Shown: one piece after another, positions 1-52,909 of the stretch | Layout of the letters: each line of letters opens with the position of its first letter | Numbering within the stretch: the stretch's first letter is position 1 | Notes under the pieces: generated by a model | Database searches by the model: none | What the model saw: only the letters and a program-made list of their open reading frames with translations | Told to the model about the DNA's origin: nothing | Virus record (IMG/VR): IMGVR_UViG_3300035698_022524 | Span: 1 to 52,909 of that record | Reading direction: 5' to 3' (one strand) | DNA length: 52,909 nucleotides | Source: a virus | Translations under genes and position numbers: made by a program

Positions 1-58
1 CTTCTGCGAATGCTAGTGGCAACATTAATAACATTATAAAAATTAATATTTTTTTCAT
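1..58 (-). CDS. N-terminus of a secreted protein (cut by window edge)
   Basis: Only 19 codons lie in the window. They read MKKILIFIMLLMLPLAFAE, a textbook signal peptide with an LAFA cleavage region. The ATG overlaps the TGA of the preceding gene (ATGA), so it is the next member of the minus-strand operon. Nothing can be said about the mature protein. Confidence 0.55.
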   Translation of the reverse strand, partial: MKKILIFIMLLMLPLAFAE

Positions 59-579
59 TGTACTTCCTCTACTGGGTTACTTGCTTTTCTAAATGTCCTA
101 TCTTTATCAACAGTAAAATCACCAGAAACTAATTTACCATTATTATCTTTGACTGTCGCTTGAACCGAACTTGATAAACCTAACCACTTACCACCAATAA
201 TTGCATTAGAAATAATTAATGAACTTGCACTTACACCAGTTACAGTTGCAGTATCAGTTCCTTCAAAATTAACATTAGTTAAAGTTGCAGTAACCGTATC
301 ATTATAAGTTGAAGATGTAATATAACTTTCATAAAAATTAATATTTTTCTTTGGAGAAGTCCCAGTATTAGTTTGAAGAACTCCACCAGTTGAATTAGTC
401 CAAGTTAAAGTATAAGGGTCTTGTTCTTCATTTTTATTATCACAAATCATACGAGCAGAAATCTCCTCTGTTGGTGCATACTCTATTTTATCAAAAGTTA
501 CAGTACAAACAGCATTAACACTAGGTAAAACTAATAAAATAAGCATAAAAACAAATATTCTCTTATCCACCTGTAACAC
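55..579 (-). CDS. Secreted protein, probable Ig-like beta domains
   Basis: About 170 residues. A signal peptide (KRIFVFMLILLVLPSVNA) is followed by a Thr/Ser/Asn-rich stretch of alternating beta-strand character, as in Ig-like extracellular domains of archaeal surface proteins. The open frame starts at GTG 579, but a GTG at 570 leaves a more normal signal peptide. It overlaps the next secreted gene by 4 bp. It lies in the same frame as the upstream small membrane gene, separated from it by one TAG. I see no catalytic motif; a surface or adhesion role is inference. Confidence 0.65.
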   Translation of the reverse strand: MLQVDKRIFVFMLILLVLPSVNAVCTVTFDKIEYAPTEEISARMICDNKNEEQDPYTLTWTNSTGGVLQTNTGTSPKKNINFYESYITSSTYNDTVTATLTNVNFEGTDTATVTGVSASSLIISNAIIGGKWLGLSSSVQATVKDNNGKLVSGDFTVDKDRTFRKASNPVEEVQ

Positions 580-582
580 TTC

Positions 583-750
583 CTATTTCCATTTTACCCT
601 TAGTACCTCATAACCAATGAACGAACCGAATACAATCATCGGCATCACCCATATTTTTGTAGTATCTTTATACCAATAACCTATTGCTCCAAAAATAATT
701 AACACTATAACAATCAGCCATATATATTTTTTTATGTTTTTGAAAATCAT
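583..750 (-). CDS. Small membrane protein, two TM segments
   Basis: 55 residues with two hydrophobic helices (about 10-25 and 35-47) separated by a short charged loop (YWYKDTTK). Its start lies 4 bp after the upstream gene, so it belongs to the same operon. It ends in TAG, after which the frame runs straight into the following secreted protein. Because a signal peptide begins there, I treat them as two genes. No family recognised. Confidence 0.55.
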   Translation of the reverse strand: MIFKNIKKYIWLIVIVLIIFGAIGYWYKDTTKIWVMPMIVFGSFIGYEVLRVKWK

Positions 751-754
751 TAAA

Positions 755-1126
755 TTATTTCACCAAAAAGCTTTCTATAGCTATTACAACTATCGCAATT
801 ACTGCTATTAATCCTTTAACACTTTCAAAGTTCGCTGGTAAGGGATTCCAAAAGAACATCATAATACCAATCACAACTGATGCTACTCCAATCACAACTG
901 CTGTTATATGTGAAACTTCATCTTTAGTGAATCCATTTTGTATATATTTCAACAATCCACGAATGTTGCCTTCTAGCGTTAAACCTATGCCTAAAATTAT
1001 AAACATTAAACCTTGTGTGAATGCTTGAATATCTATCTTCCCAAATGCATCAAGCGCAATTGAAGTGAACCCTAATATACTCACAATTGCTAAAACTTTT
1101 ATGAATGGTTTTGTTAATTTTTCCAT
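755..1126 (-). CDS. Membrane protein, four TM segments
   Basis: 123 residues with hydrophobic helices near 8-28, 35-53, 72-93 and 105-121 and a charged central loop (RGLLKYIQNGFTKDE). A GAGGT ribosome binding site lies 6-7 nt before the ATG. It sits among other small membrane genes of the surface/transfer module. Size and topology are compatible with a small channel or assembly component of a secretion-like apparatus, but no family is recognised. Confidence 0.65.
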   Translation of the reverse strand: MEKLTKPFIKVLAIVSILGFTSIALDAFGKIDIQAFTQGLMFIILGIGLTLEGNIRGLLKYIQNGFTKDEVSHITAVVIGVASVVIGIMMFFWNPLPANFESVKGLIAVIAIVVIAIESFLVK

Positions 1127-1136
1127 CTTTCTTACC

Positions 1137-1622
1137 TCATTTTGTAAATGCCCAATAAGTTCCTGCGAATGCTTCTATTGCTATTCCTATATGATAAAAG
1201 CTTACACTTCCCATATTAATAAATAAGAATCTTATTGTCTCGCTATATAATGAATTAATAAATCCACTCAATACAATTGCAACACCAAAAAATGCTAAAG
1301 TTCCTACAATAACATCTAAGACTTTAGACGTTGCATGACTTCTAAGACTCATTAAAAATAGTCCCATTAGAGTTAAGTGAAATAACATTAATAGTATAAT
1401 TGAAAAATCTAATGCACTAAAAGTAATACTTGGTATTAAACTAACTTGGTATCCTACTCCAAAATCTAAAACTTTATTTTGGACCACATCCCACCAACCT
1501 AAAAATCCTGCATAAAAAAATATTAAAATCAATTCCACTCTATGTGGAGTACCTAAAGTAATATCTTTTCCAAATATTGTAAAGTCAACAACACCATCAT
1601 CAAATCCTACCATTTTAAGCAT
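1137..1622 (-). CDS. Membrane protein, four to five TM segments
   Basis: 161 residues. A short soluble N-terminus (VGFDDGVVDFTIFGKDITLG) precedes hydrophobic helices spanning most of the chain, ending in a Gly/Ala-rich final helix. A GGGGTG element lies 1 nt before the first ATG and 10 nt before an in-frame ATG at codon 4, so the true start may be 1613. Possibly an inner-membrane partner of the ATPase encoded upstream; inferred from position only. Confidence 0.6.
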   Translation of the reverse strand: MLKMVGFDDGVVDFTIFGKDITLGTPHRVELILIFFYAGFLGWWDVVQNKVLDFGVGYQVSLIPSITFSALDFSIILLMLFHLTLMGLFLMSLRSHATSKVLDVIVGTLAFFGVAIVLSGFINSLYSETIRFLFINMGSVSFYHIGIAIEAFAGTYWAFTK

Positions 1623-1649
1623 ACACCCCTGTCATACAGCCATAACCAT

Positions 1650-1823
1650 TTATTCCCCTATAGTTAAATTAGTTAAACCAATTGTTGTGGCTATTAATCC
1701 AGCACCTGCAATTTCCACACTAAATTTTTCAACATGAACATTACCAGTAGTAAATGCCCAAATATATACACTTATACCGACCGTTGCTAAAATTATTCCG
1801 CTTATTATTATTTTCTTTGTCAT
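1650..1823 (-). CDS. Small membrane protein, two hydrophobic segments
   Basis: 57 residues beginning MTKKIIISGIILATVG, with one clear N-terminal TM helix and a second weaker hydrophobic stretch (AGAGLIATTIGLTNLTIG). Its ATG overlaps a TGA (ATGA) that closes the frame running on from the upstream gene through a TAG. That is evidence that the upstream extension is translated. Family unknown. Confidence 0.55.
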   Translation of the reverse strand: MTKKIIISGIILATVGISVYIWAFTTGNVHVEKFSVEIAGAGLIATTIGLTNLTIGE

Positions 1824-1915
1824 TTTTTAATCACGCCTACAATCATTTCAGCACGCATTAATTTATCCATTCTCGCTATATAATTTTGCTCGCCATACTT
1901 AGTAACAAACGCACC

Positions 1916-2134
1916 CTAAACGTCTTTTGCTAACTCAGTAACAGCACGCCCACCAGCTTGTCCCTCACCACTTACTCTATTTTTACCTGAGCCAAAATGA
2001 AGTATAGTAGGAAAGCCACGAATCTGTATGAACCAGTTTTTCATGTCTAATAATGTATATTTTTTACCATGCACCATTACAGTGTTTGGGTTTGATTTCT
2101 TAATTCCATTTTTTGTTATGTGTGTATTTTTCAT
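1916..2134 (-). CDS. Small basic protein with TH-x-T-x-x-G tag; possible TAG read-through
   Basis: 72 residues to the TAG. The N-terminus (NTHITKNGIKKSNP) resembles the start of two other proteins here (31222 and 35851), so the ATG at 2134, preceded by GAGGT, is credible. A Gly-rich segment follows (HFGSGKNRVSGEGQAGG). After the TAG at 1918-1916 the same frame stays open for 31 codons of coding-like sequence (KYGEQNYIARMDKLMRAEM) and ends in a TGA that overlaps the next gene's ATG. The full product may therefore be about 104 residues, ending at 1820. No function recognised. Confidence 0.5.
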   Translation of the reverse strand: MKNTHITKNGIKKSNPNTVMVHGKKYTLLDMKNWFIQIRGFPTILHFGSGKNRVSGEGQAGGRAVTELAKDV

Positions 2135-2137
2135 CTT

Positions 2138-2344
2138 CTAACCTCTAATATTCCAAAAATCTGGATTATTTTGAAATGTATCTAAATGTTCCTCAATTTG
2201 TTTAGTATAATCACGCTGGTCTAAAACATAAAGTATTTTATCGATAGTCATATCCACACTGATACGGTGCGTAAAATAATCACGAATGTACTTAACCATA
2301 CGTTTCTTACCATAATCCTTGAATGCGGTCTCTAAACTTTTCAT
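2138..2344 (-). CDS. Small helical protein, unknown function
   Basis: 68 residues, soluble, charged and predicted mostly helical (KDYGKKRMVKYIRDYFTHR). The start overlaps the TGA of the upstream 497-residue gene (ATGA), implying translational coupling. It ends in TAG, with the next gene's ATG 3 nt further in the same frame. No family recognised. Confidence 0.6.
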   Translation of the reverse strand: MKSLETAFKDYGKKRMVKYIRDYFTHRISVDMTIDKILYVLDQRDYTKQIEEHLDTFQNNPDFWNIRG

Positions 2345-3834
2345 ACTAATAACCTCGCCGCTGCACTTTTCAAAGTAAATAAACCCAAAAAACCTGTTAT
2401 TAATTTCGCCATTAAAACCATTGCTAAAAAGAATATTGCAAGCGTTACAACAATGGCAAATAATCTAAACATACCATTCACAGGCTTATAATCCGTGTCA
2501 ATATCCCACATGAATTTTCCACCATATCTGTAGAAGAAACCAGTTACAATAACTGCTACAATCAATGAAACTAAAAATATCCAAATATTAAAATCGCCAG
2601 TTTCACCATTTGTTTGTGGGTTTATTATGCCACTACTACCACAATCTAGTTGACAATTATTACTTTCTCCTCTTTGTGGTGAACAAACTCCATCACCACA
2701 CCATAAATCAACACTATCTTTTACGTCAATATCTTTACAAAAAGTATCACACTCGCCTGATGTTACTTGGTTGCCTGTACCACACGCTGTGAAGCACATT
2801 TTAAATGATTTTTCTATTAATGGTGTTACTAAGAATGTTGCAATACCTTCACTATTTGAATCAATATTTATTTGTTGTGCTGATGGTTTAAAACTTGTTC
2901 CATCTTCACGCACGGGCGTAATTGAAACCATACCATCATCACCAATATTTCTAATTTTAATATTAACCGCATTATCTTTACCACGCTTAAAATCACTTGC
3001 ACTATCAATATTTGTAATTTTAGGGTTGGCAACTGTTGTTGGTGTATAAGTTACTGATTCAAACATATCCGCATCGGCTGAAATTGTAACAACGGCTGTT
3101 CCTAATGCATTATCTCTCATTCTACCAATAAATGTTGCTTGTTGCGCACCAAAATTATTGCCAACAAAGTTATCTAAGAATGGACTAGTTTCGACATCGT
3201 CTTTAATGCACTCTTCATGCGTAAACCAAATTGCACAAGATTCTTTTGCGTTTAATGATGATAATTTCTTAACATACCAATTATTGTTCACATATACAAT
3301 TGCTACATCATTTGGTGATGGACAATCGTTTCGTCCTTGTAATGTTCCCATATTCTGTAATGATAATTCACCTTTACCGTTTGAATGAGTGAAGTGAAAT
3401 GTTTCTCTATCATAAGCGCTAAACCCTTCAACGCCAGGCGTTGTATCAGGAGAACTTACATAATATAATATTTCTCTATATGGGTTTTGTAATGTATGAT
3501 ACATAAGGTCATCTGAAAAAAATGAGAATGATTTAAAATTTTCAACTACTTTATAATTGCATAAATTATTGCCTCTTTCAAAAGTTAGAGTTACCGGTTT
3601 TTGTGGTTCAATAACTTGTCCAGTTGGTGTTGTTTTTTTACTACCAACCAAAGTATATGTTGTTGATTCTTTAGTGCCATCAATGTTTAAAGTTGTTATC
3701 CAATGATATTTACCATCAGAAAATTCAACTTTATCATTTGATATTATGCTACCTTCACCAAGTGGGTTATAGAACGCGATGACGCCCAGTAATAATATAA
3801 CTCCAATGATTCCATATATCCATTTATTCTCCAT
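2341..3834 (-). CDS. Large membrane-anchored surface protein with CGDGVC motif
   Basis: 497 residues. An N-terminal membrane anchor (about 5-22) is followed by a roughly 350-residue extracellular beta-rich region. A compact cysteine cluster follows (CGDGVCSPQRGESNNCQLDC), and then three TM helices near the C-terminus (about 417-437, 455-478, 480-495). The CGDGxC...GE...C..DC pattern is common in secreted archaeal proteins, especially DPANN. GAGGT lies 8 nt before the ATG. Sitting downstream of the ATPase and among small membrane proteins, it could be the extracellular face of an envelope machine; that is inference. Confidence 0.7.
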   Translation of the reverse strand: MENKWIYGIIGVILLLGVIAFYNPLGEGSIISNDKVEFSDGKYHWITTLNIDGTKESTTYTLVGSKKTTPTGQVIEPQKPVTLTFERGNNLCNYKVVENFKSFSFFSDDLMYHTLQNPYREILYYVSSPDTTPGVEGFSAYDRETFHFTHSNGKGELSLQNMGTLQGRNDCPSPNDVAIVYVNNNWYVKKLSSLNAKESCAIWFTHEECIKDDVETSPFLDNFVGNNFGAQQATFIGRMRDNALGTAVVTISADADMFESVTYTPTTVANPKITNIDSASDFKRGKDNAVNIKIRNIGDDGMVSITPVREDGTSFKPSAQQINIDSNSEGIATFLVTPLIEKSFKMCFTACGTGNQVTSGECDTFCKDIDVKDSVDLWCGDGVCSPQRGESNNCQLDCGSSGIINPQTNGETGDFNIWIFLVSLIVAVIVTGFFYRYGGKFMWDIDTDYKPVNGMFRLFAIVVTLAIFFLAMVLMAKLITGFLGLFTLKSAAARLLV

Positions 3835-3835
3835 C

Positions 3836-4138
3836 TTAAATTACCTCAGTGATATTTTTATTACGAGATTCTAAAACGTATGTAACGGCTTGCTTACCAA
3901 CATAATCTTTCATATCTCGTCTAACTTTCATTTTATTGCCGTTAAGTGTTAGAAACATTAACCAAACCATACCATTCTCATTCATAATGTATGCATCGAA
4001 TGAAGCAGGTATTGTTTTTTTTAGTTTTTTTCTAATCATAACTGACTTAGTTACCGCTTGAATAGGGTCATTTGAACTACTAACTATATCGTTTCCAAAT
4101 CGCTTCTTATTTTTAAATAACTCTACTTTATATTTCAT
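3836..4138 (-). CDS. Small basic protein, unknown function
   Basis: 100 residues, Lys-rich, beginning MKYKVELFKNKKRFGND, with no signal peptide or TM helix. It is the first gene after a break in the minus-strand block. A TATA element lies about 25-45 bp upstream, so it heads the transcription unit that includes the 497-residue surface protein. No recognised domain. Confidence 0.6.
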   Translation of the reverse strand: MKYKVELFKNKKRFGNDIVSSSNDPIQAVTKSVMIRKKLKKTIPASFDAYIMNENGMVWLMFLTLNGNKMKVRRDMKDYVGKQAVTYVLESRNKNITEVI

Positions 4139-4158
4139 TAGAATAATTTTATTATTGC

Positions 4159-4182
4159 CATTTATATATATTATTTAAATGT
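4159..4182 (-). promoter_or_regulatory. Archaeal TATA promoter for the 4138 gene
   Basis: Read on the minus strand the segment contains CATTTAAATAATATATATAA, a strong TATA-like stretch 21-44 bp before the ATG at 4138. It follows the stop of the ATPase gene and would start a second transcription unit in the minus-strand block. Confidence 0.5.
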
Positions 4183-4193
4183 AAAAGTTTAAA

Positions 4194-6335
4194 CTAATTT
4201 CTCTTTACTTCACAATGCTCACTTAATGGCGCAAGTGCGTCAATAATGGTATATTTCATCTCATCCCTATCAATCATCATCCATTGATGCTTTTTCATCA
4301 CCTTCTTGATATAACCCGCCTGATTCTTAGCATACTGTTGATTCCTAGAAATACCTGTATTGGTAATAGCGTGCAAGAATGTATCGAGTGGCGCGTTATA
4401 TGGAACAAATATATATCTACATTGGTTCAGCATAGCTGGTGGTACTTTCTTAATTTCTTGTGTTGCAATTATATAATTAATGAAAAACCTTCTGTCAACG
4501 TCAAAACTTTCCTTTAACTCAATAGTGGTAATAGTTTCTTGATTTTCTGGGACAAACCTACTCAACTCATCAACAACAATAAAAATACCAGGAATTAAAT
4601 CTAATCGCCTAGCGTGAATTATCTTCCGTAACATAATAGTCATGAAAACTTGTGGCAAACTAGCCGCATCCCTACCGAACGCATCAAAATTCTCCATGTT
4701 GAAACTGAATAGCACACTTTGTTTCATAGCAGGCAAAATATCAAAGCAATATTCATCAACAAAAAATTTACTGAACAATATTGGTTTAAATTTACGCTTA
4801 ATTGCAACAACTTGCGTTTCCTTCAAATCATCCATTAAATCAATAATATCATAAACTTGGTCTAAGCTATTGAAAACTGGTAATTTTTGAATGCCATCCC
4901 AAATTTCCTCTAATAGAATCCGTTGTGTGGGTGTTAAATTATGATAATCTAACAACATCATAAAATCTCCTTTAGTCATGTCGTTCAACCTAACACTAAA
5001 CCATTCATTATCTTTTGATAATTTATTATATGGTACACGTAAACTACTGAAGAAGCTTGGTCGTAATGTTAATACTTCCATACCTGTAGGCTTTTCGCCC
5101 TTGATTAATAAATGCTGAAATTTAAATTGTACAGGTCTAACAGAAGAATTATGTGTAAGTATTTTATTATCTAAAATAAAATTATTAGTTTGAGGCACAC
5201 ATATATCTATGACTTTTCTTTTGCCAACACATTTAATGCTTTTTATTTTAGCGAAGACTAGTTGTTCTATCTTTGAATGAAATATTTTATTACATTCTAA
5301 ACATTTTTGCACACCAAACAATTTATCTCCAACATTCAAATCTTTTAATTTTACTTCCTTTCCCGCATATCCAAAAAATTTATGTTCATTAGAACAAGTT
5401 ATTTTTCTACCATCCTCAAATTCAATTTCATAGCATTCTTTTTCAATTATTTTTGTTTTTTGAAAATCACATGGAATAATTTGCTTTGTATTATAATCAT
5501 ACCCTAGAACTTTGTCCTTGTTGGGTTTTAATTTTCCTACCTTTTTTCTTCCTTTAGTTGTTAATACATATTGATTTATATCTAGGCATTTCATTTCGTC
5601 CTTGACATCCACAGCAAACAAAGAAATAAAACCAATTTGTGCCACTCTATCCATAAGTCCTCTCAAAACAAATGTCTTGCCAGAATTATGAGTGAGAATG
5701 CCATTACTAAGAAAAAAATTATGATTATCTTGAACTTCAATATCATATGTTCTTCTCACTCCAACACTTTTAATTGACTTAATACAACATGATAGTCCAC
5801 AATATTTTTTATAATCTAAAATATCCTTATTACACCATTTACATTTCGTTTGTTTATATTCAAACAAATCATCCCCATCCTTTAAATCTTTTAATTGAAC
5901 AACTTTACCATCTGCTAAAAAAAATTTATGGTCTGCACTTGCAATTATTTTTTCACCATTTTCCAGTTCAATTTCAAAGCATTCTTTATCTTGTGCTGGG
6001 TATTTAATTATTTTTTTATATTCTTGTTTTTTTGTTTCAAAATTATAACTTAATACCTTATGTCCAGAATTAATATTTTTTATCTGTTTGTTTCCTCTAC
6101 TACACTTTATTAATGTGTTTTCATCTAAGCAACCTGCCGCACCACATAATAAAGTTCTAGTACCATCTTTAATATCCAAGCACACTAATTCTTTTGTGTT
6201 TGCATCAAACCCAACCGGCAGTTTATCTTTAGAATAGCTAAATTTTTGTTTCTTGGGTGTAAATAATTCTTTCTTTATATATTCATTACCGAACTCACGT
6301 ATATATTGAATACCCGTTCTAAACTCATCACTCAT
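4194..6335 (-). CDS. HerA/VirB4-like P-loop ATPase precursor with two inteins
   Basis: Starting at ATG 6335 (a TTG at 6347 is possible) the precursor is 713 residues. After splicing both inteins the host protein is about 417 residues. The extein Walker A is split GAAG/SGKT at residues 65-72/218-221 by intein 1. Intein 2 sits after DVKDEMK (243-249). Walker B is IFIVVDELSRF in the C-terminal half, followed by a region (MLNQCRYIFVPYNAP) that resembles the sensor/arginine part of HerA/VirB4 ATPases. HerA-fold motors pump DNA or drive secretion, which fits the surrounding membrane genes. It overlaps the preceding gene by 8 bp. A conjugation-like role is inference; the ATPase fold and inteins are clear. 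Confidence 0.8.
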   Translation of the reverse strand: MSDEFRTGIQYIREFGNEYIKKELFTPKKQKFSYSKDKLPVGFDANTKELVCLDIKDGTRTLLCGAAGCLDENTLIKCSRGNKQIKNINSGHKVLSYNFETKKQEYKKIIKYPAQDKECFEIELENGEKIIASADHKFFLADGKVVQLKDLKDGDDLFEYKQTKCKWCNKDILDYKKYCGLSCCIKSIKSVGVRRTYDIEVQDNHNFFLSNGILTHNSGKTFVLRGLMDRVAQIGFISLFAVDVKDEMKCLDINQYVLTTKGRKKVGKLKPNKDKVLGYDYNTKQIIPCDFQKTKIIEKECYEIEFEDGRKITCSNEHKFFGYAGKEVKLKDLNVGDKLFGVQKCLECNKIFHSKIEQLVFAKIKSIKCVGKRKVIDICVPQTNNFILDNKILTHNSSVRPVQFKFQHLLIKGEKPTGMEVLTLRPSFFSSLRVPYNKLSKDNEWFSVRLNDMTKGDFMMLLDYHNLTPTQRILLEEIWDGIQKLPVFNSLDQVYDIIDLMDDLKETQVVAIKRKFKPILFSKFFVDEYCFDILPAMKQSVLFSFNMENFDAFGRDAASLPQVFMTIMLRKIIHARRLDLIPGIFIVVDELSRFVPENQETITTIELKESFDVDRRFFINYIIATQEIKKVPPAMLNQCRYIFVPYNAPLDTFLHAITNTGISRNQQYAKNQAGYIKKVMKKHQWMMIDRDEMKYTIIDALAPLSEHCEVKRN
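5148..5588 (-). mobile_element. Mini-intein 2 in the HerA-like ATPase
   Basis: 147 residues from Cys (CLDINQYVLTTKG) to the terminal ILTHN, followed by Ser+1. Block B is SNEH. It lies 32 extein residues after intein 1, just behind DVKDE, a conserved strand end of HerA-type ATPases. Endonuclease is absent apart from a CLECNKIFH zinc-like remnant. The two inteins are clearly related in sequence, suggesting common descent. Confidence 0.82.
5685..6131 (-). mobile_element. Mini-intein 1 in the P-loop of the HerA-like ATPase
   Basis: 149 residues. Block A starts CLDENTLIK, block B contains SADH, block F is TYDIEVQDNHNF and block G ends GILTHN before Ser+1. It interrupts Walker A exactly between GAAG and SGKT, so splicing is needed for ATP binding. 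No LAGLIDADG or HNH domain is present. A CxxC...CxxxxCC segment (residues near CKWC and CGLSCC) may be a leftover zinc module of a lost endonuclease. Confidence 0.85.
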
Positions 6336-7002
6336 TTTCTTTATCAAACTCTCGCATCACCTGTTGTGCTTTGTCTGCTAAAGATTGAACATCATTCTCG
6401 GATGTGGTTTTTTGTCCAAGGTTGATATTCACGCCACCACGCTCTTGAGAATTATATGGGGAATTAAGTCTATCATATGGATTGAAGCCATTCCCTCCTC
6501 CGCCTGTGCTTTTATTGAATGGGTCAAATTTATGGAATGGGTTTATTATTTGTTGTGGACTTGGTTCACCCTCATAATATTCTATATCGTCCTTCACTAT
6601 ATTATAAATTACAATTATAACTTTCTTCCACCTTTTTAATGTGCCACTAATGCCTATAAATTCAACCGGTTTATTATTAGTGTCTGTATATGTTTTCTTT
6701 ATTTGTTTTACATACTGTCCACCGGACCAATCTATAAAATCACCCTCTGGTCGCTTCAATAATAATTTATTTATACAATCGTAATAATATGCCATATCAT
6801 CTGTTCTTGGTTTATTCGTTTCTGGGTTTGTTTTTGAAGTAATTAATAATAATCCAGCACTAATGACTGTTACCAATGATAAAACGACAATACCTGCCAA
6901 AACATACCTATTAGAAAAATAACCAAGCTGTATAGCTGAAACTAGCAATAAACCAAAGCCCATAATAATAAATGCCCATTTAACAGGGGTGAAGTTTACC
7001 AT
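6328..7002 (-). CDS. Membrane protein, two N-terminal TM segments and soluble domain
   Basis: 224 residues from ATG 7002 (GTG 7011 also possible). Two TM helices (about 8-27 and 32-54) are followed by a soluble domain and a Gly/Asn/Pro-rich low-complexity linker (KSTGGGGNGFNPYDRLN), ending in a helical acidic tail. It is directly upstream of, and overlapping, the HerA-like ATPase, as expected of a membrane partner that docks the motor. That role is inferred from context. Confidence 0.65.
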   Translation of the reverse strand: MVNFTPVKWAFIIMGFGLLLVSAIQLGYFSNRYVLAGIVVLSLVTVISAGLLLITSKTNPETNKPRTDDMAYYYDCINKLLLKRPEGDFIDWSGGQYVKQIKKTYTDTNNKPVEFIGISGTLKRWKKVIIVIYNIVKDDIEYYEGEPSPQQIINPFHKFDPFNKSTGGGGNGFNPYDRLNSPYNSQERGGVNINLGQKTTSENDVQSLADKAQQVMREFDKENE

Positions 7003-7003
7003 G

Positions 7004-7195
7004 CTAACCACAAAAGGATGAAAACATTTGTGATATTAACGGTAAAAAAATCAAAAACAGAATCATCATTCCTCCGTTAATAAAAACTGCCGTTATGACA
7101 TTCTTGGTTGCGTAATACGCTAGTGGTATGGTTATTGAAACTAATACCATTAATAAAATTCCTATTATATACATTGACCCTAGGCACATTACCAT
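7004..7195 (-). CDS. Small membrane protein, two TM segments
   Basis: 63 residues with two hydrophobic helices (YIIGILLMVLVSITIPLAYY and VFINGGMMILFLIFLPLIS). GAGGT lies 8 nt before the ATG. Size and topology resemble VirB2/VirB3-type or pilin-like small components next to secretion ATPases, but sequence gives no family assignment. Confidence 0.6.
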   Translation of the reverse strand: MVMCLGSMYIIGILLMVLVSITIPLAYYATKNVITAVFINGGMMILFLIFLPLISQMFSSFCG

Positions 7196-7207
7196 TATAT
7201 ATTTACC

Positions 7208-7588
7208 TCAATAATTTTGAATCACACCAAATTTTAATAAATCTCTTTTCTTGCCGTCTTCTGTTCTACCAGGAAATAAATTTATTATAGATGATAAGTT
7301 TTGCTTATTTGATGAATTATGAACATATGTATATTTGAATGGTACTTGTGTTTTATTATACATGGCGAACAAAGATTTGCCAACACCATAGCCAACAACC
7401 ATAAAGGTGAGTGGAAAGTTGTGGTTGTCTTTAATGTCACCATAATTTTTCAATAGCCAAGGTACCCAATTTTTTGTTTCAAATATATCAAACCCAAATT
7501 TATGTGTATTATCATACTTGCCTATTGTTTTCGGTGGAAATGTCACCTGCCCATCTATAATACGGAATGCTTTTATTGTTATAACCAT
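7208..7588 (-). CDS. Soluble protein of the transfer module, unknown
   Basis: 126 residues, no signal or TM segment. It contains a glycine-rich VVGYGVGKSLF segment that looks like a P-loop but has one residue too few between the glycines for GxxxxGK[ST], so I do not call it an ATPase. The ATG directly follows the TAA of the preceding zinc-finger gene. Confidence 0.6.
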   Translation of the reverse strand: MVITIKAFRIIDGQVTFPPKTIGKYDNTHKFGFDIFETKNWVPWLLKNYGDIKDNHNFPLTFMVVGYGVGKSLFAMYNKTQVPFKYTYVHNSSNKQNLSSIINLFPGRTEDGKKRDLLKFGVIQNY

Positions 7589-8590
7589 TTAAACTCCTCC
7601 ATGAAATAATTTTACGTGTGCATTCAATGAATTTTCTTCATTAAATTTCTTGCCACACTTCTTACAAGCAAAACCTATACTTTCTTGTGGTGGTGTGTTT
7701 GTTAAATTTATGCCGTCTGTTGGTTGCGGTGTTTGTGTTTTATTTGTTTGGTCTGCAACATAAAGTGGCGGCACTGGTGGTAATGGCGCTGATGGTTCTT
7801 GTGGTGGTGGTGTTGGTTGATAAGTTGATGGAGCTGGTTGTAGTATTGGTACATTTTCTTGTGGCTGTATTATAGGCTGTGGGGTTTCCTTCAACTTCAA
7901 CTCATGTCTAATATCTTTCTGCTCTGGTAAATCGAGTGTTTCAAATTTTGGTGTTATTATTGGCATAGGCACTTCTTTTCGTTGTGGTTCATTATATTCT
8001 CTCTTGTTAGTATTTACTTCATTCAATAAGCCACGCATTTGCTCTACAATATTACCTTGAAATTGCGTTTGCAAGTGTTGGAACCGTAAGTCCATGTTTT
8101 CTCTAAACCTATCTGATTGTTCATCAATAAGTTTTAGTTTATGATTTACTATATCTTTTATTAGGTCTACATTCTCAGCACTAATTTGTCTATAGTTGGC
8201 TAGCACTTCCTTTTCAATATCGTGCGCTTTAATCGCACCAAGCGCTTCAATTGTTTTTACTAATGCTGTATGTTCTAAATTGTTTTGTAAATATTTTAAA
8301 GTCATTACACTTTCTAAATATCTAAACGCTTCTTTTAATTCATTGAATATATCAAGCGGTACGACTTTATCTTCTCGCATAAACCTGGCAATTTTAGTAT
8401 CGTCAATATGTCCTTTGAAATCAGTTTTCCATTTCCTGTACTGTTTGTATTCCGAATCCATCTGCATTTCCATTGATTCACTATAAGTTTGAACTTTGTT
8501 AATATCTTCTCTGAAATTTTGATGCGTTAATGTTTTCTCACTAAGTTTCATTGTAAAATTTTCAATGTGCTCTATTGCGTCATCTGCCAT
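7589..8590 (-). CDS. Coiled-coil protein with Pro/Gln linker and C-terminal C2H2 zinc finger
   Basis: 333 residues in three parts: a charged coiled-coil N-terminal region (about 1-185), a Pro/Gln/Thr-rich disordered linker (about 200-300), and a single classical C2H2 finger at the very C-terminus. The finger is CKKCGKKFNEENSLNAH followed by a second His five residues later. Such a tethered finger suggests DNA or protein binding at the end of a long flexible arm. In this operon it could connect DNA to the membrane ATPase; that is inference. Cytoplasmic by sequence. Confidence 0.7.
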   Translation of the reverse strand: MADDAIEHIENFTMKLSEKTLTHQNFREDINKVQTYSESMEMQMDSEYKQYRKWKTDFKGHIDDTKIARFMREDKVVPLDIFNELKEAFRYLESVMTLKYLQNNLEHTALVKTIEALGAIKAHDIEKEVLANYRQISAENVDLIKDIVNHKLKLIDEQSDRFRENMDLRFQHLQTQFQGNIVEQMRGLLNEVNTNKREYNEPQRKEVPMPIITPKFETLDLPEQKDIRHELKLKETPQPIIQPQENVPILQPAPSTYQPTPPPQEPSAPLPPVPPLYVADQTNKTQTPQPTDGINLTNTPPQESIGFACKKCGKKFNEENSLNAHVKLFHGGV

Positions 8591-8592
8591 GT

Positions 8593-9102
8593 TTATTCCT
8601 CTCCATCATCTGGTCTGTTAAAGTCATTGAACCTTCTATTGAACAACCCACCACCAAACCTATTATTATTTTCGCCTTCATTATCTCTAGTTTTTCTTAG
8701 CATCATGTCTTGTGCTACTTGCTTCTGGCTTTCAGCTTTAGCAGTGTGTGCCTTGTGTGTTTGTGTATACTTTGCTAGCTTTTCATCTTCAAGCTGTAAT
8801 TCCATGTCCTTTATGGTTTCTCTAAATATTTTTGCAATTTGATTACCAACAGGACTTTCACCCTTTGAATTTTCTTTAATTATAACTAGGTCTGGAAATA
8901 CCCCAGGAATATGTGTCTTTGATAAACTAAGTTTTAATATAGCATTCTCTGGTACTGGTTCAGGATATTGTACCGCTTTAAAACTACCAAGTGGAACATA
9001 AATTATATGCACTAACCCTGGCATATATGCTTTTGTTTCGATAAACGTTCCGCATACGCCATAAACAAAATCCCAAAGCAATGGTTTTTTTCTGCTTCTC
9101 AT
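8593..9102 (-). CDS. Soluble protein with charged C-terminal tail, unknown
   Basis: 169 residues from ATG 9102, chosen because AAGGT lies about 9 nt upstream; GTG 9117 is an alternative. The N-terminal half is hydrophobic/beta (WDFVYGVCGTFIETKAYMPG). The C-terminal third is a Lys/Glu/Gln coiled-coil-like helix ending in an Asn/Arg/Phe-rich tail (NRFGGGLFNRRFNDFNRP). No family recognised. Confidence 0.6.
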   Translation of the reverse strand: MRSRKKPLLWDFVYGVCGTFIETKAYMPGLVHIIYVPLGSFKAVQYPEPVPENAILKLSLSKTHIPGVFPDLVIIKENSKGESPVGNQIAKIFRETIKDMELQLEDEKLAKYTQTHKAHTAKAESQKQVAQDMMLRKTRDNEGENNNRFGGGLFNRRFNDFNRPDDGEE

Positions 9103-9140
9103 CTTAAATACCTTCACAATCTTTTGTCATCATTATAACT

Positions 9141-11006
9141 TCACCGCCATTTATATCTCACATTTGGATATACCCAATTTGCATACCAACTGAACACTAG
9201 CAAACATATCACCGCACCTATTAAAAATGCTATAATGAAATTTTTGCTTATGCTTTTTCCTTTCCATAATTCTAATTCTTGTGCATTCGCACTGTCCACC
9301 TTATTCTTCTGTTCAAGTGTTAATGGTATTGCTGTTGTATCAAAGTCGCTAGTCAGTGGTATTCGTAATGTACATTGTTGATATGATGTATCAGGTATGC
9401 CTGTATCATATGGTTTACAACTTATAGTTCCACCATACCAATCTTGTGTGAAACTTTTGGGTACACTATAATTTCCAACCTCACCACTAAATTGTATTGG
9501 GTTTATATTAATATGATAATCTGGTGGGAATAATTTAATCTCGCCATTATACAAGCCAAGTGCATTGCCTCTGAACGCAAAATTTATTGTACCGTTGGTT
9601 TTCAATGTTATTTTCTTACCAGTTTCTTCAAGAAATTGTTCAGTGCCTTCCACATCTGTGAACTTGATTGTCCAAGTACCATTATAGGTTAAGCTATTCA
9701 CTTGTATTTGTATTTCTTCATCACGCTCAACATTATATAGCACTTCCTCCGCTGAGAACGAATTTACTTTTGTTTTATATATTTTATTTGTGGTTTCATA
9801 TGTTATTATATCAAGTGGTGCAACATTGAAATTTCTTGTTGTACAATTTGTATTAAGGCTTTCATCACTTATACAAACTTGTAAACTATGCTGTCCTATT
9901 GTTAGAATTTTGAATTTGGCTCGATATTTTCCATCACCCTCCTTTTCAAATGTTACCGGTATTTCTTGGTCGGTTCTAGTATTCATAAGCGTTGATGTAA
10001 TATTAGTAACTTCATTATTATCCCAAAAGGTACACATGAATTCTGTTTCTCTATTAATATACACATCGTTAATTTCCAAATCTTCAAACTTAGGAACTAC
10101 ATTATCTAGAATATCTACGGTAATATTAAAGGAATGAGTTATGTCTTCACCTTTTATTTCTATGAAAACTGTTTGATTATAGCCTATTTTCGTGCCTTCT
10201 TGTATATCATACATTATGTTTACTTCATTTTCTATGCCTGGATATATTAAAATTTCGTTTGGCAATAGAATTAAATCTTCTAAATCGCCATCCCTATCTA
10301 TATCAAGCGTGGCGTAAGTGTTACCATTATTAATAATTTTCATAGTGCCTAACTTTCCATGCGTTCCCGTTTGCAACGTGTCGCCAATATCCACTTCGGT
10401 TATATTCCAGCTAACATATCGCTTTACTTTAATGTCTTTGAATATTTCTCTTATTACACCATCAGTAGTTATAACAATCTTAGTAGGGTATACGGCTTCA
10501 GGCAATAAAGTATAATCTGCATTCGCATAAACTAGTACAACTTGTTCAGTGCCAACCGTAAAGCTAGTGGTTGAAAAGGTTAACCCTATTAAATTATTGA
10601 CATGCGCTGCCACTGTAACAATAGGCAATGAAATGTTTTTCACTTGTAGAACACTCGTTACATTTGGGTTTGCAATCTCATAAAATGTAAACGTGCCAAC
10701 ATTATTCATTTCTATAATATTGCCAGGTGTTAGTAATTTATTATCTATCATAAGTGAATTTGGCGATGTTGCTTCTAGTTTTAATAAATCATGTACATCC
10801 ATAACTATAGTATTGTATATTGTTCCTACCTTGCTTAAGTTATAGGTTGTTATATTTGTAAGTGTTTTAGTAAACACAATAGTTCCCAAGCTATCGTTTA
10901 TTGGTAAAATTTCGCTATTCAAGGTTGTTGTGGTTGTTACATTATAATCAGCTGCTGAAACCATACCCACTAGTAATAGAAACAATATTATATGATATAT
11001 TCTCAT
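9141..11006 (-). CDS. Large secreted beta-rich protein with C-terminal TM anchor
   Basis: 621 residues. A signal peptide (RIYHIILFLLLVGMVSA) is followed by about 560 residues of beta-rich, Asn/Thr-rich sequence with many N-x-S/T sequons and Ig/cadherin-like spacing. A single C-terminal TM helix (NFIIAFLIGAVICLLVFSW) and a short basic cytoplasmic tail (NVRYKWR) end it. This is the architecture of an archaeal surface or S-layer-associated protein displayed outside the cell or virion. It opens the membrane module after a 125-residue soluble gene. A host-contact role is inference. Confidence 0.72.
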   Translation of the reverse strand: MRIYHIILFLLLVGMVSAADYNVTTTTTLNSEILPINDSLGTIVFTKTLTNITTYNLSKVGTIYNTIVMDVHDLLKLEATSPNSLMIDNKLLTPGNIIEMNNVGTFTFYEIANPNVTSVLQVKNISLPIVTVAAHVNNLIGLTFSTTSFTVGTEQVVLVYANADYTLLPEAVYPTKIVITTDGVIREIFKDIKVKRYVSWNITEVDIGDTLQTGTHGKLGTMKIINNGNTYATLDIDRDGDLEDLILLPNEILIYPGIENEVNIMYDIQEGTKIGYNQTVFIEIKGEDITHSFNITVDILDNVVPKFEDLEINDVYINRETEFMCTFWDNNEVTNITSTLMNTRTDQEIPVTFEKEGDGKYRAKFKILTIGQHSLQVCISDESLNTNCTTRNFNVAPLDIITYETTNKIYKTKVNSFSAEEVLYNVERDEEIQIQVNSLTYNGTWTIKFTDVEGTEQFLEETGKKITLKTNGTINFAFRGNALGLYNGEIKLFPPDYHININPIQFSGEVGNYSVPKSFTQDWYGGTISCKPYDTGIPDTSYQQCTLRIPLTSDFDTTAIPLTLEQKNKVDSANAQELELWKGKSISKNFIIAFLIGAVICLLVFSWYANWVYPNVRYKWR

Positions 11007-11380
11007 CGTTCAACCCCACGCAATTTACAACCAAACCTAAAACTTACTAATTGTGCCACTTGTTCACTATTCATAGAAGATACTAAAAATTTCTTGGATT
11101 TTGAAACGCCACCATTACAACTTTTCACAATGGCAATATGAGTTTTCTTGCCTGCCTTACTATCATATATATTTTCAACTTCTATATAGTTATTAAGATA
11201 TAATGAAATATTATCAATTATTTCCGTAATATATTCTATTAACGTTTCACTTGTTATATCCTTATTGCACCATAATGAAAAAGATTTAGTATCTTTTGGG
11301 TAGAATGTTGAATTGATAGTTATTTCATGCGTTCTACTATAATTTTTAGGTTTACTAAAATCAAACTTAATTAAATCCAT
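11003..11380 (-). CDS. Soluble protein, unknown function
   Basis: 125 residues from ATG 11380, selected because AGAGGTG lies 5 nt upstream. An open frame extends further upstream but overlaps the RHH-like gene. Charged, mixed alpha/beta, with a Ser/Lys-rich segment (GGVSKSKKFLVSS). No domain recognised. It overlaps the next secreted gene by 4 bp. Confidence 0.6.
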   Translation of the reverse strand: MDLIKFDFSKPKNYSRTHEITINSTFYPKDTKSFSLWCNKDITSETLIEYITEIIDNISLYLNNYIEVENIYDSKAGKKTHIAIVKSCNGGVSKSKKFLVSSMNSEQVAQLVSFRFGCKLRGVER

Positions 11381-11405
11381 AAATACACCTCTAGCATGAA
11401 TAAAG

Positions 11406-11564
11406 CTAATGTTTATATGTCCACTCTTTGTTTTTGTGTGCAGCATACGCTTGCCTAAAGAAGCCTGTTATTGGAATCCCATTGCTTTTCAAATATTTGA
11501 AAACGCTCTCTTCAGCATATACCACTCTCGTTTTTTGTAATTTTAGTTCTTTCGGTCTTGCCAT
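11406..11564 (-). CDS. Small ribbon-helix-helix-like regulator
   Basis: 52 residues: MARPKELKLQKTRVVYAEES followed by a helical part with the typical GIPITGFFRQAYAAHK ending. A basic strand, a helix and a 'G(I/V)x...FxRxA' second helix is the pattern of ribbon-helix-helix DNA-binding proteins such as CopG-like repressors. As the first gene of the minus-strand block, directly beside the divergent control region, it probably regulates that promoter and perhaps copy number. Its own promoter gives a short leader. Confidence 0.6.
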   Translation of the reverse strand: MARPKELKLQKTRVVYAEESVFKYLKSNGIPITGFFRQAYAAHKNKEWTYKH

Positions 11565-11582
11565 AATATTAATAATGTTGAT

Positions 11583-11604
11583 AACTAGTATTTAAATTTT
11601 TTTA
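11583..11604 (-). promoter_or_regulatory. TATA promoter of the minus-strand operon
   Basis: The minus strand reads AAATTTAAATACTAGTTA, almost identical to the element driving the opposite operon at 12208-12230 (both share TTTAAATACTAGTTA). The distance to the ATG at 11564 predicts a leaderless or nearly leaderless mRNA. The shared sequence suggests both divergent operons respond to the same factor. Confidence 0.65.
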
Positions 11605-12207
11605 TAAAAATTGCTACAATGTAGTAATTAACGGAAAAACATCTGGTTAGCCTTAAGTTTAATTAATCCAGAACAAGTTGGATAATTTGGAAAAAACTGA
11701 TACCATCTTTTGAACGAAAAATTATACAAGAAAAAGAGAAAAATTACATGAAAGTTACCACCACGAAAATACAACACGAGATTTGACTGAGAAAGAGAAA
11801 GGAAAAAAAAAAAACATAAAATAAACTATAAAACTATAAATTTATACTTTTATACTTTTTCTTATTATTATTATTATTATTATTATCAATATTATATTAT
11901 ATTATTGTCAAACATTTCAAAGGGAATTTTCATGCATTGTGTTGTGCAATATATAGGTTCTAAGCTATTTCCAGTTTTTTCCCTTTGAAAGTAGAACATT
12001 TCCACTTTTTTTTCTACTTTTTAAAAGTGGAACTTTTTCTAATTTCAAAGGGAAAAAAAAGTGGAAAAAGCAATAAAAAAAGTGGAAATTATTAAATGTT
12101 TACCTTTTAACATAAATTAACATATAAATTTTTATATAATGTTTTAAATTTTTTTGTGTTGTGTTTATGACTTTTTGCTAAGACACTAAAGCAATGAGGC
12201 ATGCTTT
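11605..12207. other. Divergent non-coding region, candidate replication origin
   Basis: About 600 bp without a credible gene between the two divergent operons. It has a TTA triplet run (about 11862-11886), A/T-rich unwinding-type sequence, and repeated boxes. TTTCAAAGGGAA occurs at about 11915 and 12043 directly and at 11979-11990 inverted. AAAAGTGGAA occurs at about 12023, 12057 and 12078, with an inverted copy near 12000. Repeats plus flanking regulators and the adjoining MCM-like/primase genes fit an origin. No Orc1/Cdc6 gene is visible, so the initiator is unknown. Confidence 0.5.
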
Positions 12208-12230
12208 ATAAAAAAGTTTAAATACTAGTT
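12208..12230 (+). promoter_or_regulatory. TATA promoter of the replication operon
   Basis: ATAAAAAAGTTTAAATACTA followed by GTTAG. The purine-rich AAAAAAG just before TTTAAATA fits a BRE plus TATA box. It lies 28 bp before the start of a short leader that carries GAGGTG ahead of the ATG at 12258. Confidence 0.7.
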
Positions 12231-12257
12231 AGTTGCCATTTTTGTTGAGGTGTAGAA

Positions 12258-12464
12258 ATGGATGATAAATTTAAATTTAAGAAAAAAATACGGGCTTGGA
12301 GTAGTACAGAAGTTTTGGCTTTGCCAAAGGAAATTCTTGAATATTTGGAAATAAAGAAAGATAGTATAGTTCACATTATTCCAGAAGTGGGTAAGCATGG
12401 AAAATATATATCAGTGTATAATCCAGAACAAGTAAAGGAAAATATATCTTCAGATGATAATTGA
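12258..12464 (+). CDS. AbrB/SpoVT-like swapped-hairpin DNA-binding protein
   Basis: 68 residues. The pattern KKIRAW..TEVLALPKEILEYLEIKKDSI..HII matches the AbrB/MazE swapped-hairpin fold (R-x-W-G-x-S-x-x-(V/I)-x-(I/L)-P-K-x-x-x). It is the first gene of the replication operon and overlaps the MCM-like gene by 11 bp. It is therefore a likely autoregulator of replication genes; a role at the neighbouring repeats is inference. Confidence 0.65.
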   Translation: MDDKFKFKKKIRAWSSTEVLALPKEILEYLEIKKDSIVHIIPEVGKHGKYISVYNPEQVKENISSDDN

Positions 12465-14631
12465 TAGGGCAACCTTTAGATTATTTGAACCAATTTTCAA
12501 AACTAATAAGCTTAATCTATTTACAAATATGAGGAAGGCAGTAAAAATATTTGTACTAAAGAATTTGTTAAATAGTAATACCGCGATTAATTTTAATTCT
12601 TATAAAAGGTGGAAAATTGGTGGGGTTGGTGGAAAAAACCCAACATCCACAGAACTTATCAATACCACATTCTATTTACAAAACAAATCAAGAATAAATG
12701 AAGATGGTACATTAGAACAAGCCACTGCAACTATTTTATTGAAAAATTTTGCTGATTGTAGACAAAAATATAATCAGAAGTTAGAAATCTTAGAAAGCGA
12801 AGATGATATTATTGATGGAAACAAAGAAACTCTAATAAATGATAATGGTAAATATAATTTAGAAGCACATCACACAATAGCAGATGTGAGTGATGCACTG
12901 TTTACAGGTATGGGTGATTGTAACTTCAAATATGATTTTAATAATAAGGAAATACCACTAACTTGCATTGATACAAATCTAAACATATTACAAAGATTTG
13001 AAGTAATAATTAATAATAAGATAAATGACTTTGTTGAACTAACCAGATTACACTATAGATGTCCAAAGTGTGGCGTTACATTCTATAAAAGCAAAAACGA
13101 TGTTGAATGTAATAAGCATGTGAAATGTGAAGCTTATATTGTTGATACCAAATGTACAGGAATTTGTAAATCGCCAACGCAATTAAGTATAAAAACTACT
13201 TATTATACTTATGAGTGTGAATATAAACAAGATGGTGAAACAAAAACTATTATTGCGATTAGTTCAAAAATCTTGAAGAATTTTAAATATACTTGTGTTG
13301 GGCTTTCGCTTGAAGATAAAGGACAACCATATGTTATGATACTTGATGCTGACCCAATAAAAACAAAGAATATAGATATTGAAGAATTAAAGGAATTGTA
13401 TAAAGTAAACACCGATGATAAAATCGATAAAGTACCATTACTAATAAAATTTGTTGATGATAAAATATTTCAATATTCCAATTTAAAAATAATTGGCTTA
13501 CTAGATATTAAGTTTGCATTGCTAATGCAGAAAATGAAACAAGTGTTTGATTTTGACTTTGATTTTCATATTGCACTAAGGGGTGACCCAGGTACTGGTA
13601 AGACTTATCCACTTAAATTATATTCAATGTTTCTATATGGTGGCTCTTTCAAATTCACAAATGGTGAAAGTATAAGTATTCCTAGTTTGCGTGGTTCTTC
13701 AACTAATTATATTGTAATAAACAAGGGTAGTAAATATAGAATGGGGTTGCTAGCATTATACAACAACATATACATCGATGAAATCAATATGAACCCAGAA
13801 TTGTTGAAAAACTTAAGGTCAATTTTATTAGAACCATACTTTAGTAATGATAAAGCGGACAGCCCAAGAACACCAATTCGTAGAACAGCACAAGTAAACA
13901 TTGCAGAGAATATTAATTCTAACGAACAAGGGTTATACTTGAATGGTATTAAAAAAAGATATGATAAAAAATTATCAAACAACTCAGAAGTTCCTGCTTG
14001 GGATAGTACCTTGAATTTATTACAACCACTTTACACTTATGAAAATCCTATACTAAGAAAAATAATAAGTAACCAGCGTTTACATATTAGAGCAACCGAT
14101 AAGCATTGGCTCCATAATTGTGATATTCCTGATTATGAGCGGTTTTCATATAACATTTATTTGAAGAAAGATAGTGAAACTAAAAAATTCAAAGCGCGTA
14201 ATAAGGTAGCTATGGTACAAGCAATACAAAAGAACTCAGAAACCCTTTTTGATTTAAAAGAATTATTGTGTGTTGATAATATTAATGATATGTTTAAATA
14301 TTATAAAAAGTATGAAGTGATTGAAAGTAAAGAAGAGGTTTTGTTAGTAGATGAAATAGAAAAAATATTATGTGAATTAGGGTTAAGTTTAGATAATGAT
14401 AGACAAAATAAAATCCTAATGCAAGTAGCAAACTTTAGTAGAATTATTAACAGAAGAAATGGCTATGATAAAATCGACTTCAATCATGTTCGGCGTTATT
14501 TGTACCTGCACAGTAAGGCCATGTATGTTAAAGAATTAAACGATTTTAATGTACCAGAAATAGGTAAGGTTGAAGATGATGTTGATGAAGAAACTGAAGA
14601 TGATTTTGGCATGCCGGAGAATGAGTTCTAA
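12454..14631 (+). CDS. MCM-like AAA+ replicative helicase (divergent)
   Basis: 725 residues. An N-terminal domain contains a zinc-binding cluster (CPKC at 203-206 with Cys at 219, 225, 234, 238), as in the MCM N-terminal OB/zinc region. An AAA+ core carries Walker A GDPGTGKT (377-384) and Walker B NNIYIDEIN (DE 442-443), followed by a presensor-type segment (SPRTPIRRTA). The C-terminal part is helical and ends in an acidic tail. GDPG(T/V)xK is the MCM signature, here with GK in place of the usual AK, so the protein is a diverged MCM. It is expected to unwind DNA at the fork, and the primase follows immediately. Confidence 0.75.
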   Translation: MIIDRATFRLFEPIFKTNKLNLFTNMRKAVKIFVLKNLLNSNTAINFNSYKRWKIGGVGGKNPTSTELINTTFYLQNKSRINEDGTLEQATATILLKNFADCRQKYNQKLEILESEDDIIDGNKETLINDNGKYNLEAHHTIADVSDALFTGMGDCNFKYDFNNKEIPLTCIDTNLNILQRFEVIINNKINDFVELTRLHYRCPKCGVTFYKSKNDVECNKHVKCEAYIVDTKCTGICKSPTQLSIKTTYYTYECEYKQDGETKTIIAISSKILKNFKYTCVGLSLEDKGQPYVMILDADPIKTKNIDIEELKELYKVNTDDKIDKVPLLIKFVDDKIFQYSNLKIIGLLDIKFALLMQKMKQVFDFDFDFHIALRGDPGTGKTYPLKLYSMFLYGGSFKFTNGESISIPSLRGSSTNYIVINKGSKYRMGLLALYNNIYIDEINMNPELLKNLRSILLEPYFSNDKADSPRTPIRRTAQVNIAENINSNEQGLYLNGIKKRYDKKLSNNSEVPAWDSTLNLLQPLYTYENPILRKIISNQRLHIRATDKHWLHNCDIPDYERFSYNIYLKKDSETKKFKARNKVAMVQAIQKNSETLFDLKELLCVDNINDMFKYYKKYEVIESKEEVLLVDEIEKILCELGLSLDNDRQNKILMQVANFSRIINRRNGYDKIDFNHVRRYLYLHSKAMYVKELNDFNVPEIGKVEDDVDEETEDDFGMPENEF

Positions 14632-16125
14632 ATGGATTGGTTTGAATTAAATCAAAAAGAAAGAGTTGTAAACTTTTTCAATAAGCACACCATTAAAGAA
14701 TTTTGGACTTGGTGGAGTCGCGGCGTAAATAGTACAATGGAAGTAAGGATTCGTGATTATAAACATATCAAAAATGTAGCATATAAATTTGGGTTGCCTT
14801 ATTCTATAAGTGGTGTGTATGTTTCTAGCGCTAGTGAATTATTGAAAGTGCTTGGTGCAACAAGAAAATTGCATACTATGTGGTTTGGTATTAATCCTAA
14901 ACGTAGAGCCATAAATAAATATAACAAAAAAACTTATGGTGGAAAAGATATAAACGTAGACTGTATAAGATTTATTTTCATTGATGTAGATAGAAATAAT
15001 ACAAAAGAATTAGCTACAACAAAAGAATTAGAAGATGTAAATAGTTTTGTTGGTTTATTGATTGAAGATTTTAATAAGATAGGGCTTACTGATTATATTA
15101 AAATATTTAGCGGAAATGGTATACAACTACTATATAGATTAGATGAAGATATATATTTACCACAACAAGTATATAGTGATAACGTAGAAGCATATATTGA
15201 AAGCCCAGACTTACAGAAATATAAAAGTTTAATTAAACAGGTGCTTGGCAGCAAATTAATCAATAAATATAATACCAAGAAAAATAAAGAATTATATAAT
15301 TGTGGTATTGACCCATCAGGGTTTAATATTGGTCGGGTTGGTGCAATTTCTGGTTCATTTAATTTCAAACACGAAACACCAATATTGCGTGGTATTCTTG
15401 GCTATGGTGAAGGCAACAATGAAGGGTTGAGCGAAAGTTTAACAAACGAATTAGATAATTTAAAATTACCAAAATTCAATAGTAAATATAGAAAGAAAGA
15501 ATTAGATAGTACTTTTAGATATACAGCAAAAACAATTAAAAATAGTAAGCTAGCACAATTCATGTTGCAAAAGAATTTGCCAGCAGGCATGAGAAATAAT
15601 TGGTTGCTTTTCAGTTTCAAATGTTTAATAAAAGATAATGGGATTGATATAAATTCACCAGAGTTAAAAAAATTCACAAGTGAATTGGATGTGTGCTGGG
15701 GTAGAACAAACGTATATAATTTAGCAGGCGATAGTTTTCATTTCAACCCTAATGCGGTTAATAATTATTGTGTGCTTAATAATATACCATTATTATATCC
15801 AGCGCTTTTTGATAGGGTTATAGTTAGAAAATTTATGAAGCATGTTTTTGAATGGAACAATTTTAAAGCATGCTATAACGCACTTGGTAAAGATATGACA
15901 GTAATAAAATTCAAAGAAAATAATTCAATTGTTCAAGATATAAATGAAATGACTAATGCATTAACACATGAGGATGATAAAGATAGTTATTTTTTAGTAC
16001 AGAAAATATATGGAATGGTTATTGGTTTGTTGAATAAGTATGAAGAGAGTAAAGTTAAGTATGTATTTGAAAATTATTTACCAGAATATTTAGTGAAGCA
16101 AGCATTTATAAAAAAGTTTAAATAG
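14632..16125 (+). CDS. Archaeo-eukaryotic primase (AEP/PrimPol family)
   Basis: 497 residues starting one base after the helicase stop. Catalytic AEP motifs are visible: FIFIDVD (D118, D120) for metal binding and KIFSGNGIQLLYRL (160-170), the characteristic (S)GNGxxLLYxL motif, then a conserved GRVGAISGSFNFK segment. The C-terminal half is helical and may be an accessory (PriCT-like) region. It would synthesise primers for the family B polymerase. Helicase plus primase adjacency is usual in plasmid and virus replication units. Confidence 0.75.
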   Translation: MDWFELNQKERVVNFFNKHTIKEFWTWWSRGVNSTMEVRIRDYKHIKNVAYKFGLPYSISGVYVSSASELLKVLGATRKLHTMWFGINPKRRAINKYNKKTYGGKDINVDCIRFIFIDVDRNNTKELATTKELEDVNSFVGLLIEDFNKIGLTDYIKIFSGNGIQLLYRLDEDIYLPQQVYSDNVEAYIESPDLQKYKSLIKQVLGSKLINKYNTKKNKELYNCGIDPSGFNIGRVGAISGSFNFKHETPILRGILGYGEGNNEGLSESLTNELDNLKLPKFNSKYRKKELDSTFRYTAKTIKNSKLAQFMLQKNLPAGMRNNWLLFSFKCLIKDNGIDINSPELKKFTSELDVCWGRTNVYNLAGDSFHFNPNAVNNYCVLNNIPLLYPALFDRVIVRKFMKHVFEWNNFKACYNALGKDMTVIKFKENNSIVQDINEMTNALTHEDDKDSYFLVQKIYGMVIGLLNKYEESKVKYVFENYLPEYLVKQAFIKKFK

Positions 16126-16126
16126 G
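16106..16126 (+). promoter_or_regulatory. Internal TATA promoter inside the primase 3' end
   Basis: TTATAAAAAAGTTTAAATAG repeats the core of the main promoter, but here it also encodes the last residues of the primase (KKFK stop). The following 55 bp contain a GAGGT site before ATG 16181. It would allow separate expression of the putative SSB. Confidence 0.45.
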
Positions 16127-16180
16127 AGTTATTGAAATTTAATTATTGCAAAACAAAAATGTTAAGCGAGGTATAAAAAA

Positions 16181-16753
16181 ATGGAAAACGAAGAAAAAAA
16201 TGTATTTGATGAATTAGCGACAGAAGAATTTACACAACAAGAAGAAAATGTTCTAGCACCACCTATAAATGAAGAGCAGGAAATGTTACCTGATGACTTT
16301 GCACAATTTACATACTTAAAAAATCCAGAAGTTGGAGCAAGTATTGAATTAGAAGTTTCTAAAATATTAAAAAAGCCAGGTAGAACTTTAAAAAATAAAG
16401 CAACGGGGAAAGAGTTTTCTACAGGATTGTTCAATAAAAAAGATAATACTAGGACAGAAACTATATTAGAGACTACTAACGGCGAAAGGTTTACAATCGG
16501 TTCTTGGGGTTTGTTTTTTAATCTATTTGGAAAGGACACAGAATTTCAATCTATGGCGAAGAAGAATGGGTCTTATAAAGGGATTAAAATTAAAATAACA
16601 CACGTGATTAATGGTAAAGATTGTCAGTTTACTACAGAAGAACTTATGAAATTGCGTGGGTTTGCAACTTTAGAAGATGCGGAAGCACACAAAAAGGATG
16701 TAGCAGCGAGAGTCAAAAATGGCACTGTATATTCAGTCGAAATTTTGAAATAA
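16181..16753 (+). CDS. Possible single-stranded DNA-binding protein
   Basis: 190 residues: an acidic N-terminal region (about 1-45), then a beta-rich domain (ASIELEVSKILKKPGRTL ... ERFTIGSWGLFFNLFG ... YKGIKIKITHVIN) compatible with an OB fold. GAGGT precedes the ATG by 8 nt. Position between primase and clamp genes and likely strong separate transcription would suit an SSB. Sequence alone does not prove it. Confidence 0.45.
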   Translation: MENEEKNVFDELATEEFTQQEENVLAPPINEEQEMLPDDFAQFTYLKNPEVGASIELEVSKILKKPGRTLKNKATGKEFSTGLFNKKDNTRTETILETTNGERFTIGSWGLFFNLFGKDTEFQSMAKKNGSYKGIKIKITHVINGKDCQFTTEELMKLRGFATLEDAEAHKKDVAARVKNGTVYSVEILK

Positions 16754-16774
16754 TTTTTTATTTCTTTTTTTAGA

Positions 16775-18922
16775 ATGACATTAAAATTTAACCTGTCACC
16801 GTCGGCTATAAATTTGTATGAAGAGTCACAGTTATTGTTTTATTATACAAAAATAAAACCTGCTATGCCAGATACAAAAGTACCACAGGGTTATGGTGCT
16901 CTTGGAAGCGTCTGTCACGACACATTAGATTTATACGCAAAAGATAAAACTATTAATACACTAGATACATTTGATTTGTTTTACAAAAAACATAAATGTG
17001 AACATAAATTTGGAATTAACGGCAAACCAATACCTATCGCGCCATATATTAAATCATTGCGAGTTGGCATGGATTTATTAAATAATAAATATAATAATGT
17101 TATTGCAGAAGAAACAATAATGTTTCCTTTAATAAAAAATGACGATTATGAAATAAAAATTAAAGGAATTATAGATGTACAAGGGTATTTAACAGAAACT
17201 AACGAGTTTGTTATTATGGATTACAAAACGTCGTCGTCCGTTCCAGACGAAACAGATTTGGCTTTTCGTAGGCAAGGATTGCATTATTGTTATTCGGTAT
17301 GGAGAAAAAAAGGAATTGTTCCTGCCAGAATGATTTTTGAATATATTAAAATTGGCGAAGTTAGAGAATATAGATTCACAAAAGAAGATATGCTAGGTTA
17401 CGAAAAATATTTACATAAATTAGCATCAGATATTATGAGTAAGGGAACTGACATAACTAAGTACAAAATTGGAGATATTAGCGGGATTTTTAACGTTCAC
17501 GCAAAAAAATGCTTGCGTGAAAAATCAAGACGTGAAAGTAAGGATGCACACTTCAAACTTTATTTGAAGCATGCACGTGTTTACATTCGTGGGTATAGTA
17601 GTGACTTATTAACACGTGGCTTGAAGAAAGTTTTTAGCTATGAAGTGAAAGGAGCTAAATGGATAAAAGAGAAAAGTAACTGGGACGGTGTTAAGCGTTT
17701 GTATAAATATGGTGATAGAAGTTTAAGTATAGGTTTTTTGAGTAGATTAATAACAACACTTGAGCAATATTGTAAATCAACTGATAAAAATTTCACGTAT
17801 GAAGTTATTGACGATAGGGTACCAATACCGCTGGCTGATTTTAAAGATAAACTTTTATTAAAAACATTACGAGATGAGCAAGACTTTGCGTGTGATGAGC
17901 TTGAAATTTCTAAGGGTGGCATTGTTAGTGCTGCAACGGGTTTGGGTAAAACATTAATAGCTACGGAATTTATTAGACGTGTTAAAGTGCGAACCCTTTT
18001 CATTTGCGATACTATAGATTTGTTGAAGCAGACAAAAAAAGTTTTTGAAGAAGAGCTTGGTATTGAAATAGGACAGCTTGGTGCAGGCGATAAGGAAATT
18101 GATAAATGGGTAACGGTTGCAACATATCAAACTATAGCTAAAAACATGTCAGCTTATAGACAATTTTTAAGCTTACAACAGTGTGTTATTATCGACGAAT
18201 GTCAAATTTCATCGTGTGCCAGCGTGCTAGATATTGTAAAAATTTGTATGGGTGGAATATACTTTTGTGGATTTTCAGCTACTCCTTGGAGAATTGACGG
18301 AAATGATATGATGATTGAAAGTATATTGGGCAAGGTAGTTTATGAGTTTAAAACAAAAGACGCACAGGATAAAAATTATTTAGTTAAGGCTAACATTAAA
18401 TTTTATCATACACCATTAGTATCAGACGAAGCTGGTCATACTAACGACTATGCATATAATGTAATTGGTAATGAGTTTAGAAACAATATTATTGTGGACG
18501 AAGTGAATGAAACGGTAGCAATGAAGAAAAGTTGTTTAATACTTACTAAACTTATTAGGCATGGCGAATTATTACAAAAGTTATTACCAGGTAGTATACA
18601 CGTGCATAGTAAAACTGATAAGAAAGTGCGCGAAGAAATTTGGGAGCGAATGAGAAGTGGCGAAGCGTTGGTAGTTATTACAACAAATAAAATTGCAAGT
18701 AAAGGTCTTAATGTTCCTCCTCTACAAAAAATAATCAATGCTGGGTGTGATGGGAACAACCAAGCAGCAATACAATCACTTGGACGGGTTTTACGTTTGT
18801 TCCCCGAAAAAGAGTGTGGTGAATATATAGATTTTTTGGATAGTGGTAAGTACACCAAGAAATGGAGTAGGGTTAGATTAAAATCATTAAAGGAAGAAGG
18901 ACACGAAATAATAACGATATAA
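16775..18922 (+). CDS. RecB/Cas4-type nuclease fused to SF2 helicase
   Basis: 715 residues in two parts. The N-terminal PD-(D/E)xK nuclease of the RecB/Cas4 group has H48 in GSVCH, D134 in GIIDVQ, D149-Y-K151 and Q168/Y171. The C-terminal superfamily 2 helicase has Walker A AATGLGKT (386-393), DECQ (474-477), SAT in FCGFSATPWR, and motif VI QSLGRVLRLF. A linker of about 130 residues joins them. Fusion of an end-processing nuclease to a translocase suggests resection, recombination or degradation of competing DNA. Only a T-rich spacer separates it from the preceding gene. Confidence 0.8.
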   Translation: MTLKFNLSPSAINLYEESQLLFYYTKIKPAMPDTKVPQGYGALGSVCHDTLDLYAKDKTINTLDTFDLFYKKHKCEHKFGINGKPIPIAPYIKSLRVGMDLLNNKYNNVIAEETIMFPLIKNDDYEIKIKGIIDVQGYLTETNEFVIMDYKTSSSVPDETDLAFRRQGLHYCYSVWRKKGIVPARMIFEYIKIGEVREYRFTKEDMLGYEKYLHKLASDIMSKGTDITKYKIGDISGIFNVHAKKCLREKSRRESKDAHFKLYLKHARVYIRGYSSDLLTRGLKKVFSYEVKGAKWIKEKSNWDGVKRLYKYGDRSLSIGFLSRLITTLEQYCKSTDKNFTYEVIDDRVPIPLADFKDKLLLKTLRDEQDFACDELEISKGGIVSAATGLGKTLIATEFIRRVKVRTLFICDTIDLLKQTKKVFEEELGIEIGQLGAGDKEIDKWVTVATYQTIAKNMSAYRQFLSLQQCVIIDECQISSCASVLDIVKICMGGIYFCGFSATPWRIDGNDMMIESILGKVVYEFKTKDAQDKNYLVKANIKFYHTPLVSDEAGHTNDYAYNVIGNEFRNNIIVDEVNETVAMKKSCLILTKLIRHGELLQKLLPGSIHVHSKTDKKVREEIWERMRSGEALVVITTNKIASKGLNVPPLQKIINAGCDGNNQAAIQSLGRVLRLFPEKECGEYIDFLDSGKYTKKWSRVRLKSLKEEGHEIITI

Positions 18923-18942
18923 AAAAGTTTATATATTGGTTA
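18918..18942 (+). promoter_or_regulatory. TATA promoter of the clamp/polymerase genes
   Basis: ATAAAAAAGTTTATATATTG with GGTTATATTATTAATATTAA after it. It matches the element at 28154 over most of its length. It would start a transcript for the small ORF, PCNA, RFC, methylase and polymerase genes. Confidence 0.65.
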
Positions 18943-18972
18943 TATTATTAATATTAAATGTGGGGAATTTAA

Positions 18973-19167
18973 ATGGTAAAAGGCAAGATTAAATATAGAA
19001 TAGCAATACAACAATTTGATGTAACAGGTGAACCTAAAAATTTTGCGAATGTTATGATAAAAACGAAAAGAGATTTACATATAGTTGAAAACAAAATTAA
19101 TGAATTATTTGAAAAAGAAGTATACTTGGTTAAAACTAAAAAAACAAATAGACAATTGGAGGAATAA
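18973..19167 (+). CDS. Small protein upstream of PCNA, unknown
   Basis: 64 residues, basic, alpha/beta (KYRIAIQQFDVTGEPKNFAN then a Lys/Glu helix). It is the first gene behind the promoter, with TGGGG in the leader. It ends 2 bp before PCNA. No family recognised. Confidence 0.55.
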   Translation: MVKGKIKYRIAIQQFDVTGEPKNFANVMIKTKRDLHIVENKINELFEKEVYLVKTKKTNRQLEE

Positions 19168-19169
19168 AA

Positions 19170-19874
19170 ATGAAAATAAAACGAGAAATCTTAGAGAAAT
19201 TTTTGGATAAGGTGTGCTTAAGCGATGCAGAAGTTATTGTAGAAGCACGGTTTAATTTTACAGAAGCCGGATTACATACTGTTGCAATGGACGCCGCAAG
19301 TATTGTTAAGGTTGATGGTATGTTGAAAGCAAGCGCCTTTATTGAATATGAAGCAATTGGTGAAATTGGTGTACAAAACATTCCCGAGCACGTTAAAATA
19401 CTTAAGCGATTCAGTGATGAAACCGAAGTGCTTGTTGATGGTAACTTATTAACAATTAAAGGCGACAATAAAAAAGTAGAAACAGAACTTGTTGATGTAC
19501 AATTCATTGAAGCGAAAACAGCAACAGGTGACTTAGGGTGGGACGAACAAATACCATGCACTGGTAAAAGACTAAAAGAATTTTTAGATGATGTTATTAT
19601 GAATAGCGAATTTGAAATTGCATTAACTACAAATGATAAGTTTTTTAGCTTACATAATACTGGTAAGTTTAAATTTACACACAAGCTTGATGTACCAGAA
19701 GCAAAAGGTGGTGTGCTTGTTAAAGTTGGTGAAGCATTTGTAAGTTCAACAAAAAAGCTTACAGGTAATTTAATGTTTCATTTAAAGAGTGACTTTCCAA
19801 TAAAGGTTGTTGAGGAAACAGAACATAGTACAATAAGTGTAATCCTAGCTCCTCGAATCGATTCAGAGGAATAG
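19170..19874 (+). CDS. pcn: PCNA-type sliding clamp
   Basis: 234 residues, close to the standard archaeal PCNA length. The start has the PCNA first-helix pattern (ILEKFLDKVCLSDAEVIVEA) and FTEAGLHTVAMDAASIVKVD corresponds to the 'f.pdGi....D.shv.lv' motif. The C-terminus ISVILAPRIDSEE matches the conserved LAPRIE ending. It forms a ring that tethers polymerase and other factors; the RFC subunit gene follows 7 bp later. Confidence 0.9.
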   Translation: MKIKREILEKFLDKVCLSDAEVIVEARFNFTEAGLHTVAMDAASIVKVDGMLKASAFIEYEAIGEIGVQNIPEHVKILKRFSDETEVLVDGNLLTIKGDNKKVETELVDVQFIEAKTATGDLGWDEQIPCTGKRLKEFLDDVIMNSEFEIALTTNDKFFSLHNTGKFKFTHKLDVPEAKGGVLVKVGEAFVSSTKKLTGNLMFHLKSDFPIKVVEETEHSTISVILAPRIDSEE

Positions 19875-19881
19875 TTATAAA

Positions 19882-20802
19882 ATGGTTAATTTAAAAAATG
19901 CGGCGTGGAATATAAAACATAGACCTACTACAGTGATGGATGTGGTTTCAACATATAATGAGCGTATATGTAATTATCTGAAAGAACCAAACACCATTCC
20001 TAATTTTTTATTTTATTCAAGAATAGGGGGAACCGGCAAAAGTAGTATGGGGTTGGCAATAATAAAAGAGCTTGGGTGTGATAAATTAATACTTAACGCT
20101 TCATCTGATAGGAGTATTGATGTTACTCGTACAAAAATAAAAGAATTTGCACGTAGCAAGTCAACAAATGGAATGAAACGGTGTGTGTATTGTGATGAAG
20201 CGGAGAAATTCACAAAAGATGCTATGGATGCATTGAAAAATTTAATCGAGGAATTTGCCGAAAATACTTTCTATATTTTTACAACAAACAATATAAATAA
20301 AATACCACAACCAATGCAAAGTCGGTTTGCTGCAAAATATGAATTTATTAAACCAGATAAAGGCAAAATATTATTATACTTAAAAAAGATATGTGATATT
20401 GAAAATTTACTATATACCGATGAAGGATTAAATAAGATTATAAGTTTACATTATCCTAGCATAAGAGAATGCGTTAATATGTTACAAGATTTGTACATAC
20501 AAAAATTGGAAGTAAAAATAGAAAATATATCAAAACACGACGAAGAATTTAGTAAACTTTGGGGTCTAATAAAAGCACAAAAGTTTAATGAAATTAGAAC
20601 AGATATATTCACTAACGGTGTTGATTGTTTATTATTTAATAGGTGGTTGTTCTATAACATTATGGACGAAGGGCTAGATTTGAAAAAACAAATTAAACTT
20701 ACTCAAATTTTTAGTAGAACAGAGAAAGATATAAGTTTTGGCGCGGATGCAAATATAGTATTTATTGCAAGCGTACCAGAAATTATCATGGCGGTGAAAT
20801 AA
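19882..20802 (+). CDS. rfcS: Replication factor C small subunit (clamp loader ATPase)
   Basis: 306 residues. Walker A is GGTGKSS (49-55), preceded by the RFC box NFLFYSR; LNASSDRSID (71-80) is typical of RFC; Walker B is VYCDEAEK (DE 105-106); sensor 1 is FTTNN. The SRC box is altered to SRF (147-149). It loads PCNA on primer ends. No RFC large subunit is seen; a gp62-like protein two genes on may replace it. Confidence 0.9.
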   Translation: MVNLKNAAWNIKHRPTTVMDVVSTYNERICNYLKEPNTIPNFLFYSRIGGTGKSSMGLAIIKELGCDKLILNASSDRSIDVTRTKIKEFARSKSTNGMKRCVYCDEAEKFTKDAMDALKNLIEEFAENTFYIFTTNNINKIPQPMQSRFAAKYEFIKPDKGKILLYLKKICDIENLLYTDEGLNKIISLHYPSIRECVNMLQDLYIQKLEVKIENISKHDEEFSKLWGLIKAQKFNEIRTDIFTNGVDCLLFNRWLFYNIMDEGLDLKKQIKLTQIFSRTEKDISFGADANIVFIASVPEIIMAVK

Positions 20803-20803
20803 A

Positions 20804-21778
20804 ATGGGAGAACTAGAAAAGAAATTTATTGTACCACCATTTAGTATACTTGATACTAAACAAAAGTATTGGCAAGATAGAAAGAAGAAATGGATACAAT
20901 TGGGAATAAAAAGCGAAGTTGGTCGTGGTGATAATTTAACATTTGGAGATTGTGCAGAAAAACAAACAAAATATGGTAAGTGTAATACAAAAGCGGTTGG
21001 TGGAAATATTACCGATGAAGAGTATATGAAGAAATATGGCAAGCCTAGAAAAGAAATAAACGCCACAAGTATTTTTGACCCAGTGCTATGTGAATTGTGT
21101 TATAAATGGTTCACTCCAAAGGAAGGCAAAATACTTGACCCATTTGCCGGCGGTAGTGTGCGTGGTGTTATTGCATATAAGGAAGGGTACAATTATTTAG
21201 GGCTTGAATTAAGTGCCACACAAGTTGCCGCAAATAAACAGCAAGCTATAGATATGGACGTTAATCCCACTTGGTTACAGGGCGATAGTGATAAACTTTT
21301 AGACGAAGTGGCAAACGAATCATGTGATTTAATATTTACATGCCCACCATATGCTGACTTAGAAGTTTATAGTGACCACCCTGATGATTTGAGTAATAAA
21401 AGCTATGATGTGTTTTTACAGAAGCATGAAAGCATAATTAAAAAATGTATTACCAAATTAAAAGATAATAGGTTTGCTGTGTTTGTTGTTGGCGATGTGC
21501 GTGATAAAAAAGGAATGTATAGATGTTTTGTTGAAGACACTGTGAAATGTTTTACAAACAATGGCATGTTCAAATATAATGAAATAATTTTAGTGAATGC
21601 TATTGGTAGTTTACCAATACGTGTTTCTGCACAATTTAAAAGCAAGCGTAAGGTTGGTAAAATGCATCAGAATGTTTTAGTGTTTTTCAAAGGCTCTCCA
21701 GATAAAATTGTCGAAGATTTTAATGTATTAAATTTGTTTGTTGATAAGCAAAGTGCATTGGAGAAGTGGGGTTTATAA
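20804..21778 (+). CDS. DNA methyltransferase, N4-cytosine/N6-adenine class
   Basis: 324 residues. SAM-binding motif I is LDPFAGGSVRG (D112) and catalytic motif IV is TCPPYAD (about 179-185), in the order I then IV. The remaining beta strands of a Rossmann methylase follow (FAVFVVGDVRD). Because the catalytic tetrapeptide is CPPY, the target base cannot be told by eye. No restriction enzyme is adjacent, so a solitary protective or epigenetic role is likely. Confidence 0.75.
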   Translation: MGELEKKFIVPPFSILDTKQKYWQDRKKKWIQLGIKSEVGRGDNLTFGDCAEKQTKYGKCNTKAVGGNITDEEYMKKYGKPRKEINATSIFDPVLCELCYKWFTPKEGKILDPFAGGSVRGVIAYKEGYNYLGLELSATQVAANKQQAIDMDVNPTWLQGDSDKLLDEVANESCDLIFTCPPYADLEVYSDHPDDLSNKSYDVFLQKHESIIKKCITKLKDNRFAVFVVGDVRDKKGMYRCFVEDTVKCFTNNGMFKYNEIILVNAIGSLPIRVSAQFKSKRKVGKMHQNVLVFFKGSPDKIVEDFNVLNLFVDKQSALEKWGL

Positions 21779-21779
21779 T

Positions 21780-22283
21780 ATGGATATCTTTACCATTCTG
21801 AAAAATTTACAACTACAACGTGATTGTAAATGGATAAAAGATTTGGATGATAGAGATATACAACCTTTTATTATACAAAAATGGTTGAGCATGCATCAAA
21901 AAACTATGTATTGTGCTAGGTGGCTAAACAGGTATACATTCAACTTGCAACCAAAGCAATATTTAATGCTAGCCTGGTCTGTGATTAAAAAAACCAATTC
22001 ACCAGTATATATTAAATATATTAAGAAAGGCGAGAGCGAAGTAGAAAAAGATATAGAAGTATGGACTAAAATAAGAAAGCATTTAGCATTAAGCGATAAT
22101 GATTTTAAACATAGTGAAAAGTATTTATTGAAGTATGTGAATGATAATAAAGTTGAAGTTTTTAAAGGATTAGGTATAAGTAAAAAGCTATGGAAAATGC
22201 ATGGGTTGGACTTTAAGGATATTAAAAGTGGTGAAAAGAAAATAATAACAAAAAAGGTCAAGGGGTTAGATAAATGGTTTTAA
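21780..22283 (+). CDS. T4 gp62-like clamp-loader subunit with C-terminal PIP-box-like tail
   Basis: 167 residues from ATG 21780, 1 bp after the methylase stop. The segment DIQPFIIQKWLSMHQ followed by helical WLNRYTFNLQPKQYLML and YIKYIKKGE recalls the phage clamp-loader A subunit (T4 gp62 family). The C-terminus KKVKGLDKWF looks like a PCNA-interacting peptide (xxLDxWF) without the leading Gln. With RFC-S two genes upstream and no RFC-L, it may complete the loader. Family call is moderate; the tail is seen directly. Confidence 0.5.
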   Translation: MDIFTILKNLQLQRDCKWIKDLDDRDIQPFIIQKWLSMHQKTMYCARWLNRYTFNLQPKQYLMLAWSVIKKTNSPVYIKYIKKGESEVEKDIEVWTKIRKHLALSDNDFKHSEKYLLKYVNDNKVEVFKGLGISKKLWKMHGLDFKDIKSGEKKIITKKVKGLDKWF

Positions 22284-23764
22284 AAAATAAACAACCTATA
22301 AGAGTTTTAGAATTATTTGCAGGATATGGCGGATGTAGTTTCGCACTTAAGCAAGCAAAAATAGATTTTGAAACAATTGGGTTTAGCGAAATTGATAAGT
22401 ATGCAATACAATGTTATAAACAGAACCATGGCGATATAAAAAATTATGGTGACGCACAAAAAATTGTGGCAGAAGAATTACCAGACTTTGATTTATTGAC
22501 CGGGGGATTTCCATGTCAATCTTTTAGTATATCCGGAAAGCGTAAAGGGTTTGAAGAAACCAAAGGTACATTATTCTTTGATATAGTTAGAATTGCTAAG
22601 ATTAAAAAACCAAAGTTTATGTTACTTGAAAATGTCAAAGGGTTAGTGAACCATAATGGTGGCGACACATTTAAAATTATATATAGAACGTTGCGTGAAC
22701 TAGGGTATGGTGTAATATATAAAGTTCTTAATAGTAAACATTATGGTATACCACAGAATAGAGAACGAGTGTGGTTAATTTGTAAGCTTGGTGGTTGGGA
22801 TTTTATGGAGTTTACACTTCCCAAGAAAACGTCATTGAAATTAACAATAAAAGACATACTAGAAAAGGATGTTGATAGTAAATATTATTTAAGTGAACGA
22901 ATGATTGCTGGCATTAAGAAATCAAACTATCAGGATAGAAAACCACTCAATATTGATAGAGAATGTAAAACTTTGAAAGTTGGCGGTGACACACCATGCT
23001 TTAAAAATGATAAATGTGTTGTAGCTGGAACTTTAAATGTCATTGCAAAGAAGCGAAGTTTTGAAACACCAAAAGAAATCAATGAATACTTAAAAAGCAA
23101 TAAAGGTGCTTTTACTATTGACCAACTTGCAACCGCTCTTAATATTCCAAGCACACAGGTTGCACATTATTTTAGAAGTGATGCAAGTCGAACTATACCA
23201 TCACCTGAAATATGGTTAAAATTAAAAACATTATTAAAGTTTGATGATAAGTTTGATAAGAATGTGATTAGTGTGTATGAAAAATTAATAACATTTGAGC
23301 AAAGTAGACGAATTTATAGTAGTGATGGGTGTAGTCCAACAATCAGTGTTGCGAAAGAATCAGTTATTGCTGATTGGAGATATGATGAGGGATTAAGAAT
23401 TAGAAAAGATAATTGTAGTCCAACCTTGACACGGGCAATGGGCGATGGTGGTGGACATGTACCACTAATTTGTGCAAGCCGTGGGCGTGATGGCACTGAC
23501 AAAACAGAGCAACACCTTGAATATAGAAAGGATGAGTGTAGTAATACATTAACAAGCGTACAGAAAGATAATTTGCTTATGGTAAATCACGGCTGGCGAA
23601 GACTGACGCCGAAAGAATGTTTCCGTTTGATGGGTTTTTTGAACGATGAGATTAATTTGGATGGTATTAGCGACACACAACGATATAAACTGGCGGGCAA
23701 TGGCTGGGATATAAACGTGGCAAGTTTAATATTGGGTAATATGTTCAAGGGTGTTAAATTTTAA
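22274..23764 (+). CDS. DNA cytosine-5 methyltransferase (Dcm-like)
   Basis: 496 residues. Motif I is LELFAGYGGCS (13-22), motif IV GGFPCQS with catalytic C81, motif VI LLENV (118-121), motif VIII QNRERV (161-166), and motifs IX/X lie at the end (TPKECFRLMGF, LAGNGW). The long target-recognition region contains an inserted helical domain (EYLKSNKGAFTIDQLATAL...STQVAHYFRSD) resembling an HTH. It also has three Cys-Ser-x-T repeats (GCSPTIS, NCSPTLT, ECSNTLT). It overlaps its neighbours at both ends (10 bp and 1 bp). Confidence 0.88.
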   Translation: MVLKNKQPIRVLELFAGYGGCSFALKQAKIDFETIGFSEIDKYAIQCYKQNHGDIKNYGDAQKIVAEELPDFDLLTGGFPCQSFSISGKRKGFEETKGTLFFDIVRIAKIKKPKFMLLENVKGLVNHNGGDTFKIIYRTLRELGYGVIYKVLNSKHYGIPQNRERVWLICKLGGWDFMEFTLPKKTSLKLTIKDILEKDVDSKYYLSERMIAGIKKSNYQDRKPLNIDRECKTLKVGGDTPCFKNDKCVVAGTLNVIAKKRSFETPKEINEYLKSNKGAFTIDQLATALNIPSTQVAHYFRSDASRTIPSPEIWLKLKTLLKFDDKFDKNVISVYEKLITFEQSRRIYSSDGCSPTISVAKESVIADWRYDEGLRIRKDNCSPTLTRAMGDGGGHVPLICASRGRDGTDKTEQHLEYRKDECSNTLTSVQKDNLLMVNHGWRRLTPKECFRLMGFLNDEINLDGISDTQRYKLAGNGWDINVASLILGNMFKGVKF

Positions 23765-25023
23765 TGGTTGAAAAAATATTAATATATGATATCGAAACAG
23801 CGACAATAGATGGTAAACCAAACCCCAATAAAGATATATTAAAAATATTTGGTTGTTATAGTTATATAACTAAAAAATATTATTATTTAACAAGCATTGA
23901 AGACATACAAAAAACAATTGAAGCACATGATTTCCTCGTTGGTTTCAACACGTTAAAATATGATAATATTGTGTTGTATAATAGTGGATTAAAAGATAAA
24001 ATGTTCACTAATAAGTTTGGTGATGCAAGCTTCAAGTACAAGAACAACATTGACATGATGGATGTTTTTAAGAAGCGTGCAGGCGCTATGAAGATTAAAA
24101 AAGGCATGCTTGGCGAGTTACTAATGAGCTATAGCTTGGATTTTATATCCAAAACTATTGGTATAGTAACGGATGAAGATGGTAAGATTAAAGATTTTGA
24201 TTATAGTGTACTAAGTAAAAATTCATGGAACCCAGAGGAGAGAAAATATATAATTGATTATACTCAGCGTGATTTAGATGTAACAATGAAAATGTATGAG
24301 TGGTTGGAAGCTTATTTTAAAGATTGGCGTACACTTGTTTCTCAAAAAGACGTAAGTAATAAACAATATTTGACTTGTACACCAGCGGTTTTTGCATATA
24401 AAGCAGTTTGCAAGATGGCATTATTAAAAGAAGAATATAATAGTAATGCAGAAAGAAAAATAAAATTTGGTGGTGGTTATGTTGCACTACCTACTGGCGA
24501 AAGGTTTGAAGGCAATATTCTTCTGTTTGATTTTTCTTCACTTTATCCAAACCTATTTATTATGGGGAATTTATTTGCAACCGATTGTGATTGTTGTAAT
24601 GATGAAGAATTATGGAAAGGGGATGGATTTTTTAATATTATAGGAGGCACATGTAAAAAGAAATTACATTTACTTAGTGAAACATTAAAAAATGTATATA
24701 TAAAACGTGTAGAGTTAAAAAAAATATTTTCACCCAAGGAATATTCATTAAAAATAGTAATAAATTCTCTCTATGGTGCAATATCAAACCCTGTATTTAA
24801 AAATGTTTATAATTTAATAGCAGCTAAAAATTGTACATCTTTAGGACGACAATTTATTTTATATTCACGTAAACGATTTAGAGAAGCAGGATATAAAAAT
24901 ATAATGAGTGATACAGATAGTATAGCAATTCTAATACCAGAAGGAAAAACAAAAGAAGACGCAGAACAAATAGCTAATAGCATTGTAGATGAATTATTAT
25001 CACACATGCCGTTTGCGTGGTGA
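23764..25023 (+). CDS. polB: DNA polymerase family B, N-terminal part (exonuclease + palm)
   Basis: 419 residues. Exonuclease motifs: Exo I YDIET (D9, E11), Exo II NTLKYD (D67), Exo III YTQRD (Y166, D170). Polymerase motifs: A LLFDFSSLYPNLF (D256), B KIVINSLYGA (K330-A339), C MSDTDS (D383, D385). There is no N-terminal domain before Exo I, so the enzyme is compact. The chain stops at SHMPFAW just after the palm; the thumb is encoded after a homing endonuclease gene, at 25810. Start overlaps the C5 methylase stop by 1 bp (TAATG). Confidence 0.9.
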   Translation: MVEKILIYDIETATIDGKPNPNKDILKIFGCYSYITKKYYYLTSIEDIQKTIEAHDFLVGFNTLKYDNIVLYNSGLKDKMFTNKFGDASFKYKNNIDMMDVFKKRAGAMKIKKGMLGELLMSYSLDFISKTIGIVTDEDGKIKDFDYSVLSKNSWNPEERKYIIDYTQRDLDVTMKMYEWLEAYFKDWRTLVSQKDVSNKQYLTCTPAVFAYKAVCKMALLKEEYNSNAERKIKFGGGYVALPTGERFEGNILLFDFSSLYPNLFIMGNLFATDCDCCNDEELWKGDGFFNIIGGTCKKKLHLLSETLKNVYIKRVELKKIFSPKEYSLKIVINSLYGAISNPVFKNVYNLIAAKNCTSLGRQFILYSRKRFREAGYKNIMSDTDSIAILIPEGKTKEDAEQIANSIVDELLSHMPFAW

Positions 25024-25030
25024 AGTATAT

Positions 25031-25056
25031 AATAAAAACATTCATATATAATAACA
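25031..25056 (+). promoter_or_regulatory. Promoter of the inserted homing endonuclease gene
   Basis: AATAAAAACATTCATATATA, closely resembling the tandem element at 36421-36472 (ATAAAAACATTTATATA). It lies about 20-40 bp before ATG 25073 and predicts a leaderless mRNA, so the endonuclease carries its own promoter. Confidence 0.5.
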
Positions 25057-25072
25057 AGTTTAATACAATATA

Positions 25073-25816
25073 ATGAAAAAAGGACAAAAAAAAGGAGAAC
25101 GTTGGGGAAAAGAGATACCTTGCCCTATTTGTAATACTCTTTTTTATGTTTCTATTGCAAATAAAGATAGAAAAACTTGTAGTAAAAAATGTATGTATGA
25201 ATGGAAGAAAAAAACATTAGGTGAAGACAAAAAATGTATATATTGTAAAAAAATATTTCATACTGCAAAATGTACGAAACGAAAATATTGTTCAAGGAAA
25301 TGTTACTTCGATAATTTAAGGGAAAACAAGCACTTACATCCAAATTATGGTGGTGGCAAATATATAAAATGTAAATTATGTGATAATTTATTTTGGACTA
25401 CCCCATATTATGAGAAAAAAAATCATACTTATTGTTCGATGAATTGTTATATGAAAGACCCACAATCTCCAAATAAACAATATGGTGAAAACAATCCTAT
25501 GTTTAATAGCAAACATAGGGAAAGTGTGCGCAAAGCTATAATTGAACACATAAAAAAGACAAGTGGTTTTGGTATAGGAAAAAATGAAAAAAATTTATTA
25601 GACCATATGGAAATATGGTACAATATAAAAATTATTAGGTCATATGAAACATGTGGGTATATATTAGATGGGTATTGTAAAGAATTAAATATATCATTTG
25701 AAATTGATGAAAAACACCATAATGAAAAAAAGATTAAAATTAAAGACAAAAAAAGACAAAAAATAATTGAAACAAAATTAAAATGTATATTTATACGGGT
25801 GAATGATGAATGGTAA
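25073..25816 (+). CDS. Homing endonuclease (zinc-finger repeats + EDxHD/Vsr-like nuclease) inside polB
   Basis: 247 residues. Three treble-clef-like CxxC...CSKKC/CSRKC/CSMNC modules occupy residues 15-125. The C-terminal nuclease resembles the Vsr/EDxHD group: YILDGYCKELNISFEIDEKH, then a Lys-rich helix and CIFIRVNDEW. It sits between the palm and thumb coding parts of polB and overlaps the thumb ORF by 7 bp. Flanking non-coding sequence (about 50 bp upstream, none downstream) is too short for an ordinary group I intron. It therefore looks like a freestanding gene that split its host. Confidence 0.75.
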   Translation: MKKGQKKGERWGKEIPCPICNTLFYVSIANKDRKTCSKKCMYEWKKKTLGEDKKCIYCKKIFHTAKCTKRKYCSRKCYFDNLRENKHLHPNYGGGKYIKCKLCDNLFWTTPYYEKKNHTYCSMNCYMKDPQSPNKQYGENNPMFNSKHRESVRKAIIEHIKKTSGFGIGKNEKNLLDHMEIWYNIKIIRSYETCGYILDGYCKELNISFEIDEKHHNEKKIKIKDKKRQKIIETKLKCIFIRVNDEW

Positions 25817-26436
25817 AAATGTTTCAATTTAAAATAGATGCTGAAATAACACATATTTTTTTTATAAAAAGCAAAGAAAAATATGAGCATAAAGATAATG
25901 AAGTATTAGATTGTGATGATAACCAAATGATAGCTAATAATGAAATATATCTTAAGAAAAATTATTTATATATAACTACTGATAATAAAATAACATATAA
26001 AAACCTTGGTGTTAAAAAGAAGAGCACTAGTAAATTAACACGGCATATTTTTAGAAATATTTTAATGCCAAAAATATTGGAAGAAAAACAAATAAAATTC
26101 AGTAAATTGTTTTACAAAAATTTAATTCAACAATTACTTGAAAAAGATTTAACATTAGCAACTATAAGATATAGGGTTTCCCCACCACAAACTTACGCAA
26201 GCGCTTCATCCATTCACGCACAGATTGCAACCAAGTATGGTGCTGGCATACACTTGCTTGTCCCTAACACGAAAATTGGTGTTGGCAAGGCAAAACATTA
26301 TTGTACAATGGAAGAATTTAAGCAAGCAAATTTGAACTTAAGCCACATTGAATTAAAGAATGTATGGGCAGAGCTTGGCTATTTTATCAAACAAAAGCCT
26401 AAAATAAATTTGACTACTTTCTTGGGTGGTGATTAA
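25810..26436 (+). CDS. polB: DNA polymerase family B, C-terminal part (thumb)
   Basis: 208 residues beginning MVKMFQFKIDAEITHIFFIK, the segment that follows motif C in family B polymerases, with KKNYLYITTDNKITYKNLGV (the KKxY-type thumb motif). It continues the first part with almost no missing residues (SHMPFAW + FQFKIDAE). GGGTGA 8 nt before ATG 25810 lies inside the endonuclease 3' end, implying independent translation. The two parts are in the same frame. Expected to associate with the 419-residue part to form an active enzyme. Confidence 0.8.
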   Translation: MVKMFQFKIDAEITHIFFIKSKEKYEHKDNEVLDCDDNQMIANNEIYLKKNYLYITTDNKITYKNLGVKKKSTSKLTRHIFRNILMPKILEEKQIKFSKLFYKNLIQQLLEKDLTLATIRYRVSPPQTYASASSIHAQIATKYGAGIHLLVPNTKIGVGKAKHYCTMEEFKQANLNLSHIELKNVWAELGYFIKQKPKINLTTFLGGD

Positions 26437-26823
26437 ATGACTTGGTTCAATATACCAGAAGGTTATAGCGAGCTACAAGGCTTTGTTTATATTATTACCA
26501 ATATGGTGAATGATAAAAAATATGTTGGTAAGAAAAACTTTTGGACAATACAAAAGCGAAAGCCATTGAAAGGGCGTAAGAATAAACGACATAGAAAGGT
26601 TGAAACAGATTGGAAAAATTATTGGGGTAGTTGCAATAATTTATTAGCAGATATAGAGGCGTGTGGTAAAGAAAATTTTGAGCGTGAAATAATTGCCGTG
26701 TATAAAAGTAAATTTGATTTGGCTTATTATGAAGCAAAGTATCAATTTGATAAGGAAGTATTGTTTAGAGAAGACTTTTACAATCAAATTATAAATATTA
26801 GATTACGGAGGCAATCAAAATGA
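26437..26823 (+). CDS. GIY-YIG family endonuclease-like protein
   Basis: 128 residues. GFVYIITNMVNDKKYVGKKN gives the YI...YVG pair, and the following DWKNYWGSCNNLLADIEACG..NFEREI with a later Glu in YYEAKYQ matches phage GIY-YIG (Seg-like) proteins. It starts directly after polB, a common spot for freestanding homing or repair nucleases. Target unknown. Confidence 0.7.
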   Translation: MTWFNIPEGYSELQGFVYIITNMVNDKKYVGKKNFWTIQKRKPLKGRKNKRHRKVETDWKNYWGSCNNLLADIEACGKENFEREIIAVYKSKFDLAYYEAKYQFDKEVLFREDFYNQIINIRLRRQSK

Positions 26824-27239
26824 CTAGAGAAATAAAATTTAGGGCGTTCATAACTAGAACAGGTGGATTGTTTTATTGTGATGACTTTTTTAACGGTTTA
26901 GGCGGAAAGAACTTCATTATAAATAATAAGGAATGGAGTTTAGCCGATGAAGAGGGCGAAATTTGTTGCCAAGACGACGCTATTTTAATGCAATACACGG
27001 GGCTAAAAGATAAAGAGAATAAAGAAATTTACGAAGGGGACATTGTAAATATTTCAACAATATATAATAAAGTAGAAATAGAGCATATATGTAAAGTAGT
27101 TTTTGAATCGGGGGCGTTTATTCTCGCGGCAGATACTATTACAGATTCATATATGACGTTTATAGAAGCCAACGGAGACTGGGATAAAGAAATTATAGGC
27201 AACATTTACAAAAACCCAGAATTATTAAAAGGTGAATAA
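26820..27239 (+). CDS. YopX-like phage protein
   Basis: 139 residues. REIKFRAFITRTG at the start, LMQYTGLKDKENKEIYEGD in the middle and IIGNIYKNPELL at the end are the signature segments of the YopX family, common in phages and mobile elements and of unknown function. Overlaps the previous stop by 4 bp. Confidence 0.85.
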   Translation: MTREIKFRAFITRTGGLFYCDDFFNGLGGKNFIINNKEWSLADEEGEICCQDDAILMQYTGLKDKENKEIYEGDIVNISTIYNKVEIEHICKVVFESGAFILAADTITDSYMTFIEANGDWDKEIIGNIYKNPELLKGE

Positions 27240-27240
27240 A

Positions 27241-27552
27241 ATGAATGAAGATTTAGATATTTTAATTAAGGCAAAGCTAGAGTTATCTGGACAAATTACT
27301 AAGTTAAAAGATGAAGAAGCATTGCTTAAAGAAAAGATACTATTAACCATGGGCGACGTTGATAGTTATATGGACGGCGATGAGAATATTGTATCTTATA
27401 GGGAACAATCCCGCGAAACTCTACAGAAAGCAAAGGTCAAGAATTTCTTGAACGAAGAACAATACGGTATGTGCATTAAAGTTAGTAATTTTAAAGTATT
27501 GCGAGTTACAACAAAGGCACAGCGTGAAATGGTAAAGAAGTTCAAAAAATGA
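27241..27552 (+). CDS. Coiled-coil phage-type accessory protein
   Basis: 103 residues from ATG 27241 (GGTGA 5 nt upstream; a GTG at 27232 is less likely). The N-terminal coiled coil (IKAKLELSGQITKLKDEEALLKE) is split into a helix followed by a beta region with SYREQSRETLQKAKVKNFL. The layout resembles small phage proteins associated with recombination genes. Function unknown. Confidence 0.55.
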   Translation: MNEDLDILIKAKLELSGQITKLKDEEALLKEKILLTMGDVDSYMDGDENIVSYREQSRETLQKAKVKNFLNEEQYGMCIKVSNFKVLRVTTKAQREMVKKFKK

Positions 27553-27761
27553 GAATCCGTAAATTATCCAATAGGGGAGAGAAGTTTAACGATGTTAAAT
27601 ATTGGTTGGACAGTGAAGAACTTATGTTATTTGATGGACATATAGGCGAAACCATGATGATGTGGGGCTGTGTTAAAGAACAAATTAATGCTGAGTATGG
27701 TGCATTATCTAATTTCAATGGACTAGTAAGAATATTCAAAGATGCGGAAGGTGAATATTAA
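27549..27761 (+). CDS. Small protein, unknown
   Basis: 70 residues, start overlapping the previous stop by 4 bp. Soluble, with a Met/Trp-rich middle (GETMMMWGCVKEQINAEYG). No family recognised. Confidence 0.5.
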   Translation: MRIRKLSNRGEKFNDVKYWLDSEELMLFDGHIGETMMMWGCVKEQINAEYGALSNFNGLVRIFKDAEGEY

Positions 27762-27980
27762 ATGGCAACAAAATGTTATTTTTGTGTAGGGCTTGCAACA
27801 ACGAAAAATTTGCAAGGCATTGAAGTTTGTAAGTTATGCAAAGATAAAAATTTTGAAGATGTTTGTCCTATTTGTCAGGGTGAGCTAGAAGTTAAGACTT
27901 GGAAATGGGGCGCATACTTAAAATGTTGGCAATGCGATAGAAATTGGTCAAAGTCTAAAATATTGAGGTATAAACAATGA
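27762..27980 (+). CDS. Double zinc-ribbon protein
   Basis: 72 residues with four CxxC knuckles (CYFC, CKLC, CPIC, CWQC), which would form two zinc ribbons. Such proteins usually bind nucleic acid or other proteins. It directly follows and precedes coupled small genes. Confidence 0.65.
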   Translation: MATKCYFCVGLATTKNLQGIEVCKLCKDKNFEDVCPICQGELEVKTWKWGAYLKCWQCDRNWSKSKILRYKQ

Positions 27981-28138
27981 ACGATTTAGAAAAACGAACA
28001 GAAATACAAAAGAAAATGTTAAGATTATTCAGCAAGTATGATATGGAAATTGATGAAATTTTCACATTCCTTGGTTGGTCCAGGGGTAAAATTAAAAAAA
28101 TACGTGACGAATTCAAAAAAGAAAAAAAATTGCTATGA
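27977..28138 (+). CDS. Small helix-turn-helix-like protein
   Basis: 53 residues, starting in the ATGA overlap with the zinc-ribbon gene. Charged helices and a turn (EIDEIFTFLGWSRGKIKKIRDEF) give an HTH appearance with a basic second helix. Possibly a regulator. Confidence 0.5.
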   Translation: MNDLEKRTEIQKKMLRLFSKYDMEIDEIFTFLGWSRGKIKKIRDEFKKEKKLL

Positions 28139-28153
28139 TTATTTTTGGTAGAG

Positions 28154-28178
28154 AATAAAAAAGTTTATATACTAGTTA
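28154..28178 (+). promoter_or_regulatory. Leaderless TATA promoter
   Basis: AATAAAAAAGTTTATATACT followed by AGTTATATTATTAATATTACTATG. The ATG at 28195 lies about 26-30 bp after the TATA box, so the transcript should begin at or next to the start codon. This is the clearest example of the element's recurring promoter. Confidence 0.7.
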
Positions 28179-28194
28179 TATTATTAATATTACT

Positions 28195-28341
28195 ATGGCA
28201 ATTTATTTAACAAAAATAATGCAGAGCACGATAGGTATTGGAAAAACATTAACACTTGAAGAACAAGTACAACTTGCAGCAACTATTGAAAAATTCTTAA
28301 TACATACACGAAGTATAGTTTGTACAACAAAAATCAAATAG
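28195..28341 (+). CDS. Small protein from a leaderless mRNA, unknown
   Basis: 48 residues (MAIYLTKIMQSTIGIGKTLT...), helical in the second half. The strong promoter just upstream supports it as a real gene. Ends in TAG. No family recognised. Confidence 0.5.
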   Translation: MAIYLTKIMQSTIGIGKTLTLEEQVQLAATIEKFLIHTRSIVCTTKIK

Positions 28342-28357
28342 ACTAGAGGTGGTTTAG

Positions 28358-28594
28358 GTGAATAAAAAGGAGAGTGTGAGTATATTATATTGTATATTAA
28401 AGTTTACACGACAGAATAAGCGTGACCCAACAATTAAAAATATTTTAGTGAATGCACCATTACATTATTTAACATTACGTGAACGATTGTTTGAATTGGC
28501 GGGCGAAAGCTTTGTAGAGTTATATAAGACTAAAAATAAGTATAGAGTGAAATTAACAGACGTGGGGAAAAGGTGTGTGGAATGCGTAATATAA
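28358..28594 (+). CDS. Winged-helix-like DNA-binding protein
   Basis: 78 residues from GTG 28358, with GAGGTG 7 nt upstream. The pattern of helices followed by ELYKTKNKYRVKLTDVGKR is that of a winged helix with a basic wing. A transcription regulator role is likely but its target is unknown. Confidence 0.55.
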   Translation: MNKKESVSILYCILKFTRQNKRDPTIKNILVNAPLHYLTLRERLFELAGESFVELYKTKNKYRVKLTDVGKRCVECVI

Positions 28595-28770
28595 TAAAAC
28601 AACACGAGCTAAATAAAGTTAAGAAGGCAAATGGTTTCTATGATTGCACATGTGATGCGTGTAAAAAAAATTTTGAAACTGTATCGGTGCTAAGGAAATA
28701 TTGTGCTGATTGTAAAATTGAAGGAGCAGATAAACTTTATAGGAGGATGTTAAAGAATGATGAAGCGTAA
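28582..28770 (+). CDS. Small zinc-binding protein
   Basis: 62 residues from ATG 28582 (AGGTGTG 4-5 nt upstream). CTCDACKKNFETVSVLRKYC followed by ADC contains Cys pairs spaced as in a zinc finger. Overlaps its neighbours on both sides. Confidence 0.55.
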   Translation: MRNIIKQHELNKVKKANGFYDCTCDACKKNFETVSVLRKYCADCKIEGADKLYRRMLKNDEA

Positions 28771-28945
28771 GTTAATGACTATTATGATTGCTGTGGTGCT
28801 ATTATTAATTTTTATTTTACTTCATGCTATATTAAAAGATAGTGGGTTGTGGTATCATTTTGCAATTTTTGATGTATGTATATTAAGTGAATTTATAAAT
28901 TATGCAATATTTACAAGGAAGAAAGGTGCAACATATGTCTATTGA
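28757..28945 (+). CDS. Small membrane protein, two TM segments
   Basis: 62 residues. A basic N-terminus (MMKRK) is followed by two hydrophobic helices (LMTIMIAVVLLLIFILLHAI and WYHFAIFDVCILSEFINYAIF). One of many tiny membrane proteins in this accessory region. Confidence 0.5.
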   Translation: MMKRKLMTIMIAVVLLLIFILLHAILKDSGLWYHFAIFDVCILSEFINYAIFTRKKGATYVY

Positions 28946-29201
28946 ATATACTGAAGGAGACTTGGTTTCGTTCAAGTATAATAAGCGAATAGATATGTGC
29001 GGCTATGCATACAAAGGTAAATTATGGGCGAGGTTCATACACAAAATTTTTAATTTGTTTAGTGGTAGAATAGTGTTTTTTCTATCGCCAGGCAAGAAGA
29101 TTGAGGATATAACTTATATAGAATCTTGTAAGTTAGACTTGCAAGTGTTTTTTGATAAGGAAGTTAGCGAATTTAAAATAATAGGTGAAAAAGAATGTTG
29201 A
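28935..29201 (+). CDS. Small protein, unknown
   Basis: 88 residues from ATG 28935 (AAGGTG 6-7 nt upstream). Beta-rich with a hydrophobic stretch (RFIHKIFNLFSGRIVFFL) that may touch membrane. Its beginning YTEGDLVSFKYNKRID resembles small SH3-like barrels, without certainty. Confidence 0.5.
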   Translation: MSIEYTEGDLVSFKYNKRIDMCGYAYKGKLWARFIHKIFNLFSGRIVFFLSPGKKIEDITYIESCKLDLQVFFDKEVSEFKIIGEKEC

Positions 29202-29476
29202 CAATGGATGAAATAAATAAAGAATTAAGGGTATTAGAACAAGAATTTGGTGCTGAAAAAGAAAGTTTAAGCTTAAAGTATGATGAGTTAGACCTAGCTG
29301 CACAGAATATGAATAATAGTTACTATGCTAAGAAGTGTGCATTATTAGAACAAAAAATTGCGTTATATGAAGCACCTGAACAAGCTATATCAGAAAAACC
29401 AAAGTCAAGAGGATTATTTGGTGGTAGTAGACTTAATAACATGGACGCACCACTTAAATTAACCGATTTAAACTAA
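29195..29476 (+). CDS. Coiled-coil protein
   Basis: 93 residues. A long Glu/Lys/Leu helix (about 3-60) is followed by a Pro/Lys/Gly-rich tail (SEKPKSRGLFGGSRLN). Overlaps the previous gene by 7 bp. Unknown function. Confidence 0.5.
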   Translation: MLTMDEINKELRVLEQEFGAEKESLSLKYDELDLAAQNMNNSYYAKKCALLEQKIALYEAPEQAISEKPKSRGLFGGSRLNNMDAPLKLTDLN

Positions 29477-29477
29477 A

Positions 29478-29708
29478 ATGAGAATGTTAGTCAATGATGA
29501 AGGAGAGAATATTGGCATGTATAGCGAGAAAGGTATAAAAACCTTTCAACCAAAGAACATAACATATTTATTTATGTTACAACTTATATTATTGGGTGGC
29601 GCTATATTTTATGGCGAAATAATGTATGTTGCAATTGCCTTATTAGTTGTACAAATATTAATATGTTATAAGTTTTTAAAATATTCACGAGGTGTGATTG
29701 AAAAATGA
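29478..29708 (+). CDS. Membrane protein, two TM segments
   Basis: 76 residues. A short soluble N-terminus is followed by hydrophobic helices (TYLFMLQLILLGGAIFYG and MYVAIALLVVQILICYKF). Ends in ATGA overlap with the next membrane gene. Confidence 0.5.
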   Translation: MRMLVNDEGENIGMYSEKGIKTFQPKNITYLFMLQLILLGGAIFYGEIMYVAIALLVVQILICYKFLKYSRGVIEK

Positions 29709-29881
29709 TAGATTTATTAATATTTATTAGTTTATTTTTGATTAATTATATGGGGTTCATTAGTATACTATTCTTCAAGAAATATAATTTACGGCTACTA
29801 ATAACATTAGGTATTAATTCAGTCATATTTTTAATATTGAGCTTATATATGTTGGGTGGGACTTATGGATTTACCGGATAG
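29705..29881 (+). CDS. Tiny membrane protein
   Basis: 58 residues, two hydrophobic helices (LLIFISLFLINYMGFISILF and LLITLGINSVIFLILSLYML). Coupled to the preceding gene by ATGA. Ends in TAG overlapping the next gene. Confidence 0.5.
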   Translation: MIDLLIFISLFLINYMGFISILFFKKYNLRLLITLGINSVIFLILSLYMLGGTYGFTG

Positions 29882-30224
29882 AGTAGAACGTGATATAAGG
29901 AAGAAGGCAATAACAACTTTACTTAATCAGAAGAATCATGAAAGTTTCATTAAAGATTTCAGAAACACGTTTGCTATTTGTAATGGATGTATACATAGAA
30001 ACGGGTATTGTAGTGAATGCCATGTTAGCATACCAACCATGATTGAGGTTACTAAGGACGAATATACTTCAGCGACACATGAACAAATTTTGAAGTGTAG
30101 GGTTTGTGGTAGAGAAAGCAGATATAGTGTTGTAGATAATCACATGCTTATTGGCATATTTATATTTGCCATGTTCTGTGTGGGAATATCATTCTTCATA
30201 TTAAAGTATATGAATTTAATTTAG
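29865..30224 (+). CDS. Zinc-knuckle protein with C-terminal TM helix
   Basis: 119 residues from ATG 29865 (GGGTGGG 4-5 nt upstream; GTG 29856 possible). Cys residues CNGCIHRNGYCSECH and CRVCGRE form likely zinc sites, followed by a C-terminal membrane helix (LIGIFIFAMFCVGISFFIL). A tail-anchored protein exposing a zinc domain to the cytoplasm. Last gene before a T-rich, terminator-like stretch. Confidence 0.55.
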   Translation: MDLPDRVERDIRKKAITTLLNQKNHESFIKDFRNTFAICNGCIHRNGYCSECHVSIPTMIEVTKDEYTSATHEQILKCRVCGRESRYSVVDNHMLIGIFIFAMFCVGISFFILKYMNLI

Positions 30225-30321
30225 TTTATAAATGAAATGGGCAAAAAAGAGTACATTTAGCTAAATTAGGCTACTATATTTAGCTATATCATTATACTAA
30301 TTCTAATTAATTTTTTTGTTT

Positions 30322-30342
30322 AAGTAATATTTATAAATACTA
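30322..30342 (+). promoter_or_regulatory. TATA promoter after a T-rich stretch
   Basis: AAGTAATATTTATAAATACT preceded by a T7 run at about 30311-30317 that could terminate the upstream operon. The transcript would have a leader of roughly 45 bases with GGGG before ATG 30401. Confidence 0.45.
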
Positions 30343-30400
30343 ATCAAATAAAATGTAGTAATATGAGAAAATTGGTATAAATATAGTAGGGGTAGTATAA

Positions 30401-30649
30401 ATGGGAAAAACAAAAAAAGCGTTACACGGGATAAACATTGTCGCCATGTTTCTTTTAGCATTAGCCACTTGGCGATTTCATTCAGTTATTAATAGTTTAA
30501 TAGATAGAGGCTTAACAATGTTTGGTATTGTTGACCCACTAATAACAGACTTCATAGCATTATCTGCATTATTATTAATAATAGTAACATTGTTTTGGGC
30601 TGCTGGAGTATCTATAAAAACAATTTTTAATGAGATGATGGGAAGATAA
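30401..30649 (+). CDS. Membrane protein, two TM segments
   Basis: 82 residues with helices INIVAMFLLALATWRF and ITDFIALSALLLIIVTLFWA. First gene of a new accessory operon. Unknown function. Confidence 0.5.
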   Translation: MGKTKKALHGINIVAMFLLALATWRFHSVINSLIDRGLTMFGIVDPLITDFIALSALLLIIVTLFWAAGVSIKTIFNEMMGR

Positions 30650-30766
30650 ATGAGACCAATATCAGACGTAGCGCCATTGTTAGTACAAACATTCGGCAAT
30701 GATTGGTATAGGTTTGACGACCAATTATTATTGGAAGAAATTATAATACTTGAGAATAAAAGGTGA
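30650..30766 (+). CDS. Very small acidic protein
   Basis: 38 residues, starting directly after the preceding stop and ending in a TGA inside AGGTGA, which serves as the next ribosome binding site. Charged, no TM. Supported mainly by tight packing. Confidence 0.4.
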   Translation: MRPISDVAPLLVQTFGNDWYRFDDQLLLEEIIILENKR

Positions 30767-30772
30767 AGTAGC

Positions 30773-30946
30773 ATGGAAGAAAAAAAGTTTAAAAAACCAA
30801 GCAAAGAATTACACACTAGAAGATATAAAGGGTTTGTTTTAGTTCCAGGCATTGGCAAATGGAATGTATGGACAACCATGCCTGATAAACATCATATTAC
30901 TGTTAAAACATTAGCGAAAGCAAAAAGTTGGATTAATAAAAGGTGA
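30773..30946 (+). CDS. Small basic alpha/beta protein, 'W...A' family member
   Basis: 57 residues. RYKGFVLVPGIGKWNVWTTM then VKTLAKAKSWINKR: a short beta sheet with aromatic residues and a closing helix. The next gene and the one at 32143 share this plan, suggesting a small family. AGGTGA 6 nt before the ATG. Confidence 0.5.
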   Translation: MEEKKFKKPSKELHTRRYKGFVLVPGIGKWNVWTTMPDKHHITVKTLAKAKSWINKR

Positions 30947-30953
30947 AATGAAA

Positions 30954-31211
30954 ATGAAAGAAGAAAAATATAAAGGATATGACTTGGCGTTTAGACGTGA
31001 TGTTTGGGGTTTTCTTGCAGTAAGAATAACTAGGCATAAAAATAAAGATACGCGTAGGCAAGAATATGTATTACGAGAATTTTCAACATTTGAAAAAACT
31101 AAAAAGGCTGCATTGGTGTACGCTAAAAAATATATTGATGATTTTCATGGTACGGATAGATTAAAATTTAGAAGTTCAGGATTAAGCAAGGCAAAATATT
31201 TGCCAAAATAG
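30954..31211 (+). CDS. Small basic alpha/beta protein, relative of 30773
   Basis: 85 residues from ATG 30954 (AGGTGA 7 nt upstream). KYKGYDLAFRRDVWGFLAVR then FEKTKKAALVYAKKYIDD repeats the plan of the preceding gene at larger size. Likely tandem paralogues. Unknown function. Confidence 0.5.
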   Translation: MKEEKYKGYDLAFRRDVWGFLAVRITRHKNKDTRRQEYVLREFSTFEKTKKAALVYAKKYIDDFHGTDRLKFRSSGLSKAKYLPK

Positions 31212-31221
31212 GGGTATAAAA

Positions 31222-31527
31222 ATGAAAATAAGCAAGACACATCACGTTACGAAACACGGAAAGATTAAGAAGAATCCAGAGACTTTTAATTTACCTATCC
31301 AGACTGCAACTATTGTGCCGTCTACAAAGAATAAACACGAGAAGATTTCATCGTCGGAATTTGAATCTCGGGTTAAGATTACAAAAGAATATTTAGTTAG
31401 CCTTTTTGGTGGTTATACTTCTGTTTCATCTGAGGGTAGTTTTGTGACTGCTGAGGGTAGAATCGTCCCAGAAAAATCTGCTGTTGTTGTCGCTTATGCA
31501 GAACGAGATAAATTCAAGAAAACATAA
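31222..31527 (+). CDS. DUF3574-like protein, frame broken near its end
   Basis: 101 residues to the TAA. N-terminal tag MKISKTHHVTKHGKIKKNP is shared with the genes at 35851 and 2134. The domain has LVSLFGGYTSVSSEGSFVTA and IVPEKSAVVVAYAERD, similar in layout to DUF3574-type proteins. The expected final helix and strand (KKWMDWCRDKAEEWEQESIG) lie in the +1 frame just after an AAAA run at about 31519-31522. Removing one A would restore a product of about 138 residues. Either a mutation, an assembly indel or a programmed shift. Confidence 0.6.
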   Translation: MKISKTHHVTKHGKIKKNPETFNLPIQTATIVPSTKNKHEKISSSEFESRVKITKEYLVSLFGGYTSVSSEGSFVTAEGRIVPEKSAVVVAYAERDKFKKT

Positions 31528-31636
31528 GAAAAAATGGATGGATTGGTGTCGTGATAAGGCAGAGGAATGGGAACAAGAAAGTATTGGAGTTATTATTGAG
31601 AACGATATGAAATATGTAAATTGGAGTAAAAAGTAG
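31523..31636 (+). pseudogene. Out-of-frame C-terminal remainder of the 31222 gene
   Basis: Codons HKKKWMDWCRDKAEEWEQES and then IGVIIENDMKYVNWSKK, ending TAG, in the +1 frame relative to the upstream ORF. The amphipathic helix followed by a strand completes the domain, so the sequence was coding until recently. Confidence 0.55.
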
Positions 31637-31655
31637 TAACATTTATATATCATTA
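31637..31655 (+). promoter_or_regulatory. TATA promoter
   Basis: TAACATTTATATATCATTA, the recurring TTTATATA element, placed about 32-50 bp before ATG 31687, whose leader carries AGGTGAT. Confidence 0.5.
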
Positions 31656-31686
31656 AGTATATACTACGTTTATACAGGTGATATAT

Positions 31687-31869
31687 ATGAAATGCGAGAA
31701 ATGTAAAAACGAAATTGAAAACGCTTTAACAATCGACAATGTTGATGAGTTTTATAATAAGAAAGTCAAGGCATTGGGAAATGGTGCTATGGCTATAGTC
31801 CCAAAAACACACATCGGTCGTGAAGCCGTAGTTGTGATAAAAAAACGTGACCCAAGAAGGAGGAAATAA
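31687..31869 (+). CDS. DUF2080-like small protein with zinc knuckle
   Basis: 60 residues from ATG 31687. MKCEKCKNE at the start is a zinc knuckle; FYNKKVKALGNGAMAIVPKT followed by HIGREAVVVI matches DUF2080, a swapped-hairpin-like archaeal family often linked to transposons. Probably DNA-binding regulator. Confidence 0.6.
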   Translation: MKCEKCKNEIENALTIDNVDEFYNKKVKALGNGAMAIVPKTHIGREAVVVIKKRDPRRRK

Positions 31870-31871
31870 AG

Positions 31872-32141
31872 ATGGCAGAAAAAATATCAAAAGAAAAAAT
31901 AAAAGCGATGGATAGGCTTATTTTTTTAGTTAGAGTGTCTGAAAAGAAAAATACTGAAAAAGGAACACAAGACTTGAGAATGGGTTTTGAGGCTATTGCT
32001 AAAGAGCTAGATAAATTAGGTATTCCAATGTGGAAACAGAACTATATTACCATGTTAGCAAAAGATACTAATTTGTATATGACTGATATAATTAAGAAAG
32101 TTTATTATTTAAAAAAACCAAGCGATTTTAAGAGGAAATAA
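31872..32141 (+). CDS. Helical protein, unknown
   Basis: 89 residues, mostly helical and basic (EKISKEKIKAMDRLIFLVRV ... MTDIIKKVYYLKKPSDFKRK). Begins 2 bp after the DUF2080-like gene. No family recognised. Confidence 0.5.
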   Translation: MAEKISKEKIKAMDRLIFLVRVSEKKNTEKGTQDLRMGFEAIAKELDKLGIPMWKQNYITMLAKDTNLYMTDIIKKVYYLKKPSDFKRK

Positions 32142-32142
32142 A

Positions 32143-32394
32143 ATGGTTAAAATAAAAGGATGGAAGAAAATAAATAAAAGTGAGTGGTCTTTACCACATA
32201 ATAACAATACACAAGGTTTAAGTTTTGATTTTTATATATTAGCCATAACAAAATTAGATGTAGGATATGACATTGTTTTACATAGAGCAAATGCAAATCA
32301 ATATTTTAGTCAAAAAATATTAAAACATTTCAAAACAAAAAAACAAGCAAGTGCTTTCGCAATGGATTATATGAAAGCACACCCGAGGGGTTAG
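32143..32394 (+). CDS. Small alpha/beta protein, same plan as 30773/30954
   Basis: 83 residues: GWKKINKSEWSLPHNNN, a beta region with YDIVLHRANAN, and a final helix FKTKKQASAFAMDYMKAHP. The 'W...FxTKKxA' ending resembles the two small genes at 30.8-31.2 kb. After its TAG the +1 frame continues with coding-like sequence (see next entry). Confidence 0.5.
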   Translation: MVKIKGWKKINKSEWSLPHNNNTQGLSFDFYILAITKLDVGYDIVLHRANANQYFSQKILKHFKTKKQASAFAMDYMKAHPRG

Positions 32395-32397
32395 GAG

Positions 32398-32515
32398 TGT
32401 TTTTAAAGGACTGTCGATTGGTAAGGTTCATAAAAACCCATTAGAGAAATGGATGGTTGAGGGCAAGTTTAGAAATTTTATAATATTAAATGCTAAAGGT
32501 AAGGAGCTGAAATAA
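32398..32515 (+). pseudogene. Coding-like fragment without a start codon
   Basis: The frame VFKGLSIGKVHKNPLEKWMV then EGKFRNFIILNAKGKELK ends in TAA and has protein-like composition. However, its only ATG is internal (codon 20 of the fragment). A ribosome binding site (TTAGGAG) stands upstream. It is probably a degenerated gene or a frameshifted tail of the preceding gene. Confidence 0.35.
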
Positions 32516-32559
32516 AATGGGATTATATCAAATAGAATATATAGATAGGTGAACTAAGA

Positions 32560-32664
32560 ATGGAATGGAAAAATATACTATCAATAATTTTAACAACTGT
32601 TGCAATAGTTGGTGGATTAAGTGTTATTGGTATTGTTTTATATAAACTTATAGTTGGTGTTTAA
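32560..32664 (+). CDS. Tiny single-TM protein
   Basis: 34 residues: MEWKNILSIILTTVAIVGGL followed by SVIGIVLYKLIVGV. AGGTGA lies 8 nt upstream. First of four consecutive tiny membrane proteins. Confidence 0.45.
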   Translation: MEWKNILSIILTTVAIVGGLSVIGIVLYKLIVGV

Positions 32665-32666
32665 TA

Positions 32667-32846
32667 ATGAATATATTTGATTTAGTATTAAGGACAATAA
32701 TGTTAATGTCTACAATATCATTATTTTTATATGGGTTCACTAAAGGCTATGATTTATTAGAATTATTTACTTATAATATTTATTTTGTATCATTAATTTC
32801 ATATTTAATAAAAACAAATTTTTTGAATAAAGGTGAACTAACATGA
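32667..32846 (+). CDS. Tiny membrane protein, two TM segments
   Basis: 59 residues, helices LRTIMLMSTISLFLYGF and LFTYNIYFVSLISYLI. Starts 2 bp after the preceding stop and overlaps the next start (ATGA). Confidence 0.45.
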   Translation: MNIFDLVLRTIMLMSTISLFLYGFTKGYDLLELFTYNIYFVSLISYLIKTNFLNKGELT

Positions 32847-40035: not shown

Positions 40036-42025
40036 AGGACTAGGAATTGGTAAAAAGAAATTAATCAATAAAATAATAACTGAAAATTTTGGTATTGATA
40101 ACCCTAAGGTTAAGAAATATAATTATTTAGAATTGTTATATATAATACAAGAGATGACCGCTGAAGAAGGTAAGAAATATCATGAAAAAGGTTTAACTAA
40201 AAGAGGCCATACAATATTTAGAGAGTTTGTTAAGTATCTATTGTATAGAAATGTTGCAAATTTTGACAGTATGGTTTTGATAACTAGTATAAAAGGTTGT
40301 TTTTTTTTAGATACAAAAATAAAGACAAAAAAGTATGGTAATATTTCGTTTAAAGATTTAGTTGAAAAGAAAAAAGATTTGAAACCGGATATTTATTCCT
40401 ATGATAAAAAATTAAATAAAACCATAGATAGTTTTGGAGTAATAATAGATTCAGGAGTGCAACCAGTATATAAAATAACATTAAAATCAGGAAAAACAGT
40501 GACTGCAACAGATAAACATCCTTTTTTTATTAAAGAAAAAAATGGTAATATTAAAGAAATAAAATTAAAAAATTTAAAGAAAGGAGATAAAATCATTGCG
40601 ATAAAAAAGAGTACTATATATTTTGAAGAAATTGAAAGAATTGAATTTGTAGGTAAAGAACAAACATACGATATGCATGTTCCTGAATATAATAATTTTA
40701 TATTAGCTAATGATATATTAACCCATAATACAGGTAAAAGTAGTGCAGCTATGATGATAGCTAAAGAGTGGTGTAAATTATTAGGGATTCAATTTAGTCC
40801 AAAAAAACATATAGCTTATACAAATGCGGACATGATGCACAAAATTGATACACTACCGAAATTTTCTCCATTGATAGCAGATGAAGCGGTTAACTTTTGC
40901 TGTTTAGCAGGGTCAACAAAAGTGATGATAGAGGATAATAATGGAATTAGTGAAGTTAAAATAGAAGATTTAGAAGGTAGAAAAGATTTTAAAATCTTAT
41001 CAATGAATCAAAAAACAAAAGAATTAGAATATAAAGAAAATGGCGGATGTTATTATACTGGTGAACAGGAAACCTTTGAAATTGAGTTAGTTAATGGAGT
41101 AAAAATACAAGCTACTGAGGAACATTTATTTTTAAGAAGAAGAAGAACTAAAATAAAGAATAAAGCAATATATGTTTATAAATGGGTAAAATTAAAAAAT
41201 TTAAAAGAAACTGACGATATTGTTTTTTACCAATCTTGTAAAATATGTAGTAAGTTATTTTTAAATAGTAGGATGAATAAAGTAACATGTAGTAAAGAAT
41301 GTGGATATATTAAAAAGAAAAAATATGATAATATATATGGCTGTAAAAAATCTAAGGAGATGAAGGGAAACAAAGAATGGAATAAAAGAAGAAATAATTC
41401 TAATAAAAAATGGCTAAATAATAATAAAGAAAAAGCTAAAAAGACTAGAATAGAATATAATAAAAGACCCGAAATAATAGAAAAAAAACAAAACTATATG
41501 AAGGAATATGCTAAACAACCAGAAAATAAAATAAAAAATAAAGAATATATGCAAGAATATCAGAAAATATGGTCACAAAAAAATCCAGAAAAAATTAAAA
41601 AATACCAAAAAGATTGGAAAAAAAAAAATCCAAAATATTATAACAAATATAGAAAAGAAAGAAAAAAATTTGATATTAATTATAGAATGAAATGCCATTG
41701 TTCTTCTACAATAAATAATAAATTAAAAAGAAATTTACTAAAATTAAAAAAAACAGAAGGGACTATTGAATTAATTGGAACTTCTATACAAGGTTATATT
41801 GACCATTTAGAAAAACAATTTAAACCAGGAATGACTTGGGAAAATTGGGGAAAATATTGGGAAATTCATCATATTAAAGAAATAGATAGATTTAATTTAA
41901 CAATTAAAAAAGAAAGATTAAAAGCATTTCATTATTTAAATGTGAAACCTATTACTGTTGAGGAACATAGAAAATTAACTACATTATATATGAAAGAGAA
42001 AAGAGGAGTCGCTAATGAAAATTAA
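40028..42025 (+). CDS. Motor ATPase N-part: mini-intein in P-loop plus N-half of split intein with HNH
   Basis: 665 residues. N-extein 1-90; mini-intein 91-234 inside Walker A (SIKG/TGKSS); extein 235-291 with Walker B PLIADEAVNF; then the N-terminal splicing half of a second intein from C292 (CLAGSTKVMI, block B TEEH). A zinc module (CKIC...CSKEC), Lys/Tyr-rich repeats (KNPEKIKKYQKDWKKKNP) and an HNH nuclease (WEIHHIKEIDRF ... NVKPITVEEHRK) follow, and the chain stops with TAA. The remainder is in the next ORF. Fully spliced host protein would be about 370 residues, a Zot/HerA-like P-loop ATPase. Confidence 0.8.
   Translation: MFEGLGIGKKKLINKIITENFGIDNPKVKKYNYLELLYIIQEMTAEEGKKYHEKGLTKRGHTIFREFVKYLLYRNVANFDSMVLITSIKGCFFLDTKIKTKKYGNISFKDLVEKKKDLKPDIYSYDKKLNKTIDSFGVIIDSGVQPVYKITLKSGKTVTATDKHPFFIKEKNGNIKEIKLKNLKKGDKIIAIKKSTIYFEEIERIEFVGKEQTYDMHVPEYNNFILANDILTHNTGKSSAAMMIAKEWCKLLGIQFSPKKHIAYTNADMMHKIDTLPKFSPLIADEAVNFCCLAGSTKVMIEDNNGISEVKIEDLEGRKDFKILSMNQKTKELEYKENGGCYYTGEQETFEIELVNGVKIQATEEHLFLRRRRTKIKNKAIYVYKWVKLKNLKETDDIVFYQSCKICSKLFLNSRMNKVTCSKECGYIKKKKYDNIYGCKKSKEMKGNKEWNKRRNNSNKKWLNNNKEKAKKTRIEYNKRPEIIEKKQNYMKEYAKQPENKIKNKEYMQEYQKIWSQKNPEKIKKYQKDWKKKNPKYYNKYRKERKKFDINYRMKCHCSSTINNKLKRNLLKLKKTEGTIELIGTSIQGYIDHLEKQFKPGMTWENWGKYWEIHHIKEIDRFNLTIKKERLKAFHYLNVKPITVEEHRKLTTLYMKEKRGVANEN
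40298..40729 (+). mobile_element. Mini-intein in the P-loop of the second motor ATPase
   Basis: 144 residues from C91 (CFFLDTKIK) to N234 (ILTHN), Thr+1. Block B is TATDKHPFF and block F TYDMHVPEYNNF. No endonuclease. It occupies the same position in the Walker A loop as intein 1 of the HerA-like ATPase at 5685, i.e. G/(S,T)GK. Confidence 0.85.
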
Positions 42026-42119
42026 GTCTATAAAAAAGAAAAATATAATTAAAACTTATGATATTGTAAAAGTCACTGATAATAATAATTATATTTCTAA
42101 TAGTATAGTAGTTCATAAT
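40901..42119 (+). mobile_element. Naturally split intein with HNH endonuclease
   Basis: The N-half (40901-42022, 374 residues) has blocks A and B and an HNH nuclease. The C-half (42015-42119, 35 residues) has block F TYDIVKVTDNNNYISN and block G SIVVHN with Ser+1. The halves lie in different frames; the C-half has its own ATG preceded by AGAGGAG at 7 nt spacing, and an in-frame TGA blocks any upstream extension. The split point matches that of classical split inteins (C-half near 35 residues). Confidence 0.75.
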
Positions 42120-42791
42120 AGTGGGGCAGAATGGAATAAAAAATCCAACAAACAATTAAAAATAAAATTAGCACAAGTACGTACGCGTAAATTGCTCATG
42201 ATTTTATGTTACCCCCTTAAAATCCAACGTATTGAAACTAATTACCTAAACTCGTTTGTTAATTATTGGATACATTTATTTGGAAGAGGAAGCGGTGGAA
42301 TATTTGTACCAGATATGAATCCAGCTAATGACCCATGGAGAATAAAAGCGTTCTTAAAATTAGGTTCATATACTGAATTTACCCAGATGACAAAAATTGA
42401 AGGGATATTAAAAAAGCATCCAAACTTTTGGACGAGTATTAAATTTCCTAAACCACCTAAGTGGTTATACAGTTCTTACTTAAAAGTTAGAGAGAAGAAT
42501 GTTTATGATAGTGATGATATTTTAAATAGTGTTTCAAATGATGATATAATAAGAGCTTTAATGATTTTAGCATTAAGAGATATTGTAACAAATGATAGCA
42601 CACTTACAATGAATAGATTAATGTTACATATTAAAAACAAATATGATATTAGTTTAAAGAAACAAATGATTTTTGACATATTAGAAGACTCAAAACAATT
42701 AGTTCTAAAAGTACAAGAGAAAGCAGTAGGGATAAAAAATCCTAAGAAAGAGATTGTTATGAGTGAAAAAGAAGTAGAAATAGAAGCATGA
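42015..42791 (+). CDS. Motor ATPase C-part preceded by C-terminal split-intein half
   Basis: 258 residues. Residues 1-35 are the C-intein; the C-extein begins at S36 (SGAEWNKKSNKQLKIKLAQV) and includes RTRKLLMILCYPLKIQR, a segment resembling the sensor/arginine part of Zot- and HerA-like ATPases, then GRGSGGIFVPDMNPANDPW. The C-terminal 80 residues are helical with an HTH-like look. It must be trans-spliced to the 40028 product to restore the ATPase. It overlaps that gene by 11 bp and the next by 4 bp. Confidence 0.75.
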   Translation: MKIKSIKKKNIIKTYDIVKVTDNNNYISNSIVVHNSGAEWNKKSNKQLKIKLAQVRTRKLLMILCYPLKIQRIETNYLNSFVNYWIHLFGRGSGGIFVPDMNPANDPWRIKAFLKLGSYTEFTQMTKIEGILKKHPNFWTSIKFPKPPKWLYSSYLKVREKNVYDSDDILNSVSNDDIIRALMILALRDIVTNDSTLTMNRLMLHIKNKYDISLKKQMIFDILEDSKQLVLKVQEKAVGIKNPKKEIVMSEKEVEIEA

Positions 42792-43192
42792 CTGAAGTAG
42801 AAGATAAGATATATAACCCAGAAATAATACTAAAGGAATTAGAAACCCAACCACATACTTATGAAACAATTTTAAGAGATGAAAAAACTAGTACATTGAA
42901 CTTAATAGCTAGACGAAAATTATCTAGATATTGCAAAGAAAATAAATTATGCAAATCTACAATACCAGGAACTAGATTTGGAAAGATAATATTTTATTTA
43001 TTAGATAAAAAATATAGGATATTAATTAAAAATGAAAGAACTGGGATTTCAGTTTATTATTTCTTTAAATATAAAAGAATAAATAATTTCTATATTAGAG
43101 TTGATGAAATATATAAATTAACAGGTTATGAATGGATTAAATCTAATTTGCCTATAATATTTTCTTGTAATGATATATTAAAATTTATTTAA
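42788..43192 (+). CDS. Winged-helix-like regulator
   Basis: 134 residues. A tetrahelical/HTH part (STLNLIARRKLSRYCKENKL) and a wing (KKYRILIKNERTGISVYYFF) resemble archaeal wHTH regulators. Coupled by ATGA to the split ATPase gene. Perhaps regulates this second module. Confidence 0.55.
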   Translation: MTEVEDKIYNPEIILKELETQPHTYETILRDEKTSTLNLIARRKLSRYCKENKLCKSTIPGTRFGKIIFYLLDKKYRILIKNERTGISVYYFFKYKRINNFYIRVDEIYKLTGYEWIKSNLPIIFSCNDILKFI

Positions 43193-43217
43193 AAAAGGAA
43201 ACATTTATAAATTATTA
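43188..43217 (+). promoter_or_regulatory. Leaderless TATA promoter
   Basis: AAAAAAGGAAACATTTATAA followed by ATTATTA, ending about 15 bp before ATG 43233; the TATA core lies about 27 bp upstream of the start codon. Confidence 0.55.
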
Positions 43218-43232
43218 GAATATTATATTACT

Positions 43233-43670
43233 ATGAGTAGTTTTTGGGACAGTATAGGGGCGGTATTATTTTTTTACATATTTTATAGTTATGGTGGATA
43301 TTTCTATATGTTATTGTATAAAAAGAATAGAAAACAAATAGTTACCCACAATAAAAAGCTAGATAAATATAGAGGACAACAGTTTAAAACTGTAAAAGAA
43401 CAAAAGGATTTTTTAACAGAAAAATACCCACATAAAGAATATGGTAAAATATTTAGTTGGAAATCTTTTTTTGGTCTTATCTATGGATTTGGAAAAATTA
43501 TGGTTTTATTCGGGATATTTTTTTCAATCTTAAACTTTTTCAATATTAGAATATCAATATATTTTGCATTATTTATGTGTATTTTAGTCCCGATAACAAG
43601 TTCATATTTTTTAATGAAAATGAATTTAGAAAATAATGATATAATACATTTAATGAGGTGGAAAAATTGA
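43233..43670 (+). CDS. Membrane protein, three TM segments
   Basis: 145 residues. TM helices near 7-27, 80-103 and 106-127, separated by a soluble basic loop (KNRKQIVTHNKKLDKYRGQQ). Tight downstream packing with the next gene. Family unknown; likely part of an envelope structure. Confidence 0.55.
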   Translation: MSSFWDSIGAVLFFYIFYSYGGYFYMLLYKKNRKQIVTHNKKLDKYRGQQFKTVKEQKDFLTEKYPHKEYGKIFSWKSFFGLIYGFGKIMVLFGIFFSILNFFNIRISIYFALFMCILVPITSSYFLMKMNLENNDIIHLMRWKN

Positions 43671-44173
43671 CAGTAGAATTTACTATAGGAAGAAGAGTAC
43701 CAAGAAATTTTTTTAGAAGAGGAATACAAAAATTATCAAATATCTTAGGTTTTCAAGAACATATTTGGTATATTATAAATAATTCATTGAAATTAGCTAA
43801 GCGAAAAGCGGCTAAAGGCAATAAGAATTTAATCTTTGTAATTGAAAGAACAGAAGAGAATGAAGATATGAATTATTTTATTCAGTGGGTTAAAGTAAAG
43901 ATTAAAGGGACAGAGAAAGAAGAAGAAGATGAATATGGAGATATTTTAAAATTTTATAATCCATTAAATAAAGTTTTTGATAAAGAAAAACCATTCAAAA
44001 ATTCAGCTAGTAGTCTAGGTTCAATGTTTAAAAGTAAGGTTATAAATATCTCACATATTGAAAAAATGTATAAAAAAGGGATTGATGAGACTGGAAGTAA
44101 TAATATTTCTAATAAATTATTAGAGATAGGAATTATGAGTAATGTTGAGTGGATAAAAGATTTTAACACCTGA
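43667..44173 (+). CDS. Soluble basic protein, unknown
   Basis: 168 residues if started at TTG 43667, which has GAGGTGG 6 nt upstream; the GTG at 43658 overlaps that site. It begins TVEFTIGRRVPRNFFRRGIQ and has a charged C-terminal half. No domain recognised. Confidence 0.5.
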   Translation: MTVEFTIGRRVPRNFFRRGIQKLSNILGFQEHIWYIINNSLKLAKRKAAKGNKNLIFVIERTEENEDMNYFIQWVKVKIKGTEKEEEDEYGDILKFYNPLNKVFDKEKPFKNSASSLGSMFKSKVINISHIEKMYKKGIDETGSNNISNKLLEIGIMSNVEWIKDFNT

Positions 44174-44174
44174 A

Positions 44175-44195
44175 AAAATAAATATATATATAAAC
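44175..44195 (+). promoter_or_regulatory. Leaderless TATA promoter of the 1125-residue gene
   Basis: AAAATAAATATATATATAAA lies about 22-40 bp before ATG 44217. Confidence 0.5.
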
Positions 44196-44216
44196 AATTA
44201 AACAAACAGTTTATTA

Positions 44217-47200
44217 ATGATAGATTATCGTAGCCAAAGTTTAGGTAATATCACCGGAGGAGGAAGTATTTCTACCGATTATTCCCGAATGGTAGCTACA
44301 GGAAATTCAGGTAAATCAACATCTTCTACTAAAAAAAAGAAGGTATCTGAGAGCTCCTCATCGTCCTCGAGGGGTTCATCAGGTTCTTCTCAAATCATTC
44401 AACCTATTCCAGTTGCTGCGGCACCAACAACATCTTCCAATATTGTTACTCCTTCAGCAACTAAAACTATTAATCCTTCACAAGGAGCTGTTTATTATAC
44501 TTCAACTCCGGGTTGGACACCAAAAGACCTAAATGCTACGGTTATAATGATGGGAGAACAGGGTAAATTAACTGGAGATATATATAAAGGTACAGGAAGT
44601 GATTGGCAACAAGTAGATACTAATGTTGCAGCATATAAACCAAGTGAAGGAGATTTAAGACCGGTTCCAACAGTTAGACAAGCATTACAAACAGTCAGTA
44701 ATACTGACCAAAAAACAACTTCAAGATTAGGACAAAGTATCGGTAGTTCTTTTGCTAGCCAACAAAGAGATATGGGAGTTTCTTCGCAAGATTCACCCTC
44801 ATTAGATTATAGAAATCCAAGTTTATATGATACTAGACAATCAATCAATCCTTTATATTCTCCTGAGAAATCCCCAGGATTACAAAAACCTTCTGAGTTT
44901 AAAAATGTTGATTTTTTCGGTGGAAGAGATGACCCAGTTTCAAGAGGAATGGAAGATTATTCACAAAGCAAAACAAATATAGAAACTAAAAAAGAAATTT
45001 CTTTTGGAACTGATGATAATGTAGTTTCTAGAGGAGTTAAAGAATATAAACAAGAGAAAAAAGAATTTGATTCTAAATATCAAGTATTAGATGGAAATAT
45101 ATATGAGACTACTAAAATAAAAACATTAAGAAGTTTAACAGAAATAACTCCAGAAGATAAACAAATATTAGATAATTATCAAAGAGATTTACAAATAGAA
45201 AGTGAAAAACAATCAGAAGCATATGGATTAAAAGAAGAATTGGGGAGCGCTTTGTCATTTTTAAAGCCTACTAATATTGCAAAAGGAGTTAAAAATATAG
45301 GTAAAGATTGGTGGGCAGGAATGAAAGCTGGTGGTAAAGCAACAAGACAAACTCAAGAAGCTTTAAAATATGATTTAGATTATAAACCTTATGACCCAAA
45401 TAGTAAAGATATTATGGGAACAATGGATTATTTAAAAAATCCATTTAAATCTTGGAAATCAAATAGAGATACTGAATTACAAACTGCTGAAAGAGTAGAA
45501 AGTGAAATGACTCCTGAAGAACAAAGAGTAATACAAAAAGCACAAGATGTAAATGTAATAGCAGCACAATTAGCTGCTGGAGCAGTTTTACCTTTACCAG
45601 CAGCTGGAAAAGTTATTAGTAAAGTTGCTAAAGGAGCATTATATACTACTTTAGGTGGAAGTTTGGCTTGGGGAGTAGGAACATTAGCAGAATCTCCAGA
45701 TTCTAAAATAGACGATTTTTTACGAATAGGTGGAAAAACAGCTATAGGTACAGGAGTAGCTGTAGCAGCAACAACAGGTAATCTACCAGTATTAGGAAAT
45801 TACGCTTTAGGAGTAACTAAATTAGGATTAACTGGTGGTGGAGTTGCAAAAAGCATTTATGGTATTGGAACAGAAGGAGCAAAAGCTGAACAAAAATTTG
45901 ATAATATTAATATGGAAAAAAGCGATATGCAAGATATAATATATAGTACAAAGAAAAAAGTACAAGGAGATATTTATTCAGATATTATGGGAACTGTTGG
46001 AAAAGTACCAGTAGTTGGAAAACCAGTTGGGTTTGCTGCAGGAGTTATAGCTTCAAGTCCACTTGTTCAAAGTGTTAGTCAGATTCCAGTTGAAAGATAT
46101 GATGCTAAAACATATGAATATGCTTATCAACAAGCCATGGATAAAGGATATACTCAAAAAACAGCTGAAGATTTTGCTAATAAAGTAATGAAATTTTCAA
46201 CTGCAGATAATGTAGCTTTTACAACTGCAGTTATAACTGGAGTAGAAGCAACTACAGAAGCAAAAGGACAAGAAGCTTTAGTTAAGGCAATTAAAGGTTT
46301 AGAAGGAAAAGGTAAAGAAGTTATTGCAAAAAAAGCTCCTGATTTGTTATGGAAATTACAAGGTGGTTCAACTCCTTGGTTAACTGGTGGAGAAGGAGCA
46401 GTTTATACAACTTTGCAAAATTATGCTTATGGAGAAAAAACTACCCCTGCACAAATGGCAACAGTAATTCCAGCTTCAACATTTATAGGACAAGGTATAA
46501 ATAAAGTAATAACAAAAGCGACAGCCGCTAGAGATATTAATAAAGCATTAATTAAAATGGGACAAAAAGGTAATGTAAAAAGTGGTTATACTCCATTTCA
46601 AGAGAAGGTTGTATCTACAACTGCGAATATTGCAGAATTAGAAGAATCAGGAGGAGATAAATGGGCAATGTTTATGAGTAAATTATTTAAAAAGGAAGTT
46701 CCTACAATGAAGATAAGAATGAAAACTATTTTTTCAAAACCTAAAGTTGTTGCAAGTACAACAATAAAACCTAATATAGTAACAGATTCATTAACAATGC
46801 AAGCAATTGGAACATCTACTCCAGTAGTTACTTTTGGAACTACAAAAGCAGCTTCGGGTATTGTAGAAACTTTACCGTCATATATAGGAAGAAGAGCAAC
46901 TAGTTTTGTAAGTTCATTTTTATCTAATTTTGGTAAATCAGAATCAAAAGACGTAAGTGTGGTTCCATCACCTTCATCTCCAGCAACAATTCCAAGTAAT
47001 TTACCAGCTATAACTGAAATACCATCAAAAATACCAGCAACAATTCCAAGTAATTTACCAGCTATAACTGAAATACCATCAAAAATACCAGCTACTATAC
47101 CAACAAGAGAAACTACCCCATATACTATTCCAGGAGATATTTTTATACCATCTAAATTACCAAGTGAAATACCAAGCGATGTTCCTAGTGAAATTCCAAA

Positions 47201-47594
47201 TCAAGTTCCATCTACTATTCCGGCATTTGTTCAAGTTCCTTCAGAAATACCAAGTGAAATTCCAACAGAAATTCCTACAACAATACCATCAGAAATTCCT
47301 ACAACAATACCATCAGAAATTCCAACCGGTATTCCAGCAAATACTTTTTCATTTAGAAAAGGTTTACCACCATTACCATACAAATCTTTTAAGATGGGTA
47401 GACAATCTAGTAGAGCTAGAGCATATGGAAGAAGTAAACGAAGATGGGTATATACTAATAAAATGAAAGACTTAGGTTCAGATTGGAAAAAGAAATTATT
47501 ATTAAAAGAATTAAAATTAAAGCAATCACGAAAATTGGCTAAGGGAAAAACAACAAATAATTTAGCTAAGATGTTATGGAAGGGTAAAAAATGA
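44217..47594 (+). CDS. Giant membrane/structural protein with Ile-Pro-Ser repeats and basic tail
   Basis: 1125 residues. The N-terminal 400 residues are Ser/Thr/Pro-rich and charged. The centre (about 450-770) has several Ala/Gly-rich hydrophobic helices (AAQLAAGAVLPLPAAGKVIS, AAGVIASSPLVQSVSQ). Residues about 915-1040 form a P-[ST]-x-I-P repeat region (IPSEIPTTIPSEIP). The last 80 residues are strongly basic (RQSSRARAYGRSKRRWVY). No known fold. Size, repeats and basic end suit a virion, pilot or envelope structural protein; inference. Confidence 0.65.
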   Translation: MIDYRSQSLGNITGGGSISTDYSRMVATGNSGKSTSSTKKKKVSESSSSSSRGSSGSSQIIQPIPVAAAPTTSSNIVTPSATKTINPSQGAVYYTSTPGWTPKDLNATVIMMGEQGKLTGDIYKGTGSDWQQVDTNVAAYKPSEGDLRPVPTVRQALQTVSNTDQKTTSRLGQSIGSSFASQQRDMGVSSQDSPSLDYRNPSLYDTRQSINPLYSPEKSPGLQKPSEFKNVDFFGGRDDPVSRGMEDYSQSKTNIETKKEISFGTDDNVVSRGVKEYKQEKKEFDSKYQVLDGNIYETTKIKTLRSLTEITPEDKQILDNYQRDLQIESEKQSEAYGLKEELGSALSFLKPTNIAKGVKNIGKDWWAGMKAGGKATRQTQEALKYDLDYKPYDPNSKDIMGTMDYLKNPFKSWKSNRDTELQTAERVESEMTPEEQRVIQKAQDVNVIAAQLAAGAVLPLPAAGKVISKVAKGALYTTLGGSLAWGVGTLAESPDSKIDDFLRIGGKTAIGTGVAVAATTGNLPVLGNYALGVTKLGLTGGGVAKSIYGIGTEGAKAEQKFDNINMEKSDMQDIIYSTKKKVQGDIYSDIMGTVGKVPVVGKPVGFAAGVIASSPLVQSVSQIPVERYDAKTYEYAYQQAMDKGYTQKTAEDFANKVMKFSTADNVAFTTAVITGVEATTEAKGQEALVKAIKGLEGKGKEVIAKKAPDLLWKLQGGSTPWLTGGEGAVYTTLQNYAYGEKTTPAQMATVIPASTFIGQGINKVITKATAARDINKALIKMGQKGNVKSGYTPFQEKVVSTTANIAELEESGGDKWAMFMSKLFKKEVPTMKIRMKTIFSKPKVVASTTIKPNIVTDSLTMQAIGTSTPVVTFGTTKAASGIVETLPSYIGRRATSFVSSFLSNFGKSESKDVSVVPSPSSPATIPSNLPAITEIPSKIPATIPSNLPAITEIPSKIPATIPTRETTPYTIPGDIFIPSKLPSEIPSDVPSEIPNQVPSTIPAFVQVPSEIPSEIPTEIPTTIPSEIPTTIPSEIPTGIPANTFSFRKGLPPLPYKSFKMGRQSSRARAYGRSKRRWVYTNKMKDLGSDWKKKLLLKELKLKQSRKLAKGKTTNNLAKMLWKGKK
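46980..47087 (+). repeat. 54-bp tandem repeat, two perfect copies
   Basis: The unit starts CCAGCAACAATTCCAAGTAA and repeats exactly at 47034. It encodes 18 residues of the Ile-Pro-Ser region. Perfect identity indicates a recent duplication. Confidence 0.85.
47268..47315 (+). repeat. 24-bp tandem repeat, two copies
   Basis: GAAATTCCTACAACAATACC ATCA occurs twice head to tail, and a third partial copy follows. It encodes EIPTTIPS units of the same protein. Confidence 0.8.
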
Positions 47595-47674
47595 TTGAAA
47601 CAACTTCACAATACTGTTTTAATCAACATATAGAAAAGAATAGTTATATAAATAATAAAAGCTATAAATGTAAT

Positions 47675-48772
47675 ATGAAACATACATTAGAAGAATTTAA
47701 ACAATTAGCCAAAGAAAAAGGCGGAGAATGCCTTTCAAGTGAATATATTTCTACAGATAGAAAGTTATTATTTAAATGTAAAAAAGGTCATGAATGGGAA
47801 ACTAGAGCAGATTCAATTTTAACTAATCATTGGTGTAAAAAATGCGCAGATAGTAAATATACATATACTATTAAAGATTTTCAAAAGTATGCAGAAAGTA
47901 AAGGAGGACAATGTTTATCAGTTAAATATGAAGGACCAACTGTTAAATTATCATTTAAATGTAAAGAAGGACATGAATGGACAGTTTTTCCCCAGCCTAT
48001 ATTAGAAGGTGGATGGTGTAGAAAATGTAATTATAAAAATGCTCCAACAAGAATTACTATTGAAGATATTAAGAAAAAAGCAATTGAAAGAGGATTTGAA
48101 TGTTTATCAAATGAATATAAAAATAAACAAAAATTATTATTTAAATGTAAAAATGGGCATGATTTTAGTATAAGAAGAGACCAATTATATGGAACTACTG
48201 GCTGTAAATATTGTAAATATGCAGAATTAAGTATAAGAAATTCTGTTCCAACAAAATATAGTATTAAGGACTTTCAAGATTATGCAAAAGAAAGAGGAGG
48301 TAGATGTCTTTCAAAAGAATATCTTAATGGTAAACAAAAAATAAAAATGGAATGTAAAAAAGGACATATCTGGGAAGCTGACAGTAGGTCATTATTATAT
48401 CAAAAGTCCTGGTGTAAAAGATGTAATGAAAAAAAAGCTGAAAAAGAATGTAGGGAAGTATTTGAAGAAATATTTAATAAACCATTTAAAAATTGTAGGC
48501 CTAATTTTTTAAAGAATCATAAAACAGGATATAATTTAGAATTAGATGGATATAATGAAGAATTAAAAATAGCATTTGAATATAATGGAAAACAACATTA
48601 TGAAGAAAATTGTTTTAATATGAAAACAAAATTAGAATATATACAAAATAATGATAAATTAAAAAACAAATTATGTAAAAAAAATGGTATTAAATTAATA
48701 ACAATTCCATATACCATTAAAAATTATGTAAATTTTATAGTAGAAAAATTAAAAGGTATTTTAAATGAATAA
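47675..48772 (+). CDS. Freestanding homing endonuclease: zinc-ribbon repeats + EDxHD-type nuclease
   Basis: 365 residues from ATG 47675 (an in-frame ATG at 47591 overlaps the giant gene's stop, but a TATA element at 47641-47660 favours the later start). Four repeats of about 65 residues share GG.CLS.EY...KLLFKCKKGHEW...WC.KC (DUF723-like). The C-terminal nuclease reads LELDGYNEELKIAFEYNGKQ HY. Related to the polB-splitting gene at 25073. It sits between two structural genes. Confidence 0.72.
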   Translation: MKHTLEEFKQLAKEKGGECLSSEYISTDRKLLFKCKKGHEWETRADSILTNHWCKKCADSKYTYTIKDFQKYAESKGGQCLSVKYEGPTVKLSFKCKEGHEWTVFPQPILEGGWCRKCNYKNAPTRITIEDIKKKAIERGFECLSNEYKNKQKLLFKCKNGHDFSIRRDQLYGTTGCKYCKYAELSIRNSVPTKYSIKDFQDYAKERGGRCLSKEYLNGKQKIKMECKKGHIWEADSRSLLYQKSWCKRCNEKKAEKECREVFEEIFNKPFKNCRPNFLKNHKTGYNLELDGYNEELKIAFEYNGKQHYEENCFNMKTKLEYIQNNDKLKNKLCKKNGIKLITIPYTIKNYVNFIVEKLKGILNE

Positions 48773-49088
48773 AATCTTATTACGAGGCTTTACGGGCAAG
48801 AAAGCTTATTCACCTGCGATAAGTTGGGTTTACTCTTTGGTATCGTTGTTTGGTATAGGCGTATTATATATAGTATTTAGTCAGGTATTTACAGCTCATT
48901 TAGTTCCAGTTATTAAAAATCAAGTTATTGCAACAGGTACAATAAGCAATGCTACACAAGCTATAATAATATCAAATATAGATAAATATATGATATATTT
49001 TAACTTTTTACCAGTTGTCTTATTTGGGTCAGTTGTAATATATCTATTAGTAAGTGCATTTCGAAAAGAACAAATGGAGCAATACTAA
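48765..49088 (+). CDS. Membrane protein, two TM segments
   Basis: 107 residues with helices near 19-41 (ISWVYSLVSLFGIGVLYIVF) and 76-98 (IYFNFLPVVLFGSVVIYLLV) and a Thr/Asn-rich external loop. Overlaps the endonuclease stop by 8 bp, so the insertion left its start intact. Likely envelope component. Confidence 0.55.
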   Translation: MNKILLRGFTGKKAYSPAISWVYSLVSLFGIGVLYIVFSQVFTAHLVPVIKNQVIATGTISNATQAIIISNIDKYMIYFNFLPVVLFGSVVIYLLVSAFRKEQMEQY

Positions 49089-49106
49089 TAAATATATATT
49101 TAAAGT
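49087..49106 (+). promoter_or_regulatory. TATA promoter
   Basis: AATAAATATATATTTAAAGT, about 20-40 bp before ATG 49127; the short leader carries GAGGT. Confidence 0.5.
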
Positions 49107-49126
49107 AATAATACTGAGGTATAAAA

Positions 49127-50752
49127 ATGAATAAATTTTTCGCAGGAAGAGCACTAGGAGTAAAGGAACATTACAATAAACTTGAGCCTAAAGCTTTAGA
49201 AGATAAAGAATGGATGTCAAATAAAATTAAAATTTCCAAAGATAAAACAGCAAGAGGTAATCTAAAAATGAAAGACTTACATAATTATAAATTCAATAAT
49301 AAATTACCTGGAATGCATGATAAAAAATCTAATAAGATAAATCCATTTAAAATGAACTCTCAGAATACTAACACTGTAGGTAAATTAAAGAATAAATCAG
49401 ATATGTTTCTAAACACTTCATATAATAAGGGAGATTTAAAGAATAACCAATTAAAACAAAAATTTAATATGTATTCAGTAGGCACTGGTGGATATAAGAA
49501 AAAAGATATTAGTAAATTTACTAGTAATATTAAAAGTAAAACAGGTAAAAGATATAAATTACCAGTTAAAGATTATTCAAGTAAAAATATGCAATATGGT
49601 TTAACACCCAGAAATACAGGGATTGCGCCAACATCCCAGGAAGTAAGTGCATTTTCAAATCCGACAAATGAAGATGCTACAAGACTAACAAATGCAAAGA
49701 CGGTTAGTCCAGATTTTATAGACCTTAAAGTAAATAAACCAGAAGTTACAGCTCCAATAGAAACTTACGGAACTAAAGAGGATTATACTACAATTAATAC
49801 ACCGTTTGGAACAGTTACAAAACCAGCTAGTGATGATGAATCAATATTGAAGAAAGGAGCGAAAGCTGGTGGGTCAGCTTTGAAATTTATTTATGAAGGA
49901 GTAAAAAATAAATATAATGAATCACAATTTGCTAAGGATAGAAAGTCAACTAAAGAATTAGAAGAGTTAGAACAATCAGCTAAAAAAAGCTTAGTAAGTG
50001 ACCCTGATTTTAAAAAAGAATATTTTGCAAGAATGCAACTTAGAGAAAAGAATAAATTACTTATCGATGAGCAACGTCGAAGAACAGGTCCAACAAAATT
50101 GCAAAGAGTAGCTGCGACCGGTAGAGAATTTAAAAGTGCAGTAAGAGATGTATTACCAAATATTACTACATCTAAATTTAAAGAATTAAGCGGGTTTAAA
50201 GTTGGTGGAGGATTTGGATATACATTAGCTTCAGGATTACCACAAAAACCAGCAGCATTAAAAATGGCTGAATATACTGGGAGACCTTCAAATGTACCGG
50301 CTGAAGCATATCAACAAACACAACAACGGCCGGTGACAAGAGAACAATTTGAACCGGCATCACAGCCAACAGACTTCAAAGATTTACAAAGGGCCTATTT
50401 AAAGGCCTTGGTTCAACGAAGAATAGAAAGTGGTAGAGAGCTGGGAGCTAAGGGGACAGCAAAGTTATTAAAGGATGTTGATAGATTATCTAATGAAGAT
50501 TATGATAGCTATGATAGTGGAAGAAGGCCCCCTCAGAAAAAATCAATAAGTCATACATCTGGACAAACAGAGAGAGCTAGAAATAGTGGATATAAAGTTG
50601 ATAAGTTAGACCAAGATTTTGGGAAGGAAGTAATTGTTAATGGAGAGAAAAAAATAATCAATGCTTATGGCCAACCAGTCTCATCTTTACGTGGTGGATA
50701 TAATAAATTAGATACTTCCGCTGTAAATGTGCAAGAGATTCAACAATATTAG
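49127..50752 (+). CDS. Large basic, mostly disordered protein
   Basis: 541 residues, rich in Lys, Asn, Ser and Gly in the first 200 positions, then mixed charged helices (KDRKSTKELEELEQSAKK) and a Pro/Gln-rich segment (AEAYQQTQQRPVTREQFEP). No TM helix, signal peptide or known domain. Placed with the giant repeat protein, it may be a scaffold or internal structural protein; inference. Confidence 0.6.
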   Translation: MNKFFAGRALGVKEHYNKLEPKALEDKEWMSNKIKISKDKTARGNLKMKDLHNYKFNNKLPGMHDKKSNKINPFKMNSQNTNTVGKLKNKSDMFLNTSYNKGDLKNNQLKQKFNMYSVGTGGYKKKDISKFTSNIKSKTGKRYKLPVKDYSSKNMQYGLTPRNTGIAPTSQEVSAFSNPTNEDATRLTNAKTVSPDFIDLKVNKPEVTAPIETYGTKEDYTTINTPFGTVTKPASDDESILKKGAKAGGSALKFIYEGVKNKYNESQFAKDRKSTKELEELEQSAKKSLVSDPDFKKEYFARMQLREKNKLLIDEQRRRTGPTKLQRVAATGREFKSAVRDVLPNITTSKFKELSGFKVGGGFGYTLASGLPQKPAALKMAEYTGRPSNVPAEAYQQTQQRPVTREQFEPASQPTDFKDLQRAYLKALVQRRIESGRELGAKGTAKLLKDVDRLSNEDYDSYDSGRRPPQKKSISHTSGQTERARNSGYKVDKLDQDFGKEVIVNGEKKIINAYGQPVSSLRGGYNKLDTSAVNVQEIQQY

Positions 50753-50769
50753 AAACTCTAGAGGTTAAA

Positions 50770-50792
50770 TTTAAAATATATATATAAATCAT
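50770..50792 (+). promoter_or_regulatory. Leaderless TATA promoter
   Basis: TTTAAAATATATATATAAAT with CAT following, about 20-42 bp before ATG 50812. Confidence 0.5.
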
Positions 50793-50811
50793 TAAGATAT
50801 ATTAATTATAA

Positions 50812-50967
50812 ATGGCTGGAAGTTTATATAATAAACGAAAAGTAATCGGTGATACTTCTTTTAAGGAGTTAATCGATAGTAGGATTTGGTATAATCCTGT
50901 AAAGATAAGGGAAATAAATTCAACCTCTTTCAAACAATTTTTATTAAAAGGTGAAATAAGTGTTTAA
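50812..50967 (+). CDS. Small soluble protein, unknown
   Basis: 51 residues (MAGSLYNKRKVIGDTSFKEL...), preceded by a strong TATA element. Its end contains AGGTG, the binding site for the overlapping next gene. Confidence 0.5.
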   Translation: MAGSLYNKRKVIGDTSFKELIDSRIWYNPVKIREINSTSFKQFLLKGEISV

Positions 50968-51070
50968 TACTTTTAATAGAAATGGATACATGATTAAAAA
51001 ATCTAAATTAATCTTAGTTCTAGATTTATTACTAGTTTCTAATGTTATTTTTATTGGAGATGAACAATGA
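50960..51070 (+). CDS. Tiny TM protein (GTG start)
   Basis: 36 residues: MFNTFNRNGYMIKKSKLILV followed by LDLLLVSNVIFIGDEQ. AGGTG lies 7-8 nt before the GTG. Its TGA overlaps an ATG (ATGAGTCAATCA) that runs into the IscB element. Confidence 0.45.
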   Translation: MFNTFNRNGYMIKKSKLILVLDLLLVSNVIFIGDEQ

Positions 51071-51071
51071 G

Positions 51072-51330
51072 TCAATCACCCCGTCCTAAAGAACGGGGCT
51101 TGAGAAGTAATTCTTAAGAGCAATTGGTTGATTAGATGGTTGAAAAAATGGAAAACATACAACAGCAGTTTGGAAAGAGAAATACATGCATACCTACAAA
51201 TACTTCTCTAGTTTGTAGCTCTATGGTTTTATCTTTAAAGAAAGAGGTAACTCTTAGTGAGCAAAACTTAAAAACTTTTTCAAACAACATCGAAGAGAAC
51301 CAACTGTCTTGTAAGACAGAACGAACCACG
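51072..51330 (+). ncRNA. Candidate HEARO / omega RNA of IscB
   Basis: IscB guide RNAs are encoded directly upstream of the protein. This stretch has a GC-rich hairpin (51079-51098), inverted AATTCTTAAGAG sequence and a second stem CTGTCTTGTAAGACAG (51307-51322). The corresponding IscB residues 1-65 look unlike IscB protein, consistent with RNA-constrained sequence. The guide would come from just outside the left end. Boundaries uncertain. Confidence 0.45.
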
Positions 51331-52506
51331 AGTGTATTCGTTATTAACTTACGAAAACAACCTTTAATGCCAACAACACCTAGAAATGCGAGAAAGTTAT
51401 TACAACAGAAAAAAGCAAAAGTTGTTAGTTGTAAACCTTTTACAATACAACTTTTACAAGCCACTGGTGAAACAAAACAAGAAATAACGCTTGGAATAGA
51501 TAGTGGTTACAAAAAAATAGGTTTCAGTGCAATAACAAAGAAACAAGAATTAATCAGTGGAGAATTAAAATTGAGAACTAATGTAAGTGATAAACTTACA
51601 GAACGAGCAATGTATCGAAGGAATAAAAGAAATAAGTTATGGTATAGACAACCAAGATTTATGAACAGAGTTTCTTCAAAAAAGAAAGGTTGGTTACCTC
51701 CAAGTGTAAAACATAAAGTGGAATCTCATATTAGATTGGTTAATAAGATAAAAACTTTTTTACCAATTACAAAAACAATCATCGAGGTTGCTAAATTTGA
51801 TGCTCAAAAATTACAAAATGTAGATATTGAAGGAGTAGAATATCAACAGGGACAAATGAAAGGATATGATAATCTAAGAGCGTTTGTATTACAAAGAGAT
51901 AATTATACTTGCCAAATTTGTAAAAAGAAAGAAGGAATATTTGATGTTCACCACATTATTCAAAGAAAAGATGGAGGTAGTAATCGACCAGACAATCTTT
52001 CAACTTTACATATAAAATGTCATAAAGATTTCCATAGTGGAAAAATTAAACATATTTTCAATAAAACTAAATCATTCAAACAAACAGTAATTATGAATAA
52101 TATTAGAAAATATATAGTTGATAAAATAGGGTGTAATTATACTTTTGGTTATATTACTAAAAGAAAAAGATTAGAGTTAGGATTAGATAAAACACATTAT
52201 AATGATGCTTTTGTAATTGCAAGTGGAACAACTCAAATAAGAAGTAAAATATTATTAAGTAAACAAATTAGAAGAAATAATAGATGTTTACAAATTAATC
52301 GTAAAGGTTTCAAACCTAGTATTAGAAGAAAAAGATATAATATTCAATCAAATGATGTAGTTCAATATCAAGGAAGAAAATTAATTGTTAAAGGAATGTT
52401 TAATTATGGTAAATGGATTAGAATGGTTGATAATTTTGGAAATATAATTAATTCAAATGTGAAGAATGTAGAGGTGAAATATTATGGAAAAGGAATACAA
52501 ATTTAA
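51136..52506 (+). CDS. iscB: IscB, RNA-guided RuvC-HNH nuclease
   Basis: 456 residues in the open frame. The IscB-specific PLMP domain is at about 67-100 (VFVINLRKQPLMPTTPRNAR). RuvC I is LGIDSGYKK (D122), the bridge helix RRNKRNKLWYRQPRF, RuvC II IIEVAKFD (E217). The HNH domain has CQIC...DVHHIIQRKDGGSN (H272, H273) and HIKCH; RuvC III is KTHYNDAF (H354, D357). Catalytic residues are intact. Residues 1-65 probably overlap the guide RNA, so the protein may start later than 51136; no ATG lies immediately before PLMP. Ancestor-type of Cas9. Confidence 0.9.
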   Translation: MVEKMENIQQQFGKRNTCIPTNTSLVCSSMVLSLKKEVTLSEQNLKTFSNNIEENQLSCKTERTTSVFVINLRKQPLMPTTPRNARKLLQQKKAKVVSCKPFTIQLLQATGETKQEITLGIDSGYKKIGFSAITKKQELISGELKLRTNVSDKLTERAMYRRNKRNKLWYRQPRFMNRVSSKKKGWLPPSVKHKVESHIRLVNKIKTFLPITKTIIEVAKFDAQKLQNVDIEGVEYQQGQMKGYDNLRAFVLQRDNYTCQICKKKEGIFDVHHIIQRKDGGSNRPDNLSTLHIKCHKDFHSGKIKHIFNKTKSFKQTVIMNNIRKYIVDKIGCNYTFGYITKRKRLELGLDKTHYNDAFVIASGTTQIRSKILLSKQIRRNNRCLQINRKGFKPSIRRKRYNIQSNDVVQYQGRKLIVKGMFNYGKWIRMVDNFGNIINSNVKNVEVKYYGKGIQI

Positions 52507-52909
52507 CAAAATAAGTCCAATTCATCTCCCACCTAAGGGAAGAAGTATTCTTGGACGGTCAGATAAACTAATATTATTTTTGATTATTACCATTATAATC
52601 GCTTCTTCATTTATAGTGGTATCTCTAGCTAAACCAACAGCAGGAGTCTTTAAAGCAGTCTATAAACCTATCTATGAAAATTTATCCAAACAAGTTCCAG
52701 TCTATTCTACTAAGATAATAGCACATAAGCCAGTTTATAATAAGGAGAATAATACTTGGAGTAAAGCTTATAGTGAAACTGTTAAAACTTTAGATGATTA
52801 TAAAACTGAATATTATGATGGTAAGAAAGTTGGTATTGAAACTCACGATAAGATAAAGTATATTTCACCTTGGCAGAATGTTAATAAGGAAGAATTATAT
52901 TTGTATAGA
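52484..52909 (+). CDS. Membrane protein, one TM helix, cut by window end
   Basis: 142 codons without stop up to the window end. A basic Pro-containing N-terminus (SPIHLPPKGRSILGRSDK) is followed by one TM helix (LILFLIITIIIASSFIVVSL) and a soluble Tyr/Lys-rich domain. GAGGTGA 6 nt before ATG 52484 lies within the iscB coding region. The original start may have been ATGAGTC at 51067 before the IscB insertion. Confidence 0.6.
   Translation, partial: MEKEYKFNKISPIHLPPKGRSILGRSDKLILFLIITIIIASSFIVVSLAKPTAGVFKAVYKPIYENLSKQVPVYSTKIIAHKPVYNKENNTWSKAYSETVKTLDDYKTEYYDGKKVGIETHDKIKYISPWQNVNKEELYLYR

Follow-up and report, generated by a model that had tools for sequence, protein, structure and literature searches.

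A family B DNA polymerase gene apparently split by a putative freestanding homing endonuclease gene in a probable archaeal virus-like element

The sequence analysed is a single metagenomic contig, an IMG/VR virus record of 52,909 nt (hereinafter the window). The window carries MCM-like, PCNA-like, and RFC-like genes, which indicate that the 52.9-kb sequence is most likely an archaeal virus-like or mobile element, and it also contains many inteins and nuclease genes. An earlier note on this DNA had described a family B DNA polymerase (PolB) gene divided into two genes by a nuclease gene. The three open reading frames (ORFs) are found at the positions claimed there and have the claimed sizes of 419, 247, and 208 aa (Table 1).

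Table 1. Features of the polB locus in the window. L150, L101, and L154 are unsplit relatives described in the text.
Feature	Position	Strand	Match or remark
PolB N-terminal fragment, 419 aa	23764–25023	+	Pfam DNA_pol_B; 46% identity to L150, 38% to L101
Leader from PolB-N stop to nuclease start, 49 nt	25024–25072	+	two TATATAATA boxes
Putative freestanding homing endonuclease, 247 aa	25073–25816	+	weak profile matches
Shine-Dalgarno-like site GGTGA, within the end of the nuclease ORF	25798–25802	+	
PolB C-terminal fragment (thumb), 208 aa	25810–26436	+	47% identity to L150, 36% to L101
Inferred insert relative to unsplit polB, 795 bp, multiple of 3	25021–25815	+	junction alignment with L150, L101, and L154
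Left low-GC3 flank (0.12) in polB	24601–25020	+	possible co-conversion tract
Right low-GC3 flank (about 0.14) in the thumb gene	25819–26160	+	possible co-conversion tract

The N-terminal fragment of PolB comprises the exonuclease, the palm, and the fingers, and ends with SHMPFAW followed by the stop codon. It contains motif A (DFSSLYP), motif B (KIVINSLYG), and motif C (SDTDS), and is matched by Pfam DNA_pol_B above the cut-off (4.4e-14). The thumb ORF begins with MVKMFQFKIDAE and contains the KKxY motif as LKKNY; searched alone, it gives no family match. Thus, all polymerase motifs (exo, A, B, C, and KKxY) are found on one or the other fragment, and the polymerase profile matches archaeal PolB structures (1.6e-17). 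The earlier note called the enzyme an archaeal replicative polymerase. The assignment to family B stands, while the gene belongs to the probable archaeal mobile element and not to a host archaeon.

The nuclease consists of Cys-rich zinc-finger repeats, a NUMOD3-like stretch, and a C-terminal DUF559/Vsr-like domain. The profile matches are weak, with an E value of 0.003 for DUF559 (below the curated cut-off) and 0.09 for NUMOD3, while phrog_1271, annotated as ‘HNH endonuclease’, matches the zinc-finger region (1.7e-8). A homolog in G188 contig 11 (L147:13679-14401, minus strand) matches DUF559 over the cut-off (1.2e-5) and shares the conserved DGYCKELN and HH with the nuclease. A search of the PDB with the nuclease gave no match, and its AlphaFold model is unusable (pLDDT 40). 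The nuclease is, on these profile and motif matches, a putative zinc-finger/Vsr-like homing endonuclease. The homolog is freestanding, with a 64-aa gene on one side and a primase-like gene on the other; it is located about 7 kb away from the unsplit polB of the same contig and is the only other full-length relative found; a search of viral contigs for relatives of the nuclease returned one short match only. The position of the homolog indicates that, among such elements, the nuclease family is not tied to polB.

The leader between the PolB-N stop and the nuclease start contains TATATAATA twice, at 25026–25034 and 25045–25053, namely 39–47 and 20–28 nt upstream of the nuclease start. No Shine-Dalgarno site is found before the nuclease ATG. 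Because the nuclease start lacks such a site and is preceded by TATATAATA boxes, the nuclease could have its own leaderless message. The earlier note had given the nuclease its own TATA promoter; the two boxes are present, but the window has eight occurrences of TATATAATA against 5.25 expected, and by consensus matching alone such a promoter is only plausible.

The signal for the thumb lies inside the nuclease ORF, as the earlier note had claimed. Specifically, GGTGA is located 7 nt before the thumb ATG. Of all window ATGs, 5% are preceded by a match as good as this, compared with about half of the genes checked. The thumb start overlaps the nuclease stop by 7 nt (ATGGTAA), and translation of the thumb would probably start at 25810. 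A similar layout is found at 42015. There, a split intein with an HNH stretch (split intein at 40028–42791) interrupts an ATPase gene, and the downstream fragment has its start within the nuclease end.

The earlier note had proposed looking for intact polB in relatives, and three contiguous copies were found, each encoding 621–632 aa in one chain. L101, the polymerase of G188 contig 11 from a Nanoarchaeota-phylum MAG (635-aa open frame, E 2e-75), was the one strong match in a search of 279 genomes of the phylum containing a Nanoarchaeota MAG. An alignment of the window and L101 polymerases then identified L150, on an IMG/VR contig of 27 kb that also carries genes for baseplate and sheath, and a further alignment-based scan identified L154, on a 59-kb IMG/VR contig. 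L150 is the closest relative, with nearly the same identity to the N part and to the thumb (1e-48 for the thumb); L101 is more distant in both parts (Table 1). A C5 methylase gene adjoins polB both in G188 contig 11 and in the window. Single-sequence scans of viral and genome collections returned no close polymerase relatives. A general PolB alignment retrieved 80 T4-like or otherwise distant polymerases, too distant to locate the junction; scanning with a degenerate motif retrieved distant PolBs only; and the phyla to which a haloarchaeon and a Nitrososphaerales MAG belong yielded generic PolB matches only.

Both window fragments align end to end with the unsplit relatives, the thumb being colinear with L154 as well. 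At the junction, ...MPFAW/(K)MFQFKID of the window corresponds without a gap to ...VPFPYTGFDMGID, ...VPFPQETFDMGID, and ...IPFPQDTFDMDID of the relatives. No residue is missing, in line with the earlier statement that almost none were. The alignment joins W419 to a K encoded by 25816–25818, which defines an insert of 795 bp that is in phase with polB. Because no near relative (>50% identity), with or without the nuclease, was found, the insertion site can be placed only to within one codon and the insertion is undated. The ends of the insert also carry a near-repeat, TGGTGAA/TGGTAAA, which might be left from the insertion but, by a rough estimate, lies within chance.

By comparison with archaeal PolB structures, the split point is where the last palm helix ends; motif C precedes this point and the KKRY strand follows it. 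In the profile alignment, position 400 pairs with residue 572 of Tgo and with chain residue 594 of Pyrococcus abyssi. A mediocre model of the L150 polymerase (pLDDT 64), for which Foldseek gave a match at a low TM of 0.3–0.4, was used solely to place the split after a helix.

The seamless junction bears on whether polB was already split, by a lost intein, a lost intron, or recombination, when the nuclease entered the gap. Such an order of events has been considered for gene 43 of Aeromonas phage 25, because in Aeromonas phage 44RR the gene is split into 43A and 43B without a homing endonuclease gene (HEG); the review in question does not decide whether the HEG of phage 25 was the cause of the split (PMC2988022). 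In archaea, Methanobacteriales and Nanoarchaeum equitans have a family B polymerase in two genes, and these splits have been ascribed to inteins, through erratic excision, as for split PolB3 genes, or through trans-splicing by a split intein (PMC4104785); unlike the window genes, they encode cellular and not mobile-element polymerases, and no HEG separates the two parts. The window element itself carries several inteins. However, the window junction is seamless to one codon, and the extra non-coding DNA amounts to 49 + 0 nt, so there is no trace of another insert, and all three relatives are unsplit. An earlier split is thus improbable.

Alternatively, the nuclease may have broken polB and left a dead or dying polymerase, of which the thumb ORF is a remnant. 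A 53-kb element may rely on the host polymerase, and the window polymerase does evolve faster than its relatives overall, with a branch of 0.75 compared with 0.37 for L150 (N part). But both fragments are full length and open and keep all motifs. In addition, the thumb is conserved as well as the N part. Specifically, among columns that do not vary between the three unsplit relatives, the window keeps 91 of 138 (66%) for the N part and 47 of 70 (67%) for the thumb, with a Fisher P of 0.88. The share of the window branch in the tree, relative to the rest, is 0.44 for the N part and 0.43 for the thumb (arithmetic from branch lengths). Because invariant residues are kept as well as in the N part, the thumb shows no sign of decay, a comparison that is powerless if the insertion is very recent. 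We consider a dying polymerase to be about as improbable as an earlier split.

Being in phase and seamless at the protein level, the insert has features expected of an intron, and the polymerase would be made as one chain if the nuclease gene were carried by a group I, group II, or archaeal bulge-helix-bulge intron. Consistent with the earlier claim that the non-coding flank is too short for a self-splicing intron, the insert extends beyond the nuclease ORF by only 49 nt at its 5’ end and not at all at its 3’ end, although the ORFs of some introns overlap the ribozyme core. Rfam gave no match to a group I or group II intron over 24600–26300 at E≤5; the four matches listed are to unrelated families and far below thresholds. 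Bulge-helix-bulge introns were considered as well because the host is probably archaeal and such introns need little sequence. In a simple custom scan compared with random places, the highest-scoring in-frame candidate close to the junction reaches 12, against a random mean of 12.7, and 75% of the controls do as well; the score of the exact seamless site is −5. Moreover, an intron would make a separate start for the thumb unnecessary, yet the thumb has one, preceded by a Shine-Dalgarno site. An RNA intron is therefore very unlikely.

An assembly chimera or a sequencing error has to be considered for a single metagenomic contig, but is extremely unlikely, since the polymerase fragments flank the nuclease in the correct order and orientation, the adjoining methylase and the small downstream gene match the order in relatives, and the changes in composition are gradual. 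The chance of joining the two parts by split-intein protein trans-splicing or by ribosomal bypassing is negligible: the window element has a split intein elsewhere, but Pfam identified no intein domain in either polymerase fragment and the fragments end and begin at the junction, leaving no room for one, and a bypass of 795 nt has to our knowledge no precedent. Phage T4 gene 60 has a bypass of 50 nt.

The composition of polB changes on both sides of the nuclease. GC3 is 0.24 over the first 279 codons of polB, drops to 0.12 over the 140 codons that precede the nuclease, and increases from about 0.14 just after the nuclease to 0.35–0.36 in the rest of the thumb gene. The dip is significant in an amino-acid-stratified permutation with boundaries chosen after seeing the profile (P<0.0002). 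Two of the three unsplit relatives have no such dip, and L150 is marginal (P 0.04). It looks as if flanking polB sequence came in with the nuclease through double-strand-break repair (co-conversion).

Taken together, a freestanding homing endonuclease gene has probably inserted into a viral polB, and the polymerase probably works as two chains; from the sequence comparisons we put the probability of this reading at roughly 0.8. The central claim of the earlier note, a polB split by such a gene, is borne out by the contiguous polB of three relatives and by the searches for splicing elements, which found none. The nuclease gene would have inserted at the palm–thumb boundary, between motif C and KKxY, bringing no splicing device with it. 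Because the nuclease lies in polB without an intron or intein, the polymerase would be translated as two polypeptides, the thumb using a ribosome-binding site and a start codon located in the last nuclease codons. The exonuclease-palm-fingers chain and the thumb chain would then assemble non-covalently into one active enzyme, and the nuclease would be active and home into unsplit polB.

Because the ribosome-binding site and start of the thumb are inside the nuclease frame, only an exact excision would restore the enzyme. A further and rather doubtful proposal is that the nuclease has become hard to lose and that the expression of two core genes in one archaeal element relies on parasite genes. 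If true, this would represent a general route from a parasite to a fixed multi-subunit enzyme.

A review gives three genes split by a HEG, namely nrdA of Aeromonas phage Aeh1 with mobE, the T4 topoisomerase gene with mobA, and gene 43 of Aeromonas phage 25 (PMC2988022). The earlier note drew a parallel to Aeh1, which is fair: nrdA-a/mobE/nrdA-b is likewise a gene, in this case an essential one, fractured by a freestanding HEG, and the functional enzyme is formed by two chains (PMC2988022). The Aeh1 case differs from the window in the enzyme (ribonucleotide reductase), the nuclease (HNH endonuclease), and the virus (bacterial phage). T4 topoisomerase genes 39 and 60 with mobA are another core replication gene split into two chains by a HEG, in this case for a different enzyme (PMC2988022).

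The closest precedent, phage 25 gene 43, was missed by the earlier note. Gene 43 encodes a B-family polymerase, the halves of which co-purify and are active (PMC2988022). The phage 25 sequence record contains 43A (498 aa), a GIY-YIG endonuclease gene, and 43B in a row. Thus, as in the window, a family B polymerase is encoded by two genes with a freestanding HEG between them. The nucleases differ, the phage 25 endonuclease being of the GIY-YIG type and the window nuclease zinc-finger/Vsr-like. The split points differ as well: 43A contains motif A (SLYP) and 43B begins 50 residues before motif B (NSLYG), so phage 25 is split between motifs A and B, whereas the window polymerase is split after motif C. 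In addition, 43B has a group I intron, and phage 25 is a bacterial virus.

The ‘fractured genes’ of Dassa et al. (2009) are reportedly split inteins with a Vsr-like endonuclease between the halves. Like the window polB, such genes are enzyme genes interrupted by a freestanding Vsr-like endonuclease gene; they differ in having intein halves on the exteins, while the window polB contains no intein sequence. No description of an archaeal virus with a HEG-split polymerase was found in the open-access literature, although this does not prove that none exists.

The principle is already known from bacterial viruses, and what is new here is the domain of life (within the literature searched), the type of nuclease, and the split point. 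The locus would extend the gene fission by homing endonucleases of T4-like bacterial viruses to an apparent archaeal virus-like element, and would provide a natural two-piece family B polymerase that is cut exactly between palm and thumb. Because unsplit relatives are at hand for comparison, assembly, processivity, and homing are directly testable. The arrangement also suggests a route by which split archaeal polymerases may arise without inteins.

The ATPase gene at 40028-42791 contains two inteins, one of which is contiguous and occupies the Walker A site (...SIKG-C...HN-TGKSS), while the other, near the Walker B region, is split. Specifically, the first ORF runs to 42025 and closes with the N-intein half plus an HNH-like stretch. 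A new ORF, which starts at 42015 and has a GAGGAG site upstream, begins with the C-intein half (...IVVHN-SGAE). The split may be a frameshift error. In the HerA/VirB4-like ATPase, the two intein-like insertions run CLDENTLIKC...HN-SGKT and CLDINQY...HN-SS. The 393-aa protein is perhaps another freestanding homing endonuclease. The HEARO RNA overlaps the mechanical ORF start of the IscB-like gene.

Further features of the window
Feature	Position	Strand	Support
HerA/VirB4-like ATPase, two intein-like insertions	4194-6347	-	
SegE-type GIY-YIG gene	26437-26823	+	PF19835, 4e-32
TnpB (OrfB_IS605 + Cas12f1-like TNB)	37022-38200	+	
ATPase gene, two inteins	40028-42025 and 42015-42791	+	
393-aa protein, treble-clef zinc fingers (DUF4379) and C-terminal nuclease-like part	47591-48772	+	
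HEARO (omega) RNA	51071-51304	+	Rfam
IscB-like gene (RRXRR + HNH)	51136-52506	+	

The unsplit polymerases of L150 (IMGVR_UViG_3300000563_000018), L154 (IMGVR_UViG_3300023435_000002) and G188 contig 11, a contig in a Nanoarchaeota-phylum MAG, form a small lineage of family B, are 621-632 aa long and lack the usual N-terminal domain. Clamp-like and glycosyltransferase-like genes lie close to polB in G188 contig 11 and L154, and L150 has contractile-tail genes.

A near-direct repeat is present at both ends of the polB insert, TGGTGAA (25018-25024) and TGGTAAA (25811-25817), a match that a rough estimate places within chance. The thumb gene is followed directly by the SegE-type gene, and no such gene lies behind polB in L150, L154 or L101, the polymerase locus of G188 contig 11. 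Thus, the polB of the window has one nuclease gene inside it and an unrelated one after it.
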